DNA from: Pelagomonas calceolata
Lineage: Eukaryota > Sar > Pelagophyceae > Pelagomonadales > Pelagomonadaceae
DNA length: 64,000 bases
Direction: 5' to 3'
NCBI GenBank assembly: GCA_918797485.1
Contig: CAKKNE010000003.1
Location: forward strand, 4,092,001-4,156,000
This document shows, one piece after another, positions 1 through 64,000 of this stretch (its first letter is position 1; the number at the start of each line of letters is the position of its first letter). The notes below the pieces were generated by a model that had not been told where the DNA came from, did not search any database, and was given only the letters and a program-made list of their open reading frames with translations. The position numbers and the translations under genes were made by a program.

Positions 1-822
1 ATTTTTGATCAAAGGGGCTCGGGCAAGAGCCAGCCCAACGCCGCCGAGGATTTACAAGGGAGTCTGATTGAAAATAACACTCCTAAATTAGTAGAGGACA
101 TCGAGAAGCTGCGGGAGCATTTGAAGGTGGACAAGTGGGGGATGGTCCTCGGCGGGTCCTGGGGCTCGACTTTGGCATTAGCGTACGCCGAGGCCCACCC
201 GGCGAAGGTGCGCACGCTACTATTGCGGGGCGTCTTCTTGTTCGAGCCCGAAGAAGTAGATTATCTGTTCGCCAAGGGCGGCACGCAGGGCCAGCACCCC
301 GCGGCCTGGGCGGCCTACTGCAACTACATCCGCGACACGTCCGACGATTTTGAGTCAGAGCGCCAGAATTTATTAGGAGCCTACTGGAAGCGCCTCACGT
401 CCGACGACGCGGCCACGCGCCTCGCCGCCGCGAGCGCCTTCGTGGGCTACGAGCTGTCCATCTCCAAGACCTTCGTGGAAGACAAGATCATCCGCGAGTG
501 CCTCGAGACGCCGTCGCAATTGGTACCCTTCGCGGTCATGGAGGTGTCCTACATGCTGAACGCGGGCTTCATGTCGCGGGGGCAATTGATCGCCGAGGTC
601 GGCAAGCTCTCTTCCTTAGAACGGGTGTGCATCAGCCACGGGCGCTCGGACTTCGTCTGCCAGCCCGTCTCCGCGTATCGGCTGAGCGAAGCCTTGGGCA
701 AGCTCAAGGTCCCGGTCGACCTGGACTTCGTCGCCGCGGCGGGCCACAGCGACACGGAGCCGGGGCTCGTGTCGTCGATGATTACTCATAGCGATGCGAT
801 CCGCGACCTGCTGGCGAAGTGA
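1..822 (+). CDS. Proline iminopeptidase (alpha/beta hydrolase), 5' end missing
   Basis: The frame is open from base 1, so the N-terminus lies outside the window. The product removes N-terminal proline from peptides and belongs to peptidase family S33. The first visible residues are the family's DQRGSGKS oxyanion-hole region, followed by an NTPKLVEDIEKLREHL stretch. The nucleophile elbow GGSWGS comes near residue 53. The catalytic Asp is in HGRSDF (about residue 220) and the His in AAGHSD (about residue 243). The cap region between them is complete. The stop is TGA at 820-822. A remnant of the introner core (GCGTCGACGGCGT) lies just downstream at about 829-841. Cytosolic or organellar location cannot be told without the N-terminus. 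Confidence 0.93.
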   Translation: MFDQRGSGKSQPNAAEDLQGSLIENNTPKLVEDIEKLREHLKVDKWGMVLGGSWGSTLALAYAEAHPAKVRTLLLRGVFLFEPEEVDYLFAKGGTQGQHPAAWAAYCNYIRDTSDDFESERQNLLGAYWKRLTSDDAATRLAAASAFVGYELSISKTFVEDKIIRECLETPSQLVPFAVMEVSYMLNAGFMSRGQLIAEVGKLSSLERVCISHGRSDFVCQPVSAYRLSEALGKLKVPVDLDFVAAAGHSDTEPGLVSSMITHSDAIRDLLAK

Positions 823-867
823 GTGGTCGCGTCGACGGCGTATGGGGGCCTATAATACAAAGTCTAG

Positions 868-1875
868 TTAAGTCTTCAACCTCAAGTCCACGGACCCGCC
901 AATGCCACGGCTCGAGCAGAACCGGATGAAGAGGCCGTCCCGCCGGACGGTCCCGGTCACGGCGACCTCGAAATTTTGGTACCGCTCGAGCCAGGCGCAG
1001 CGGTCGCCGGACCAGCGGCCGGCCAACGAATATCTCCCGTCCTTACCGTCGACGCCGGCGCCCGTGAGAGAACCGTCCGCGCCGAAGTGTAGGTCGGAGA
1101 CCACCGTTTGGTCCCATCCAGCGTCCTCCACGCTCGCGCCCTCGTACCGCCCGGAGACCGGTCGCTGCACGCTTGCGTCAAAGTCACGTTCGAGCGTCCG
1201 CGTGAGATTCTTCCACTCGTCGAGCTTCTTGCTGTACACGTTTCGCGACCTCGCGTCCACCGCAAGATAGGGGAGAAAGGAAACTCCGATGAACGCCAAG
1301 CCTACGAGGTTGTTGGATGGCTCCGCCGCGACCGTATCGCCCCCCACGACATAATTCCGCGCCGGCCGGCTCGCGAGCGCGGAACGGCCTTCGAGGTGGC
1401 CGAACGACGGCGCGTAGAAGACCGGCGGCGCCGTCCTCCGCCGGGCGGGCCGCTTCCAGGTCCGCTGGTTCGTGATGGCGTTGTGCCAGCAGGGAAAGCC
1501 CGCCTCGTCCATGTAACACCGCCAGCCGAGCTGCGACAGGCTGAGGTAACGCGACGAGGATCCGCCTCTGCCTCCGCCTCCGCCTCCGCCTCCGCCGCCG
1601 CCGCCGCCCTTCGCGTGCGCCGGCGGCGCGAAGAGCAGGACGACGGCGAGCAGCGCGTTCGCCGCGAGCACGCGCAGGGCTCGTCGCCAGCGCGTCGCTC
1701 GGGGAACGCGCGGCGCGGTCGGTGGCCTGAGGCCAAGATTGGCAGCAGGTGGGGCTGTAGGAGTCGGCCTGCTCACCGAGAGAGCAGCGCTGCCCCTCAC
1801 GCGAGGCAAGCGCGTTCGTGGGGCGAACGCAGCCGTGGACGCCAACAACGCGACGCGCAACGCGGAGGGTGCCAT
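868..1875 (-). CDS. Plastid-type glycine-rich protein with WW-like domain (paralogue 1)
   Basis: A 335-aa protein of unknown function. The ATG at 1875 opens a hydrophobic leader ending in ASTAAFAP, the F-A-P motif used at the signal-peptide/transit-peptide junction in stramenopile plastid proteins. A second hydrophobic segment (ANALLAVVLLFAPPAHA) could be a thylakoid signal. A poly-glycine run encoded by a GCC/TCC-type microsatellite follows. Then comes a WW-like domain: GWRCYMDEAGFPCWHN, with the second aromatic and the TWKRP ending. The last ~110 residues (from about TRTLERDFDAS) are shared with the next upstream gene, including the motifs QRPVSG, FGADGS and GRWSGDRCAW. The two genes are therefore tandem duplicates in the same orientation about 170 bp apart. 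Confidence 0.8.
   Translation of the reverse strand: MAPSALRVALLASTAAFAPRTRLPRVRGSAALSVSRPTPTAPPAANLGLRPPTAPRVPRATRWRRALRVLAANALLAVVLLFAPPAHAKGGGGGGGGGGGGGRGGSSSRYLSLSQLGWRCYMDEAGFPCWHNAITNQRTWKRPARRRTAPPVFYAPSFGHLEGRSALASRPARNYVVGGDTVAAEPSNNLVGLAFIGVSFLPYLAVDARSRNVYSKKLDEWKNLTRTLERDFDASVQRPVSGRYEGASVEDAGWDQTVVSDLHFGADGSLTGAGVDGKDGRYSLAGRWSGDRCAWLERYQNFEVAVTGTVRRDGLFIRFCSSRGIGGSVDLRLKT
1562..1608. repeat. GCC/TCC trinucleotide microsatellite coding for poly-Gly
   Basis: Repeated CCGCCT and CCG units. On the minus strand they encode the uninterrupted glycine run of the WW-domain protein. Length variation here would be in frame. Confidence 0.85.
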
Positions 1876-2041
1876 TTTGCGTACGTTAGCCAAAGCCAAC
1901 CGAGGAATGCTCTCCGAAAAATACCCGCGCGGCGCGATCCGCGCTCACGAAGTAGATCCGGTCTATTGAGCACAAGTCTAGTTAGTTATCGCGTCGAAGG
2001 CGTGGGGAAAAGGGGACAGGTAAAAAAGCACAAGGAGTCGG

Positions 2042-2962
2042 TCACGCGGCCGTCCGCAGCTTGAGGTCCGCAGACCCAGAAATGCCGCGCGACGAGCAAA
2101 AGAGGATAAAGATGTCGCCACTCCTCTCCACCGTACCAGTCACGGCGACCTCGAAGCCGTCGCGGTACCGCTCGATCCACGCGCAGCGGTCGCCGGACCA
2201 GCGCCCGGACAGCGTGTACGCGCCATCGACCCCATCTATGCCGTCGCCCTTGATAGAACCGTCCGCGCCAAAGCTCAGATTTGACACGACGGCCTGGTCG
2301 CCTTTGTCGTCCTCGGCGCTGTCGCCGCAGTACTGGCCGGACACCGGCCGCTGCACCGGAGCCCTGCTGGCGTCGAAGTCTTTCTCCAGCGTCCGCATGA
2401 GGCTCTTGACGTCGGCGAGCTCCTGAGCATACAACGCGAGGCCGCCCGACCGCCTCCGCCGCTGCGCGCCCTCGCGTTCCTCGCCGCCGAGGGTACTGGC
2501 TAGCACAAGACCCGTGACCGCCACGGGCAGGGCGTAATCGAGAACGTTCGGCGGGCGCACGACGACCGGCCCGCCGCCGCCGACGTAGTAGCTGCGCGTC
2601 GGCTGGCGGATGACCACGGTCCGCGCGGGCGCCGCGTACGACCGCATCGGTGCCGACGAGTATGATGACGACGAGTAGGACGAGGAAGACGGCGCGGACG
2701 AGGCGCCGTAGCCACCGCCCTTGGCGAGCGCCGCGCCGGGTGTGAGAGTGGCCGCGGCGCCAACGAGGCCGCCGAGGACGCGCGCGGCGGCCTTTATTCG
2801 CAGCGTCGCAGCGGTGGCGTCGATCGCTGGTGCATTTGCCGCGACGGCGTCCACTGGTGCGTGCCGTGCCGGAGAGCTGCGGAACGCTCTCCGTGCTACA
2901 GGTGGCTGTAGAGCTGCCGCCGAGGTCAAAGCTATGCCAAGACTGACCAAACGCGTCATCAT
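2042..2962 (-). CDS. Plastid-type protein, paralogue 2 of the tandem pair
   Basis: A 306-aa protein of unknown function. Adjacent ATGs at 2962 and 2959 start a leader (TRLVSLGIALTSAAALQPP) of plastid-targeting type, followed by a basic stretch rich in Arg and Ala. A second hydrophobic segment ends in GAALAKGG. A Ser/Tyr-rich region and a short hydrophobic segment (YALPVAVTGLVLAS) come before the conserved C-terminal ~110 residues shared with the gene at 868-1875 (RTLEKDFDAS, QRPVSG, FGADGSI, GRWSGDRCAW, FCSSRGISGS). This copy has no WW domain and no long poly-Gly, so the paralogues keep the C-terminal domain and differ in the middle. The upstream in-frame codons to 3175 have no supporting features. 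Confidence 0.8.
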   Translation of the reverse strand: MMTRLVSLGIALTSAAALQPPVARRAFRSSPARHAPVDAVAANAPAIDATAATLRIKAAARVLGGLVGAAATLTPGAALAKGGGYGASSAPSSSSYSSSSYSSAPMRSYAAPARTVVIRQPTRSYYVGGGGPVVVRPPNVLDYALPVAVTGLVLASTLGGEEREGAQRRRRSGGLALYAQELADVKSLMRTLEKDFDASRAPVQRPVSGQYCGDSAEDDKGDQAVVSNLSFGADGSIKGDGIDGVDGAYTLSGRWSGDRCAWIERYRDGFEVAVTGTVERSGDIFILFCSSRGISGSADLKLRTAA

Positions 2963-3381
2963 TGGTGAGATGCTGTCCTTTGCAACGCTCCGTGTGATCT
3001 CTACAGCCCTCGGTAACGTTCTTTTGCTTTGCTCCGATCCGAGTGCCAAGCTAGTGATCAACACACTAGCGCTTCCTGGGAAAAACGCGGGAGCCCTCTG
3101 AATGCAACATCCGGAATTCAAAGAGGGCCCGGCACGACTCCTGGACCCAATCCGGGTACCCCAGCCTGATGGCAAGTCGGCCCTTGGCTATAGACCCAGA
3201 GTTAATTGTAACGCGACGAGCAACGCCCCCGATCAGCAAACCGCGCGCGGCGCGGGCGTCTCCGTCTCGCGCAAGGAGCGCACGCGCTGGCGCTCACCGT
3301 GAAACGGGCGAGCCCAGAGCATTTAGAGGCAAACACTTAAAGCCGAGGGAAGGCCGCGCGGCCCCGCCCTCACCGCCGCAA

Positions 3382-4557
3382 ATGATGCTTTGTATCATTG
3401 CCGCGGCGGCGCTGGCGGCGCGCGGCGCCGGTGAAATTGTTATTGAGGACTTCGCCGGCCCCGTCGACGCCTTCTTCCTCGACGACGGGACCGCTGCCGG
3501 CCTGCCGTCGTCGGGAAATTCGGCGCTCGAGAAGGTCGACGACGGCTTACGGCTGAATTACGACGTCGCGCGCAACGGCCCCTTCGGTGCCGCTCTAATG
3601 GGCAAGATTTGGGACGGCTACCGCGACCTCTCGAACGCGTCGAGCATCCGGCTGACGTACCGCGTCGAGGCGGCGTCGAGCCTCCCCGGCCACGCGACGC
3701 TCGGCGTCGTGCTCCTCGACGGCAGGGCGTGCGGCCTCGCGCCCCACTGTAGTGCAGGCATCGGGCTCGCCCTGACGGACTACCTGGCGTCGGGAAATGT
3801 CGTTCTCGACAAACTGGGCGGCTGGCGGACCCTCGAGATCGACCTCTGCGGCGAGGCGAACCCCTACGCGCCGTTCTTCGGCCTGGACCGAGAAGGGAGG
3901 AGCCTCGACCCCGCGACGGTCCAGGGCTGGCGCCTCGGCATCGTCGTCGATTCTCTGGCGGGAATGGGAAATCCCGCGACCGGGTCGATCGTCTTTGGCG
4001 AGCTCGCGGCCGTCGGCGCCGGCCCGGCAAAACCGCCGCCCTGCGCGCCGCCGCCGCGGGCCGGCGCGCGCGAGCTTGTGGACGTGCGCGTCAACAAAGC
4101 GTCAGCTATGAAAGTCTTTGAGCTCGGGCTCCGGCACTGCGCGGAGCACTGCGCGAACGACGGGGCGTGTGCCTACTTTTCCACGGACCCGCGCCGGAAC
4201 CCGCCCGTCGGCGCCTACCCGAGCTGCTATCTCTTCGCCGAGCTGCACGCGGACGACGTGACCTTCGCCGCGCCGGGCGCGCCGGACGGCGTGCGGACGT
4301 GGTGGTATGAGGACGCGCGCGAGGCGCTCTGCGACGCGTGCGCGTGCGACGCGGCGACGCGGCGGGCCGACTGCACGCGCGCGGACCTCGCGACGGCGCC
4401 GCGCCCGTCGGCCGGCTTCGACCCGCTGTCGATAGACCTGAGCGGCAACGAGCGGCTCGTCGTGCTCGGGGCGCTCTCGGACTTTCCGAGCCTCGAGCGC
4501 GTCACGCTGCCGCACGCGCTCACGTTGTCAAGCAGCGCGGCGACGGCATGCTCGTAA
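3382..4557 (+). CDS. Secreted protein with LRR-like C-terminus, probably truncated
   Basis: A 391-aa ORF. The N-terminus (MMLCIIAAAALAARGAG) is a signal peptide. Residues ~20-215 form a domain with features of a carbohydrate-binding or CIA30-like beta sandwich (IVIEDFAGPVDAFFLDDG, GWRTLEIDLCGEANPY, GWRLGIVVDS); the family name is inference. A Cys-rich segment follows (CAEHCANDGACAYF, CDACACDAATRRADC), then the start of a leucine-rich repeat (IDLSGNERLVVLGAL, FPSLERVTLP). The ORF runs into the antisense end of the neighbouring ankyrin gene near 4522 and stops at 4557. The LRR array therefore ends abruptly, and the last ~11 residues are unlikely to belong to the original protein. Confidence 0.65.
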   Translation: MMLCIIAAAALAARGAGEIVIEDFAGPVDAFFLDDGTAAGLPSSGNSALEKVDDGLRLNYDVARNGPFGAALMGKIWDGYRDLSNASSIRLTYRVEAASSLPGHATLGVVLLDGRACGLAPHCSAGIGLALTDYLASGNVVLDKLGGWRTLEIDLCGEANPYAPFFGLDREGRSLDPATVQGWRLGIVVDSLAGMGNPATGSIVFGELAAVGAGPAKPPPCAPPPRAGARELVDVRVNKASAMKVFELGLRHCAEHCANDGACAYFSTDPRRNPPVGAYPSCYLFAELHADDVTFAAPGAPDGVRTWWYEDAREALCDACACDAATRRADCTRADLATAPRPSAGFDPLSIDLSGNERLVVLGALSDFPSLERVTLPHALTLSSSAATACS

Positions 4558-5673
4558 CCATGCTCAGACGCCCAGTAGAGCGGCGTCGGACTTCCTAGAC
4601 CCAAATGATTCCTGCGCTTGTTGGGGTCCGCGCCCGCGTCGAGCAGGAGCCTTATGACGCGCTCGTTGGGGGCTTTGTCCTTGCCATTGCCATCAACCCC
4701 CAAGATCGCGTACCAGAGCGCGTTGAATCCATCTTTATTGGTCACCCCGACGTCGGCGCCGCGGTCCAGCAGTAGCGCTACGGTTTCGGCATGCCCCCCG
4801 CTCACGGCTCCCATCAACGCGGTCTGCGCATGGTAGCCTTTCGCCGCGCCGTCTTCCATGCATATCGTGTCCATCGTCACACCATGGTCGAGCAAGGCCC
4901 CGACGCAGGCCGTGTGGCCCTGTCTCGCCGCGTGATACAGCGCGTTGCCACCGTCAATATCGGTCGTCGAATCAAAGACCTCGGTGTCGGCGCCAAATTC
5001 TAGCAGCACTTTGACCAGGGCCGGGCGCCCCGCCATTGGCGCCGCTTTGCCTGGTTGGGGCACAGGTACCCCCTGGTCAATATTGCACGCCGCCATGAGC
5101 GCGGTCAGCCCCTGGCGGCGCACATTGACGTTCGCGCCGGCCTCGAGCAAAACCCTGGCGACCCCCGCCTGGTTGTGCTCGACCGTTCGCCACAGCGGAG
5201 GCGCTGGGCCCTCTTCGTCGACTGGGGCGCCCGCGCGGATCAGGCTCTTCGCCACCTCCTCCGCGTCGCCGCGGGCGTACGTGGCGACCTGCTGGAGGGC
5301 CGTGGCCCGCGCCTCGTTGGTCTCGTCGCAGTAGCTCGGGTCCGCGCCCGCCGCGAGCAACCGATCGACGACCGCGAGGTGGCCGTGCTGCGCCGCATAC
5401 ATGAGAGCGCTCACGCCGTTGACGACGGCGTTTGGATTCGCGCCGTCGGCCAGGCAGACGGCCGCAGACCTCGACGATTTTGTCGTTGCCGGTATTGGCG
5501 GCGTAGAGGAGCTGCTGGTCGAGATCCGACAGGCCCTCGTCCGACGCGCACGACTCGCCGCGGTTATTCTTTGCGAAAAGGTTCATCTTCGCCTCGTAGG
5601 ACGGCGCCCCCTTTGAGTTTATCGCGACGGCGCGCGGGCACGCGACGGCCGCCGCCAGGAGTAGTTTCAACAT
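4522..5673 (-). pseudogene. Ankyrin-repeat protein with one frameshift and lost 3' end
   Basis: The ATG at 5673 starts a signal peptide (MLKLLLAAAVACPRAVA). About 70 residues later, near 5462, the frame breaks inside the first ankyrin repeat: ...NDKIVEVC in one frame continues as AVCLADGANPNAV in the next. One extra G in TGCGGCC would account for it. The second frame then encodes about eight ankyrin repeats (LMYAAQHGHLAVVDRLLAAG, ALYHAARQGHTACVGALLDHG, and others) until ...AVAALLDN at 4522. Beyond that, the open frame continues only as the antisense of the LRR-like gene. The gene is thus broken at both ends of the array, unless the frameshift is a sequencing error. Ankyrin arrays bind proteins; no partner can be named. 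Confidence 0.75.
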
Positions 5674-6237
5674 TTTGCTGCAACTTTTCAGAGAGAGTTG
5701 ACCGGTCACGGACGTTAGATTAAGCCTGCAACTTTTTCGAGAGAGAAGCAACTTTTTCAGTGTGTGTTTTCAGAGGGAGAATTGTAGTTTCAGTGCCTCC
5801 ACGCCCTTTTTTAGACTTCACGACGTTTAAGAGACAGGCCTAGGGCGCCGCGTGGCGAAGTTAGGATGCGCGTGGTCCAAAAACAGAAAAAGCCCGTGCT
5901 TCCTAGTGTCTTACTGGCCGCTAGCTCACCTGCGCCAGAGCATCGCGTCGCCGTGTCACTGCGGCGCGGCGCAACGCTTTGGCGGCACAGGTATCGCATC
6001 GCGGCGCCAGCAGGCCAGCGTTCAAGCAGTCAAACGTACTGCTGCGCCCCGAGCCCCGCCCCTCACAAGCAGCACTCGCTTGTGCGGCACGCGCATTGAG
6101 CCGCAAGCGACGCCGCCGCGGCCCGGGCGCCCGGAATCAGTGCGCGACGCCGCCGCCGCAGCGTTCACTGATCAACGCGCGCGCGCCAGTCGCCACCAGC
6201 CGTGCCACCCGCCGAGTGCCGAGCGCGAGCCGTAACG
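5674..6237. other. Intergenic region with one 24-bp palindromic motif
   Basis: Upstream of both the ankyrin gene (minus) and the bromodomain gene (plus). It holds one copy of the CTAGTGTCTTAC motif at 5903-5925. I see no further gene; the short ORFs here have no recognisable content. Confidence 0.6.
5903..5925 (+). repeat. Dispersed palindromic motif, copy 1
   Basis: CTAGTGTCTTACtGGCCGCTAGC, an imperfect palindrome with GCTAG/CTAGC-type ends. It is about 310 bp upstream of the bromodomain gene. Four related copies occur in the window. Confidence 0.7.
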
Positions 6238-9200
6238 ATGGCCACGGCGGGAGGTGCCTGGCGGCAAGCGGCCTCGAACCTACTGGACGTCCTGAAAGAA
6301 ATGGACATAGGCCAAATTTTTGCTAAACCGGTAAACCAGCAAATTTACCGGGACTATTCCCAGTACGTGTCACAGCCCATGGATCTTGGACTAGTTCGAC
6401 AAAAACTCCCATCATACCGGAACGCGAAGCAGTTCGCGACGGATGTTAGACTTGTGTTTAGTAACGCTCTAGCCTACTGCGGGCGCGTCGACGCGACGCC
6501 CGATTTCAAAGCAGTAGCAACTCTAGCGAAGAAGATGCAGCGCCGGTTCGACAAAGACGCGCCCTTACGACCGTACTTGGCACCGACGCCTTTGCGGAAT
6601 CGAACGCCACCACCTGTTGATGAAAACTTAGCGGCGCAGATCGCGGCGAACGACGGCAAAGTGGCCATGCCGCGCGACGTCGAGACCTGTGTGTCGAGGG
6701 TGCACCAGTCGTTGAAGAGGGTGAAAGCAGCACAATCTTTCAGGACGCCCATCGAGACGGAGCGCTGGACGGACTACGAGCCGAAGGTCGGCGGCCAGGC
6801 GTTGGATTTGACGTCTGTGGAACACTCGTTCAAGCGCGGGGCTTTCCAGCAGGACTGCGGCGCCTGGGTCCTGCGGATGCGGCGGATTTCCGCGAATTGT
6901 TTGCGGTACAACACGGACACGCGGTTTCCCGAACTTAGACAGGACGCGAAGTTTTACCTGAAGGTGCGGGTCGGCGTCTGGCGCCTTCACGAGACGTCGA
7001 CGCGACCGCGAGAGAGTCCGCGGTCGCCGCGACGGCGCCGCCGCGACCGTGTGTCACACAGGCCCTCGAGAAGGAGCTCGCCCAGAAGGTCCGACCGGTC
7101 CTGCAAAGTGTCGGCTGCCCGACGCAAGCCATCGACGCGGCGGTCCCGAAATTATTGAGAAACTGGCCGCAAATATTAGAAGCCCTCGAGACGTCGATAC
7201 TAGCCCACTACGACGACCTGCCCCCGAAGGCGCAGATTTCGTATTACTTCCTGCACCCGTTCGGGGCCTACTTTCCGTCGCCCGACCAGAAGGAGTTTGT
7301 GGACGACTACGCGAGGCATGTGTCGGAGCCGATTTGTGTGGGCGATGTTGTCAGTCGATTGATCGAGGGGACCTATGACTCATTGGAACCGCTGAAGAAA
7401 GACGTCTCGAAGGTCTTCGCGAACGCCATGCAGTACTACGGTCCGGACGGGGCTGGTCGCAGATTGCATGAACCTTCAGATTGCGACGACTACGTCCAGC
7501 GGGCCCGGCGCTTCGACGAAGCTTGGACTAGTGTAGCGAAGACGCTCAAGAATCCGGGGCGGGAGGTCAAGAGTCCTACGCCGAAGAAAGACGTGAATAA
7601 CGCGGCGTTGCGCTGTCTGGATAAACTCAGAGACCACCGCGAGTCCGACGGTAGAGGTGGGAGTTATCAAGTGGCCACGCCGTTCCTGCACGCGAACATG
7701 TTGCCTACGCATAGCGAGTATTTACCGTGCATCGGCGGTGGCGATTCAGCGTCCTTTTTCGCGTCGCGGCGACGGCGTCGTGCATGCGATGAGAGGGTTG
7801 CGTCGCGGCGACGGCGTCTGACGTGACATCGCACAGGCCGCAAGAACTGTAGAGATTTTGACAGTATCGAAAGTCGAGGCAAGCGCCAGGGCTACTCGTC
7901 GTTGGAAGCCTTCGCGAATGATGTGAGGCGGTGCTTCCAGAACGCGCACGCCTGGCGGACGCGCTGCGACGACCTCGTGCGAGTTGGTAGCATGGACGCG
8001 AACACTTTAGCGATAGCGGTACTGATTGCGGCGTCCCGGGGCCTTTCTGAGATCATACGCCGTCGACGCGACTCGCCTCCATCAGACGAGGCCGTGGGTG
8101 GTTTTGGGGCGAGATCGCGACTCGATATATATCACGCACAGGCGGAGATCACGAACTCCGCCGACATCTTGCTGATTGTATTAGATGCGGCCCTCCGGCA
8201 GGAACGGAGCGACTTCAAGCCGATAGCACCGGCCAAGCGGGACGCCTCGCCAGCCAGACTGACGACGCCCAAAAAAATAAAGGGCCAGCCCTCGCCGACA
8301 AGTCCGAAGCCCTTCTGGCGGCTCCAGGCTGAGAGGTTATGGAGCAAAGTGACCAAACATGAGTGGGTCCGGAATGATGGGTTGCAGTCGTACGGCGGGA
8401 AGCTGCAGTGGTTTAGACCTACAGTAGAAGCCTTTCCTACCTTGCGAGAACATTACCTTGGTACGATAGCGAAACCGATGGATTTAGGACTGATCAATCA
8501 TAAGCTGATGAATGACGAATACGAGGGTCGGGAGCCGTTCGTTGAGGATTTACGTTTAGTTTTCTCCAACGCGGTACAATTTAACCGGCCGGCAGCACAA
8601 CAAGCCCAGTCGCAACAAGAACTGAACCCCCACTTCGTCATGGACGACTTGGCGGCCAAAACGTATGCGATCGCGACGCATTTGCTGAACTACGTCGACC
8701 ACCTCGAATTGGAGTCTTCACCGTGAGGAACTTCAAGCGCCCTTCAATTTGGGGTCTCTCGTGGTCGGAGTGCGGTGTTACTCTCCATACTGGGTCGAGG
8801 GCATCCCTCGGCGGTCGTGTCCGAGTTTGAGCTGAAAACAGGTTGATGTCCACACAGGTACTTCAAGGACGACATCGCCGACCCGCCGGCGACGCCCGCG
8901 ACGGCGGCGTCGATTACAAGGAATGGCATTTCTAGAGATAGATATACCTGTGTCTTGGACGAGGACGAAGAAGCTCGAGCTAAAAGACGGGAAGAGGCCG
9001 AGGCCGAAGCGGCTCGCTTGTCAGCGTTAGAAAGGGCCAAGCTGTCTGAGTCCGAGCTGCGTGCTGCCATGGATGAAAATAAACCTGCACCCGCACCGGC
9101 GCCGCCGGCGATTACTGCTGGTGACGCCGCGGTGATGGCGGCCTTCGGCGAGCTCGCGCCGCCCGCACCAGCGCCGGCGCCGGCGCCTGCCGCGCCCGTC

Positions 9201-11386
9201 GAGGAGTCGAAAGATCAAGATGGCGACGCGACCATGAGCGACGCGCCCCCCGTGCGGAGCGACGTCGCCCGCCTCGCGAGCGCGGCCCTGAACCAGGACG
9301 CGCCGCCGCCGCCTCCAGCCGAGGACGGTGAGGAGCCGGCGCTCAAGCGCGTCTCCACCGGAGAACTGGAGGAGGAGGCCGCGGCCGGCAAGGCGCCGGA
9401 GCCGTCCGACGAGATGGCGACGCGACTCGCTAAATTAGCCGCGGGTGTGGACGAAGCGGCGGAACGACGAGCGGCAAAGAGGCTGGAGTGTCGACGCGTC
9501 CGCGATAGAGCGGTGTGGCCGACGCGGGTGCGCGACTCGGACGCGGACCGGGAGTGCCGCACGGTCCTCAAGCAACTGCGGAAGCTCGCGGTCAAAAAAC
9601 ACTCGTTCTATTTTGAGAAGATGGTTCCTTTTTCTGTGTAGAAATCTTTTCCGGAAACCTCGCGTCGATGGCGTGCTCGTGAGATCGGCTCCACCCCACG
9701 CCGTCGACGTGACGGTCACGATTCACGCAACGCAGGTCCGCGGCGTCCCCGACTATGCGGCCTTTGTCGCGCGGCCGACGTGCCTCGAGCGCGTCGAACA
9801 GCGCTTGAAAATTGGTGTCGGTGAAATAGCGCGCGCGTTCGAGGACGACGGCCAGGAACCCCTGAAGCCCTACGCGTCCGCGCGGGAGTTCGGCCAAGAA
9901 TTGAGATTAGTACTGGCCAATGCGAGGGCCTACAACGAGCGCTTCCGGAGGAACCCGCACAACGTCGGCTACAACATCTGCCTGGCCGTCGACGCCGTGC
10001 AGCCGGTCCTCGAAGAGGCCCTGTTCCAGTTCGCCTTCGAGGCGTATGAACGCGTTGGTCGAATGAGGTTGGAGAATTCCTGGGAAAAGAAGGTCGCCGA
10101 GGAGATCAACGAAGAAGTTGCGGCGAAGCGCGTTGTCTGACTCAGTGTCCTTGAACTCGACGCGTCGTCACGAGGCCGCGCTCGACGCCATCGCCACGCG
10201 CGCAGGTCCGCGAGCAGTACGAGGGCATCGCGCGCGAGAAGGCGGAGGCCGCCGTGGCCCACCGCAAGTGGGAGGATAGAGGGCAACGCAACAAGTTGTT
10301 GAGGATGCTCAATGAACGGCAAAGGGCTAATTTGGACATTCTTGAGAGCAACGAAGCCCCGCGGCCGGCGTCGCCGACGCGCCAGGACGTCTCCGAGGCC
10401 GACGTCACTCCCGCGAAGATCGCGCCCGTGTCGCGCATCTCCGCGGCCGTGAGAGCGGAGGATCGGCGCAAGGCGGAGAAGGTCCGGGCTTCGGCTGTTT
10501 TCTCCGCTCTCGGCGATGGGGCGTGGGCGTCTCAGACCCAAGAGGTGGAGATGGCGGTGGAGGAGGAGGTGGTGGTGAAGGCGGAGGAGGCGCCCGTTTC
10601 GTTCAAGGGTAGTGTGAAGTTCGAGATCAAGTCTCAAAGGGCGGCTCCTGCGAGGCCGGCGCTGGACGCCTTTTCGCAGATTGAGGATCGCGTGGAAGAG
10701 GCGCCCGTGCGCGCACCGGTGGCGCGGCCGAAGCCCGTCGTGCCGCAAAAGCCGGCCGAGCCCCCGGTGATCGAATGTGCTGGTGGCGATCGGCGTCGAG
10801 TAGTGAAACTTCTACGCCGCCTTGACGCCATCGCCGCGACGTCGTACTGAGAGAAACCGCCCCCCGGACGCCGTCGACGCGACCCCCGCAACACGCAGGC
10901 GGCGACAGCGGCTGGGTGGCCGTCGCGGACCAGATTGAAGCGCGCGTCCTCCTCGCGACGACCTCGCAGTTCGTGCGCTGCACCGTCGTGTTACGAGGTG
11001 GTAGTTCTGAAGTGCGGCGGTCGCTCGTGACGTGGTCGTTGGTGGAGCCGGGCGGCGTCGACGACCTCACGGCGGGGTTCTACCGCGATTCTCTGTTGCG
11101 GGACGCGCGGCACAAATTACGCGCTCGGAGTGCCGCTGGTTCGGACGCGATTCGGGCGGCTCGACCGTCATTGAGGGAGTATAGTGCCGTCGACGCGGAA
11201 TTACTAGAGCTGGACTTGCGCGACGCGTGCGAAGGACGGGTCCTGGCGACGCCCGTCGAGGACACGATTCGCGGGTCCAACGCGTGCTCAGAGGGCACTC
11301 TGGTCTTCGCTGCGGGTGCGCTGGCGCTGCGCGTCGCCGGGCGGCGGGTCGTTTGTGGGGGGTTGCTGGCGTCTTCGGGGGGGTAA
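6238..11386 (+). CDS. Polybromo-like protein with six bromodomains (8 exons)
   Basis: Exons by frame continuity: 6238-6963, 7062-7713, 7837-7976, 8142-8722, 8858-9623, 9736-10131, 10206-10776, 10899-11386. They total 4,320 nt, giving 1,439 aa. Bromodomains bind acetyl-lysine on histones. I see six: ~10-105 (YVSQPMDLGLVRQKL, clear), ~155-245 (degenerate), ~275-400, ~415-510 (NCRDFDSIESR...YSSLEAFANDVR), ~565-690 (TIAKPMDLGLINHKL, clear) and ~920-1060 (GVPDYAAFVARP...). Coiled-coil, Pro/Ala-rich and charged regions separate the fifth and sixth. The C-terminal ~160 residues are of unknown type. Six tandem bromodomains recall polybromo of SWI/SNF remodellers, but I see no clear BAH or HMG domain. 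Introns are 74-165 bp and most carry the introner core. Intron 2 needs a GC donor at 7714. Confidence 0.85.
7977..8141 (+). mobile_element. Introner-type intron in the bromodomain gene (family 2)
   Basis: A 165-bp intron, GTGCGAGT...CACGCACAG, phase 0. Its middle contains GCCGTCGACGCGACTCGCC followed by CATCAGACGAGG. This stretch recurs nearly unchanged in the sense strand of the intron at 60054-60296 of an unrelated gene. That shared interior marks both as copies of one element. Confidence 0.7.
8723..8857 (+). mobile_element. Introner-type intron with right terminal repeat
   Basis: A 135-bp intron (GTGAGGAA...CCACACAG). Its 3' end GTTGATGTCCACACAG matches the right terminal repeat of family-1 introners with one change. 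The left repeat is degenerate. Splicing joins CC to GTACTTCAAG and continues the bromodomain protein as PYFKDDIADP. Confidence 0.65.
10132..10205 (+). mobile_element. Short intron sharing a TGACTCAG left end (family 3)
   Basis: A 74-bp intron, GTTGTCTGACTCAGTGTCC...GCGCGCAG, phase 0. The CTGACTCAGTGTC block near the 5' end also occurs near the starts of the introns at 57909 and 61543 (minus strand), always three to five bases after the donor. Confidence 0.55.
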
Positions 11387-12164
11387 TTTATTTAGTTGTC
11401 GTATTGTTGTTGGTCACCCGCGCGTCTCGCGGGCCCCGCGCGGTTCGTCTCAAAACCGCCGCAATTGACCCAAATCGCCCTCCCGTAACTAATGGAGACC
11501 TAAAGAGCGCACCGCGCCCGCCAGCATCGCCCCGGTACCCATCCTGCTCGAAATCGCGTCTCCGCGCCCCGCATGGTCAATAGCGAAACTAGAAGCAAAA
11601 AATAAGACCAATCAGATTCCTCCAACGTCGTCTGTTTCATCTAGGAGCATGTGGCTCTACATCGTACATCGCGGCGCGGAGGTACAACTCTTCATCATGG
11701 CTGAAGTATTTACAATCTCAAAGTTGAGAAAGTTGTGCAGATTACTATAGAAAAGATTCTGTACTCGCGCGGGTTTTCAGCCGTGCAAAGAGCATGTAAT
11801 CGCGTCTTGCCACCGGTCCTAAAACCGCTTATGCACCACCAAAAAGCTCTATCGTGCGGGGTTGTGCGAAACGCGAGGTTCGAGGCAAAAAAATCGAGCG
11901 CTGAACGTCCACAGTCGCTCAGGAGCTTCATTCCTCTCCAAAACAGCTCAAGACGAGATCTTGCCGGCATTTGTGCGGCTAGGGAGCAGCTACAGCCCAA
12001 AAGCATCTCACTGCCAAAAGCTGGATTTTCTCGCGCGCGCGGCCATAAATCAAGCCGGCGCCGCCCCAGCACAAGCTCTGGACCACAAAGAAATCGCCCC
12101 GTAAGCCAAAAAAAGCGAAACGCGAGCAGCCGCGCCGCGGACCACACGCGGAACGAACGGAACG
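11387..12164. other. Intergenic region, nothing recognised
   Basis: About 780 bp between the bromodomain gene and the EF-hand-like gene. Base composition is lower in GC than the flanking exons. Open frames on both strands have no protein-like features or motifs that I recognise. It probably holds the 3' end of one gene and the promoter of the next. Confidence 0.5.
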
Positions 12165-13444
12165 ATGTCCGCCCTAGCCGAGCAGCAAAGCCTCTCGAGC
12201 CAGGGCAGCGCGTCGCTGACGCCCACCGCAACCTCGTCGAGCTACGCCTCGTCGAGCAAGCCCAGCGAGTTCAACGACGACGCCTCGTCGATCTCGACCG
12301 TGAGCGAGGAGTCGGAGGAGTCCAAGGAACCCGAACCGTACCAGCTCCCGCACGACCGCGCCGTCGCGACCATGAACGAGGACGAGGACGACGAGTCCTA
12401 CTCGTCCGAAAGTAGTGGCGAATCGATCGTGCCGGACCTGGGCGGCGACGAGGACGACGACCCGTCCGCGAAAGCTACTGGTGCGGGGCTCCTCGGCTAC
12501 CTCGGCCTCGGGGGCCAGGCGACGAAGGCTACCGAAGACGACTACGCCTACGACTTCGAGGGCGAGCCCCAGGAACAGGACGACGAGCACTACGACTTCG
12601 GTGATTGTGCAGTGTCCTTCGTATGTCGCGTCGATGGCGTGTGACGCGTGACTCGTCGATCACGCATCCTCGAGAGACCGGCGCCACGCCATCGAGCAGG
12701 CGTCGACGGCGTGGCGGTCGACGCGTAACACACGCAGGCGACGACGAGGAGCCCGAGCTCGACGAGGACGAGTTACTCGCGGAGGAGGGCCTCAAGGACG
12801 ACCGCCTCGAGGCGCGGCTCGCCTTAGCTTATGACGTCGCGACGGCGGGCGTGTCCTCTGGTAGGGAGCACCCGATGAAGGCGCCGGAATTTCGGAAGGC
12901 GGTGGCCGTCATGGGCCGCGTCTTCAGCAAGGAGGAGACCGACCGGTTTTTTGATGAGGCCCTGGCCTTCTCCGAGGATCGTTCAGCATTAGGTGTGTCG
13001 TCCGAGCGAGATGAACGGGGCTTGCTCAAGAGGAACGTCGTCGAGGCGAATCCGAGGAGACATGCGCTATGTCTGCCGAAAGACGACTTCGTGGCCTATT
13101 TCTCGAAGTTCGTGACGCGGACCGTCGATCCGAGGGAAGCTGCCGAACATTTCAGGGCGCTGGTCGAGGGCGCGGCCGAGCAGGCGCTGCGCGATCCCGA
13201 CACCGAGGCGTCTGACGAGTTGAGAGCTATGGCCGACACGAAGCATAGGAGGGTCGACGAGCTCTTCATTTATGCTCGCGATTTGAGGAAGGTCGTCGCG
13301 TCGATGTCGGAACGCTTGACCGACGAGGAGGCCGACGCGTTCATCCGCGAGTGCAAACCCGAACCATTGGTTGGGGCGGCCGACGGCGGGCTGGAGCGCG
13401 TCTACTTCCACCAGTACCTCAACATGCTCAAGGACGACTCTTGA
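12165..13444 (+). CDS. Acidic EF-hand-like protein with degenerate calcium loops (2 exons)
   Basis: Exons 12165-12600 and 12738-13444 (380 aa). The intron of 137 bp (GTGATTGT...CACACGCAG, phase 1) contains the introner core. The first ~190 residues are Ser/Asp/Glu-rich and probably disordered. The C-terminal half resembles calmodulin: EFRKAVAVMGRVFSKEETDRFFDEAL, then LRKVVASMSERLTDEEADAFIREC followed by VYFHQYLNMLK. The second part aligns with the third and fourth calmodulin helices. The Ca2+-binding loop residues (DxDxDG) are missing, so calcium binding is doubtful. Its cellular role is unknown. Confidence 0.7.
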
Positions 13445-13462
13445 TTTGCGTAAGTGTCTCTT

Positions 13463-13763
13463 CCTAATGGATCTTTAAAGATCCATTAGGACTAGGTCCT
13501 AGGACCCGGGGTATATGGGTAAGGTATGGGGTACATATCATAGGGGGGGTATTAGTCATTCCACTTACACGTGGAACCAACCCGTGCATTGGACTCGCCG
13601 TGTCCCAGGATCCGCGCGCCCCACGTGTCTGGGGGAGTACGGGACACGCGCGCGCCCCACTCAGGGTAAATTCGCTAATCCAACCAAAACCTACTAGCAA
13701 AGGTCCCCAAAGGTTATTATAGTATACTATTGGGGACCTTTGCTAGTAGGAAACAAAAACCCT
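13463..13763 (+). repeat. Left terminal inverted repeat, 301 bp
   Basis: Inverted copy of 14148-14448. The outermost 26 bases are themselves a palindrome centred on TTTAAA. Confidence 0.88.
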
Positions 13764-13928
13764 CTAGCAAAGGTCCCCAAAGGTTATTATAGCATACTCT
13801 TGGGGACCTTTGTAGGTTGAGTCTCGGGATCTAAACGAGTTGGTGACCTTTGTGGGCGAGTGTGGTGTTCTCGGTGAAGTTCACGACTCGCCGAATCTTA
13901 GAATTCACCGTTAATATACAAAAGGTAA

Positions 13929-14168
13929 ATGGCTCAATTAGCTAGTGTCGGAATCGATTATTCGAAGTTGACGCTTGACGAATTAAAACGAATTGCTCCC
14001 TTGTCCACGCTCCTTGACAAAATGTCGCTTGATCAGATAAAAGAAGCTCTTTCATTTTCTACTACTTTTAGTCCAGACGGCAGAAGTATTCTTCGGACAA
14101 ATGTCGTGAAGCCGAGAGAAATTCCACGCAATACACATCGTTTCGTTAGGGTTTTTGTTTCCTACTAG
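13929..14168 (+). CDS. Small ORF inside the inverted-repeat element
   Basis: A 79-aa ORF (MAQLASVGIDYSKLTLDELK...). It has a Leu/Lys-rich helical N-terminus of SAP-like appearance and runs into the right terminal repeat. It may be the remnant of a longer protein carried by the autonomous relative. Codon use is AT-rich, unlike the neighbouring genes. Whether it is expressed is unknown. Confidence 0.3.
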   Translation: MAQLASVGIDYSKLTLDELKRIAPLSTLLDKMSLDQIKEALSFSTTFSPDGRSILRTNVVKPREIPRNTHRFVRVFVSY

Positions 14169-14448
14169 CAAAGGTCCCCAATAGTATACTATAATAACCT
14201 TTGGGGACCTTTGCTAGTAGGTTTTGGTTGGATTAGCGAATTTACCCTGAGTGGGGCGCGCGCGTGTCCCGTACTCCCCCAGACACGTGGGGCGCGCGGA
14301 TCCTGGGACACGGCGAGTCCAATGCACGGGTTGGTTCCACGTGTAAGTGGAATGACTAATACCCCCCCTATGATATGTACCCCATACCTTACCCATATAC
14401 CCCGGGTCCTAGGACCTAGTCCTAATGGATCTTTAAAGATCCATTAGG
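14148..14448 (-). repeat. Right terminal inverted repeat, 301 bp
   Basis: Inverted copy of 13463-13763, flanked on its outer side by TCTT. Confidence 0.88.
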
Positions 14449-14495
14449 TCTTGGGTCGCGTCGATGGCGTTTGGAAGGCTGAGGCTGAGGAATTC

Positions 14496-14518
14496 CTAGT
14501 GTCTTACAGGCCGCTAGC
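14496..14518 (+). repeat. Dispersed palindromic motif, copy 2
   Basis: CTAGTGTCTTACaGGCCGCTAGC, about 57 bp upstream of the fibrillin start. The flanking TTC is shared with copy 1. Confidence 0.75.
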
Positions 14519-14574
14519 ATCGCGGGGCGCAGCGCCCCCGCGTCATCTGGGCAGCGCCATCGCACGACACAAGC

Positions 14575-15153
14575 ATGAATACGATGCGTGCGGTCGCCAC
14601 GCTGCTTCTTGTCAACTGCTGCGCGGCCCTCTCCCCTCACGCCAGCGTGCTCCGCCGCTGCGGCTCAGCCACACCGCCGAGTGCGGCCGAGGCGACGCGA
14701 GCTCTACGAGAGATCGTGAACGCGCGCCAGGACGACTGGACACCGTTGCTCGACAGGCGCTGGCGGCCTGTGTTCTCGGTCAAACCAGACGCCGACGAGG
14801 GGCGCTTCCTGACCGTGAAAGCGGAGCAGGAGTTTCGAAGCGATGGCTCGTTCACGAATGCGATTCGACTGCTTGGACTCAAGTTTGTGTTCGCCGGGAC
14901 CTACGCTCTGCAAGGAAGTACGACGACCCTGGTCATCGAGAGGCTCCGGCTCAAAATTCTGGGCGTGCCTATGCCAGCAATCGACGTCCGGGAGGGCCGG
15001 GGCATCCGCGGACTGATCGAGCGCATCCGCGGCCGGCGCAAGGACGGCAGCAAGCGGCCCAACGTTTATAGTTGGTGCTACGCGGACGGCGACGTGTGCG
15101 TCGCGCGAGGCTCGAGCGGATCGACTGCGGTGTGGGTGCGGGCGGACGGATAG
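14575..15153 (+). CDS. Plastid lipid-associated protein / fibrillin family
   Basis: A 192-aa protein. The leader MNTMRAVATLLLVNCCAALSPHASVLRR fits a plastid signal with a cleavage site near AALSP. The mature part follows the PAP/fibrillin plan: a DDWTPLLDRRWRPVFSV strand, GTYALQG in the middle, and the C-terminal YADGDVCVARGSSGSTAVWV, which matches the family's conserved ending (D-x-R-x-x-RG-x-x-G-x-x-F/V-V). Fibrillins bind lipids and quinones in plastoglobules and thylakoids. An introner core remnant (CGCGTCGATGGCGT) sits in the short leader region at 14456-14470, just after the inverted-repeat element. Confidence 0.75.
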   Translation: MNTMRAVATLLLVNCCAALSPHASVLRRCGSATPPSAAEATRALREIVNARQDDWTPLLDRRWRPVFSVKPDADEGRFLTVKAEQEFRSDGSFTNAIRLLGLKFVFAGTYALQGSTTTLVIERLRLKILGVPMPAIDVREGRGIRGLIERIRGRRKDGSKRPNVYSWCYADGDVCVARGSSGSTAVWVRADG

Positions 15154-15438
15154 GGAATAAGTGTTGTGTTGTGTATATGATCATATATCGTTTCGCGTCG
15201 ATGGCGTGCAACCCGCACGCCAGTTTGGTCTGGTCTTGCGTGTTTTGCGCCAGCTCGGTGCATCACGAAGGACTTGTTGGCGCCGCAGGCGTCGTGTGGA
15301 GTGCCGCACGTGAGTAGGAACACTGCTGCAGGCCTGCATTTGTGTCGCTGCAGGACTCGTGAGGTGATAACACCGCTGCTGACACAATAGTTTTTTTGGC
15401 TGCACTCGTGAGGTGACAACACTCTGACAACAAGCAAA

Positions 15439-16314
15439 ATGATGACCTTCCTGCCCTTCGCGGACTTTAAAGCCTCGGCCGAAGCTCTCGACACGAAGCG
15501 GTTGCAGAACCAGCGCACGGAAGCGCGGTTCGTGCTCGAGTGGTTGGAAAACAGAGGCTTCGACCTGCGCGCCTACGGCGCCGCGCGCATGTGGAAAGGC
15601 TACCGCGACGCATTGGCCGCGTACTACAACGCCTGCCTCGACGCCTACGAGGCACGGGGCTTCGTCAACGGTCCGACGATGCAGCGCGCGTCGGTGCCGA
15701 CGGAGGTCGAGATGCCTCCCTGGTTGGGCGACGAGCGCTTCCACGCGGCGCAGCGCGCCCAGCTCCTCGTCAAGAAGCCCGAGTACTACTCGGAGAAGGG
15801 CTGGGACGCGACGCCGCCGGAGCTCGGCGTGGACTATGTCTTCCCGAAAAAGCAGGGGGACCGCTGGGTGCTCTACCGGCGCGTGCGCGGCACGGACGTC
15901 GTCCTGGCCGAGTGCCACGGCGACCTCGTCGAGCCGGCCGCGAAGCCGCGGGCGAAGCGCGCGCGGTCCGACGCCTCGGCACCGCCTCCGCAGTCGCGCG
16001 ACGAGTTGGTGGCGGAGTATACGCGCCTCGCGAAGGTCGCGCTCCCGGCGCGCGCCAAAGAGGAGAAGTGGCCGATCCGCTTCGACCACTGCTTCATGCG
16101 GGTGATGCTCGACAACGCCTTCGGGAAGTGCTGGTACGAGTGCCTCGACCGGAAGCGGGGCTCGGCGATCTCGCAGATCGGCGACTCCGACCTCGCCGCA
16201 GCGGTCGCGATCGGGAAACGGATGGAGGCCGAGGGCCGGAGCGCCGTCGACGAGCTCGACGCGCGGTCGCTGCGGCTCCGGGGCAAGCGTCCGAAGAAGG
16301 CGCGCCGGTCCTAA
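15439..16314 (+). CDS. Pyrimidine-dimer-glycosylase-like (MSMEG_6728-type) protein
   Basis: A 291-aa protein. The N-terminal ~75 residues (MMTFLPFADFKASAEALDTKRLQNQR, then ARMWKGYRDALAAYYNACLD) match the pattern of the bacterial MSMEG_6728 family, which is annotated as pyrimidine dimer DNA glycosylase-like. The family call is from memory of the pattern. A basic linker (KPRAKRARSDAS) looks like a nuclear localisation signal. The C-terminal part (RFDHCFMRVMLDNAFGKCWYECLDRKRGSAI) is a separate conserved block followed by a basic tail. The combination suggests a DNA-repair or base-modification role. The bacterial-type N-terminus in a eukaryote suggests ancient transfer. Confidence 0.6.
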   Translation: MMTFLPFADFKASAEALDTKRLQNQRTEARFVLEWLENRGFDLRAYGAARMWKGYRDALAAYYNACLDAYEARGFVNGPTMQRASVPTEVEMPPWLGDERFHAAQRAQLLVKKPEYYSEKGWDATPPELGVDYVFPKKQGDRWVLYRRVRGTDVVLAECHGDLVEPAAKPRAKRARSDASAPPPQSRDELVAEYTRLAKVALPARAKEEKWPIRFDHCFMRVMLDNAFGKCWYECLDRKRGSAISQIGDSDLAAAVAIGKRMEAEGRSAVDELDARSLRLRGKRPKKARRS

Positions 16315-16341
16315 GTAGTCTTGTATGTAACTTTACACCGT

Positions 16342-17772
16342 TCAGAGCCGCATCCCGTCGTCCACCAGCGCCGCGCGCAACTTCGCGTTCTCGCGCCGCA
16401 GGCGCAGGATCTCCATATCCTTGGGGTCCAAATTTTTGCGCGGCGCCGTCGTCACCGATTTCAAACGAGACGCGAAGCGCAACGTCGACGTCGTGTGCGA
16501 GGCATCAGCCGCCGCGCGACTCACGCAACATAAGATGGCCGCGTAGGCGTTGCCACCTAACGCGTCCTGGAGCAGCCGTGTGAGCTTCGCGTCGCGATAC
16601 GGGACGTGGACGCGAGCCGCTCCATTAATGTCGCCTTTCCGGCGCTTCGACGCCTTGTCTTCTAACGCGGTGACGACATTCCCAAGCACCATGAGGCTCT
16701 GGTTGATGTTTCCCGCCTCCTTCACCCCGTCGCCCGTCGTCTTGGACTCCTTGACGCGCTCCGACCCGGCCAGGTCGACGAGATGCAGGCGCGAGGCCTG
16801 CGTCACCGTCGCGGCGCCCCTTGTAGTAGTTCGCGTGAGTTCCAGCGTGAAGACGGCATGACTGCGAGAAGAGCGGTCGTTCTTCGCCGTGCCGCGGACC
16901 GCCCGGCGGCGGCTCCCCATTCGAAACGCGTCGATGCACTCCTCGGCGCTTCGGCAGCGCGTCCGCGTGCAGCCGTCGACGAAGACGCCGCGCCGCTCGT
17001 CCTCGCGGATGCGCGGCTGTTTTTGAGGTGGGGGCGTCTTCGCGCGCGGCGGCGTCTTGGCGCGTGGCGGCGTGCGGTTCCCGGCTTGTAACGCCCGGCC
17101 CCGCTGCTGTTGAGGTGGCGGCGGCAGGGCGTTCTCGGACGCGCCCGCGTCGCCGACGAGCAAGTCGCGCACCTGCTCCCGGTAAATCTCGACGTACGTG
17201 CACTCCACGCGCGTGTGCGTCTCGTCGCTCTCCGCACCGGACACGGCGAAGACCTGAGCTATCGCACGAGACACGATGCCCGCGTCGCCCCTCTCACCAG
17301 CCATGGCATGGGTCTTTCCGGAACCAGTAGCACCGTAGGCCATCACGCACCCGTGAAAACCCCGCAGCGCCTGCTCGACGACGTTGCGCGCGACGCCGTC
17401 GTAGGTCGCCTTCTGCGTCGAGTGGTCGTCGAGCGTCGCGTCGAAGGGGCCGAAATTTGTATCACCTACCGAAACGTGGTTGCCTCGGATGGACGTGGCC
17501 GACTCGCCGTCGATCTGCGGCCGGCTGCGGATCGCGACTCTTACAGCCGTCTCCTCGGCCGGTTGAGCTAGTAAGGCGTCCCACTCGCTCTGTTCAGAAA
17601 CGTCGCTCTCCGTGAGCTCGGAGACGTCGCTCATGCGCTTGGTCGCGACGCTCGGGCGCCCTGCTACGCTGAGGCGCGCCTCGGCGAGCGGGCTCGTCGT
17701 GCGGCGCCGGCGTGCCGGTGGCGCGGGGTCGCGCGGCACGGCGGCCGGCTTGCCGGAGCAGGAGTTACCCAT
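16342..17772 (-). CDS. Kinesin with N-terminal acylation signal
   Basis: A 476-aa kinesin motor. The motor begins near residue 75 (VRVAIRSRP). The P-loop is GATGSGKT, switch I NDRSSRSHAVF and switch II DLAGSERV; an INQSLMVLGNVV helix and a VPYRDAKLTRLLQDALGG stretch follow. A Pro/Lys-rich insertion (PPRAKTPP repeats) interrupts loop 5/6. After the motor only ~40 residues of neck-like helix remain, so there is no stalk. The N-terminus MGNSCSG fits an N-myristoylation signal (Gly2, Ser6) with a palmitoylatable Cys5, suggesting membrane attachment through the head end. It converges with the glycosylase-like gene 28 bp away. Confidence 0.92.
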   Translation of the reverse strand: MGNSCSGKPAAVPRDPAPPARRRRTTSPLAEARLSVAGRPSVATKRMSDVSELTESDVSEQSEWDALLAQPAEETAVRVAIRSRPQIDGESATSIRGNHVSVGDTNFGPFDATLDDHSTQKATYDGVARNVVEQALRGFHGCVMAYGATGSGKTHAMAGERGDAGIVSRAIAQVFAVSGAESDETHTRVECTYVEIYREQVRDLLVGDAGASENALPPPPQQQRGRALQAGNRTPPRAKTPPRAKTPPPQKQPRIREDERRGVFVDGCTRTRCRSAEECIDAFRMGSRRRAVRGTAKNDRSSRSHAVFTLELTRTTTRGAATVTQASRLHLVDLAGSERVKESKTTGDGVKEAGNINQSLMVLGNVVTALEDKASKRRKGDINGAARVHVPYRDAKLTRLLQDALGGNAYAAILCCVSRAAADASHTTSTLRFASRLKSVTTAPRKNLDPKDMEILRLRRENAKLRAALVDDGMRL

Positions 17773-18120
17773 TCTGTGTCGCGGCGGTGGCGTCTACCGA
17801 CGAAACTGGTGGATGCACACAACTATCTGTTGTAACCGCTGGGGCCGCGCAAGGCCGCGCTTTCGACGCGCAGCGGCCCTGACAATATGGCGCAGTGTGA
17901 GGCGAGTGCGCTTCACCCGGCGTCGCCTGTGGCCGCTGTTATCAGCGTCTGTAAAATTCACACGGCCAAAAATTAATCTGCTAGCGTCATGTAAGACACT
18001 AGCAAGGAAAGCGACGAATGCTAGTCCTCCCCACGCCACCCTCTACGCCCGCCCACCAGTCCCAGCACTGTAACGGAACAAGCGAAACGCAACAGCAAAG
18101 AAACAACCACAAACACTTAC
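17773..18120. other. Intergenic region upstream of the kinesin
   Basis: Lies between the 5' end of the kinesin and the 3' end of a glycosyltransferase gene, both on the minus strand. It holds one copy of the palindromic motif at 17980-18003. Nothing else recognised. Confidence 0.55.
17980..18003 (-). repeat. Dispersed palindromic motif, copy 3
   Basis: On the minus strand GCTAGTGTCTTACATGACGCTAGC, the most divergent of the five copies in its right half but keeping the GCTAG/CTAGC ends. About 210 bp upstream of the kinesin start. Confidence 0.65.
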
Positions 18121-20315
18121 TCACAAACCCACAAGGTCCCACGCCCGCGACACGTTGACAAGGTACTCGCCTCGTTCCAGATGCGGCAAGAATAATCCCG
18201 TCGTCCCGTGGACGAAGAACGCGTCGAAGGCGGAAAAGGGCGCGTTCTCCGAATTCGTCGAATGAAATGACCCGACCCAGTTGAAGGCGTAGCCCAAATC
18301 CACCAACGGCACTTCATATTTCAACCGCATCGCATTCAGGTAGCCCTGGTCCCAGTGCAAGACCCTTTCGAACGAGTCCCACGGAGGTAGGGTTTCCACT
18401 AACCCAAGCTGCGGCCAGCTCGCCACCAGCACGCCGGAGTTGAACCAGGCCTCCTCGGTGTTGCAAGGAACGCCGTAGCGCAAACAACTAATCTCGAGCG
18501 ACTGTTTGGCTTCTTCTGGTTTACGAACTAGTGGATCTTCGACGGTGGCGCCTAGCGCTACCACCGGCACGAGCTCGAAGACGTCCGGGGCATCCTTTCT
18601 TACTACAACAGTGTCGTCCAGCACCAATACTCTTCGATACTTCCGCAGGGCGCTCCGGAGGACCTGCGTTGACGCGAAGCTCACAGACGCCGTCGACGCG
18701 AAGCATGAAGGAGACGCTGCGTCCGCACGATCAGCTTGAACGCCTTTGCGCACCCGTTGTCGCCTTCCTCGTGCGTGTAGCACTGCGACGCGTCGCCGGC
18801 CACGAGTAGATCGGCGTCTACCTTTATCGAGTAGGCCGCCACTCTTTTTATCAGGGAAGAGACCCAGGGTCGGTCGCCGAGCGAAGCCACGGCAACTACT
18901 CTATCCTTCAGGGAACAAGTCGAGTGGAGATGTAGAACAGTGCGCCCTTCGACGAAGAGGACGTCGTCGATGGAGCGGACCTCGGGCGTGATCCCCATTA
19001 CTTCAATCGAAGCGCAGGAGTCCAGAGGCGCTCTATGTAATAAAGCGTCGTCGAAGGCTCCTACAAAATCAGCATACCACATGCCATGGGCACGGAAACG
19101 CTGTAACTTCTTCTCTGCACCAACTAAAAAGTTGTTGTGCGCCAGGACCGGGTCCGCTCGTATCAAGGGTCCTCGATCGTCATGCAAAGGTCCGTCGAAG
19201 AACAGACCGCCGCCCGGCACTTCCAATGGATCCAAGACCTCTACACTAATATTCGTGCCCTCTCGGAAGCGCCGCTCGTGCAGGACTAGATTGGACGCAG
19301 CTTGATCGCCGGCCCACGTGCGCTCCGGATGCTTGTCCCGTATCGTGGCCAGCTCGAGCGCGCTCTGCACCAGTAACATTTCTGCCTCTCTTGTAACACG
19401 AAACACGCCCGTGCACTGCTCCGCGTGGAACTGGTCTTCGTTTATGGCATAATCTCGAGCATGTAAACCACCGGCTTGGATCGCAAAGGCTGCATCAGAC
19501 AAAGGCAGGTCCCGCAGCAGGACGACATCAGTATCCAACCACCACACGACTTGTATCGAAGCTCGTAATGCTACAACGACGGCGACGGGCTTGAGGACCG
19601 CGATTTCCGAGAAGCCGGCCGACTGGACGTCTTTTCTACCATCTACACTGCCGAAGAGCGTCGGCAACTTACCGCAGGCGACGTTGTGCGTTCGCAGTTT
19701 GTCATATGTACTGTCGGACAGCGCAAAGGCGAAGAGCGGCGCGCCGGCTCGCGCCGCCGAGAACGCGAGATTCAACGCCAGGTCGGCGTGCGGCAGGTTG
19801 GCCATCGTCACGACCAACATATCGTCGATAGCCGTATCTTGTAACGCCTTGCGCAGGGTTTCGTCGGCCGAGGCGAGCTCTAAGACGCGCCTCGCGGCCG
19901 TCACGTTGGGCCCCTCGCCAGTCACGTCGGCCAGCCACCTTTGTTTCTCAACGAGGAACCAGGTCTCCTCGACGTTACTGACCACACCATTCAACGGTGC
20001 CGCGCCCCTATGAAGAGTGGGCGGGTCTGGGCCGCGTCTAAGCACCGCGCGGCACCGCCACACGCCGGGCAGAAAGCCGCCCAGCTTGAACGACGTGACC
20101 GGCGCCCGCGCCTCCACGCAGTGCGTGTGGCTCTCGAAGGAGACGCGCTTGTTTGTTAATTGAGTGCACAGTCGTAAATCGTCTGTGGCGTCTGCGACAG
20201 CGTAGGCCATCACTAACGCTCCATCCTGCAGCGTGACTTCTCCATTATTGATTGGTGTGATGGCGCTTATCGATGGCTCCGCGTGGGCCAGCGCCAGCAA
20301 TAGGAGCGCCCGCAT
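18121..20315 (-). CDS. Secretory protein with two glycosyltransferase-like domains (2 exons)
   Basis: Exons 18729-20315 and 18121-18663 (709 aa). The 65-bp intron 18664-18728 (GTGCGGAC...CAACGCAG, phase 0) contains the introner core. The start MRALLLLALAHA is a signal peptide. The first catalytic-type domain (~150-430) contains VVWWLDTDVVLL, a DxD nucleotide-sugar motif as in GT77-like transferases, with WAGDQAASN downstream. The second (~480-700) contains RRVLVLDDTVVVRKDAPDVFE and NSGVLVASW...HWDQGYLNAM, as in GT8-type enzymes. Two DxD-bearing domains in tandem suggest a Golgi enzyme for a complex glycan. Substrates are unknown. Confidence 0.75.
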
Positions 20316-20922
20316 GGCTGCCCCAATTTGCCAATGCTGGTGCTGCCGCTCCCGCGCACCAATACGCGTCGCGTTTTTTGCGCGCGGTACGTCCTATAGT
20401 ACGTCCTGGGGCTATGGAGCTGGCGCGGGCAGCGCGCGGTCCCGTTGCGCCGCGTGCGCACTGTGTATGGGTGCTACCCAGTGGGGCACAAATGAACATT
20501 GCGGGTCTTCCTCCTCCGACAGGACGTGTCTTGCGGTGCGCAGTGGTCGGAATACGCCCGGCGCGGCTGGGCGGATTCGTCGGAAACCGCAAGCTAGCGC
20601 TATAGCGCCACTAGAGAGCGCTGTGCGAGAGCGCCGCGTCGAGTGGCCCGTACTGCGCCACTGCGTGACCAAACGCACACGCACGCCGTCGCCGCGCTGC
20701 AGCGCATCTATTCACAACCGGTTTCGGACGCGTTTGGAGCCGTTCAGAGGCACGCAGAGCCGTAAGAGCTTGTAACAGGGCCAGGTCACATTTGCGTGCG
20801 CGGTCGATACGCCCGCCGCGCCTCGCCGGGCCCAACAGAAGTGCGGCGCGCGCACGCCACCGCCGCGACACGACTCCGGAACCGCTCGCGCACGCGCGCG
20901 ACGTAACCGCGAAACCGCCGCC
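20316..20922. other. Divergent intergenic region
   Basis: About 600 bp between the start of the glycosyltransferase gene (minus) and FEN1 (plus), so it should hold both promoters. No repeat or RNA gene recognised. Confidence 0.5.
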
Positions 20923-23043
20923 ATGGGCATCAAGGGCCTCTTCCCCTTCCTGCGCGAGAAGGCGCCCGCCGCCATCAAGGAGCGCTCCCTGAAGGACTAC
21001 CTGGGGCGCACGTTAGCTATAGACGCGTCGATGTCGCTCTACCACTTCCTGTCAGCCATAAGGACGGGCCCCGACGCCCAGAACCTGACGAACTCGAACA
21101 ACGAGGCCACGTCGCATTTGCAGGGCTTCGCGACGCGCGTTCTGCGGCTGCTCGAGGCCGGCGCGAAGCCCGTGTTTGTGTTTGATGGGAAGCCGCCGCA
21201 GCTCAAGGCCAAGGAATTGGCGCAGCGCCGCGAGGCCAAGGCCAAAGCCGAAGAAGTCGTCAAGGAGAAGCGGGCCGACGACCAGGCGTCGCCCGAGGAT
21301 GTGAGAAAAGCAGCATCAGCAGCCACACGAGTCACGAAACGACACAACGACGACGTCAAGCGACTCCTGCGGTTGATGGGCGCTCCGGTAGTGGAAGCCG
21401 AGGGCGAGGCCGAGGCCTTCTGCTGTGCTCTTGTAAATGCGGGTACTTGTGACTACGTGGTTGCCTGTGTGGAAATCAACCAGTATGTCGAGCGGTGAAC
21501 CGGCACCGCCACGCATCGATCGCGTCGATGGCGTGGAGGTCGACGCGACGGTTCAGCACGAACGCGCCGTAAAATCTTGATTTCCACACAGGTGGTTACT
21601 GATGATACCGACGCCACAACATTTTCGTCTTATTACTCTCAGAATACTCCGAAAATCGTAAAAAACTTATTTGATACGGAGGGTGCTCGTTTGAAGGAAA
21701 AACGGCCGGCCTACGAGATCGACGTGTCGACCGTGCTGAGCTCGCTACAGTTGTCGCGGGACGCGTTCGTCGACTTCTGTGTATTATGCGGCTGCGACTA
21801 CGCGCAGAAGCTGCGGGGCGTCGGGCCGAAGACGGCCTTGAAGCTGATTGTTACACATAAAACGCTGGAGCGGGCGGTTTTTGTCGAGAGACCCGGCGTC
21901 GCCACGAAGGCGCCCAAGGGCAAGGTGCTAGCTCCAGAAGGCTGGGATTTCGCGGCCGCGCGGCGCGTCTTCTCGACGGAGATTCTGAAGGGGGATCCGC
22001 ACGTGTCTGTAGGCTTCGGCGAGCCCGACTATGAAGGGTTCCGCGCATTTCTCGTCGACACCAACGGCTTTTCGGCGGAACGTGTCGAGGCCATGATTAA
22101 AAGATTGCGCAAGGTGCGCTCGAAGAAGCCGCAGCGGCGCATCGACGACTTCGTCAAGGCGCGCGCTCCTGCGGCGTCGCGGCACTTCGCCCCTCCACCG
22201 GCGGCGCCTGCGCCGGCGCCGACGGTCGCGCCCACGACGCCGCGACGTCCACCGGCAAGCGGCATCGACCCACGCACGCTGCTGCCCGTGGCACCGGCGG
22301 CCGCCGCTGCCGTGAAGCCGGAGCCCGGGGCCGCCGCGCCCGCGACGTCTGAGTACGTCGGCCCGCCGACCGCCGGCGGCTCCTCATCGAGCGACGACGA
22401 GTCGTCGGGCGAGAGGACAGAGGCCTACCCGCACTCGCCGCCGCGGCCCGCACCGGACGCGCCGCTGGCCGTCGGCGCCGCCGTGGAGCTCGTAGGTCTA
22501 TCAGACGCGGAATACAACGGGAGGCGAGGCGTCGTGGCGGAGACGCCACCGGAGCTCGTCGCGCGGGAGCGCGTGCTCGTGGCCGTCGGCGACCGGACGC
22601 TGTCGCTGAAGCGCCGGAACGTCGTCGCCGCGCGGCCGGCGTCGCCGGCACCGCAACCGACGCCCCCGCCGCCGCCGCCGCCGACCCCGACCAAGAAGTC
22701 TCCGGCGCTCGCAAAATTTCTCGCCGGTGGCGTGAGGGATACGACGCCCGTCAAGAAAAAACGCGGCAGCGCCAAGGCGTTGTCCTCGCCGCCACCCAAG
22801 AAATCGAAGAAGAAGGCAGAGCCCGCTACGGCGTCGCTGGCCGCTGATTTTTTCTCCGGAAAGGTGCGGGACGCCACCAAGCCCCCGAAGAAGAAGGCTA
22901 GAAAGAAGAAGGGCGGCCCGGGGCCCTGTGCGAGAGCCGGTGCGGCGCCGGCGGCCGAAGCGAGCGACGCCGAGGAGGAGTCGCTCGCCGCCGGCGTCAC
23001 AGTCGTCGACGCCGAGGACCTCCTCGCCGGGGATTTGAATTAA
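20923..23043 (+). CDS. FEN1: Flap endonuclease 1 with long C-terminal extension (2 exons)
   Basis: Exons 20923-21456 and 21592-23043 (661 aa; FEN1 is usually ~380). The enzyme removes 5' flaps in DNA replication and repair. Visible are MGIKGL at the N-terminus, IDASMSLYHFL, FVFDGKPP, EAEGEAEAF, the metal-site VVTDDTDATTF, and the helix-hairpin-helix CGCDYAQKLRGVGPKTA. A PCNA-binding-like box QRRIDDFV follows near residue 353. The extra ~300 residues are Pro/Ala-rich. They contain a small domain (AVELVGLSDAEYNGRRGVV...) and two related motifs, LAKFLAGGVRDTTP and LAADFFSGKVRDATK, each followed by Lys-rich runs. An introner interrupts the codons for the catalytic VVTDDTD stretch. The stop lies ten bases from the end of the convergent desaturase gene. 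Confidence 0.93.
21457..21591 (+). mobile_element. Introner element as intron in FEN1 (family 1)
   Basis: A 135-bp intron. CTGTGTGGAAATCAA at 21465-21479 and TTGATTTCCACACAG at 21577-21591 are inverted terminal repeats. GTGGTTGC (21457-21464) and GTGGTTAC (21592-21599) are the 8-bp target duplication, with one mismatch. The donor GT is the start of the first duplication and the acceptor AG is the end of the right repeat. Splicing restores CDYVVTDDTD exactly. The interior contains CGCGTCGATGGCGTGGAGG. Confidence 0.9.
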
Positions 23044-23053
23044 GTGATACATG

Positions 23054-24076
23054 TTACAACCCTAGCGCCCGCGCTTTTACCGCTGGCCCGCCGATTGGAT
23101 CCTTCCAGCTGTTCGGCTCGACGCCGTTCCATCGATACACCAATTTCTCCATCCACCGGAAGATGCCCGACCGGTCCAGCAACGGGTTCAAGCCGCCGAA
23201 CAAGATGCAGTAGTGCTCCGCGTACGGGCTTCGATGATGCCGCCCGTGTTCTTCAGAAGACAACAATAACCCGCAGGCCTGGAGCCTCCTTATAAACGAC
23301 GGCTGTGACGACGGCGGCACGTGGGACCAGCGGTGGGCCTCCTGGGCGCAGACCTGGCCCCACAATAATACGGAAGTAGCGATGGCCGCGAAGGGTTTCA
23401 TGAGCGCACCGGCCACGAGAGCGAGGGGACCGGCCATGCGCGCGATCTTGTGCACGTTGTTGAAAGTACTTCGGTGCGTGATCGTCCACGGCGCGCCGTG
23501 GTGGCCCTGGAAGGCCGCGCAGGCCGGGCCGAAGACGGGCGTCTCGAGGCTCCCGTAATTGTCCGTCGCCCAGTGGAAGACGCCGCTAAAGAGCTCGGCT
23601 CCCACAAAACCCGCCGCGACGGCAATTATGGAAGTCATTTTCGTGACGTATTGGGCGTTGTGGACCACGCCCCATAATGATGCTAGAAACGACGCCGCGA
23701 CGGCTAGCGCCATGTGCGGCCTGTCATCCAGCGTGTCGCCCGGCAGGACCAGCGTGGGCACCGGGCCCTGGGCCTCCGGTCGTCGCCGTCGCTTCGCGAC
23801 GGCGTCGAGTTGTGGCTTTGTGTCGTCGACGATGACAATATCGAGCGCGTCGACGGCGTCGACCACGACCGGTGGCTCGGCGCCGACCGCGACCGGGAGC
23901 TTCTCGTCGAGCACGGCGGCGGCGGCGGCGCGCGCAGATGTCCGCGCCGGCCGCCGCGTCGCCGCGACGCCGCGCCGCGTCGGCAGGTGCAGCGCCACGC
24001 ATGGTGGGGTACAGCACGTCAGCAGCAAAGAGGCGGCGGCGACGCGTGGTCGTCTGCGCATCGGTCGTCGCGACAT
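23054..24076 (-). CDS. FAD4-type / plasmanylethanolamine-desaturase-family membrane desaturase
   Basis: A 340-aa protein. A plastid-type leader (RVAAASLLLTCCTPPCVALHLP) precedes an Arg/Ala-rich transit region. The desaturase domain has membrane segments near 150-185 and 245-270 and the family's histidine motifs: FHWATDNYGS, FQGHHGAPWTITHR, QEAHRWSH and EEHGRHHRSPYAEHYC. In plants FAD4 makes the trans-3 double bond of plastid phosphatidylglycerol; the animal relative (TMEM189/PEDS1) makes plasmalogens. The plastid leader favours the FAD4 role, which is inference. Confidence 0.85.
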   Translation of the reverse strand: MSRRPMRRRPRVAAASLLLTCCTPPCVALHLPTRRGVAATRRPARTSARAAAAAVLDEKLPVAVGAEPPVVVDAVDALDIVIVDDTKPQLDAVAKRRRRPEAQGPVPTLVLPGDTLDDRPHMALAVAASFLASLWGVVHNAQYVTKMTSIIAVAAGFVGAELFSGVFHWATDNYGSLETPVFGPACAAFQGHHGAPWTITHRSTFNNVHKIARMAGPLALVAGALMKPFAAIATSVLLWGQVCAQEAHRWSHVPPSSQPSFIRRLQACGLLLSSEEHGRHHRSPYAEHYCILFGGLNPLLDRSGIFRWMEKLVYRWNGVEPNSWKDPIGGPAVKARALGL

Positions 24077-24280
24077 GGGAGAGACGCGCGTGTCAAATCA
24101 GCAATGGTGGGAGCGAGTGGCGAGAGACCTCAATTTGATGCCATGCAAGGCGTGCTGAGTGGTAAGGTACCTCATACCTTATCACCTATGTTATCCCCCC
24201 TCCTAGCACCGTAACAGAAATATTACCTCGAGCGGAACGTTGCACACGAGTCCCAGGCACCGTATCAACACACAAAAAGC

Positions 24281-25750
24281 TTAGCCCAGGACGAACCCCG
24301 CCCCGCCGACCTCGACCACCCCCCGCAGCGACCCGACGAGCGCCCGCGTCCGCGCGGCGATCGCCGCCTCCGCTTCCTCCAAGGACGGATAGAGGTCGAC
24401 CACGGCGGCCCGGAGTTGCGACGTGGGCCAGAGCACGCTTCTTTCAAAAGACAGGAAGCGGCCGTCGTTCCTCGAGACCCTGTCGCAGACCTCGTCGACG
24501 GCCCGCCTCGCCGCGTCGACGACGCGGTCGCGGCCACAATGCGCCAGGGCGAGCTCGAGCAACGCCGTGCGTCTTGTTGAAAGCCCGACCGACGCGTTTT
24601 CGACTTGCAGAGGACCCTCGTCCAGGTACTCTCTCAACAAATCGAGGCGGTGGCTCCGATCTATATAGTGGCCTCCGGACAAATGCGCGCTAAAGTCCCC
24701 CGGCCGCCAGGCCAGCCGCGAGTTCTCGACGGCGCACCCCTGGGCAAAAAAGTCCGGCGCGCACGTGTGCGCGTTCCACGACGACTGCAGCGTCCGGTAC
24801 GGAAAGACGTGCACGGCGCCGACCCGCCCGTGCAGCGACGCCACCGCCGCCTGGTCCCAGGCGAAGCACCCCTTCAGCCAGCAGGCGTCGCCATCAGCCC
24901 GGAAAGGCTCGAGCCAGGCCGCCTCCAGAAGTAATTTGGCGTAGGCGCCGCCCCGCGTCGCTAACAATCCGGTATTGAAGGAATAACCCCCTCCAATTTG
25001 TGATTGGGCGTGGTGGTGGTAGTTCTCGTCGGCGCCCGCTCCTAAATAGTCTGGAGGTAGATCTGCCAGGATCGCATGCAATTGCATCGATGGCGCCGTC
25101 ACTACGACGTCGTCGTCGACAACGACGTAAAAATCAAAACAGTCCGCGTCCAGCAACCGCCTTAGTAAAAAGATCTTGTGCCAGTGGCCGGAGCGGACCT
25201 TCAAGTAGTAGTCGAGCTCCACTTTCAAGTCGTCGCTGTAGGCCGCCCAGTACTGATCATTGGACAGGTCGAGCGGGAAGAAGGCGTAGTTATGCTGGAG
25301 GCAGTAGTCCCTCCACGATTCCCAGGTCCGCTCCCTCAAATTCGTCGTGACGTGCGGCGCCACGCGTATGCCGTCCGACGCCGACGCGATCAACACCTTG
25401 GAACCGTTCTGGCAGAGCTGCTCCACGTTTTTTATGGAGACGGGCGGCCACCTCGCGGGGAGCGCCGCGTGTTCCACCACCAAGCGGGCGCAGGCCCAGT
25501 CTCCGGCGTCGCAGGTGCACTCCTCATCGGAACAGGTCGCGCCCTTCTTTGGGGCTGCCTCCACACAAGCCTCCGTGGCGCAGCCGACGCGCGCCGTGTC
25601 GTTCAGCCCACCCAAGAAGGCGAAGACGGCGTCGTCGACGGCGTGGGGCCCGCCGCACTCGACGAAACGCTCGGCGCCGTCGACCAGGACCGGCGTGGAG
25701 CAGGGCTGGAGCGCGCGCGCCGCCGCCGCGAGGAGGAGCACGAGGCGCAT
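24281..25750 (-). CDS. Golgi glycosyltransferase, GT34-like
   Basis: A 489-aa protein. The start at 25750 gives a signal peptide (MRLVLLLAAAARALQ). A Cys-rich ~100-residue segment follows. The catalytic domain spans ~135-400: SWRDYCLQHNYAFF, YYLKVRSGHWHKIFLLRRLL, then DFYVVVDDDVVV with the DDD metal/nucleotide motif, GYSFNTGLLATRGG and CFAWDQAAV. This order matches the GMA12/MNN10 (GT34) family of alpha-glycosyltransferases. The upstream in-frame Arg-rich stretch to 25975 has no leader character. It is divergent from the ARM-repeat gene, sharing a 362-bp upstream region. Confidence 0.8.
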   Translation of the reverse strand: MRLVLLLAAAARALQPCSTPVLVDGAERFVECGGPHAVDDAVFAFLGGLNDTARVGCATEACVEAAPKKGATCSDEECTCDAGDWACARLVVEHAALPARWPPVSIKNVEQLCQNGSKVLIASASDGIRVAPHVTTNLRERTWESWRDYCLQHNYAFFPLDLSNDQYWAAYSDDLKVELDYYLKVRSGHWHKIFLLRRLLDADCFDFYVVVDDDVVVTAPSMQLHAILADLPPDYLGAGADENYHHHAQSQIGGGYSFNTGLLATRGGAYAKLLLEAAWLEPFRADGDACWLKGCFAWDQAAVASLHGRVGAVHVFPYRTLQSSWNAHTCAPDFFAQGCAVENSRLAWRPGDFSAHLSGGHYIDRSHRLDLLREYLDEGPLQVENASVGLSTRRTALLELALAHCGRDRVVDAARRAVDEVCDRVSRNDGRFLSFERSVLWPTSQLRAAVVDLYPSLEEAEAAIAARTRALVGSLRGVVEVGGAGFVLG

Positions 25751-26112
25751 CTCTGCTGCCCTTGCGCGGGCTGGGGTCGACACGCGTGCGTTCCGCACCG
25801 GGGTGTCGCAACGCGCTTCGTATAAGCTGCCCCGTTGTGGCGCGTCGTGGGGCCGGCAGGGGAGCGCTTTGGTCGAAGGGCAGCCTCGCAGCGGCAGCCC
25901 AGCAGCGGCCTGTGGTCGTGCACGCCGCCGGATCCGGCGCACGCCTCGTCGCATCGCTGCCGGTGCGTCCCGCATCAGTCATTGACGAGCGCCGGGCAGC
26001 CGCATCCGTGCGCGCGAGTCACCTACAAACCTTGCGCTGCGCGGGCGGCCACCAACGTACGGAAACGATCCGCAGCGCCCATCCGCGCAGAGATTTGCGC
26101 TGCAAGACCGCC
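25751..26112. other. Divergent promoter region
   Basis: Between the GT34-like gene (minus) and the ARM-repeat gene (plus). No repeat or motif recognised; the plus-strand open frame through it is a by-product of high GC. Confidence 0.5.
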
Positions 26113-27702
26113 ATGGGGAGCCCACGCAGCCCCTCAATGGACGACATGTTCGAGAAGTACTCGACGGTGCAATTCGCGGACGACGGCGCCGCCGCCTCCG
26201 AGCCTAGCGAAGAGGATTCGGTGGAGCGCGTGCGACGCATGGCCCTGGACGTCGCGGAGGGCGCCGACGACGCCAGCGAACCACCGGAGGAGGCCGACGG
26301 CGAGAAGATCGAGCGCATCCGGCCGCCGACGCCGACGGCCTCGCAACGAGCGCGCGCGGCGTTAATTCGCTCTTGCGTGCACCCCAAGCCGCCGAAGGAG
26401 TGCACGGACACGTGTCACTCCTTCCACCACGGCGCCACGGAAGGGTCGGGAACGTTTGGGAGTGGAGCGAACGTGTTTACCGATAAAGGTACGAGGAGAT
26501 TAGCTGCTGTTTTGAACGATCGGTTGACGTCCGATAGTGATCGGAAAGCGGCTTGTACCCTCATACATACTTCTTGTTATGACGAGGCCAACGCTAAACT
26601 CGTCGTGGATATTGATATCGTGCCCCAGATCATCAAGATCGCGAAGCACGATGGGTTCGAGTCGAAGGCCGAGGCTTGTTGTGCTTTAGCGGTGATAGCG
26701 ATTCATTTCCCGGAGCACATCGTCGAGGCCATTCCTACCCTCTCAAATTTGTTGGAGGCGCCGGCCGTCGTTTCTGGGAGCGCGGCCTGGGCTTTATCTA
26801 CCTTGGCCGCGGATGACGACCACCGGCCTTCAGTATATAAGGCAAAACTCATCCCGAAGCTCATTAAGTTGATCAAGGACGGCTCTACCGATGATTGTAG
26901 GGGGCACGCGGCGGCCTGCCTCTGGAACCTGGCCTGTGACGACGACATCCGCCCTCAGTGCATGGACGCCATCGATCCCTTGGTCGCGATGGCCCACGAG
27001 TGCCACAGCGTCGACGCGCGGCGGCGGGCCGCCGTATGTCTAGATTGTTTGATGGCCTACGAGTCGTTCGAGCGGGACTGGCACCTCGAGAAGCTCAACC
27101 AGCCCGTCATCGACCGCGTGAAACTCGCGGTGACGAACGAGAACGAGAAGCTGATCCAGCAGATGATTTCGGACTGCGACGCCGCGGACCGGCGCTACGA
27201 GGAGGACTTGAGGCTCGATCGCATCGCGAGCGGCAATCCGTTGCCGGGCGACCTGCCCGAGCCCGAGGAGGCGCCGGTCGAGGCCCCGGCGCCGGCGCCG
27301 TCGCCGTCGCCCGACTCCTTCCAGGACGCCTTCGACGTGGCGATCCGGCCGTACGAGCCCGACGCCGAGGACCTGACGGAGGAGGCACGCGCGTGGAAGG
27401 ACTGGGAGGAGCGGTCCGCGGCGCGCTACGAGGCTGGCCCGGAGCCCGAGCCCGAGGACCCGTTTCCCGATAGAAGGACGACGTCGACGGCGGCGGCGCT
27501 CGCGAGTGCGGTGCGGGACGCGCCGCCGCCGCCGCCCGTGCCGCGCGCGTCACAGAACTTCCGCACAAAAGGTGCGAGGGAGTGGCTCGCGCGGACGGGC
27601 TTCGGGACTTACGAAGCAGATCCTCCTCCCAAGGACGAGGCGCCCGCGCCCGCGCCGGCGCCTCCAGAGGGCAGCCCGCCGGACCCGGGGAGTATCGACT
27701 AA
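26113..27702 (+). CDS. Armadillo-repeat protein
   Basis: A 529-aa cytosolic protein. The acidic N-terminus (~100 residues) is followed by HPKPPKECTDTCHSFHHG and then four to five armadillo repeats (~130-340), for example VPQIIKIAKHDGFESKAEACCALAVIAI and IPKLIKLIKDGSTDDCRGHAAACLWNLA. A helical linker follows, then a Pro/Glu-rich C-terminus with a TKGAREWLARTGFG motif. ARM arrays bind extended peptides. No partner can be named. No introns are needed. Confidence 0.8.
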   Translation: MGSPRSPSMDDMFEKYSTVQFADDGAAASEPSEEDSVERVRRMALDVAEGADDASEPPEEADGEKIERIRPPTPTASQRARAALIRSCVHPKPPKECTDTCHSFHHGATEGSGTFGSGANVFTDKGTRRLAAVLNDRLTSDSDRKAACTLIHTSCYDEANAKLVVDIDIVPQIIKIAKHDGFESKAEACCALAVIAIHFPEHIVEAIPTLSNLLEAPAVVSGSAAWALSTLAADDDHRPSVYKAKLIPKLIKLIKDGSTDDCRGHAAACLWNLACDDDIRPQCMDAIDPLVAMAHECHSVDARRRAAVCLDCLMAYESFERDWHLEKLNQPVIDRVKLAVTNENEKLIQQMISDCDAADRRYEEDLRLDRIASGNPLPGDLPEPEEAPVEAPAPAPSPSPDSFQDAFDVAIRPYEPDAEDLTEEARAWKDWEERSAARYEAGPEPEPEDPFPDRRTTSTAAALASAVRDAPPPPPVPRASQNFRTKGAREWLARTGFGTYEADPPPKDEAPAPAPAPPEGSPPDPGSID

Positions 27703-27798
27703 AGATGTATCAACTAACGCCCGCCGAGGCGGTGTTGCACCGATTACGAAACACAGAGAAATTACGAAAAAGAAATCGCGGCGCGCAGATAAGCGCTA

Positions 27799-29013
27799 CT
27801 AGTTCACATACCCCGCGTCGAAGCCCTTCGTGTAGCCGTCGTCCGTCCAGCCCTCGAGGCGCTCGACGATACTGCGCCGCGACAGCGCGGCGACCTCGTC
27901 GTCGTAGCCGGCGTGGTTCGGCACGCGCGGCTCGCGCACTTTTTTTGCCCGTCGTTTGCGGTAGGACGCGACCCAGGGCGCCGGCTCCGTGACCGACGGC
28001 GTGCGCGGCTTGTCGCTGTAGTACTGGCCCCAGGCCGTGCGCTCGGGCGCGCCGTCGTGGCCGAGCCGCCGCACGCCCGTGTCCGTGCGGAAGAGCTCGA
28101 GCGGTCCCAGGGCCTTGGCTCGCGCGCACTGCCGCGACTGTTCTCTGGGAGACCCCAGGGGCCACTGCACGTGGTACGTCCCGTCCAGCTCGATGTCGAT
28201 GGGAATGTGCGTATGTCCAAACACGTGGACGTCCGGCCGCAACGCCAACACGACGTCGCCGAGGTGGTCCGACCCGCTCACCTTGGCTAAACAAGGCTCC
28301 AGTAAAAAACGTTTTTCCGGAACACATTCAAAACGCGGCGAGAAGTGCGAGAACGTCACGAGCGGTGTATTGTCCCTTGCAATGTTGTTGGTGGCCGCGA
28401 AGTAGGCGCTCAGGTCATGATCTCCCGCGCCCATGCCGTGCGCCACGGCCTCTTTACCATTTCGTCCCAGTAGTGCTGGCGGCCATCTACATTTCCTATA
28501 GTCGGCCCAGCGCCGCGCAAAGCCCCTGGAGCCGTCGTCGTCGGGTAGGACCGACGGTTCCCGGTCGTGCGAGGCGTGGTACCAGCCCCGCAGCGGCGCG
28601 ACGGTGACGGCGCGCCCCCTGGCATCCTCTAAAGTCGCCGGCGCCGTGCGGCACCCGCAGGCCTCCGCGACGCCTTCGCACGCCCGCAGCTTCGCCACGG
28701 AGTCGCCGATGCCGTCCTCTCTATCGGTAGAAGTGACCCAGGCTTCATGATTTCCAGGGACGTAAAACACGTCGTCAAAAGTACGTCGCAGCGCCGTTAA
28801 TGCGTCGCGGAGCGTGTCTCTATCTGCAGTGACGTCGCCGGCGATGATCAGGGCGAGGTGGCCCTCGCCGGGCGGCCTCTCCAAGGTTTTCACGGTGTCG
28901 AGGTTCGCCGCGTAGTCGACGTGCAAATCGCTGAGGCCGAAGAGGCGCACGACCGGTTTCGTCGTCGCCAGCGCGCTGGCCGTGCACAGTGCTGCTGCAT
29001 GGACGACGCGCAT
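27799..29013 (-). CDS. Calcineurin-like metallophosphoesterase
   Basis: A 404-aa protein. The ATG at 29013 gives a leader (MRVVHAAALCTASALATT) of signal-peptide type. All metal-site motifs of the family are present: LSDLHVD, IAGDVTADRD, VPGNHEAWV, a His near VTFSHFS, and VFGHTHIP. Such enzymes hydrolyse phosphodiesters or phosphomonoesters using two metal ions. The substrate is unknown. It converges with the ARM-repeat gene 96 bp away. Confidence 0.85.
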   Translation of the reverse strand: MRVVHAAALCTASALATTKPVVRLFGLSDLHVDYAANLDTVKTLERPPGEGHLALIIAGDVTADRDTLRDALTALRRTFDDVFYVPGNHEAWVTSTDREDGIGDSVAKLRACEGVAEACGCRTAPATLEDARGRAVTVAPLRGWYHASHDREPSVLPDDDGSRGFARRWADYRKCRWPPALLGRNGKEAVAHGMGAGDHDLSAYFAATNNIARDNTPLVTFSHFSPRFECVPEKRFLLEPCLAKVSGSDHLGDVVLALRPDVHVFGHTHIPIDIELDGTYHVQWPLGSPREQSRQCARAKALGPLELFRTDTGVRRLGHDGAPERTAWGQYYSDKPRTPSVTEPAPWVASYRKRRAKKVREPRVPNHAGYDDEVAALSRRSIVERLEGWTDDGYTKGFDAGYVN

Positions 29014-29331
29014 CCTCGTCCGCCGCACGCCTGCAGGGCTCTGCACACTGCAGCCTCAGTGCAGGCTGCAAAGCTATTCCAAGGAGCGTGCAAAATGCAC
29101 GGAGTGCTTCAGGAGTGGCCGCAAGGCAGCAATGCGGAATCAAGCACGTAAACTGTTGGGTTTATCGGCACAAATGCCGGCGTAAAGCTCAATCTCAATC
29201 TCTGTAGACCCGCACGTTGTCTGCCTCGGTCCGGAGCCGCCAGGGCGGCGTCAAGGGCCGCATAACGACGCCTGTGAGCGGCATTCATCGCACATGATTG
29301 ATTTCCAATCGATGCGGCAGCGAGAGCAGTA
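29014..29331. other. Divergent promoter region
   Basis: Between the metallophosphoesterase (minus) and JmjC (plus) genes. CTGCA-rich sequence at 29030-29075, with no other structure recognised. Confidence 0.45.
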
Positions 29332-31083
29332 ATGGCAGCCGCAGTCCAACCCACAATCGAGGAGCTCTGTGAAGCCTGGGCGACCGCGACAGACGCCGAC
29401 GCGGTCGGAGAGCTCGCGGACGAGCTGGCGAGACGGGCGCTGGATGTGCGCGATCCCGACGACGTCGCGCGGTTGTGCTCGGCAATCGTCGCGCGGCTGA
29501 ATGGCAGCAAAGACGACGACGACGAGATTGCCGCCGTGCTTGACGCGGTGACGTGCGGGCCGCTGGGGACCCCAGGCGCGCGCGGCGACGCACTTCGACG
29601 GGAGACTCTGGTCTTCCCGGGAGGCGTAGCGTGGGGCCTCAACGGCAAGTTCCACGGGCCGGCGCTGCGGGCGGCTTGCGCCGAGTTCTTGCTCGCGTGT
29701 GCGCGGCGCGACGCGGAGCGGGCCGGCCCCGTGGTCCGCCTTGTCGCCGAGACCGTCGCCGACCCGTATTCTTCCCGGGAGACGTGCCTCAGCACTGCCG
29801 CCGACCCGGCGTCGCGGCGCCTCCGGGCCCTCGTCGCTACCTTCGGCCCCGCGGCGCCGTCATACGAGTATGTGCTGCGGAGGCGTCGCGTCCCTGGGGG
29901 CGACATCGACCACCTGCTGAGGGTGGCCGCCAGAAAGTTTCCGAGCGACGAAGCGTGCGAGGTCGCCGAGCGGCTCGGCTCAATACTAGGCCGCGAGTTC
30001 TTCGAGCGCGACTGGGAGGCGCGCTGCGTCTGGCGCCGCGTGGACGGCTCCGGCGGCGCTCGGTCGTGCTTCCACGGGTCCTCACCGGCTCTGGCGGCCC
30101 CGCGGTGGCCGCCGCCGGCGGCCAGCTCAGGCGACGAACCCGCGCCGCCACCGGCGAAGCGTGCGCGCCGTGGCGAGGGCCAAGGGCCATTGCTGGAGGA
30201 CGTGGAGAGCCTCTGCGCCGGTCGTATGGAAGGCGCGTCGTCGATCGACCGCGCGCGCGGCCGGGGCGAAGCACTTGCGGAGGATTTTGCCCTGGAATTG
30301 CTGGAGGACGACCGCCCGCCGCTAGATGGTGTCGACTTCTACCGCGTCGGCGGTTCCACGGTCGTGCTGAATGCGGACGCGCGGTGGCGGATTTGTGCTC
30401 AATGTAGAGACGCCGTGCAGAGGAGGTTGCATGTCGCTTGCTCTGTCAACCTCTATGCGACGCCGGCCGGCGCGACGACGCTCGAGCCGCACGCTGACGA
30501 CCATTGCGTCTTCATCGCGCAGCTGTCGGGCGCGAAGCTGTGGCGAATCTTCCTTGATGGTGAGCAGTTTCCGGACCTCGGCGCGACGCTACCGCGGCCG
30601 GCCGACGACGCCAACTCTTTCTTCGTCACGCTGTACGCGGGCGACGTGCTGTATTGCCCCCGCGGCGCGCCGCACGTCTGCCAGGCGCTGGACGGAGAAC
30701 CGAGCATCCACGTCTCGGTAGGGCTCGACCTGGACCCGACGTTGACGTGGATCAGTGCCCTCCAGACGTTTGTGAGCAAGGCGAGGGGTGATCGCCACCG
30801 CGCCGATCTGATCGAAGCGGCGCGCGCCGCGCCGGAACTGCGCGGCGCGGTCCTGCCTGCGCTGAGCTACGATTTCGATGAGGGGATGAGCGCGGCGCGG
30901 AAGCGGGCGGCAGCCGCGCTCGAGGCCCTCGGGCGCTCGGACGCCGCCGAGGCCGTGCGGGCCGAGCCGTCGGAGTTGCGGTGCGGTGCCGTGATCGGCT
31001 CCCTGGCGCATCGCGTCCGGACCGCACTGGAGCAGAGCCTCGCCGTGACCACATTGCTGCGGGCACGCGCGGGCGCACTCTAG
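29332..31083 (+). CDS. JmjC-domain oxygenase, ribosomal-oxygenase (NO66/MINA)-like
   Basis: A 583-aa single-exon protein. The catalytic domain starts near 360: VNLYATPAGATTLEPHADDHCVFIAQL gives the HxD iron ligands, GAKLWRIF the following strand, and YCPRGAPHVCQAL the second His. The order and spacing match JmjC enzymes of the NO66/MINA group, which hydroxylate histidines of ribosomal proteins using Fe(II) and 2-oxoglutarate. The ~300 N-terminal residues are predicted helical and carry a KRARRG basic stretch. The C-terminal ~100 residues may form the winged-helix region of that group. Substrate assignment is inference. Confidence 0.82.
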   Translation: MAAAVQPTIEELCEAWATATDADAVGELADELARRALDVRDPDDVARLCSAIVARLNGSKDDDDEIAAVLDAVTCGPLGTPGARGDALRRETLVFPGGVAWGLNGKFHGPALRAACAEFLLACARRDAERAGPVVRLVAETVADPYSSRETCLSTAADPASRRLRALVATFGPAAPSYEYVLRRRRVPGGDIDHLLRVAARKFPSDEACEVAERLGSILGREFFERDWEARCVWRRVDGSGGARSCFHGSSPALAAPRWPPPAASSGDEPAPPPAKRARRGEGQGPLLEDVESLCAGRMEGASSIDRARGRGEALAEDFALELLEDDRPPLDGVDFYRVGGSTVVLNADARWRICAQCRDAVQRRLHVACSVNLYATPAGATTLEPHADDHCVFIAQLSGAKLWRIFLDGEQFPDLGATLPRPADDANSFFVTLYAGDVLYCPRGAPHVCQALDGEPSIHVSVGLDLDPTLTWISALQTFVSKARGDRHRADLIEAARAAPELRGAVLPALSYDFDEGMSAARKRAAAALEALGRSDAAEAVRAEPSELRCGAVIGSLAHRVRTALEQSLAVTTLLRARAGAL

Positions 31084-31118
31084 CACCGTTCTGTTGTGTA
31101 AAACCACTAATATAACTA

Positions 31119-31727
31119 TTACTTCCCCGGTCCCTTCTTCCGGCCCGCCTTCTTCTTCCGCGGCCCGGCGGCCTTCTCGATCTTCTTCTCGACGTAAGCC
31201 TCGTACTGCGCCTTGTACTGCTCGTGCCGATCTCTCTCCTGCTTGATCCGTTTCGCTCTGATAGTAAGCTTCGGAATCATCTCGCCCATCTTCCGCATCA
31301 GGTCCATCCTACATTTGATCTCCTCATTTACGGGCTTGCCGTCATCATCAAAGATCTTGACCCTTATACGGCCGGGATAGGCCGTGTTGTCTCGCGGTAT
31401 CACTTTGTACGGCTCCATCACATGCGTGAGTTTGAGGAACTGGCAGACCTCGCCCATCTCCTGGACGATCGGGTTGTCGCAGCACTGCTCTTTACTTATT
31501 CTACGACCCTTTTGGATCGTCTTCAGGCGGTTGATATTATTGGGCCAGACGGCCGGCAACTTCCCGGCGTCGACCTGGCCGGCCATCATCCTAGGCCAGG
31601 TTATTTTTGTATTGGGGTCGGGCGGCGCATAATCTACTTCCGGCTCGGCGTCGTAGGCGGCTTCCTGCCTGGCTAACGCTTGGCGTTGGGCTAATTTTTG
31701 TTGTCTTTTGCTCGGGCCCTTGGGCAT
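31119..31727 (-). CDS. SRP19: Signal recognition particle 19-kDa protein (SRP19)
   Basis: A 202-aa protein that binds SRP RNA and helps SRP54 assemble. The core (~55-150) shows VWPNNINRLKTIQKGRRI, NPIVQEMGEVCQFLKL and YPGRIRVKIFD, then MGEMIPKLTIRAK, in the SRP19 order. The N-terminus is rich in Gln and Lys and the C-terminus ends in a Lys-rich tail (GPRKKKAGRKKGPGK), as in other SRP19 proteins. It is slightly longer than usual because of both tails. Confidence 0.88.
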   Translation of the reverse strand: MPKGPSKRQQKLAQRQALARQEAAYDAEPEVDYAPPDPNTKITWPRMMAGQVDAGKLPAVWPNNINRLKTIQKGRRISKEQCCDNPIVQEMGEVCQFLKLTHVMEPYKVIPRDNTAYPGRIRVKIFDDDGKPVNEEIKCRMDLMRKMGEMIPKLTIRAKRIKQERDRHEQYKAQYEAYVEKKIEKAAGPRKKKAGRKKGPGK

Positions 31728-32207
31728 CTTTTACGCAGCGTTGCCGCCGCGCGGCTCTTGCGAGCTGTGTGCCGAGCTGCACTTGGGTTGCCACCGCTTT
31801 TCAGCCGTGGCGGGCGCTCTTGCGAGCGATTTGTGGCGCGCGCTGGCGATGCAGCGATGCGCGCAACCAATGCGGTAACCGGTGCTATTGGCACGCAGCG
31901 GCGGCGTCGCGGCTGCAGCAAGCAAGCTTGAGAGGCTTGGTCGGGTTTTGTCGCAGGCGTCGCGCCGTTGCAGGAAGGTGTTGTGAGGGGTCGTATGAAG
32001 GTACGAACGAATGGTTTTTGGCTCTCGACTGGCGCCAGGGGCAGCTGTTTTGATGCAAGTGAATTTTGTCAAATCGATTGAATCGAGTGCAAAGCTGCCG
32101 CATTAATGACAATACAGGCAACTGGGTTGTAAAAACTCTATCGCACTACCGTCTGCGCCACGCTCAGCAAGCAGGAGCCAGCGGAAGCGCCGCGTTGGCG
32201 CAAAACC
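31728..32207. other. Divergent promoter region
   Basis: About 480 bp between SRP19 (minus) and the acid phosphatase (plus). Lower in GC than the flanking genes. Nothing else recognised. Confidence 0.5.
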
Positions 32208-34271
32208 ATGCCCAGATTCAAAACACTGGCGTTGCTCGTCGCGCTCCGCCACACCAAAGCCGGCACCACGAGCGACTACGCGCGACCAAGCCGAGCGCGC
32301 GACCTCCGCGCGCACGAACTCGGTTGCTCTTACACGAACACGGCACCCACGACGCCGGGCGACGACCTCTTCCGCGGCTTCGCGTGCGACTCGCAGGCGC
32401 ACGTCTCCTTCGCGTCGCCGACGAGCGCGATTTTGTCATATGTGACTCCGGACGCGGTGCCGACGGAACTGAGGTACAAACGCCGGGGCCAGCGGCTCTG
32501 GCGCACCGCGTTCGGTGACGCGCGGTCGTACACGGCTTTGGCCAACGTCGACCCCATGCTCTGGGCGCCGACGATGGGCGAGCCGTCCTATACGTTGGAC
32601 GAAGTACGAGCGGCGGCGAACACGACGAGCTGGGCCGTGCCGGGCTCGGCTTCTAGAAGGGCGCCTCCCTATCCGCGCTGGCTCCAGTCTTACAACGATC
32701 CGGCGATGATCTACTCGAGTCCCGTGATCCACACGGTGACGCTGACGGAGTTGGAGGCGGGTGAAACTTACGAGTACGAGCTCGCGGACGGCGTGCACGA
32801 GTTCCGCATGCCTCCCGCCACGTACCCCGTCAGACTGGGCCTCGCGGCCGACGTGGGCCAGACGGTCGCGTCCTGTGTGGAACTCAAATTTACGGCGCGT
32901 TCGTCCTGAATCGCCGCGGCGACCTCCACGCCATCGACGCGACACCTGCTCGACGGCGTGGCGGTGTCGGTTCCTCACCGCTCGACGGATCCAGTGCACC
33001 CGACACCCTGGTTGATTTCCACACAGGTCGTGTCGAACCGGAGCTTCGCGAAACTGGCTGCATTAGAGCCGGACGCCGTACTACTCTCGGGCGACCTGTC
33101 CTACGCGGACGGCTGGCCCTGGCGCTGGGACTCGCGCGGACGCGGTGTCCATCCATTGTCGCCGAGACGCCTTCGACGCGGCACGCCTCGCAGGTTCGGT
33201 GCGCTCGCCTCGCCCTTGCTCTCGCGCGTCCCGGTCCTCGTCACCGGCGGCAACCACGAGGTCGGCTCGTCCGAGGCCTGGCTCCACTATCTCGAAAGGT
33301 GGCCGACGCCCTACCGCGAAGCGCGCTCGACGAGTCCGCTCTATTGGTCGGCAGACGTCGGGCCGGTCCACGTCGTCGCGCTGAACAGCTACGACAACTT
33401 CGTGCACGGTGGAGATCGCCTCCAGCGAAGTTGGCTCGAGGACGACCTCTCCAAAGTCGACCGCGCGGCGACGCCGTGGCTCATAGTGATGATGCACGCC
33501 CCGTTCTACAACTCCAACAGCGCCCACGCCCTCGAGGCCGAGCTCATGAGGTTAACCTACGAGCCGCTCCTCCTGAAATATGGTGTGGACGTCGTGCTGA
33601 GCGGCCACGTGCACGCGTACGAAAGGAGCGACGCGCGCGGCATTTATGACGCCCAACCCAACGCGTGCGGACCGGTCTACCTCAACCTCGGCGACGGCGG
33701 CAATAGGGAAGGAGGCGAGGCGGCGTGGGTCGCGCCGCACCCGGAGTGGTCTGCTTTTCGAGAGTCGTCCTTCGGCGTCGGCGCTCTGGACATCATAAAT
33801 GAGACGCATGCGTCCTACGCGTGGCACCGCGACGCCTGCGGGGCATCGACGGCGCCGCACTACGACCTCGCCGCAAACGACTGCGCGACGCCGCACGACG
33901 CCGGCGGCGCGCCGCACGTCGCTATCGACGCGATCGTATTGCGCCGCGATCTGCGCGCGTCTCCGTCGTGCGCCGCCCTGCGACGAAACCCGCCTTCCGT
34001 ATCACCCTTCCCCGACGGCTGGGGCACGTCCAACGCGGCGAACGACGACGATGCCCCGCCACCTTTGATTCGGGAGCGGCGGAGCGTCGAGCTGTCGCTC
34101 GTCGCTATTATATTGGGCACGGCGGCGTCGTTCATCCTCGGCATCTGCGCCGCGGCGCTGACGAGCCGCGTGACGCGCCGACCCTCAGAGACGATACTGA
34201 CGCCGCACAAGGGCTACGGGCTGGTCGACGAGAAGCGGTCGCCGGACTCCGTCATCGTGGAGATGCTGTGA
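32208..34271 (+). CDS. Membrane-anchored purple acid phosphatase (3 exons)
   Basis: Exons 32208-32864, 33027-33133 and 33194-34271 (613 aa). A signal peptide starts the protein and a fibronectin-like N-terminal domain follows. Metal ligands are visible: LAADVGQT, LLSGDLSYADGW, GGNHEVG, IVMMHAPFY and LSGHVHAYER. A C-terminal membrane span (VELSLVAIILGTAASFILGI) and a ~40-residue cytosolic tail make it a type I surface enzyme. The likely role is phosphate scavenging from organic phosphate. Intron 1 is a clear introner between VGQT and VVSN. The 60-bp stretch 33134-33193 is in frame but breaks the conserved WDSFGxLxSPLLSRVP run; removing it as a GC-AG intron restores the run. Confidence 0.88.
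32865..33026 (-). mobile_element. Introner element as intron in acid phosphatase, inverted relative to FEN1 copy
   Basis: A 162-bp intron. The termini are CTGTGTGGAACTCAAA and TTGATTTCCACACAG. The target duplication is GTCGCGTC (32865-32872) against GTCGTGTC (33027-33034). The interior read on the minus strand matches the plus-strand interiors of the FEN1 and chlorophyll-synthase introners (GATGGCGTGGAGG and following). The element therefore lies in the opposite orientation here, yet still splices. Confidence 0.88.
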
Positions 34272-34346
34272 AGTGTATAAAGTGAATGTATATATATGAT
34301 CTTCTTATCCCCGCGCGCGCGGCGCCTCGTCGACGTGTCGCCGTGG

Positions 34347-35835
34347 CTAGGGAACCGTCGTCGGGGCTGCGACAGGCATGCACGCCGGTAGTTCCGCGTA
34401 GACGCTCTGGGGACCAGTACCGCCCGATACACCGGAGCCCTCGCACCACTCCCCGCCGCAGGTCCCTTGGAATGAAATGTAAAACGGCCCCTGGTCGGTT
34501 GGTAACGGTCCCGCCGATGGGGGATTCGTGGGATTGCAGCAGTTGCAAGTTGCCGGTGACCCATTCGCCGATGGGCCGGGGAAGCAGGTACCCAAGTAGT
34601 CTCCGGCCGGCAGATTTCCTAGTTGGGACGTCAGAGTAAAGACGCACGACGCGTTCACGATACAGCCGGTATCAGTAGTAATGCTACTGGGGACCAGGTT
34701 CGGAAAGTTGTGGCAGCTCGTGCCTCCGCCCGGCGGCACGTTGCCACACCCTAGCGGATCGTCGACGCAGGTCGCTGGCGGATCCGTAGGTCCCGGCGTA
34801 GGTCCCGGCGTAGGTCCAGGCGTAGGCCCGGCCGTCGGCTCGGCGGTCGGCTCGGCGGTCGGCCGCGACGACGGGGCCGGCGTAGGCCCGGCCGTCGGCT
34901 CGGCGGTCGGCCGCGACGACGGGGCCGGCGTAGGCCCGGCCGTCGGCTCGGCGGTCGGCTCGGCGGTCGGCCGCGACGACGGGGCCGGCGTAGGCCCGGC
35001 CGTCGGCTCGGCGGTCGGCCGCGACGACGGGGCCGGCGTAGGTCCGGCCGTCGGCTCGGCGGTCGGGCGCGGCGAGGGAGCCGGAGTAGGTCCGGGCGTA
35101 GGTCCAGGCGTAGGTCCAGGCGATGGCTCGGCCGTCACCGGCGATGGCGTCGGCGCGGCCGTCGGGTCGGCCGTCGCTCCGACCGGCGCCGCCGTCGGCA
35201 ACAGCGATGGCACGGCCGTCGGGCCCTCCGCATCGCCGACTTGTGCGACGGAACAATCGCCTCCCGTACACTCGGGGGGCGTGGCGAGGCGGCGCCGCGG
35301 TTCGTCGCCGGCGGCTCCGGCCTTCTTGAACTGTCGCTGGGCCCAGCCGTGGAAGGCTCTGGTGACGGGACCGTGAATCTTCTTGAGGAGGCGCCGCGCC
35401 ACCTGCGACGAATCAACCGGTCGTTTAGGTCACGCCATCGAGCAGGAGCATTTCTGCGCGGCGCGCGACCTGGAAAGCCGGGCAATTCGTGGGCCCCGGC
35501 TGGCCCGGGCAGATCTGCGGGCCCGTGATACACTTGTCGCCGGTGCCGAGGCCGATCGCGCTGCAGAGCGGGAGGCCGGACGGGTCCGCGGGACACTTGT
35601 CGGGATCCGGCACGAGCTGCGGGCACGAGCCGAAAGATGGAGCATACGTGTCCGTCGTTGGCGCGTAGGACGGCGCCTCCGTCATGCGCGTCGGGGCGTA
35701 GGTCCTGGTGCGCGTGGGAGCCATCGTGGCCGTTGGCGCCGCCGTCGGCGCGTCCGCGTAGGAGTACGAATAGTCAGCTCGAACGAGCGGCAAGGCCGCC
35801 GCGGCCGCCGCGGCGAGGAGAGCGATTTTGTACAT
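34347..35835 (-). CDS. Secreted mucin-like Pro/Thr-rich protein (2 exons)
   Basis: Exons 35470-35835 and 34347-35402 (473 aa). The 67-bp intron 35403-35469 starts GTCGCGCG; the next exon starts GTGGCGCG, an 8-bp duplication with one mismatch, and the interior keeps CTCGATGGCGTGACC. The start MYKIALLAAAAAAALPLVRA is a signal peptide. A Thr/Pro-rich segment, a Cys-rich segment and then a long tandem array of PTAEPTAGPTPAPSSR units follow. The C-terminus is Cys-rich (NCCNPTNPP, CGGEWCEG). It is probably an O-glycosylated cell-surface or extracellular protein. The array is encoded by a minisatellite. Confidence 0.75.
34789..35125. repeat. Coding minisatellite, about 48-bp unit with 12-bp sub-repeats
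   Basis: About five copies of a unit that includes GGCGTAGGCCCGGCCGTCGG, some enlarged by an extra 12-bp CGGCTCGGCGGT. It encodes the PTAEPTAGPTPAP array in the antisense direction. Several copies look identical, which suggests recent homogenisation. Confidence 0.85.
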
Positions 35836-36069
35836 CAAGATTTTTGGCTTGAGCAGTGGAGATTATCACAGAGAACGAGGGCGAGAGCGCCAACGCCAGT
35901 AAGCCCGAATCTCTGGGTGTTCCTGAGCGTCCTCCCTTGCGGCCTAGTCCGCCTCGCGCGCCGCAAAAGCAGCAACAAGGCGACGCGATTTTTCGCAGGA
36001 TGAAGGGGCGATTTGGCGTTCGACGCCCGACGCCTTGACGACTAACAAGCGAGGCTTACCCGCCTACCA

Positions 36070-37152
36070 CTACGCGCTCGGCGCCTCGTCGATCTTGAAC
36101 TTCGACTTGGGAGCCCCGCACTCGGGGCATTTATACGAGTCGCCGAAGAACTTCCCTTCCCTGCCGGCGGCGATAAATAAGGTGTAGCCGCACTCCTCGC
36201 ACTCGCACGTGAGCATCATTTCATCTTCTTTCCCCGAGGGCGGCGCGAACTTGTCGGTCATGTCGACCTCGTCGGCGTCGGGCAGCGCTCCCGTCTCCTC
36301 TACTACTTTTGCCTCGAGTTCTTTCTGCCACTCTTCTTTGTCGGCGTCCGGGTCCGGTTCCGCGTTGAGGTCGTCGAGGATGAGTTGCGCTTCTCCCGCA
36401 TCCAAGCCTAATGCTTGCACCGCCTGGGCGTTCGCGGTGTACGGCTTTGACTTGCCTAATGCAGCGATGTACGCTTGCTGCGCGTAGCCGTCCTGCGTCG
36501 CTTGCAGGAACTCCTTCTTGCCGTCGAGGCCCTCCAGGGCGAGGTTGGTGAGTCTCGGTGATGATAACCCGCTTCTCGAAGCGTAGAACAAAGCCTTGCC
36601 CCGCGCATTCGTTTGCGAGACTGCAGATTCAACAGCAGACGCGACCTGGTCCGCCTTGGTCACGCCGAAGACGTCGCACAAATCCCGAAACGCATTCAAC
36701 GAATTGATCGACACTTTTTTCGTGCAAATGGCCTTCAAGCCAGACGCGAAGAGCGCGGGGCCTCTCGGCAAAAACATGAGCTTCTTCCCGTACAGCTTCT
36801 TCGTGGCCTCGAACTGGGCCTTGCTCTGCTTCTTGCCGAGCTTTAGTTTACCACCAAATTCATCGATGAGCTTGGCTTGTTTGTCCTTGATGTTACTTAC
36901 TGTTTTGTAGCCGCGGTACCCTACAAAGGCCGCGCCAGCCAAATAAGGCGCGTTGCCCCAGCTCAGCAAAGCGCGCCCCGAGCTCACTGCGACGGGCGCG
37001 GCGAGCTCCGGCGGCGGCGGCGGCGGCGGCGCGGCGGACATTTGTAGTTGTGTTGGTCGTTGTGCACCGCGCAGCGACGTTGCTCGTCGTGTTGTGGGTG
37101 CGAAGCCGGCCGCGACCGCGACCGCGCTCGCCCACAGTGCTGTCCTCATCAT
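36070..37152 (-). CDS. Plastid protein with C-terminal rubredoxin-like zinc ribbon
   Basis: A 360-aa protein. The leader MMRTALWASAVAVAAGFAPTTRRATS has the stramenopile F-A-P plastid motif. A poly-Pro segment and one membrane span (YLAGAAFVGYRGYK) follow. A helical middle region (~130-300) contains CDVFGVTKADQVASAVESA. The C-terminus has CECEECGYTLFIAAGREGKFFGDSYKCPECGAPKSKF, with two CxxC pairs as in rubredoxin-type metal sites. Function unknown; a thylakoid or envelope assembly role is possible. Confidence 0.75.
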   Translation of the reverse strand: MMRTALWASAVAVAAGFAPTTRRATSLRGAQRPTQLQMSAAPPPPPPPELAAPVAVSSGRALLSWGNAPYLAGAAFVGYRGYKTVSNIKDKQAKLIDEFGGKLKLGKKQSKAQFEATKKLYGKKLMFLPRGPALFASGLKAICTKKVSINSLNAFRDLCDVFGVTKADQVASAVESAVSQTNARGKALFYASRSGLSSPRLTNLALEGLDGKKEFLQATQDGYAQQAYIAALGKSKPYTANAQAVQALGLDAGEAQLILDDLNAEPDPDADKEEWQKELEAKVVEETGALPDADEVDMTDKFAPPSGKEDEMMLTCECEECGYTLFIAAGREGKFFGDSYKCPECGAPKSKFKIDEAPSA

Positions 37153-37687
37153 CCTTGCGGCGGCGCGTCGCTTGCGGCTACTAAGGAGAGGTCCTGTCGC
37201 TGTAGAGATCAGCAGAGCTGCACTATTGCAGCGCTCGTTGCAATTGCTTTGATAGATTCAAGGTGTCCTCGATTTGCACAATCGAGCGAGTGATGCGTGC
37301 TCTCGCGGCTCACGCGATCGCCGCGCTCCGCAATGTGCTCAATATCAAGGTGTGCGAGCGCCGGAGACGCCGGCCGGCGCTACCCGTCAACACCCCGCCG
37401 ATACGGCGTACTTGACGGCTCAAACGTGATCACAAAGCGGGACTGTAGCGTGCGGGGTATCGTGCGACTTGCTGTGAGCGCTCGAGCTTGTAGATCTACG
37501 TACGTGGGCGTAGACGTGCCCGTTGCAGCCAGGATCAGCCGAGCTGTCCGCATAGATCGCGCGCATTGACGTGGCAACTGTAGCTGTACCACAGGTCTGT
37601 GCTACAAAGCAAACACAGAGAGCACATACAGCTCATACAGCCGCATCACACGCGCAAGCATATTTTTGTGGTAGATAGAGCAAACAA
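37153..37687. other. Divergent promoter region
   Basis: About 535 bp between two plastid-protein genes, the rubredoxin-like protein (minus) and chlorophyll synthase (plus). A shared light-responsive promoter is plausible but not shown. No repeat recognised. Confidence 0.5.
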
Positions 37688-39087
37688 ATGCAGCTCAGAC
37701 TCATCTGCGCCCTGGCAACGGCCGCGGCCCTCGCGCCGCCGGCGCCGAGACTCGCGAAGCAGCCGAAGCGCCTCAAGACGAGACGGATCCTCGCCGACGA
37801 CGTGATCCTATACGCCGGCGACGACGAGCTCGAGGGCGACGCGAAAGTGGGCAGTGCTGGATTCAGACAGCTCGTAGGTTTTAGAGGCGCCGCGGACACG
37901 GAGGACGAGCCGCTCTGGAAGATCCGCATCCAATTAACCAAACCAGGAACGTGGGTCCCGTTAATTTGGGGAGTAGCTTGTGGGGCAGCAGCCTCGGGCA
38001 ACTATCGCTGGCCCTTCATCTCGGGCACCTTCGCTGAGGGCGCCGAGGACTTCGCCAAGGCCGCGACGTGCATGGTTCTCTCCGGTCCCTTCCTGACGGG
38101 TTTTTGTCAGACGATCAACGACTGGTACGACAAGGACTTGGACGCGATCAACGAGCCCTACCGACCCATACCTTCCGGAAGGATCACCGAAGAAGAAGTG
38201 TTCCAGCAGGTTTATTTCTTATTATTCGGCGGTCTCGCGTTGGCCTTTGGGTGTGATGTGTGGGCGGGACATAATATCATCGCGAACCCCTTGAATAGTG
38301 TCGGTCTGTTGGCGTGTTTCGGTGCTCTCGTGTCCTATTTATACTCAGCACCGCCTTATAAGTTGAAAGCCGAAGGGTGGAGGGGCTCCTTTGCATTAGG
38401 TGCTTCCTACATAGCCCTGCCGTGGTGGTGCGGCCAGGCGATGTTCGGCCACGTGGGCGAAGGGGCCGCTGGAGGGGAATTAACCCCACCAGTGGTCGTG
38501 CTGACGGTGTTGTACTCGCTGGCTGGTCTCGGAATTGCGATTGTGAATGACTTCAAGAGCATCGAAGGCGACCGGGAACTCGGTCTCAAATCTTTGCCGG
38601 TGGCCTTTGGGATTGATGGTGCGAAGTACATCTGTGCGGGGCTGATAGATGTGACGCAGATCGCCGTCGCGGCTTACTTGTTCGCCATCGGTTTACAAAC
38701 ATACGCATTAGTGCTCGGCTTGCTCATAGCCCCGCAGATCTGGGCCCAGACGCAGTACTTACCTGTGTGGAAATCAACCAGTCCGTCGGGTGCACCGACA
38801 ATTCTTCACTAAGTCATTTCTCGGCGATGGCGCGGCCGTCTTGGCTCGGTCGGGCGATGAGGAACCGGCATCACCACGCCATCGACCAGGCGTCGCATCG
38901 ATGGCGTGGAGGTCGACGCGACGATTCAGCACGAATGCGTCGCGAATTTTGATTTCCACACAGGTACTTACTGAAGGACCCCGTGAAATACGACGTCAAG
39001 TACCAGGGCACGGCGCAGCCTTTCTTAGTTTTCGGGATCCTGACTACCGCGTTGGCGGTCAGCCAGCACCCGGCGGCGCTGGCGTAA
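37688..39087 (+). CDS. chlG: Chlorophyll synthase (2 exons)
   Basis: Exons 37688-38754 and 38964-39087 (396 aa). The enzyme attaches the phytyl or geranylgeranyl tail to chlorophyllide in the thylakoid. The motif QTINDWYDKDLDAINEPYRPIPSG (~140-163) is the family's prenyl-diphosphate site; IVNDFKSIEGDRELGLKSLPVAFG is the second Asp-rich region. About eight membrane spans are visible. The N-terminus (MQLRLICALATAAALAPPAPR) is a plastid leader. The spliced end reads QYLLKDPVKYDVKYQGTAQPFLVFG, matching chlorophyll synthases. Without splicing the protein would end 16 codons into the intron and lose this conserved tail. Confidence 0.94.
38755..38963 (+). mobile_element. Introner element as intron in chlorophyll synthase (family 1)
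   Basis: A 209-bp intron, phase 2. Terminal repeats CTGTGTGGAAATCAA (38763) and TTGATTTCCACACAG (ending 38963). The target duplication GTACTTAC is exact at 38755-38762 and 38964-38971. The interior has GCGTCGATGG-type cores in both orientations and a CACGCCATCGACC/GATGGCGTGG inverted pair. Confidence 0.93.
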
Positions 39088-39115
39088 GACTGGTTGGGAT
39101 AGATTAGTTGCCTTA

Positions 39116-39815
39116 CTACGACTGCTCGCGGGGAGTGAGCGCGGGCAGGAACTGCAGAATCCTAGGGTGGCTTTGTTCGGGGTTCGGTAGATTTTCGTGC
39201 AGCAAGCGAACTAATTCGTGTCGTTTGTCGTAGCCAGGGCCTCTCCAACCCTGGCAATTGTACGTGTCGAACCACACCAAGCCTGGCGATCGTCCTACCA
39301 ATTGGGCTATGGCAAACGCAGTCACCTCGTCGTTGACGTGCATGGCTAGGTCGATCAATCCAGAAAGCGCCGCAATCCCATCGTCGGTAATGAAGCGCGA
39401 CTTGAACGAGACCGTGTGTAGTTGAGGGCATTGCTGCCCAATCGGAATGAGCCCCGCGTCGGTGATCGGACAACGAACATCCAACCTTCGCAAGCAGCTG
39501 GCATAGCGGGCGAGGGCCTAGCTCGCGGAGCATTGAAAGACGCGCAATCGCAGAGACGGACGCGTCAGTAATGTCTTCATCACAGTTGAGAGTCAGCGAG
39601 CGCAGCGAGGGGAAGCAACGCACAATAGTAATCACGTGCTCGTCTGTGATACCGAATTTTTCGTTCAATTTAAGCTCAGACAGACCCGCCCGCACCTCGC
39701 GCAGGCACTTTTTGCTCGTTTCCGAGAGGCTCATCGCGTCGCGTGGGACGAGCCAGGGCGACAGGAGCGGCGCGACGAGGTCGCGCTCCAGGACGAGTTC
39801 GCGCGCGGACGACAT
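39116..39815 (-). pseudogene. AMN1-type leucine-rich-repeat protein with a one-base frameshift
   Basis: Starts at 39815 (MSSARELVLERDLVAPLLSPWLVPRDAMSLSETSKKC, resembling an F-box). Leucine-rich repeats follow: SELKLNEKFGITDEHVITIV, FPSLRSLTLNCDEDITDASVSAI. Near 39520 the frame changes: ...SMLREL in one frame continues as LARYASCLRRLDVRCPITDAGL in the next. One G too many in CTAGGCC accounts for it. The second frame ends at 39116 after further repeats. It is either a recent pseudogene or a sequencing indel. If intact it would be a substrate-binding F-box/LRR subunit of an SCF ligase. Confidence 0.7.
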
Positions 39816-40030
39816 GGCTGTGAACTACAAATGACCCACTGGCCAAATTGCAATTTCGCTCCAATTTGAGCTTTCTGGTCAAGATGGAACGCAGCGCGGC
39901 TCTTTCGCAGACCACTGGGGGGCGTCGGAACGAGGGATCCACAAATGGCGCGAGTCCGGTGCAAAACCCGATTTGATTCGCAGGAGGGTATATATCACTT
40001 CTAGTATATACATACAACAGATAGGTTAAC

Positions 40031-40852
40031 TCACACCGCCCGCGGGTCCCCCGGCTGCCACCGCCACGCCCCTCCGGTGGTCTGCGTGCCGGCATTTTCG
40101 GGGTTCGCCCAGAGCGTCCGCGGCAAACAAATCTCGTCGACGTCGCGCAGCGGCAACAAATCGCCGACGTCGTCTTCTACTAGTTCTTCTGGATCTATCG
40201 TCCACGCGTCGTCGGCGCCGGGCCCCAGCAACGTTTCGAAGACGCGGGACCACGCGGCGAACGTGTCGTCTCCAAGGACGAACTCGATACTCCGCGGCGC
40301 CTCATTAGCTAAAGCAGCCGACGCGGCGGCCTCCAGACCGAAGGCCGCCGTCACGGCTGGATCCCAGCCCTTCACACCCGCACCGAGCGCGGGACACGCG
40401 ACGCACTCCAAGTCGGCCGCAGCTTTAAATGAGGAGCGGTAGGCCGCGCGCAGCAGGTCCTCGGGCGCGCCCTTTCGGCCTTGGTAGCGGCCGAACGTCA
40501 GCTCAACATCAGGAGCCACGGCGTGAATGATGTTATCCGCCTCCAGCGAACCGGCCGTCGTCTTTACCGCACTCCCCGTCGGGCAGCGCACGACGGCCGA
40601 CTCGTGTACCTTGACGGCCCTGGTCCATCGCACCAAGTCGCGCTTTTCAGTCTCATCTTTGATCGGCAGCGCGAGGCACGCGTCAATCAAATCAGGGCCC
40701 GCCTCCGCGCGCAGCGCGCCGTCCACATTAATTCCTCCCTCGAAGCGCCAGTACTCCGGTTGTAAATTACCGACGAGTGAGTCGTTGGCGCTCGTGATTA
40801 AAGCGCTGGCCCGTTGGTGTTCCAAGCGGCCGCGGCGGAGGGCGACGCGCAT
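40031..40852 (-). CDS. Macro-domain protein
   Basis: A 273-aa protein. The macro fold is seen at the N-terminus: ALITSANDSLVGN, FEGGINVDGALRAEAG, then NIIHAVAPD and VACPALGAGVKGWDP, the usual ADP-ribose-binding loops. Macro domains bind or remove ADP-ribose from proteins. The C-terminal ~80 residues are acidic, without a recognised domain. A second, unrelated macro domain occurs in the large protein at 47511-50876. Confidence 0.8.
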   Translation of the reverse strand: MRVALRRGRLEHQRASALITSANDSLVGNLQPEYWRFEGGINVDGALRAEAGPDLIDACLALPIKDETEKRDLVRWTRAVKVHESAVVRCPTGSAVKTTAGSLEADNIIHAVAPDVELTFGRYQGRKGAPEDLLRAAYRSSFKAAADLECVACPALGAGVKGWDPAVTAAFGLEAAASAALANEAPRSIEFVLGDDTFAAWSRVFETLLGPGADDAWTIDPEELVEDDVGDLLPLRDVDEICLPRTLWANPENAGTQTTGGAWRWQPGDPRAV

Positions 40853-41357
40853 CTGTTTCGATCGCTGCGGCGGCGTGCAGGGCCGGTCTGCAGCTTGCTG
40901 GTGTGGTTACGGCTCAATTTGCCAGCACCGGTAGCATCGATCGCAGAGCGCCATCATTCGGCAATTAGGCACATTTGACACCATTTTGCACGCAGGCGGC
41001 TCGCGCCACGATCGTGTGTTTTTGGGAGAGGCTCTCACAGTGGAGACCGCAGTGACGCCGCCGCCGCGCCAGTGAATTTTACACACTCGGAGACGTGTAG
41101 CTTGCGGTCCAGGGAGGCGGCGAGCGGATGGATCATTCTTCCGGGTTCGCTAGGTTTCGCCTCTAGGCCTCTCCCATCGAGGACAGCCATAGTTTAGCCT
41201 CACTACGCGACCGCCCGCAGCATTAGCTCGTCGAAGACGTGCGCTTGATATCGCTCCTCGCTGTACAAACCGCTTCGCCGCAAAGTTCGACCTCCCGGCA
41301 GCCGCTGAGCCTCATCCCTCTCCTCCGCCGCCGACGTCGACGCTGCCGCCGTGCGCT
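40853..41357. other. Divergent promoter region
   Basis: About 505 bp between the macro-domain gene (minus) and the cyclodeaminase-like gene (plus). No repeat or RNA gene recognised. Confidence 0.5.
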
Positions 41358-42092
41358 ATGAACAAAGTAATCGACCGCCGCCGGTCCTTGGACGCGCAGC
41401 CCGACGCGCGGCGCACAACATTATTCGATTATGTGACGGATCTAGCGGGCAAGACGCCGACGCCCGGCGGCGGCGGCGCCGCAGCAATCGCGGCCGGGTT
41501 GGGCTGCGCCGCCGGCGCCATGGCCTGCGCCTATAGTCAACGGAAGAAAGATCAAGCCTCGGGCGCAGCAGTAGTGGCCGCCCAGACGGGCGCAACATTA
41601 TCCAATGCGGCTGCCCGAGAGCTAGACGCGGCAGACGCCGACGCCAAAGCCTACCTCGCGCTCCAAGCCACCTGGAAGAAGGACTTCCACGGTAATAAAA
41701 GTGAGGCCCAGGCCAAAGCTTTAGCGGTGCCCCAATCGTTGGTGGAGCGGTGCGCGCGGCACGTCGCGGCTCTTGACGTTTTTTACCCCAAATGCAATCC
41801 CAACATTTTGTCGGATGCGAAGGTCGGGATCCACTTACTCGCCGGTGCGGCGCGGGCGGCCTTCGCTACTGTACTCGTCAACGACCCACCGGCGAACGTC
41901 CGGCGAGACTTGGAAACAAAATTACGAGCCATCGCGGCGGTGGAAGCTAGAATATGGGGCGAGCGGAACTCCGGTGCTTCTGCGGGTGCGCCGGCGCGGG
42001 GCTTTGAGATTATACTCGATGCGCGGGGTGTTTGTGCGGTCGCCGCCGCGGTCGCGGGCGCGTTCCTGCTGGGGAAGCGCATGCGGTCCTGA
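41358..42092 (+). CDS. Stand-alone cyclodeaminase-like protein with C-terminal membrane tail
   Basis: A 244-aa protein with the fold of formimidotetrahydrofolate cyclodeaminase (FTCD C-terminal domain). It shows LFDYVTDLAGKTPTPGGGGAAAIAAGLGCAAGAMAC near residue 25 and CNPNILSDAKVGIHLLAGAARAAFATVLVN near 150, both family hallmarks. In animals this domain makes methenyl-THF and is fused to a formiminotransferase; here it stands alone. The last ~20 residues (VCAVAAAVAGAFLLGKRMRS) form a hydrophobic segment with a basic end, suggesting a tail-anchored protein. Confidence 0.8.
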   Translation: MNKVIDRRRSLDAQPDARRTTLFDYVTDLAGKTPTPGGGGAAAIAAGLGCAAGAMACAYSQRKKDQASGAAVVAAQTGATLSNAAARELDAADADAKAYLALQATWKKDFHGNKSEAQAKALAVPQSLVERCARHVAALDVFYPKCNPNILSDAKVGIHLLAGAARAAFATVLVNDPPANVRRDLETKLRAIAAVEARIWGERNSGASAGAPARGFEIILDARGVCAVAAAVAGAFLLGKRMRS

Positions 42093-42154
42093 GCCGCTTT
42101 TTGACATATAGTAACTCCTCTTTTCCATAGAACCTTACTCGTCGATGGCGCCTC

Positions 42155-42954
42155 TCAGTAGTAGCCGACGTGGGCCCACAGGTCGACGATGTGGGAGACG
42201 ACCTCCGTGGGCACGCGCGGAAATAGGACTCGGGCGAACGTCGACGTGAGGCGCATGCGATGCGCGCGCTCGTAGCGCTTCCAGCCGCCGGCCGCGTGGA
42301 CCTTCGCGAGGTAGGCGTAGGCGTGGCTAGCAATACCGCTGTATCTTTCGAGCCTCGTCATATCGATCCTCGCGCCGAAGCGTAGCAAGACTGGAATAAT
42401 GGATGAACGGGAGTAACCATAAGTTTCCACAGCCCTCACGAGCGGCGTTTGGCGCACAATACCGTAACCGTACCCGGCGTCGACAGCGGCGCCCGCCTCT
42501 AGGAGCGCTGCTGCGCAGGACGCGTTTCGAGCCCGCCCTCTGGATACGGCCGCGTGAAGTGCCGTCCAACCGTCCTGAGTGTCGGCATGAGTTACGTCGG
42601 CGCCCGCCGCTATTAATAATTTGACTATCGCCACGTTCCCAAGGAAAGCCGCGAAGCAAAGAGGCCGCTTCTGCGGCAATCCTTCGATGTGACCTGGAGT
42701 AGCGCCGCCTCGAGAAGAATCTTGACCGCCTGTAGACGAATGTCGTCAGAGCCGCCAAAACCAGGTCCATATGTTGTACCGCTTGAGCAAAGTATAATAA
42801 GCGGCGTATACTGGCTGCCACCGGAATAGCACAAACAGTCCGGCGAGACGCCAGCTTCGAGCTCGCGCCGCAAGGCCTCGAGGTCGCCGGCGATCGCGGC
42901 GCGGTGGATCGGGGGGAGGAGGCCGCCGCCCTCATCCGAGTCTGAATCAGACAT
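42155..42954 (-). pseudogene. Ankyrin-repeat protein with a one-base frameshift
   Basis: Starts MSDSDSDEGGG at 42954. The first repeats (IHRAAIAGDLEALRRELEAG, then AVKILLEA) are in one frame until about 42700. From there the array continues in another frame: ATPGHIEGLPQKRPLCFAAFLGNVAIVKLLIAAGADV. One missing G in GAGGCGGCGC would restore a normal LLEAGATPGH repeat. The rest is intact to the stop at 42155, including WTALHAAVSRG and a C-terminal SOCS-box-like end (FPRVPTEVVSHIVDLW). It may be a recent pseudogene or a sequencing indel. Confidence 0.72.
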
Positions 42955-43713
42955 GATGGCGTCCGCGCGCCGAGTGTCTGAGCAGGAGAGTGTGAGCCTG
43001 GACTCACTGAGCCAAGTAGACGAGGGCCCAAAGCGATGCCGCAACAATTGTCCAGCGCTCTCGCGTGCGTCAGATCACACAGGTGGCCGCTATTTATGAG
43101 CAGAGCGGAGCTACTGGGGCTAGACTTTGGCCACTGAGCTAGCGTAATCGACATACTAGTAAATTCAAAGATACGCCTCTGTAGCGTCAAAAGAATGACT
43201 CAAATTCAGAACACATCCTAGTCGTTCGCCGCGACCAAAGATTTCAGTCTAGCGGCCCGGGAACATACCCTCGCGCCTCCCGGAAGGCACCGCCCGCGAC
43301 ATTCCCGGATGAGTCTTACGAGTTTCCAAAGTAGACCAGCGATTGATGCCGCCATCTACCGTCCAAATAGTACATTATATCAACTCCAGCCCAGTTTTCA
43401 TACAGAATCGACGGAACCGGAGCCGACGGCCCGCGCTCGGAAGACGGCGCTCCGGGCAAGGCTCTACTTTTTTCCGCGATGCTAGTGTCTTACAGGCCGC
43501 TAGCCACGAGAGAGGTTTTTTAACAAAGACTCCACGACAACACGCATCGCGAATCTGGCTCGCCTGGCGCCGGGCCCGTGCGCGAAACGCGGACGAGGTC
43601 TTCGCGGAAATCGCCCGCCTTTTGCGGAGGCCTGCTTCAGTTCACCCGACAACTCCATCCGGGCCCTAGCTAATTATTTTTGTGATACTTGACAACTACA
43701 TTTATACACCTCA
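42955..43713. other. Intergenic region with one palindromic motif
   Basis: About 760 bp between the 5' end of the ankyrin gene and the 3' end of the next gene, both on the minus strand. It holds motif copy 4 at 43481-43504. A 108-codon plus-strand ORF spans the motif and is not convincing. Confidence 0.5.
43481..43504 (+). repeat. Dispersed palindromic motif, copy 4
   Basis: GCTAGTGTCTTACAGGCCGC plus TAGC; same core as copies 1 and 2. Confidence 0.75.
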
Positions 43714-45120
43714 TCACCGCCGCGCCGACGAGTAGCCCGCCTTGCGCCGCTGCCGCCGCGCGTCCCGGAGAACGGCGTCGAAGACCATGGTCTTCTGGGA
43801 CCGCCGCTCCGCCATTTGCGGCTTCGGTTTAAAAAATTTGGCCATCTCGCGCGCCGCCGCCTTTCGGACGCGCGGCGGCTCGTGGCGCATCGCCCTCTCG
43901 CTTTCGAGGCTCGGCTCGGCGAGGCCGCCGGGCTCCCCGAACCGGATGCCCGTCCGCTCGATGAGGTCCCGGGACCGACGGTCGATGCGTTCCTCGTCTT
44001 CGTCGCGGCCCTCCCAGAAGTAGGAGCCGCGGCGGCGTGAAGGCGCGGACCTTGGACGCGGCGGCGGCGCGTCTTCGCTGACGCGGCGGCGAGACGGCAC
44101 TGGGACCGCGGCCGCGGGCGCCGGGGCGGCGGCCGGGGCTGGGGCCGGGCCGGGACCCGGGGCAGCCGCTGGGGCGGGCGCCGGCGCCGGCGACGGAGCG
44201 GGCGCCGGCGACGGGGCCGGTGCGCAGGCGGCCGCGGGCGCGCAGGCGGCGTCCGGCGTGGCGGTAACCACCGAGGCGGCCGACGACGCCGTAGACGCGG
44301 ACGGCGAGGCCACCGCCGTCACCTTTTTCCGCTTCCAGATTTTTGAACCGCCGCGGTTGCGCCAGATGTACTCGTAGTCGGACCGTTCCGCCGCCGCCGT
44401 TTCTAAGCGCAGCGGCGTCGAAATGCCCCGATCGGCGCCGAAAGGCATCGGGTACGCTTCGTCGCCGAAGATGCCGCTGCCCGGTCTCCCAAAGAACCGG
44501 CAGTCCTCGTGGACCCAGCGGCGCCACTCCCGCCGGAACTCCCGTTCCTGATGCTTCGATAGGGACACCGCGAGCGCCTCGTGCATCAATCTCGGCGGCT
44601 TTCGCACCCGCTGCGACTTCGAATTTATCTGATCGCGTTTGTGCTTCGCCGCCTTGGCGTCGAGCATCCCTTGCAACGCTTTACCGGCGAAGGGCGTCGT
44701 AAACGGCGGCAGCGGGAGGTTCCGCCCGCCCTTCTGGCGCCAGCGCGCCGGCCACTTCGCCACGCTGTCGGCGGGCGTCGCCGTCGACGCCACGCTCGCC
44801 TGGTGGACGACGCGGGGTCTCTGAAGGGCGCCGCCGTCGTATTGGGCATACAGCGCGCCCGTCTTGTGGTAGACCGGTGCGTCGCGCACGCGTCGACCAT
44901 CCGTTCGCCGGGCCGCGGGCGCCGACGCCGGCCGCAGCGGCACGCCGTAGTTCACGAGCCAATCGGGTAATGAAACACGGTCGTCCGGCGCCGGGGCGCG
45001 CGCGGCGCGCCTCTCGCCCTTGGCGATGCCTGCGGCCACGTGCTGCTCGTAATAATCTTTCCCGGAGCCCTTCCGGCCGATGGCCTTCATCTGGCGCGCG
45101 AGCGCGGCGAGGTCCACCAT
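43714..45120 (-). CDS. Basic protein of unknown function
   Basis: A 468-aa protein that I do not recognise. It starts MVDLAALARQMKAIGRKGSGKDYYEQHVAAGIAKG. Conserved-looking blocks are LPDWLVNYGVPLRP, RDAPVYHKTGALYAQYDGG and EFRREWRRWVHEDCRFFGRPGSGIFGDEAYPMPFG. A Pro/Ala-repeat linker (~290-350) follows, then an acidic/basic region and an Arg-rich C-terminus with KFFKPKPQMAERRSQKTMVFD. Such repeated short motifs with Tyr and Phe occur in microtubule or cilia proteins, but this is only an impression. No membrane segments. Codon use matches its neighbours. Confidence 0.6.
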   Translation of the reverse strand: MVDLAALARQMKAIGRKGSGKDYYEQHVAAGIAKGERRAARAPAPDDRVSLPDWLVNYGVPLRPASAPAARRTDGRRVRDAPVYHKTGALYAQYDGGALQRPRVVHQASVASTATPADSVAKWPARWRQKGGRNLPLPPFTTPFAGKALQGMLDAKAAKHKRDQINSKSQRVRKPPRLMHEALAVSLSKHQEREFRREWRRWVHEDCRFFGRPGSGIFGDEAYPMPFGADRGISTPLRLETAAAERSDYEYIWRNRGGSKIWKRKKVTAVASPSASTASSAASVVTATPDAACAPAAACAPAPSPAPAPSPAPAPAPAAAPGPGPAPAPAAAPAPAAAVPVPSRRRVSEDAPPPRPRSAPSRRRGSYFWEGRDEDEERIDRRSRDLIERTGIRFGEPGGLAEPSLESERAMRHEPPRVRKAAAREMAKFFKPKPQMAERRSQKTMVFDAVLRDARRQRRKAGYSSARR

Positions 45121-45679
45121 TGTGGCTGCCCTTGGCTGCCCTGGGCGCTGGCTGCCCTCGCGGCGGTGGCGTGGCGGGCGCGCCTCTCTGTGAGAGCGCG
45201 TTGCTGGGGCGCCTGGGCACCGCGGCGGTCGAGCTAGCACAGGGAGCAGCGCTCTCCCAGCCCCAGGGTGTGGCTGCTCTCAGGCGCTGCGCGGAGCAAA
45301 AATCGTCGGCAGGCGTGCAAAGGGTCTGACGGCGTCCCTCGAGGGGTGGAGCGAGGCCGTTGGCTTGGTTTTGCGCGCCTCCGTAAAAACGGGTTTTGCC
45401 CCAACTCTCGATCGCAACGGGCTCGATTTTTGCGGTAACCGCGCGCAATTTGGAGGTTCTGACAGCACTGCTGCAGTCCTCACAGCCCCAGCGATCGGCG
45501 CTGCAGAAGAAGCGGCGCGCAAAGTAGCTCCGCGGGTGTCGCGCACGTTAAGTGCGCTTACAGCCGGTTCGGCCCCGCGCGCCGCGCCCCGAGCCGTGAA
45601 ACCACCTGCGCGCTGCCCGAGACGCCGCGCCGCGCCGCGCCCACCGCATCCGGCGCCGCCGCCGCGCTGCAACACGACG
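45121..45679. other. Divergent promoter region
   Basis: About 560 bp between the unknown basic-protein gene (minus) and the coiled-coil/SAM gene (plus). The plus-strand frame stays open through most of it, but the first ATG that fits is at 45680. No repeat recognised. Confidence 0.5.
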
Positions 45680-47458
45680 ATGGCCTCCATGATGCTCCGC
45701 ATGATCGGCCTCGGCCCCAAGAAGGCCAAGAAGAAGAAGAATAGGCGGGCCACGTTAGGGGCTGTTCCTGAATATCAAAAAGAACAGCGCAAGCCCCCAA
45801 CAAAGGACGGTAGGACACCGTTAGGAGCCATTCAAGAACATAGAGAAGTGCCCAAGGCGCGCAAAGTCCGGCGGTCCATGCGGCGCCACTCGCTGGGCGC
45901 CATGCCCCTGTCTCCCGACGAGAAGACGCCGCCGCGCAAGAGGTCTCCAGTAAAAAAACAGGCCCCGCCGAAGTGGGAGCAGTTCGCGCGCGAGAAGGGC
46001 ATCTCGCCGCGGCCGAAAATGTCGCCGCCACCGCCGGGCACGCCGGCCGAGGTGCGGCGGCTGCGGAAGCGCGTCTCCGAGCTCGAGCAGACCATCGCGT
46101 TCCGCGACAAGTCGCTCGACGACATCGAGGCGGAGCTGCTGGCGGCCTACGCTTCCTTGCTCGCCGCGGCCGATTTAGGATTTGAGACGTCGAAGTACGA
46201 AGCTCGCGTCGAGGAGCTCTCTACCGCAGCCACGGAGCACCCCGAGCGGGCGCTGCGCGACCAGGAGCTCCGTCGAGCCTTTGTGGACGAGGAGGTTAGT
46301 GGACCGGCGTCGGAGGCGTTGGCGTTGATCCGGGGGCTCGTGCCGTCCGACTTGTCGAGCGGTGGATCTGTTTCTGTCGAGCGACTCGTGGATGCTGGAT
46401 TACCCGTGAAAGTCGCGCATAGAGTTTCAAGAACGAGAGCTTTATGGTTAACGAGGGTCCATCCGGATGAAATTGCGAAGATGCACGCGTCGGATCTCGT
46501 GAACACGCGAGCTACCGTCACGCTGGATTTGGTCGAAGCGCGGGCGGTGTGGCGCCAGTGCCTGCGGGTGAACTTCGCCGAGAACGACACCGACGGAAGA
46601 AAAAGGGCCTGGTTCGAGGAATTAGAGAGACGGGTGCGAACCTTGGTGTCGAAGGAGGCCGAGGGCGACCTGTCTCCCAAAGACGCCTGCCATCCGGCCT
46701 ACGATAAATTTAGGAGGGAGAGCGGCCCGTTCTCCGACGTGACGTCGCCCGAGAAGGGCTTCGCGCCGACGAAGTCCGGCGCCTACCTGCCGACGCCGCA
46801 GCCCTACTCCGCGAAGCGGACCGTGGTGCGGACGCCGGCGCCTTCCGAAGAATTTCCGCCGTTCAGCGAGACGGCCCAGGCGACGCCCATGTGTCCGCAA
46901 CAGCCCCACGAGGAGGCCGAGGACTTCCCCGCGACGCTCGAGTCGCCGGAAGTCATCAAGGCAGCTGTGGAAGAGGCGGACGTCGAAAACAGGCGGCGGT
47001 CGTCCGTGGGCTCGGCGGCGACGATGGCCTTCGTCGAGGCGACTTTGAGGGAGGACGACGCCATGGCACCGCCGCCGCCGCCCTCGGATACGACAGATAA
47101 CTCGGCGGCGTCGTCGCGCAAGTCGGTCACGTGGCGCCTGCCCGAGAAGCCGGCAAACGACTGGTTCGACGCGGCGGCGAGGAAGGCCGCCCAGGCGCGG
47201 TCGGTGCCGCGGACGCGCATTGCGCCGCCGCCTTCGATAGATGTGGAGTTCGCTGATGACGCGTTGCGACAGTTCGTCGAGACGAACGGCCTGTCGGCGT
47301 ACGCGGCGGCCATCCTCGGCGTGGCCGACTCGCTCGACGACTTGGTCGAGGCGACGGACGAGGACGTCGACGAGCTCGCGGCGGAGACGGGCATGCCGAA
47401 GCTCAAGCAGCGGAAGTTCAAAAGGGCGCTCGCGGGGCTGCGCGGCGATAGCGCCTGA
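45680..47458 (+). CDS. Coiled-coil protein with C-terminal SAM domain
   Basis: A 592-aa protein. The N-terminus is basic and contains three related motifs, ATLGAVPEYQ, TPLGAIQEHR and HSLGAMPLSP. A coiled coil follows at ~115-160 (RLRKRVSELEQTIAFRDKSLDDIEAELL). The middle (~210-350) is helical: LIRGLVPSDLSSGGSVSVERLVDAGLPVKVAHR suggests an AAA- or RuvB-like small helical domain, but I cannot assign it. A disordered Pro/Ser segment follows. The last ~75 residues are a SAM domain (ADDALRQFVETNGLSAYA...). The last 54 residues or so are identical to the end of the convergent Macro-CHAT-STAND protein. SAM domains form homo- and hetero-polymers, so it is a candidate partner of that protein. Confidence 0.8.
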   Translation: MASMMLRMIGLGPKKAKKKKNRRATLGAVPEYQKEQRKPPTKDGRTPLGAIQEHREVPKARKVRRSMRRHSLGAMPLSPDEKTPPRKRSPVKKQAPPKWEQFAREKGISPRPKMSPPPPGTPAEVRRLRKRVSELEQTIAFRDKSLDDIEAELLAAYASLLAAADLGFETSKYEARVEELSTAATEHPERALRDQELRRAFVDEEVSGPASEALALIRGLVPSDLSSGGSVSVERLVDAGLPVKVAHRVSRTRALWLTRVHPDEIAKMHASDLVNTRATVTLDLVEARAVWRQCLRVNFAENDTDGRKRAWFEELERRVRTLVSKEAEGDLSPKDACHPAYDKFRRESGPFSDVTSPEKGFAPTKSGAYLPTPQPYSAKRTVVRTPAPSEEFPPFSETAQATPMCPQQPHEEAEDFPATLESPEVIKAAVEEADVENRRRSSVGSAATMAFVEATLREDDAMAPPPPPSDTTDNSAASSRKSVTWRLPEKPANDWFDAAARKAAQARSVPRTRIAPPPSIDVEFADDALRQFVETNGLSAYAAAILGVADSLDDLVEATDEDVDELAAETGMPKLKQRKFKRALAGLRGDSA

Positions 47459-47755
47459 AGGTACCCTCCCCAAGAAATAAGTTTCCCACAACACGTAATG
47501 GTTACACACCCTACGTCGCGCCGCGCAGGCCTGCGAGCGCTCGCTTGAACTTCCTTTGCTTGAGCTTCGGCATACCCGTCTCCGCCGCGAGCTCGTCCAC
47601 ATCTTCATCCGTCGCCTCGACCAAGTCGTCGAGCGAGTCGGCCACACCCAAAATGGCCGCCGCGTACGCGCTCAGGCCGTTCTGTTCGACGAACCGCCGC
47701 AATGCGTCGTCGGCGAACTCGATCTGAGGCGGCGGCGCGATGCGCGTCGTCGTCC
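47211..47755. repeat. Inverted duplication coding for two SAM domains
   Basis: Bases 47211-47449 (plus) and 47517-47755 (minus) encode nearly the same ~75 residues, preceded in both by TRIAPPP. The spacer is about 70 bp and holds both stop codons. The DNA differs at roughly twenty positions over the last 54 codons, all synonymous by my reading, so the copies are not recent but the protein has been held constant. Confidence 0.85.
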
Positions 47756-50700
47756 AGGCCGTCGGACCGAGCGCGTAGCCGGCCACGAGGGCCGCCAACC
47801 CGGCGAGCACGAGCCCTCCGGGAATCCGAGCGCGGAATTCGGGCGCGGGCGTGGAGGTATCTTCGGGCTCGGGCCGATACCCCCGCCCGTACAGGACCAC
47901 GTAGTTGAGCTCGTCGCGGAACCGCCGGAGGTCCGCGTCGAACACATCCGGTTCATCGAGCACGCGCAAGGCGCGGTCCAGCGGTTCGCGCGACGGCGGC
48001 GGCGGCGGCGTGCTCGCGCCCGCGGCTTCACACGCCTCCTTTTCCGCCCTTTCCGCCGCGAAGAGCTTGTTCAGAATAGCCACCGCTAGCAGGACCGCGT
48101 ACGGCAGCCCATTGAGACGTTTTATGAACGGATGCAACGCGCACGCGACGACCACATCGTGCGGCGCAGTTTTGGGAGGTAGCGGCGTGTAGGGATTCGT
48201 GACGCGGCGCTTGAGCTCGGTACACCTCTGCAGGAGTAAGAGCGCGGTGTCGCCCGGCGCCATTGGCCCCAGGCTGACTGGCTGCTCCGTGACGCCACGC
48301 ACGAGGCCGATGCCCGAGCCCGACGAGCACGTCAGCAGCACTCTTATGTTCGAGCACGCTTCCAGTAGACCCTGCAGTAACAAGCGACAGCGTTCTCTCG
48401 CTCTTTGTTCGTCGCCGGCTGTGACGAGTCGTTCAAAATCGTTCAGGACCACGAGGACCCTCCCGGCGCTTGCCAGGTCCGCCAGCGTGGAGGTGTTGAT
48501 GAACGCCGCCGCCCCTGTCACGTCGTCGAAGAAGCGGTCGTGCGTCGTGGCTTCGACCCAGACCACAGCGTCGAATTTCCGATGATGTCGCACGTAGGCC
48601 GCCGCTTTTGCCGCCAAAGCACTCTTGCCGGAGCCGTAGCGCCCGCCGATCGTTGTGAGACGATGGTTGAGGATGGACTCGAGGCAGACCAACAACTCGG
48701 AATCCCGGCCCACGAAAAACGTCGGCGGCGGCGGCGCGTTGGACGGCACCGGCGGCGGCGTCGTCTCGCGGAACGACCCGGGGATCTCGGAGAAGATGGG
48801 CTCGTCGTGGGGTTGGTCCTCCGGGAGCAGTACGAAGCGTCCGTCCGAAGTCATGTTCTTGCGCGTGTTCTGCGCTGCGGCGCAACCGATGTCGAAGGCT
48901 GTGCGCACCGAATCCATAATCGCCAGAGATCGGTAGAACGCCCGGCAAAATTCTATGCCCGCGCGATCGGAAATCCTACCGTTGTTCTGGTCCTGCGCCA
49001 CGGCGACCACGTGTTCCACGCCCGCGGCCACGAACGCTCGCCCAACATCTTCGCTCTTGCACGAGTTCAACACCACCAATTTGCATGTCCCAGCCGCACA
49101 GGCTGACACACACCTCCGCAGCGCCTTGGCCTCCAAGGCGTGCGCGCCGCCGTGGCCGTCTTCGAACATCATAATCCCTTCTTTGCCGTGGCCGGCAAAA
49201 TGCACCACGCGCGCCCCCAGCGTCACGGCCGATTGGAACGCGTCCACGGTGGCGGTGCGGACCTGGAGCTCGACGTCAACGTTCGCGCAAGCTGCGGCTT
49301 CGCGCAGCGCCTGCCGGAGTTTGTTGGCCTCGCCCTCTAGATCCAATCCGCCGATCTTCCCTAGTGGTATTTCTCGATCTCGTGCGTACACAGTCGAATT
49401 GTTCAACGGCTCGCTCTGCAGCATGACGACGCGGTTCGCCAAAACCGCGCTGCTCGCTTGCCGCTGTGGCGGCAAGCGGCGCGGCACGGGCCCGCCCGCC
49501 AGCAACAACTTCGCGACGCGCTGGAGGACCTCCTGCTCGGTTGGGCTGAAGGCGACGAGGTGCACCCGCTGGAGACCTGGATAAGCCATGTCGCCAATAG
49601 CGCGCACCGCCACTTCGAGCACGTTCTCCAACGACCGCGTCCCTCGACCGATACCCGCCGACAACAGAGTAAACGCGACCGTCTTGCAGTGATTTTCCTG
49701 GGCGCGCCGCATCGCCGCGAGGTAGGCGTCGCGCAGGAGGTCGTCGCCCCCGCGCGTGTTGGCGTCCAGCTTCCGGTAGTCGGGCCCGACGGCGTGGATG
49801 ACGACGGAGCACGCCAGAAACCCAAAGGGCCCGCCCGTGGTGACGACGGCGTCGCCGACCTCGCAGCGCTTGTCGCCGCCGCTGATGATGGGTAAGGCCT
49901 GCCGCTTCTCCGCTAACAACGCTCCTCCGGCTCGAGCGATCGCCCCGTCTGCGCCGCCCCTTTCGAGACAGCTCTTGTTGGCCGCGTTCACGATCGCGTC
50001 GACATCGGCGTCCACGACGCTTCCGGCCGAGACCACCAATTCGCCGTATTTCAGGGCGTGGCGCGCCAGGGGTGCCAGGTTGTCGACCAATCCGCCGTCC
50101 GGCGAGCTCGACCTGACTGTGTTGACCGCGAACTCCTCCGACTCCGTCCGCAGGCGATGTACAGCGAGACGGGCGCTGAAGGCCTCGTCAGGCATGGTCT
50201 GGGCTCCCTCGACGAGGCGCGCCTGGACGGGCGCTTGCACGACGGCCTCGGCCGCGGCCGCGGCGCCTCCACTTAGCATGGCGCAAAAGCCCACGTGCCG
50301 TTCCTTCAGCCGCCCCGCGGTCTCGAGCAGGCCCCGGGGCCAGCCCCGCTCGGAGGCCACGCCCCCCTCGAACTTCCAGACGTACTGGCCGTGCTCGCCT
50401 TCGTCGTCCAGGGACAGGCACAGGCCGCCCCGGCCCCCCGGCCCCCAGCCGGCCCGCCACCCGGCGCACAGGTCGCCGGAGCTGTTCTGGACGCCGACGT
50501 ACTGGCCCGCTTCCAGGTAGAGGGGCGGCGCCACGCGCACCGTCTGCTCCGCGCCGAGCACGTGCGCCACGCGGATGGCCCGCCGGCGCTCCTCGACGAG
50601 GTAGCCCTGCGATTCGCCCATGGCGCCCGCCCGCGTGCTGTACGAGCACACGTCCCAGCCGCTCCCGTCCGCCGGCCCCGCCGGCCGGCCGTGCAGCCGC

Positions 50701-50876
50701 AGCCGGACCTCTCGGACGTAGCCCGCGAACGGCGCCTTGGCTTTGAGGACGACGCGGTGCGCGTCGCGGTACAGCCGCGTCGGCTCGGCCGGCAGCGGCG
50801 CGAGCCCCAGGACGTGCGCGCGCTGGATGGGCGCTGCGCTGGCTTTTACCCCCGGGGAGGCGCATCTATCCGGCAT
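47511..50876 (-). CDS. Macro-CHAT-STAND-TM-SAM protein, NLR-like
   Basis: A 1,121-aa single-exon protein. Order: an N-terminal beta-rich domain (~25-200, FAGYVREVRLRLHG, YLEAGQYVGVQNSSG); a macro domain (~270-460, AIVNAANKSCLERGGADGAI, LLSAGIGRGT); a CHAT caspase-like domain (~500-690) with the catalytic His in VVHFAGHGKEG and Cys in LVVLNSCKSEDVG; a STAND/NB-ARC ATPase (~725-900) with P-loop GGRYGSGKSALA and Walker B VLVVLNDFERL; one membrane span (~1020, GGLVLAGLAALVAGYALG); and a C-terminal SAM domain. CHAT and STAND domains together are typical of protease-type immune and death effectors. Here the sensor could be the macro domain (ADP-ribose) or the N-terminal domain, with SAM for assembly. 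The role is inference. Confidence 0.85.
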   Translation of the reverse strand: MPDRCASPGVKASAAPIQRAHVLGLAPLPAEPTRLYRDAHRVVLKAKAPFAGYVREVRLRLHGRPAGPADGSGWDVCSYSTRAGAMGESQGYLVEERRRAIRVAHVLGAEQTVRVAPPLYLEAGQYVGVQNSSGDLCAGWRAGWGPGGRGGLCLSLDDEGEHGQYVWKFEGGVASERGWPRGLLETAGRLKERHVGFCAMLSGGAAAAAEAVVQAPVQARLVEGAQTMPDEAFSARLAVHRLRTESEEFAVNTVRSSSPDGGLVDNLAPLARHALKYGELVVSAGSVVDADVDAIVNAANKSCLERGGADGAIARAGGALLAEKRQALPIISGGDKRCEVGDAVVTTGGPFGFLACSVVIHAVGPDYRKLDANTRGGDDLLRDAYLAAMRRAQENHCKTVAFTLLSAGIGRGTRSLENVLEVAVRAIGDMAYPGLQRVHLVAFSPTEQEVLQRVAKLLLAGGPVPRRLPPQRQASSAVLANRVVMLQSEPLNNSTVYARDREIPLGKIGGLDLEGEANKLRQALREAAACANVDVELQVRTATVDAFQSAVTLGARVVHFAGHGKEGIMMFEDGHGGAHALEAKALRRCVSACAAGTCKLVVLNSCKSEDVGRAFVAAGVEHVVAVAQDQNNGRISDRAGIEFCRAFYRSLAIMDSVRTAFDIGCAAAQNTRKNMTSDGRFVLLPEDQPHDEPIFSEIPGSFRETTPPPVPSNAPPPPTFFVGRDSELLVCLESILNHRLTTIGGRYGSGKSALAAKAAAYVRHHRKFDAVVWVEATTHDRFFDDVTGAAAFINTSTLADLASAGRVLVVLNDFERLVTAGDEQRARERCRLLLQGLLEACSNIRVLLTCSSGSGIGLVRGVTEQPVSLGPMAPGDTALLLLQRCTELKRRVTNPYTPLPPKTAPHDVVVACALHPFIKRLNGLPYAVLLAVAILNKLFAAERAEKEACEAAGASTPPPPPSREPLDRALRVLDEPDVFDADLRRFRDELNYVVLYGRGYRPEPEDTSTPAPEFRARIPGGLVLAGLAALVAGYALGPTAWTTTRIAPPPQIEFADDALRRFVEQNGLSAYAAAILGVADSLDDLVEATDEDVDELAAETGMPKLKQRKFKRALAGLRGAT

Positions 50877-50904
50877 GGTCTGCTGTTTGTTTGCGCGCCT
50901 GGTG

Positions 50905-51060
50905 GCGGTGCTCGGCGCTCGGCTGCCGGGGCAGCTGAGGATTGCTTCGCAGGCACGTCGAGAGTGGTGCGTGCGATAGGCGCAACCAGCTTTTCGCTAG
51001 CCAGGCTGCTGAGCCGCGCTCGGGATACTCGGGCAGCCTCTGTCCCGGGATCTCCGCTCC
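50905..51060 (-). promoter_or_regulatory. Upstream block shared with the Dabb gene
   Basis: GCTCGGCTGCCGGGGCAGCTG, ATTGCTTCGCAGGCACG and GCTCGGG...GCAGCCT occur in the same order at 51680-51810. Each copy lies just upstream of a minus-strand start (50876 and 51583). A duplicated promoter or 5'UTR segment is the simplest reading. The two copies differ by small indels. Confidence 0.5.
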
Positions 51061-51172
51061 TCCTAGTAAGTATTGGCTTTAAGGAATTATAGTCGCACGG
51101 AGGAAAAACCCGGCCAAGTTGAACGGAGTGAAGCCTGCCCGGGTCCGTGCGGGTTGAATATAGGTGGTGCTG

Positions 51173-51583
51173 TCATCGGCGCGCGAGCAAGCGCCCGAGC
51201 GCGACGCCGCAGACCAGCGCGGCGAAGACCCTGGTATTCGACGGCGGCGTCCGCTGCGAGCAGGGCGTCGCCCACTCCATCATCGCGCACGTCTGCACCG
51301 CGTGCCGGCGCATCAGGTGCGGCTTCAATAAACCGAACGCGTCCAAGTGATTTCTAGCTTTCGTGTAGCGGCGGTAGTCGTCCTCCGTCGCGAACTCCGC
51401 GACGATGGCGACGTCGTGGGTCATATTCCTTCTGCCAAATTCTGAATCATCCTTGCCGATGCGGTACGACAGGATGTAGGTCTCGGTGACCGGGATCTGG
51501 CCGAGCTTTTTCAGGCCGGGCTCGACGACGCTTTCCGGCGTGCCGGGCTTCCACTGCAGCAGGACGACGTGCGTGAGCGTCAT
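51173..51583 (-). CDS. Dabb (stress-responsive A/B barrel) domain protein with membrane tail
   Basis: A 136-aa protein. The ferredoxin-like alpha/beta barrel is seen as MTLTHVVLLQWKPGTPESVVEPGLKKLGQIP, YRIGKDDSE, then DVAIVAEFATEDDYRRYTKARNHLDAF, matching the Dabb family of dimeric barrel proteins. The C-terminus (RVFAALVCGVALGRLLARR) is a single hydrophobic segment with a basic end, as in tail-anchored proteins. Dabb proteins vary in function (stress proteins, cyclases), so the activity is unknown. Confidence 0.78.
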   Translation of the reverse strand: MTLTHVVLLQWKPGTPESVVEPGLKKLGQIPVTETYILSYRIGKDDSEFGRRNMTHDVAIVAEFATEDDYRRYTKARNHLDAFGLLKPHLMRRHAVQTCAMMEWATPCSQRTPPSNTRVFAALVCGVALGRLLARR

Positions 51584-51980
51584 CTTGTGTCTTCGGCGCC
51601 TGACCGCGAGCGCGGCGCTCTAAGATTGAAAGGCAGGGAGAGCACTCTCAAGAGTACTCTGGACCAAAGGCAGCGTCGTCGTGCGGTGCTCGGCTGCCGG
51701 GGCAGCTGCTGATTGCTTCGCAGGCACGATATCTGTCGAGAGTGATGCGTGCGATTGGCGCAGTTCGCTTTCGCTGGCCAAGGCTTGCTCGGGCAGCCTG
51801 TGGATCTAGAATCTCTCCGTGCTAGCGGGCCGCAATGAAAACAATTATGAAAACACCGCTAGCCCCAATAAGCGACTCTCCCTCGGTCTCTCTGAAGTAT
51901 CCGGGCCCATATGGGGGCTACACGGAGGCAGGGGGAAAATGAAGCTTCCTTTGCACACCAGCTTACAAATTTGTGGGGGA
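51584..51980. other. Upstream region of the Dabb gene with duplicated block
   Basis: Holds the second copy of the 50905-51060 block at 51680-51810. Otherwise nothing recognised. Confidence 0.5.
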
Positions 51981-52463
51981 CTACTTCGCGCCGCGCTTGC
52001 CGAGCGCATAGCCCAGGGCGAGGCCCGCGAGGCCCGCGAGGACCAGCGCGTGCTCGACCTTGACTTCAATAGTTTTGCCCTTGACGCTCACACCGGGACA
52101 CAACGCGCACTGGCAGTCGTCGCCGCACTCGCAGTTCGGCCCGCACGTGCAGGTCCCCAGGGCCACCGCCGGGCACGGCCCCTTGCCGCCACCGCAGGGC
52201 GTCACGACGTAGCCCGCGTCGACCAGTGCTTTGGACATGGCCGTCGCCGCGCATTGGCACGCGTCGCCGCAGGGGCATTTCCCGTCGGGCTTCGGGCAGT
52301 CGCAGCCCGGGAACGCGCCCTGTAACGTTCCGGTGGCCGTGCCCTTTTCCAGAGAGACGTCCGCCCTCGAGACGAACGGCAGCGCTTCCAATGTGGAGGT
52401 GACGCGCTTGACGCAGGCCTGGCAGGTCATTTTCACGTTGAGGGTGACTGATGAGGGCGCCAT
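51981..52463 (-). CDS. HMA copper-chaperone domain fused to metallothionein-like Cys clusters, tail-anchored
   Basis: A 160-aa protein. The HMA fold starts VTLNVKMTCQACVKRVTSTLEALP, with the CxxC metal site of copper chaperones. A Cys-rich segment (CDCPKPDGKCPCGDACQC) is inserted within the HMA fold before its last helix and strand (AMSKALVDAGYVVTPCGG). A second cluster follows (CTCGPNCECGDDCQCALCPG). Both resemble metallothionein, with CxC and CxxxC pairs. The last ~20 residues (ALVLAGLAGLALGYALGKRGAK) are a membrane tail. The protein could hold and hand over copper or other soft metals at a membrane. It is divergent from the two-TM Cys-rich gene. Confidence 0.82.
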   Translation of the reverse strand: MAPSSVTLNVKMTCQACVKRVTSTLEALPFVSRADVSLEKGTATGTLQGAFPGCDCPKPDGKCPCGDACQCAATAMSKALVDAGYVVTPCGGGKGPCPAVALGTCTCGPNCECGDDCQCALCPGVSVKGKTIEVKVEHALVLAGLAGLALGYALGKRGAK

Positions 52464-52966
52464 CTTGTCGATGTGTTGTATTTATTCGCAGGAAATCGTG
52501 TTTTTTGCAGGGATGCGGTGAACGGTACGCTGTCAAATTGCGCGTGTGGACAGATAGCAGCAAGGGAGCACTGCTAAATGGTAGCGCACACAACGTTGTC
52601 TGTTTGTACTTGCGTGTATAGGCTAGGCGATTATAACTCCTGGGTTGTGTGGGCTAGCGGCCGGTAAGACACTAGCAAGCAAGATTTGTACGCCTGCTTG
52701 CCCGGAGAGGCTTAAGGCCGTTCCAGGGAGTCCTTTCGGACGGATCGAGAGGCAATTTTGGGTGCAGCGCATCCTCTGCCAAAGTGAGCCCTCTCCCAAA
52801 AAGCGCTTGCACCCAGGCGTTGCAACGTAGCGAGAGAGCAGTTATAAGTCGCCGCGCAGCGCAATCCCCAGCTGTGTTGCAAGAAAACCCTCGTCGCGCG
52901 ACGCTCACAAATCTTTTGACCTGGGCTGTGGTCACAGCCTGTTTAGCGCTGCGCGCACGCGCCACC
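52464..52966. other. Divergent promoter region with one palindromic motif
   Basis: Between the HMA gene (minus) and the two-TM gene (plus). Holds motif copy 5 at 52653-52676. The plus-strand start has the exact Kozak context GCCACCATGA. Confidence 0.55.
52653..52676 (-). repeat. Dispersed palindromic motif, copy 5
   Basis: On the minus strand GCTAGTGTCTTACCGGCCGC plus TAGC. The flanking AAG (on the plus strand CTAGCAAG) is shared with copy 3. Confidence 0.75.
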
Positions 52967-53671
52967 ATGAGTTACGGCGAGACGAACCTCACCTTCGTCG
53001 CGACGCTGACGACGCTCCTCTTCTGCAGTCTTTATATTCACTCGCAAGTGCAAACGAGCCCCGCGGCGCCGATGTACGATTATGATCAACAAAGTGACTG
53101 GCGGCCCGCGCCGCGGCCCGTCACACAACCGCGGCCCTACCAGCGGCCCGCGCCCCAGGTGCACTACCCGAAGCCGACGATGAGGCCGACGGCGGCGCCC
53201 AAGCAAGCTCAAAAGGCGGCGCCCGTGGCCTCGTGCCTCGACGACGCCTCCTGGTACTACGGCATGGACAAGACGAAGAACTGCGTTCATGTGGCGGAAA
53301 AGCCCCAAAAACGGTGCCAGACCTCCGACGGCACGCGGACTGGATTGGAGGCGTGTCCCCAGAGTTGCGGCGTGCCTTGTAGTGTGTCCTACGCGCCTAC
53401 TTCTGTAGCCGAGTTCTCCCATAAACCTTCGATGAGGCCGACGCGCAAGCCCCACGCCTTTATCCGGTACGACGACGACGACGCTGTAGTTGTGGAGGAC
53501 GCTTACACCTTTCCGTGGTGGCGCCTCACGTTCGGGATCGTGGTGCTAGGTGGATTGGCCTGGGTCTTCACGAAGTCGACGCTCGACGGGGCCTACGATA
53601 GGCTGTCGCGGACGGTGCCGCTGCCGGGCGCGGTCTTCGGCTCGTCTTCGTCGGAGTACGAGCGCGTCTAG
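52967..53671 (+). CDS. Two-TM protein with algal Cys-rich (ShK-like) domain
   Basis: A 234-aa protein. The start is in a perfect Kozak context. The first membrane segment (FVATLTTLLFCSLYIHS) acts as signal anchor. A Pro/Arg/Gln-rich stalk with PTMRPTAAP motifs follows. A Cys-rich module comes next (SCLDDASWYYGMDKTKNCVHVAEKPQKRCQTSDG...CPQSCGVPC), a six-Cys pattern common in diatom and other stramenopile secreted proteins. The second membrane segment (FPWWRLTFGIVVLGGLAWVF) and a Ser-rich tail complete it. The function is unknown; it may be a surface protein. Confidence 0.7.
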   Translation: MSYGETNLTFVATLTTLLFCSLYIHSQVQTSPAAPMYDYDQQSDWRPAPRPVTQPRPYQRPAPQVHYPKPTMRPTAAPKQAQKAAPVASCLDDASWYYGMDKTKNCVHVAEKPQKRCQTSDGTRTGLEACPQSCGVPCSVSYAPTSVAEFSHKPSMRPTRKPHAFIRYDDDDAVVVEDAYTFPWWRLTFGIVVLGGLAWVFTKSTLDGAYDRLSRTVPLPGAVFGSSSSEYERV

Positions 53672-53715
53672 GGTTGCGCCTGTGGATGTGTGACTAACTA
53701 TGTGTCTCAACTTAT

Positions 53716-54900
53716 TCAGTAATTGGCGAAGTCGTCGTAGTATTCGTCGGAGTAATGCGTCCGATAGATGTCATGCGCCGTTCGCTTGATGCCCGCCAAA
53801 GTCCTCTTCTCAGACGCAAGCCGGTCGACGCGTCCCTTGAGAGATGCCATGCGCTTTAGCAGCGCACGAGACCAGGCCGAGGAGACGCGGCGGAGGCATA
53901 ACGCAGCGGCGAGGCGCGCCCTGGAACTCGCGAGGCCGAACGTTATACTTTCATATATGGAGTCAAACTCGGCTCCCATGTCGTTCATCTCCTCGAAGCT
54001 GGGCACCGCCTCGTCGCTGATGTCTGGATACGAGGAGACCGGTGACGAGTCCCAGTCAGCGCGGAATTGCCCCGACGCCGCCAGGCTCTCGTCCGCCTCG
54101 CGGTCGGCGGCAGGCGCCGCGGCGAGGAAGTCGCAGACGTGTCGCAGAATCTCGTCGGGTAGCCCCGGCATCCGCTCCATCGGCGAGCGCCCGCCGACGT
54201 AAATTGCTTTGCCCGACCACCACGCCGCGTTCCGGACCGCGCCCGCGGGCGTAAGTTTCCGGCGCAGCGCGTCGCGCGCCCCACGCAGGGCGGCAAATAA
54301 TTTGTCGACCGTTCCTTTATCCGAGCCGCGTAGAGCCTCGTAGCGCGAGTGCCCCGGGCTAGACGCCTGTGTGGAAATCAACCATTGAGTTAGGTTTGGA
54401 TCTTCGTGAGCCTCCACGCCATCGAGCCGACGCGGCCACGGTGATAACGTCGCGTCGATGGCGTGGCATCGCCACGCCGTCGAGCAGACGCAGCTACGGA
54501 AGCACGTCGCGCCGATGGCATGGGGCGCCCGAAATTTGATTTCCACTCAGCTACGCGCGCCGCGCCCCTTCTTGGGTTTGCAGTACAATTCGGGCTGCTC
54601 GCCGGGTCCGTCCATCGGCGGCTCAGCGTCGACGACGCGCACCAGTAGCTCCACGGACGCGTTCAGCCACTGGTCGGGCCGCAAAAGCTCCAACGTACAG
54701 ATCACTCGCCGCGCGGCGTCCTCGGCGATGCCGTGGTGCCGGAGCCAGGGCCGGAGCGGATAGAGATCGCGCGAAGGGTAGTGCAGTAACCTCGGCGGTT
54801 TGAGTGGTAGTTTCGAGGCGACGAGGACCTCCGCGCCGGCGAGCGGTGTCCGCTGGCCGTCGGTGGCCGGCCAGCCGCCGTATAGGGCGCGCGCCGCCAT
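53716..54900 (-). CDS. F-box-like protein (2 exons, GC donor)
   Basis: Exons 54559-54900 and 53716-54366 (330 aa). The N-terminal ~110 residues (PLKPPRLLHYPSRDLYPLRPWLRHHGIAEDAARRVICTLELLRPDQWL) are not recognised. After the intron, GLPDEILRHVCDFLAA near residue 165 resembles an F-box core. The C-terminus is helical and basic (LLKRMASLKGRVDRLASEKRTL). The intron is a family-1 introner. Frame is kept only if the donor is GC (GCGCGTAG); the GT four bases later would give a stop codon after two codons. Confidence 0.6.
54367..54558 (-). mobile_element. Introner element with probable GC donor (family 1)
   Basis: A 192-bp element. Plus-strand termini are CTGTGTGGAAATCAACC (54367) and TTTGATTTCCACTCAG (ending 54550). 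The flanks CTAGACGC and CTACGCGC form an imperfect 8-bp target duplication. On the transcribed strand the intron runs GCGCGTAG...CCACACAG. Confidence 0.78.
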
Positions 54901-55255
54901 TTATATATGCTCACTTGAGAGAGTACTTAAGCGGTCACGAACGCTAGACTCGCTTGAGGCCTTTGACTAATGGTCTCTCCAAGCCAAATGCTTGTAGACG
55001 TAGTAACGCCGTTGGTCGCAAGGATGGAGCGGACGAGCGAAAGTTCACGTCAAGCGACGTCCGCCGACGCGTAAATCGAGCCACTTGCGCTACCAAGTTA
55101 GGGGGGGGAACCCGATTTGCCAGGGCCACCACGCCGCCGCGGCAAGCCTCACAAACGCCCAAACCAACGCAAAATGATCCTCACAACCTGCGCCGCCTGC
55201 GCCGCCCCACTGGCCCACAACGCGCCGCGATGTGTGAGATGTAAATTACGCTATT

Positions 55256-55562
55256 TACATTTGTTTGGGTCAGCTTCTTGGGAGGTCGAAACCCCTATCG
55301 CCAGCTTAAGACCCACCCTCTGGTTCGCACCTTGCCCGTCCTCCGGAGAGCGGCTAGGCGGTCCCCCTCAAGAGCACCCCAAAAGAGGAATTTAATACAG
55401 CACCACGGCCAGCCCCGGCGGGAGAAAGGAAGTTCATAACACCGGAAAGAACCTGAGAGAGGCAGCGTCGCAACCTGGTCCTGCGCGCGCGGGGTTGGGC
55501 GGGGAGGGGCTGGTGGGTGAGAGCGCGTTGGCCATGGCAACCCGAATTTTGTGCTTTTATCT
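55256..55562. repeat. First 307-bp direct terminal repeat
   Basis: Starts TACATTTGTTTGGGTCAGC and ends TGTGCTTTTATCT. It does not have the TG...CA ends of most LTRs. Confidence 0.85.
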
Positions 55563-56026
55563 ATTTGTTGCCTTCGGCATATAAGTCCCGGACGTAACAC
55601 GTTCTCCGGTTCCTGAGGAAGTAGAGAAACGTATTCGCCACGAGAACCTTTGAAGATGAACTTGTTCAGGACGGCAGGAAATGGCGGCGCGGCGCGTCTG
55701 ACAACGCCTCGCATTCGAGACTTGCTCCGCAAGCCCACACGGCAAGCGGCATCCGACCTCCAGCCATACGCCTAGGCGAAGCTGACAACGTCCCGCATTC
55801 GCGACTTGCTCCGAAGGTCCATATGACCGACGGCGTCCGCATATCTCAGCCTAAACCATCCCTAAGAGCATGGAGCACGGACGGCGCACGGACGGCAGCT
55901 AACGGGGTGTAAACGAAGAAATCCGAGCAGCAAACGCGTTGGTATCAGAGGCTTCGAGCGTGGCGGAACCACCAGGCTAGGAGCCCGGGTATGCGCGTCG
56001 TTCGTCGCCAAGAGCGTCAAGATATT

Positions 56027-56333
56027 TACATTTGTTTGGGTCAGCTTCTTGGGAGGTCGAAACCCCTATCGCCAGCTTAAGACCCACCCTCTGGTTCGCA
56101 CCTTGCCCGTCCTCCGGAGAGCGGCTAGGCGGTCCCCCTCAAGAGCACCCCAAAAGAGGAATTTAATACAGCACCACGGCCAGCCCCGGCGGGAGAAAGG
56201 AAGTTCATAACACCGGAAAGAACCTGAGAGAGGCAGCGTCGCAACCTGGTCCTGCGCGCGCGGGGTTGGGCGGGGAGGGGCTGGTGGGTGAGAGCGCGTT
56301 GGCCATGGCAACCCGAATTTTGTGCTTTTATCT
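56027..56333. repeat. Second 307-bp direct terminal repeat
   Basis: Same sequence as 55256-55562 by eye. Its right edge abuts the duplicated target ATTACGCTATT. Confidence 0.85.
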
Positions 56334-57098
56334 ATTACGCTATTGTGACTCGACCTGCCAGCATGACCACTGGCGCCGCGGCCACAAGCAGATGTGTAAG
56401 AAAATACACCGCGGCGGCAACGCAGAACAGTATAATGCAGACAAAAAATACAAGGAGGCCGTCGCGGTCGCGGTCGAGGCGTGCGCGGCCGACACGAAGG
56501 GGCAGAAATGCTACATCTGTCTCGAGGCCGTGCATGCGCGCACCGGGGAAGGCCTCGTGCGTGGATGCGCGTGTGGAGATCGTGACGGCGTTTCTTCTCC
56601 GGAACTGGGCGTCGCGCACGTGTCGTGCTTAACAACTACGCGGTGGCACTTATTAAGTTAGAGCGCTTCGGAGAAGGCAAGACATTGTTGCGCAAAACGA
56701 TGCCCGTGGCGCGACGCGTTCTCGGCGAGAGCAATGATCTCACGCTCAAGCTGCAGTCGATCTACGCGGCGGCACTCTACAGGGACCCCGACGCCACGCT
56801 CGACGAAGTCCGCGAGGCCGTGACGACGCTCGAGGACGCGGATCAGATCGCGCGGCGCGTGCTCGGTGGCGCCCACCCGCTCACATCGCAGACTGAGCAG
56901 CATTTGCGAAAGTCGCGCGCCGCGCTCGCCGCCCGCGAAACGCCGCCGCCGACTTAGAGGGAGTTTTCTCGGGAATGGCTCGACGGCCCGCCCTAGCTAA
57001 GTACGTAGCCCTATCAAAGCTGTACTCAGCGCGCTCGAAGACGGTTAAAGGGGCTAGTTACTCAGGGGGATAGGGGAGGGGGATCTCTTCGACACGTC

Positions 57099-60000
57099 CT
57101 AGAACGCGCCGGCGTAGTACTCGTCCAGGTGCCGCGGCACGCCGTACGAACCATCTGGTTTGGCAAATTTGCGAGCCAAGGACTCCACCAACAACGCCGC
57201 GCATTTCTCGTTCGTGCACAGGCCCACACCAAACGCGATGGCCCCCGTCCGCAATCTGTAACCATTGGTCTCGGCAGAAGGGTCGTCAGCCATCTGATTG
57301 AGTTTATCCGAAGAGGGCACGTTGATGCAGAACACCACATCACCAGACTTCAACAGTTCAATCGCGGCCGGGGCCCAGTCACTAGCGGTACTCGAAGGAA
57401 TGTCCTCGATCGGCACGCCGCGCAGCCGCAGCGCCTTCGCCGTGCCCGGACTCCCAACCAATGTAAAGCCTAGAGACGCCAGCTTCGCGGCCTCTTCCGC
57501 GAAATTTCCCGGCGAGTGCATCGAGAGGAACACCGTCTTGCCTTCGTCGGCCTGCTTCTTCGTGGGAATCTTCACACAACTCCCTTCCAAGGCGTACAAG
57601 TAGGCCTCGTACACGTCGGCGCCCATGCAGGCCACCTCGCCCGTCGACGCCATCTCGACGCCCGTGATCGGGTCCGCCCCTCGTAAACGAGAGAACGAGA
57701 ACATGGCCGCTTTCACGCAGACGTAGTCGATGTCCATGGTCGTGATCTGGAAGGGCCGCGCGTTCTGGCCGAGCATGACGCGCGTCGCGAGCCTGCGTTT
57801 TCATGAGACCGTCGCGAAACCGTCTCTGGTCATTCTCGCGGCGTCGCGGCGTGGCCATACGGTCGCATTTCATGCACCTTGAAGTTCGGAAAAGACGCTG
57901 AGTCAGCGCGAGATGAAGTTGCAGTTCATCGTCTTGCTGATGAAGGGGAAGGACCGCGAGGCCCGCAAATTACATTCGATGACCTTGACGTCGTTATCTC
58001 TAGCCATGAACTGGATGTTGACGGGGCCCGAAATGTTCAACGCTTCGGCGATCTTGGCGGCGGCGCGCTTCACCTGTTTTTGAGTTTGCACGTAGAGCTT
58101 CTGGGCCGGTAAGACCAAAGTGGCGTCGCCGGAATGGACCCCAGCATTTTCCACATGCTCCGAAATCGCGTAGTTCATGATCGTGCCGTCGCGGCAGACC
58201 GCGTCGAACTCGATCTCCTTCGCGTTGCGAATAAACTTCGAGACGACGACGGGGTGGTCCGGGCTGACGTCCGCGGCGTCCCCCAGAAACGCGGCGAGCT
58301 CGGAGTCGGACGTCGCGACCTTCATCGCCGCGCCACTTAAAACGAACGAGGGTCTGACGAGGACGGGATATTGCACCTCCGCCGCGAAGGCCTGCGCGTC
58401 CTTCACGGACTGCAACTCGCGCCAGGGCGGCTGGTCCACGCCGAGGTCGTCCAAGAGTGACGAGAACTTGTGCCGGTCTTCAGCTCGGTCGATATCATCT
58501 GGACTTGTACCTAGCACGCGCGCGCCGCGGTCGTGGAGCGGTTTGGCCAGGTTCTGGGGGATCTGGCCGCCCACCGACACGACGAGCCCCCAGGCCTGCT
58601 CCTGCTCGTAGATGTCCAACACTCTTTCCAGAGACAGCTCCTCGAAGTACAAGCGGTCCGAGACGTCGTAGTCCGTACTGACAGTTTCCGGGTTGTAGTT
58701 CACGACGACCGCGCGGTAGCCCGACGCGCGGCACTGCCTCACACACGACACCGCGGACCAGTCGAACTCGACGGACGACCCGATGCAGTAGGCGCCACAT
58801 CCTAAAACCATGACGCCCCGGTCCTCCGGCTCGACGTCGCTCTGGTCCCCGTGGTACGTCATATAAAGATAATTCGTGCAGGCCGGGAACTCGGCGCCCA
58901 ACGTATCAATTTGTTTGACGACGGGTCTCAAATTCAAAGATAAGCGATGTCTTCGCGCCCGATCGGGAAGACAATTCGTATAATGAGCTACTTGGTCATC
59001 CGAAAAACCGGCCTGCTTCACCTTGCGCAGCGCTCTTAGATCTAAATCGCCCACATCAGACATGCCCTCCATCGCGGCTCTCAGTCTTGCGATCCTACGC
59101 ATCTTGCTCAGGAACCACCGGTCGATTCTTGTAAGATCGTGGACCGTCTCCAGCGGGACACCCCGCTCGAACGCCGCTTGCACGGCGAACAATCTTTGAT
59201 CGGTCGGGACTCGCAGTCGCTTCGCTAAATCGTCTCCAGGTGTTTCGCGCTCGTCCCCTATAAGAGCTTGTTGGAGTTCGAAACCTTCCAAACCTCTAGA
59301 ACCGGGTCGCACCATGCGCACGGCCTTTTGCAGCGCCTCCTCGAAGCTGCGCCCGATGGCCATGACCTCTCCAACACTTTTCATGCCGGAGCCCAGGCGC
59401 GTGTCGACGCGCTGGAACCTGCGTGGCGAGGCGCGTCGCGTCGGCATGCGTACGTGGTCTCTTCGTCGATTTCGGGCCGATTCGAGGCATACCGCGGTCC
59501 CGAGGCTCGCTCGCGAGGCGTGGGGACTCTGTGGCGGCCGCCTCGACGGCGTCGACGCGTCGCGCGTGCCTCGTCGCGCCATCTTCACGAAGTTGAAGTT
59601 TCTGACACCGACAAAAAACTTTCTCATGTCCCAGCGCGGCATCTTCACCACACAATAATCTAATGATGGTTCAAAACAAGCTGTGGTGGTCCCCGTCACG
59701 CTGTTTCTGATGCTGACAAGATCTTGGCCTAGAGAGAGCTTCGCGGCCACATAAGCGAGGGGGTAGCCCGTAGCCTTCGAGGCCAAGGCTGAAGAACGAG
59801 AGAGTCTCGCATTGACCTCGATGATGCAGTAGCGCTCCGTCTTCGGATCCAGCGCGTACTGGATGTTGCACTCGCCGACGATGCCGATGTGCCGGATGAC
59901 CTTCAGGGCCGTTGAACGGAGCTTGAAGTACTCGCGGTTCGACAATGTCTGGGAGGGCGCGACCACAATCGAATCGCCCGTATGGACCCCCAGCGGGTCG

Positions 60001-63000
60001 AAGTTCTCCATGTTGCAGACCGTGATGCAGTTGTCCCGCACGTCGCGGACGACCTGCGGTCGCGTGTCGCGTGACGCCACCGCCGCGACGTGAACGCGTC
60101 TGCACGTGGTCCCAGGCCTCTAACGAGTCTCGTCGATGGCGTAGAAGCCCCACGCTATCGCTGCGACCCATGAAGATTGCTCTCGCATCGAGGCGACCGT
60201 GTGGTCCGAATCGGCCCAAATTCGGACCCGAGACCTCGTCTGACGGAGACGAGTCGCGTCGATGGCGTAAGAAGGCCACAGGACACCGACGCATACCTCG
60301 TACTCGACCTCCTTCCAGCCCCGCAGGTCCTGGTCGATGAGGATCTGCTTCGTCGTCGAAGAGCCACCTTCGAGCGCGCGCACCGCGAGGTCCCTGCGCG
60401 GAGCTCAAAATTGGACCAGAGACCACCCACGTCATCGTAAGATGGGCACGAGTCACATGGAAGGCACCAAAACACTTCAAAACGCCGAGATCGTGCCGCA
60501 ACTCCGCGTCGTTTTCGGCAAAGCCCGACCCGAGGCCTCCCAAAGTGAACGCCGCCCGCACCAACACGGGATAGCCGATTTTATGGGCGGCCTCCAGCGC
60601 TCCTTCCACCGTCGTAGCTGGGTAAGATAAAGCCAGCGTCTCGTTGATCTCCCTCAGTTTCGTGGAAAAGATTTCGCGATCTTCGGTCGCCACGATGGCG
60701 TCGATCTTCGTGCCCAGGACCCTGATATTTCTTCGCTGGAGGTCCTCGTTGCGCCACAACTCAATCCCGACGTTGAGGGCCGTCTGGCCGCCCATGGAGA
60801 CGATGATACCTGCGTCGTGTCTGTCAGACGGTCTCACGTTGAACAGACACTGAGCTGACCATCAATATTCTTCTCCTTGTCCAAAATGTGTCGGACGTTG
60901 TCCGCCGTCACCGGCAGTAAGTAGACGTGGTCCGCAATTGGTTCGCTCTTATGTCTCTCGACGTCTACCGAACTAGCGTCCTCCCTTGAAGTTTGGACGG
61001 TAGCGATGTTCGGGTTGATCAAGACGACCTCGATGCCCTCCTCTTTCAGTGCTTTGATGGCCTGGGAGCCTGCGTGGCGCGCGCGTCGCGAAACCGCGTC
61101 GATGGCGTAAGACACCGCTACGAACCGCTGTAGTCGAACTCGCCCGCCTGGCCGATGCTCAAACCGCCGGAACCCACAAGTAACACCCGCTTCAGCGACG
61201 CGCGGTCGTTCCGATAAATGGCGGGATCCAGCAGCGTGAGCTGCGGCGCCGCCCCGCGCACGTGGCGCACGAAGGCCTCAAACAAAAACGCCGTGTCGAA
61301 GGGGCCCCCGGCCGCCTCCGGGTGGAACTGCACGGAAAAGAAGGGCTTCGAGACGTGAATAATGCCCTCGTTGCTGCGGTCGTTGGCCTGCGCGGAACGA
61401 CGGCGTCGCGAAGCTGCCGCGGCCCTCTCGTGAGACCTCATGCGGCCGCGTCGACAGCGTCACGGCGTCATCGCGTCGCGCCGACGCCATCGACGCGTAC
61501 TTGAAGTTCGGAAACGGTCGGAAACGGACTCTGAGTCACTCGCGTTGACAAAAAGAGCCTTCCACCCCTCCGGCAGCGACTGGTCGTCCACCGCGTAGCC
61601 GTGGTTCTGCGACGTGATGTAGCACCGCGTCGTCCGCAGGTCGACGCAGGGCTGGTTCATGCCGCGATTTCCATATTTCATTTTGTAGGTCTTCGCGCCG
61701 GCGGCCAAGGCCAGGAGCTGGTTGCCTAAACAAATGCCGAAGATGGGGACGTCCCGGGAAATGGCCCACTGCAGCGATTTGATCGTCTCCCTGCACTGGG
61801 AGGGGTCGCCTGGGCCGTTCGAGCAGAAGAGGCCGTCCCACTTCAGGTTCGCCCTGTGTTGTAGAGACGGTCGTCGCGCGCGGACGGCTCTCGTGCTCAT
61901 GAGGACTTCTCTCGCGGCCGCGGCGACGGCGTCGCGGCGACCTGTCTCCACCTCCACGCCGTCGACGCGACGCATGACCTGGGACGCCGGCCACGCACGG
62001 GTTCTTCTCCAAATCATAATCGAAGGGCACCACAATAAGCGTCACGTCGTGCGTCTCCACAAAATAGCGCACGATGTTGTGCTTCATGCCGCAGTCGATC
62101 GCGACGATCGTCGGCTTGTCGCCGCCCTGATTGTACGTTCTAATTGACTTGGTAGACACCTCGGCCACGAGATTGCGCAGGTTCGGGTCGACGAAGCCCA
62201 CTTCCTGCGGCGGACTGGGCGGCGCGCCCTCGACCTCCAATCGGCCCAGGATCGAACCTCGCTCCCTTAAACCTTTGGTCAGTGCTCTCGTATCAACTCC
62301 GAAGATGGCCGGCACGCCGGCCTTCGCGAGCCAGTTCCCCAGCGACTGCTGCGACGCCCAGTGCGACGGGTCCGCGGAATAGTTCGACACGACGAGGCCC
62401 GCGATCTGGACGTCGTCGGACTCGAAATACAAGGGCAGGTCCCACCTGTCCTTCGTGTCCATGGACGGGACGCCGTAGTTGCCCACGAGCGGGAAGGTTA
62501 ATACCAAAATCTGGCCCCGGTAGGAGGGGTCGGTCAGAGCTTCGGGGTAGCCGACCATACCGGTGTTAAACACGACCTCTCCCGGTCTATTGACCTTCGC
62601 GCCGAAGGACGTGCCCTCCAGTCGTTGCCCGTCCTTGAGGACGAGCGTCGCTTGTACGGGGGCCTCGCAGGGCTTGGACGGGCCGCCCTCGACGCCGTCG
62701 ATGAGGGACCTGTGTTGAGTGAGGCGTGCGCGGCCGGCGCGGCGGTTTCACGGGCGTGCGGCCGGCGCGCCGGCCCCGGCGCGGCGGCTCGTGTTTATGC
62801 CGCGAGTCCTCCGCGGCGCGCGTGTGGCGCGCGGCGTCGTGCGCTGCGGTTTGGCCGCGTGCGCTGCGTCTGGCGTTCGGGCGGGCGCGTCTATTTCAAA
62901 ACGCCGGCGCCGCACGAGCTGCTCGCGTAGCGCTGATCACCAAACTTGTGCGGCGAGCCGCCGCGCGCGGCCGCGCCCGTGTTGAACATGGCGCCGCTGC

Positions 63001-63013
63001 CGCCGGTCTTCAT
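57099..63013 (-). CDS. Carbamoyl-phosphate synthase II, glutamine-dependent, fused GATase-synthetase (10 exons)
   Basis: Exons (transcript order): 62916-63013, 61999-62709, 61544-61853, 61126-61387, 60860-61069, 60497-60809, 60297-60393, 59620-60053, 57910-59418, 57099-57792; 4,638 nt, 1,545 aa. It makes carbamoyl phosphate for pyrimidine synthesis. The small-subunit part has [15 protein letters not shown] (catalytic Cys) and VQFHPEA. The large-subunit part has [85 protein letters not shown], and the second ATP-grasp half to KTMNCNFI. The C-terminal allosteric (MGS-like) domain is complete. No dihydroorotase or aspartate transcarbamylase is fused. The nine introns (50-243 bp) include three probable GC donors. 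The first exon is the least certain. Confidence 0.92.
57793..57909 (-). mobile_element. Intron with GC donor and TGACTCAG left end (family 3)
   Basis: A 117-bp intron. On the transcribed strand it begins GCGCTGACTCAGCGTC and includes TTTTCCGAACTTCAAG, shared with the intron at 61388-61543. Joining TC with GCTCGCG gives [12 protein letters not shown], the expected synthetase sequence. Confidence 0.65.
60054..60296 (-). mobile_element. Introner-type intron, second copy of family 2
   Basis: A 243-bp intron (GTATGCGT...CCGCAG, phase 0) joining EYEV to VRDVRDN. The sense strand carries GCCATCGACGCGACTCGTC followed by CGTCAGACGAGG, matching the bromodomain intron at 7977-8141. A second core (CTACGCCATCGACGAG) lies nearer the middle. 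Confidence 0.7.
61388..61543 (-). mobile_element. Intron with GC donor and TGACTCAG left end (family 3)
   Basis: A 156-bp intron beginning GCGAGTGACTCAGAGTCC on the transcribed strand. Splicing gives [15 protein letters not shown], the conserved GATase sequence. The alternative GT six bases upstream keeps frame but removes the conserved VN. Confidence 0.65.
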
Positions 63014-63703
63014 GGGCTGCTGGCGCCTCTACTGGTTTCGCAGCCTCTGGCTCGCGGCGGTGCGCGAGCTCGGAGCTGTGACTTCTTCGCGTGTCTGAGG
63101 GTCCACCGGACTGCTCCGATGAAGCCCTGCTGTCCGTGAGCGAGCGCAGCGTTCAAATCGCCGCCCCGCCGCTCTCGATGCTCAAACCGGGCAAGGCGCC
63201 CAACGAACCGCGGGGAATTCGAGCAAGCTTGCGCGAGCTGCTCCAGAAGCCTCGGGGACGGCTCCCAGCGGCGTTACAGCCAAAATCGAGCACCGAGTTT
63301 CATCTCATCCTGGCCGCATTTTTGCCGCGCGCGATTACGGCCGTCATCTCTGCAAAACGCGGCGTGAAATCACTCACGTTTCGACCTCACCGACCAGCGC
63401 GGCCGCCGTGGCGCAAAAGCGCGCGCGTAACGCCGGCGCTTCGCCGGGAAATTTGCAGCAATCGAAATCACAGATCAACCGCCGGCACGCGCGCGCGGCC
63501 CCGGACGCCAGAGATCGCGCCGTCGCCGCGGCCGCGCCGAGCTGGGCGCGAGCGGGCCAGAGCTCACGCCGCGCCGCGCGCCGCGTCGCGTCGGCCGGGC
63601 CAGAGATCGCGCCGCGGCCAGAGCTGAGGCCAGAGAGCTCGGGCGTCAGAGCCCACCCCGCGCGCGCGCCGAGACGACGCCGCGCGCAGGCCGGACGACA
63701 AGC
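63014..63703. other. Divergent promoter region
   Basis: About 690 bp between carbamoyl-phosphate synthase (minus) and the last gene (plus). Rich in GCGCG and with many open frames from base composition alone. No repeat or RNA gene recognised. Confidence 0.5.
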
Positions 63704-64000
63704 ATGGCCCGCCTCGTCATCGCGCTCGCGGCGTCGGCCGCCGCCCTCACGCAGGAAGAAGCCCAGTGCGTCGCATCCTTCAACGGCGGCCAGACCTTCG
63801 TCATGAGCGGCGACTCGAACATGCGCTACGAGTTCCTCGCCCTCAACGAGTTCGTCGAGAAGGGCACGGTCATGTCCTCTTTGTCAAGAAACGGCGACAA
63901 GAACAAGGGCCAGATCGACACCCTGAGCTTCTGGACGGACGTCCCGATCCCGCAGTACGACCCGCTCCGCACGAAGGACGGCTCCCACATGCGCCGCATG
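63704..64000 (+). CDS. Secreted SGNH/PC-esterase-like protein, 3' end missing
   Basis: The first 99 residues are in the window. MARLVIALAASAAALTQEEAQC is a signal peptide. CVASFNGGQTFVMSGDSNMRYEFLALNEFV resembles the start of PC-esterase / trichome-birefringence-like proteins, where GDSxxR is the catalytic-serine block I motif. These act on O-acetyl groups of polysaccharides. The call rests on this one motif because the DxxH block lies outside the window. Confidence 0.5.
   Translation, partial: MARLVIALAASAAALTQEEAQCVASFNGGQTFVMSGDSNMRYEFLALNEFVEKGTVMSSLSRNGDKNKGQIDTLSFWTDVPIPQYDPLRTKDGSHMRRM

Follow-up and report, generated by a model that had tools for sequence, protein, structure and literature searches.

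A macro-CHAT-STAND gene of Pelagomonas calceolata with a SAM-like tail captured from its neighbour, a candidate NLR-like protease switch

CED-4 and Apaf-1 activate caspases, and the ligand of the SAVED sensor is a cyclic oligonucleotide. The nucleotide-binding and helical domain fold of CED-4, Apaf-1 and the plant NRC/ZAR1 NLRs is shared by the algal gene described here, in which, however, no CARD/CC, winged helix, MHD or LRR/WD was seen and the protease lies in the same chain. CHAT proteases have a cell-death role in fungi according to the available passages of two reports (PMC12881547, PMC11138114). The fungal CHAT-type NLRs and gasdermin-paired TPR-CHAT protease in the first of these (PMC12881547) resemble our gene in that CHAT is coupled with a repeat sensor or a nucleotide switch, but the cell-death role ascribed to them is only a candidate role for our gene, which carries a macro domain and an N-terminal module before CHAT, has no repeats, and adds a hydrophobic span and a SAM-like tail; a search with PF04598 found no gasdermin. 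SAVED-CHAT (PDB 8tl0; PMC11417357) is bacterial, CRISPR-linked and equipped with a SAVED sensor and, as far as the available passages describe it, is without STAND, macro domain or anchor.

Other described systems share parts of this organization. The bacterial membrane-associated caspase conflict system 4 and iSTAND/VMAP, in the available passages of PMC7159879, resemble our gene and its putative membrane span in combining a peptidase of the caspase superfamily with membrane helices and with end domains that can be exchanged, and macro domains occur among the effectors of related systems; these are, however, prokaryotic and multi-gene, and the passages contain no single chain with the same parts in the same order. 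Two comparative-genomics papers, this one included, mention macro domains with no macro-CHAT-STAND chain in the passages concerned. In the parts available of PMC12314368, the TPR-CHAT expansion of Acropora corals is a eukaryotic CHAT family with tandem duplication, as in the present genome, but is built on TPR repeats, with macro or STAND not described there. The candidate ROCO receptors of brown algae (PMC11378527, available passages) are likewise from stramenopiles and diversified by shuffling, but they shuffle single LRR exons, whereas relatives in the family described below, a gene in one frame, differ by entire terminal modules. Within the open-licence literature, the CHAT domain, macro domain and NACHT were never mentioned together, nor were the macro domain and NACHT domain, and CHAT domain and NB-ARC were co-mentioned in fungal work only.

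The window analyzed here is a 64 000-nt stretch of contig CAKKNE010000003.1 of P. calceolata, whose assembly comprises six nuclear contigs (32.4 Mb), one plastid contig and one mitochondrial contig according to the available passages of PMC9481584; genome searches covered 32.4 Mb in 8 contigs. On the minus strand, an uninterrupted frame of 1161 codons (47511-50996) includes, from the ATG at 50876, a complete open frame (47511..50876) of 1121 aa plus stop that reads N-terminal module, macro, CHAT, STAND, hydrophobic span and SAM-like domain with no stop between modules. The initial annotation of a single multidomain ORF was thereby borne out, with macro and CHAT both above their Pfam cut-offs, and the AlphaFold check proposed with it gave the expected folds for both the CHAT and the STAND segments. 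Contiguous macro-CHAT-STAND frames were also found in relatives of the gene, and its start peptide MPDRCAS is common to the related proteins P0003 and P0004 and to the metagenomic FIST protein P0030. The architecture is real and unusual, a variant of the already known CHAT-plus-STAND kind.

The predicted CHAT caspase-like protease domain (aa 501-716; 48729..49376, minus strand) matched PF12770 over aa 508-652 (E 1.9e-9; 37.9 bits against a cut-off of 24). Both catalytic residues are present as first annotated, in HFAGHG (559-564) and NSCKS (604-608), where we take His563 to be the dyad histidine by its likeness to caspases, with Cys606 as its partner. The two residues are retained in 18 of 18 aligned rows, the alignment (A2) omitting P0002, P0005 and P0018; a motif scan of the relatives gave no match in P0018, whose motif is HFVGHG. 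The AlphaFold model and the motifs together show a caspase-like fold with a His-Cys dyad, and the best fold match of the model was an activated filament, PDB 8tl0 (‘activated SAVED-CHAT filament’). The genome contains at least five CHAT loci by PF12770, together with three C14-type matches and four TIR matches.

The STAND ATPase (aa 717-1010; 47847..48728, minus strand) is of the NB-ARC/CED-4 type. Its annotated P-loop GRYGSGKS was confirmed at 745-752 and is followed by the motifs at 807-817 (LND) and 923-926 (GLPY), presumably kinase-2-like and GLPL-like. The best fold rows of its model were CED-4, Apaf-1, NRC3, NRC4 and a plant resistosome, closely followed by AAA+ proteins, and its Walker A, kinase-2 and GLPL-like motifs together with an NBD-HD1 fold mark it as an NB-ARC/AP-ATPase. 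Pfam nSTAND1 and NACHT (E 5e-5) were below cut-off in the window protein, while of the three CHAT-STAND relatives scanned, P0002 and P0016 exceeded the nSTAND1 cut-off and P0003 narrowly missed it. The AlphaFold model has no strands after fragment residue 414, where a winged helix could still be concealed in the low-confidence tail, no MHD motif was seen after GLPY in the protein sequence, and no LRR, WD, TPR or ankyrin family was among the Pfam matches at E ≤ 1; only 111 residues follow aa 1010. As the searches turned up neither a repeat sensor nor a visible winged helix or MHD motif, the gene is NLR-like and not shown to be an NLR. The initial NLR-like reading nevertheless gains from the STAND best matches, the invariant CHAT dyad and the recurrence of the N-terminal module in TIR and ROC-COR proteins (see below). 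By its sequence and models the gene would work like an NLR on paper, yet we do not file it as one.

The macro domain (aa 262-466; 49479..50093, minus strand) matched PF01661 over aa 296-411 (E 3.3e-23; 82.3 bits against a cut-off of 22), and a PDB profile search with it returned 27 sequences at E < 1e-5, the top ones named O-acetyl-ADP-ribose deacetylase. In MacroD-like domains, loop 2 reads STG.(F/Y)GYP. The ADP-ribose loops, annotated as intact, are so only in part: loop 1 is canonical (NAAN...GGADGAI) but loop 2 is divergent (SAGIGRG) and not MacroD-like. At least 12 macro domain copies are present in the genome, and the nearest ones outside the CHAT family (L025, L026 and L027; 63–69% identity) belong to C2-domain, TPR and stand-alone proteins, which suggests spread of the macro module within the genome. 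A second macro gene (40034-40906, minus strand; E 1.9e-15) lies ∼7 kb from the CHAT gene.

The N-terminal beta-rich module (aa 22-205; 50262..50813, minus strand) is common to FIST, TIR and Ank-ROC-COR-TIR-SAM proteins. It shares 88% identity with the beginning of P0030 and recurs in the TIR-containing P0031 and the ankyrin-ROC-Ig-COR-TIR-SAM protein P0032; a search of the genome with the module matched the CHAT gene only. No fold could be assigned, a four-row AlphaFold model having a pLDDT of 38 and Foldseek giving no match at E ≤ 0.001. Neuropilin rows for this model (E ∼0.5–1.6) were set aside, as were the PDB matches of the N-terminal profile, of which the best 60 of 339 were mostly ankyrin-type and arose through the ankyrin repeats of P0032 itself.

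Two paralogues in tandem on contig 6 allowed constraint to be measured: C6a, which is macro-CHAT-STAND with a SHOCT-like tail, and C6b, which is CHAT-STAND with the hydrophobic tail common to most relatives (see below). Against C6a, pN/pS was 0.47 (macro), 0.38 (CHAT) and 0.62 (STAND), and a linker of 28 codons gave 1.31; the values against C6b were 0.41 (CHAT) and 0.56 (STAND). The ratios for the three domains against C6a, together with homology, exclude a chance architecture. By these ratios the CHAT gene is constrained coding sequence, constraint alone being no proof of catalysis. Diversifying selection was rejected, with pN significantly above pS in 0 of 54 60-codon windows (24 for the window gene and C6a, 16 for the window gene and C6b, and 14 for C6a and C6b). 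Against C6a, the most constrained windows (0.14–0.25) lie within 585-704, while those holding His563 reach 0.56 and 0.94. The higher of these values would fit a signalling scaffold in which CHAT is no working protease or the macro domain only binds, and in which output passes through the ATPase or the SAM-like tail; the altered macro loop 2, the intact state of the SAM-like tail and the catalytic inactivity of ∼70% of the effector-position caspase domains in bacterial vWA systems (PMC7159879, available passages) point the same way. We nevertheless consider a scaffold unlikely, as the histidine and cysteine are kept in all 18 rows and the strongest constraint against C6a begins with the window that holds Cys606.

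A protein search with residues 460-1010, of which the best 7991 candidates were scored, matched the window protein itself, 16 close relatives (one from Chrysophaeum taylorii and one MMETSP transcript) and one distant WD40 protein. The same architecture, which the initial annotation had proposed to seek elsewhere, was recovered only in part: 4 of the 16 relatives carry the macro domain, and the N-terminal module and the SAM domain were in none (0/16 each). A single homologous hydrophobic tail, detected with the tail of P0016 as query, occurs in 10 of the 16; hydropathy resolves it into two separate spans in three and one span in seven, and P0017 continues for ∼115 further residues after it. P0003 and P0014 have Pfam SHOCT tails, and P0004, P0005 and P0006 have the C6a tail, which we call SHOCT-like though Pfam does not list it. 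The closest relative, P0002, reads STAND-macro-CHAT-STAND-hydrophobic tail, with its second STAND copy N-terminal and a single near-terminal hydrophobic span. On sequence evidence, the CHAT-STAND core is a constrained family and most found members end in the shared hydrophobic tail. Midpoint-rooted trees were built without P0005 and P0018 and, for P0002, from the residues after 610 only, with C1 (L032) lacking a STAND match for the second tree. In them, the hydrophobic tail is carried by rows that lie beyond the main group, and the two SHOCT rows, P0003 and P0014, are placed in separate groups, so that tails were probably swapped more than once in this family; several forks of the CHAT tree are weakly supported. 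P0007, which groups with P0003 and the window protein by CHAT and with P0013 by STAND, was rejected as proof of recombination because it is a metagenome protein and a possible chimera.

The window gene, C6a and C6b amount to three close paralogues with three different tails in one genome. Contig 1 has one CHAT-STAND frame, and a contig 2 frame (L028 739-6924, plus strand, 2062 codons) has, ahead of CHAT-STAND, an LRR match that is marginal at E 0.0032 and does not reach the cut-off; this order, with the LRR match before CHAT and a STAND-like ATPase, is unlike that of usual NLRs. Among 95 candidate stretches, one viral locus was found (L044, 29% over a short stretch).

The one membrane span of the initial annotation corresponds to a hydrophobic stretch at aa 1018-1036 (47769..47825, minus strand; mean hydropathy 1.92), but hydropathy is its sole basis and a helix of the ATPase core also scores 1.74. 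By the same measure, the span ends 85 residues from the C-terminus in the window protein and 6 in P0002, where it is near-terminal. The annotated SAM domain (aa 1052-1121; 47514..47723, minus strand) is a real sequence but a weakly recognized one: Pfam placed DUF5817_CT first (E 0.012) and SAM_KSR1 second (E 0.048), both below cut-off, whereas a six-row profile matched six PDB sequences at E ≤ 1, with 0.008 as the lowest E, one of them named a SAM domain and all of which we take to be SAM-domain chains.

This tail is a copy from the convergent neighbour (45680..47458, plus strand, 592 aa), a coiled-coil/SAM-like gene. A donor arm of 236 nt at its 3′ end (47212..47447, plus strand) and an acceptor arm of 230 nt inside the CHAT gene (47519..47748, minus strand) form an inverted duplication, 71 nt apart and 87% alike in ungapped blocks. 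The full-length relatives of the neighbour, P0021-P0023 (92–94%) and P0024 (65%), end in the same SAM-like domain, and no CHAT-gene relative found has it, which makes the neighbour the donor; P0025-P0028 stop before the domain and P0029 is too distant for its detection at E 0.01. The sequence evidence that the SAM-like tail was captured when the 3′ end of the neighbour was duplicated in inverted orientation is clear and the case strong, while the absence of SAM-bearing relatives may reflect sampling. The two copies differ at 22 of 65 codons, 20 synonymously and two with amino acid changes, and at both changed residues the window copy equals the outgroup P0024 while the neighbour differs. By parsimony both changes fit the neighbour's branch, so the window copy kept its protein sequence and looks as a translated, constrained domain would. 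The dS of the pair (0.62) exceeds the values for the CHAT gene on contig 3 compared with that on contig 6 (0.24 for CHAT, 0.34 for STAND and 0.53 for macro), and the capture is therefore not very recent.

These changes also bear on whether the frame is one product at all, given that the N-terminal module and SAM-like tail, each missing from all 16 relatives, could be joined on paper only, through separate transcripts, an intron or an assembly error, and that inverted repeats can be read artefacts. Such a split is very improbable: the arms are not near-identical, no stop separates the modules and the SAM copy looks translated; the Hi-C check of the assembly at chromosome scale (PMC9481584, available passages) has little bearing on 236 nt. 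Assembly through SAM, as initially proposed, had to be given up for the family, since the domain is a capture from a neighbour and none of the 16 relatives has it. Should the hydrophobic span serve as an anchor, SAM would lie across the membrane from STAND-CHAT, which argues against SAM-STAND co-assembly. The convergent genes have 52 nt between their stop codons and ∼230 nt of complementary 3′ coding sequence (47212-47748), and their transcripts could pair.

Further pieces of the locus resemble its neighbours. A 45-nt leader element (50913..50957, minus strand), 36 nt before the CHAT ATG, is 93% identical to a second copy (51684..51728, minus strand) 100 nt before the ATG of a Dabb-domain gene (51583). 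A 34-place pattern built from these two copies matched just these two places in the genome at ≤3 mismatches (control 0). Besides the CHAT gene, the tail of P0002 matched one place in the genome (E 3.2e-4), an HMA-domain gene (51981 to 52463 or 52481, minus strand) that ends ∼1.1 kb upstream of the CHAT start and whose hydrophobic tail GYALGKRGAK resembles the GYALGRRGAK of P0002; the two tails align weakly at the DNA level. Local assembly of the CHAT gene from its neighbours is thus suggested, strongly for SAM, fairly for the leader and only suggestively for the P0002/HMA tail. The Dabb (51173-51619, minus strand) and HMA genes both end, as P0002 does, in a short tail that looks hydrophobic and closes with basic residues, although hydropathy flags that of HMA only. 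For gasdermin, PF04598 had no match in the genome or among the 10 neighbouring frames scanned, and one match, below cut-off, among 14 control genomes.

The reading we favour, with a probability of roughly 55%, is that the product is a membrane-tethered NLR-like protease switch and a candidate picoalgal cell-death or stress sensor. The N-terminal module and/or macro domain would sense a ligand, which could be a partner protein, an ADP-ribosylated protein, or ADP-ribose or a metabolite like it; binding of ATP would then drive STAND oligomerization at the membrane, the resulting proximity would activate the CHAT domains, and activated CHAT would cleave a substrate and so set off stress signalling or cell death. 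The anatomy fits such a proximity-activated protease, in that STAND would oligomerize on ATP, CHAT domains would meet and a substrate would be cut. SAM would have joined later as an accessory and would bring in a partner, which might be the protein encoded by the neighbour. The small size of the family (at least five CHAT loci), its purifying rather than diversifying selection, its hydrophobic tails and the role in cytokinesis of TTC28, a putative human TPR-CHAT homologue (PMC12314368, available passages), would also suit a membrane-tethered CHAT-STAND regulator outside immunity, serving stress acclimation, organelle turnover or the cell cycle, in which the macro domain would sense stress through ADP-ribose. 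We regard this as rather unlikely, an NLR-type STAND and an N-terminal module shared with TIR and ROC-COR proteins being more usual in defence or cell-death genes. As a more tentative extension of the protease-switch reading, pelagophyte picoalgae might possess a family of caspase-like CHAT/NB-ARC cell-death receptors, with an ADP-ribose sensor beside the protease, that diversifies by swaps of whole end modules, some of them taken over from genes next door, such as the SAM duplicated in inverted orientation and a leader element and anchor tail similar to those of the upstream neighbours.

According to one published abstract (PMC8455989), caspases and further canonical components of cell death are missing from phytoplankton, which do have metacaspases. 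A single chain with a CHAT protease and a CED-4/Apaf-1-type switch would be a direct candidate for death or infection resistance in a picoalga, and one chromosome-scale genome shows how an NLR-like gene can gain new ends from its neighbours. If true, this module-swapping family would give single-celled phytoplankton an NLR-like system.
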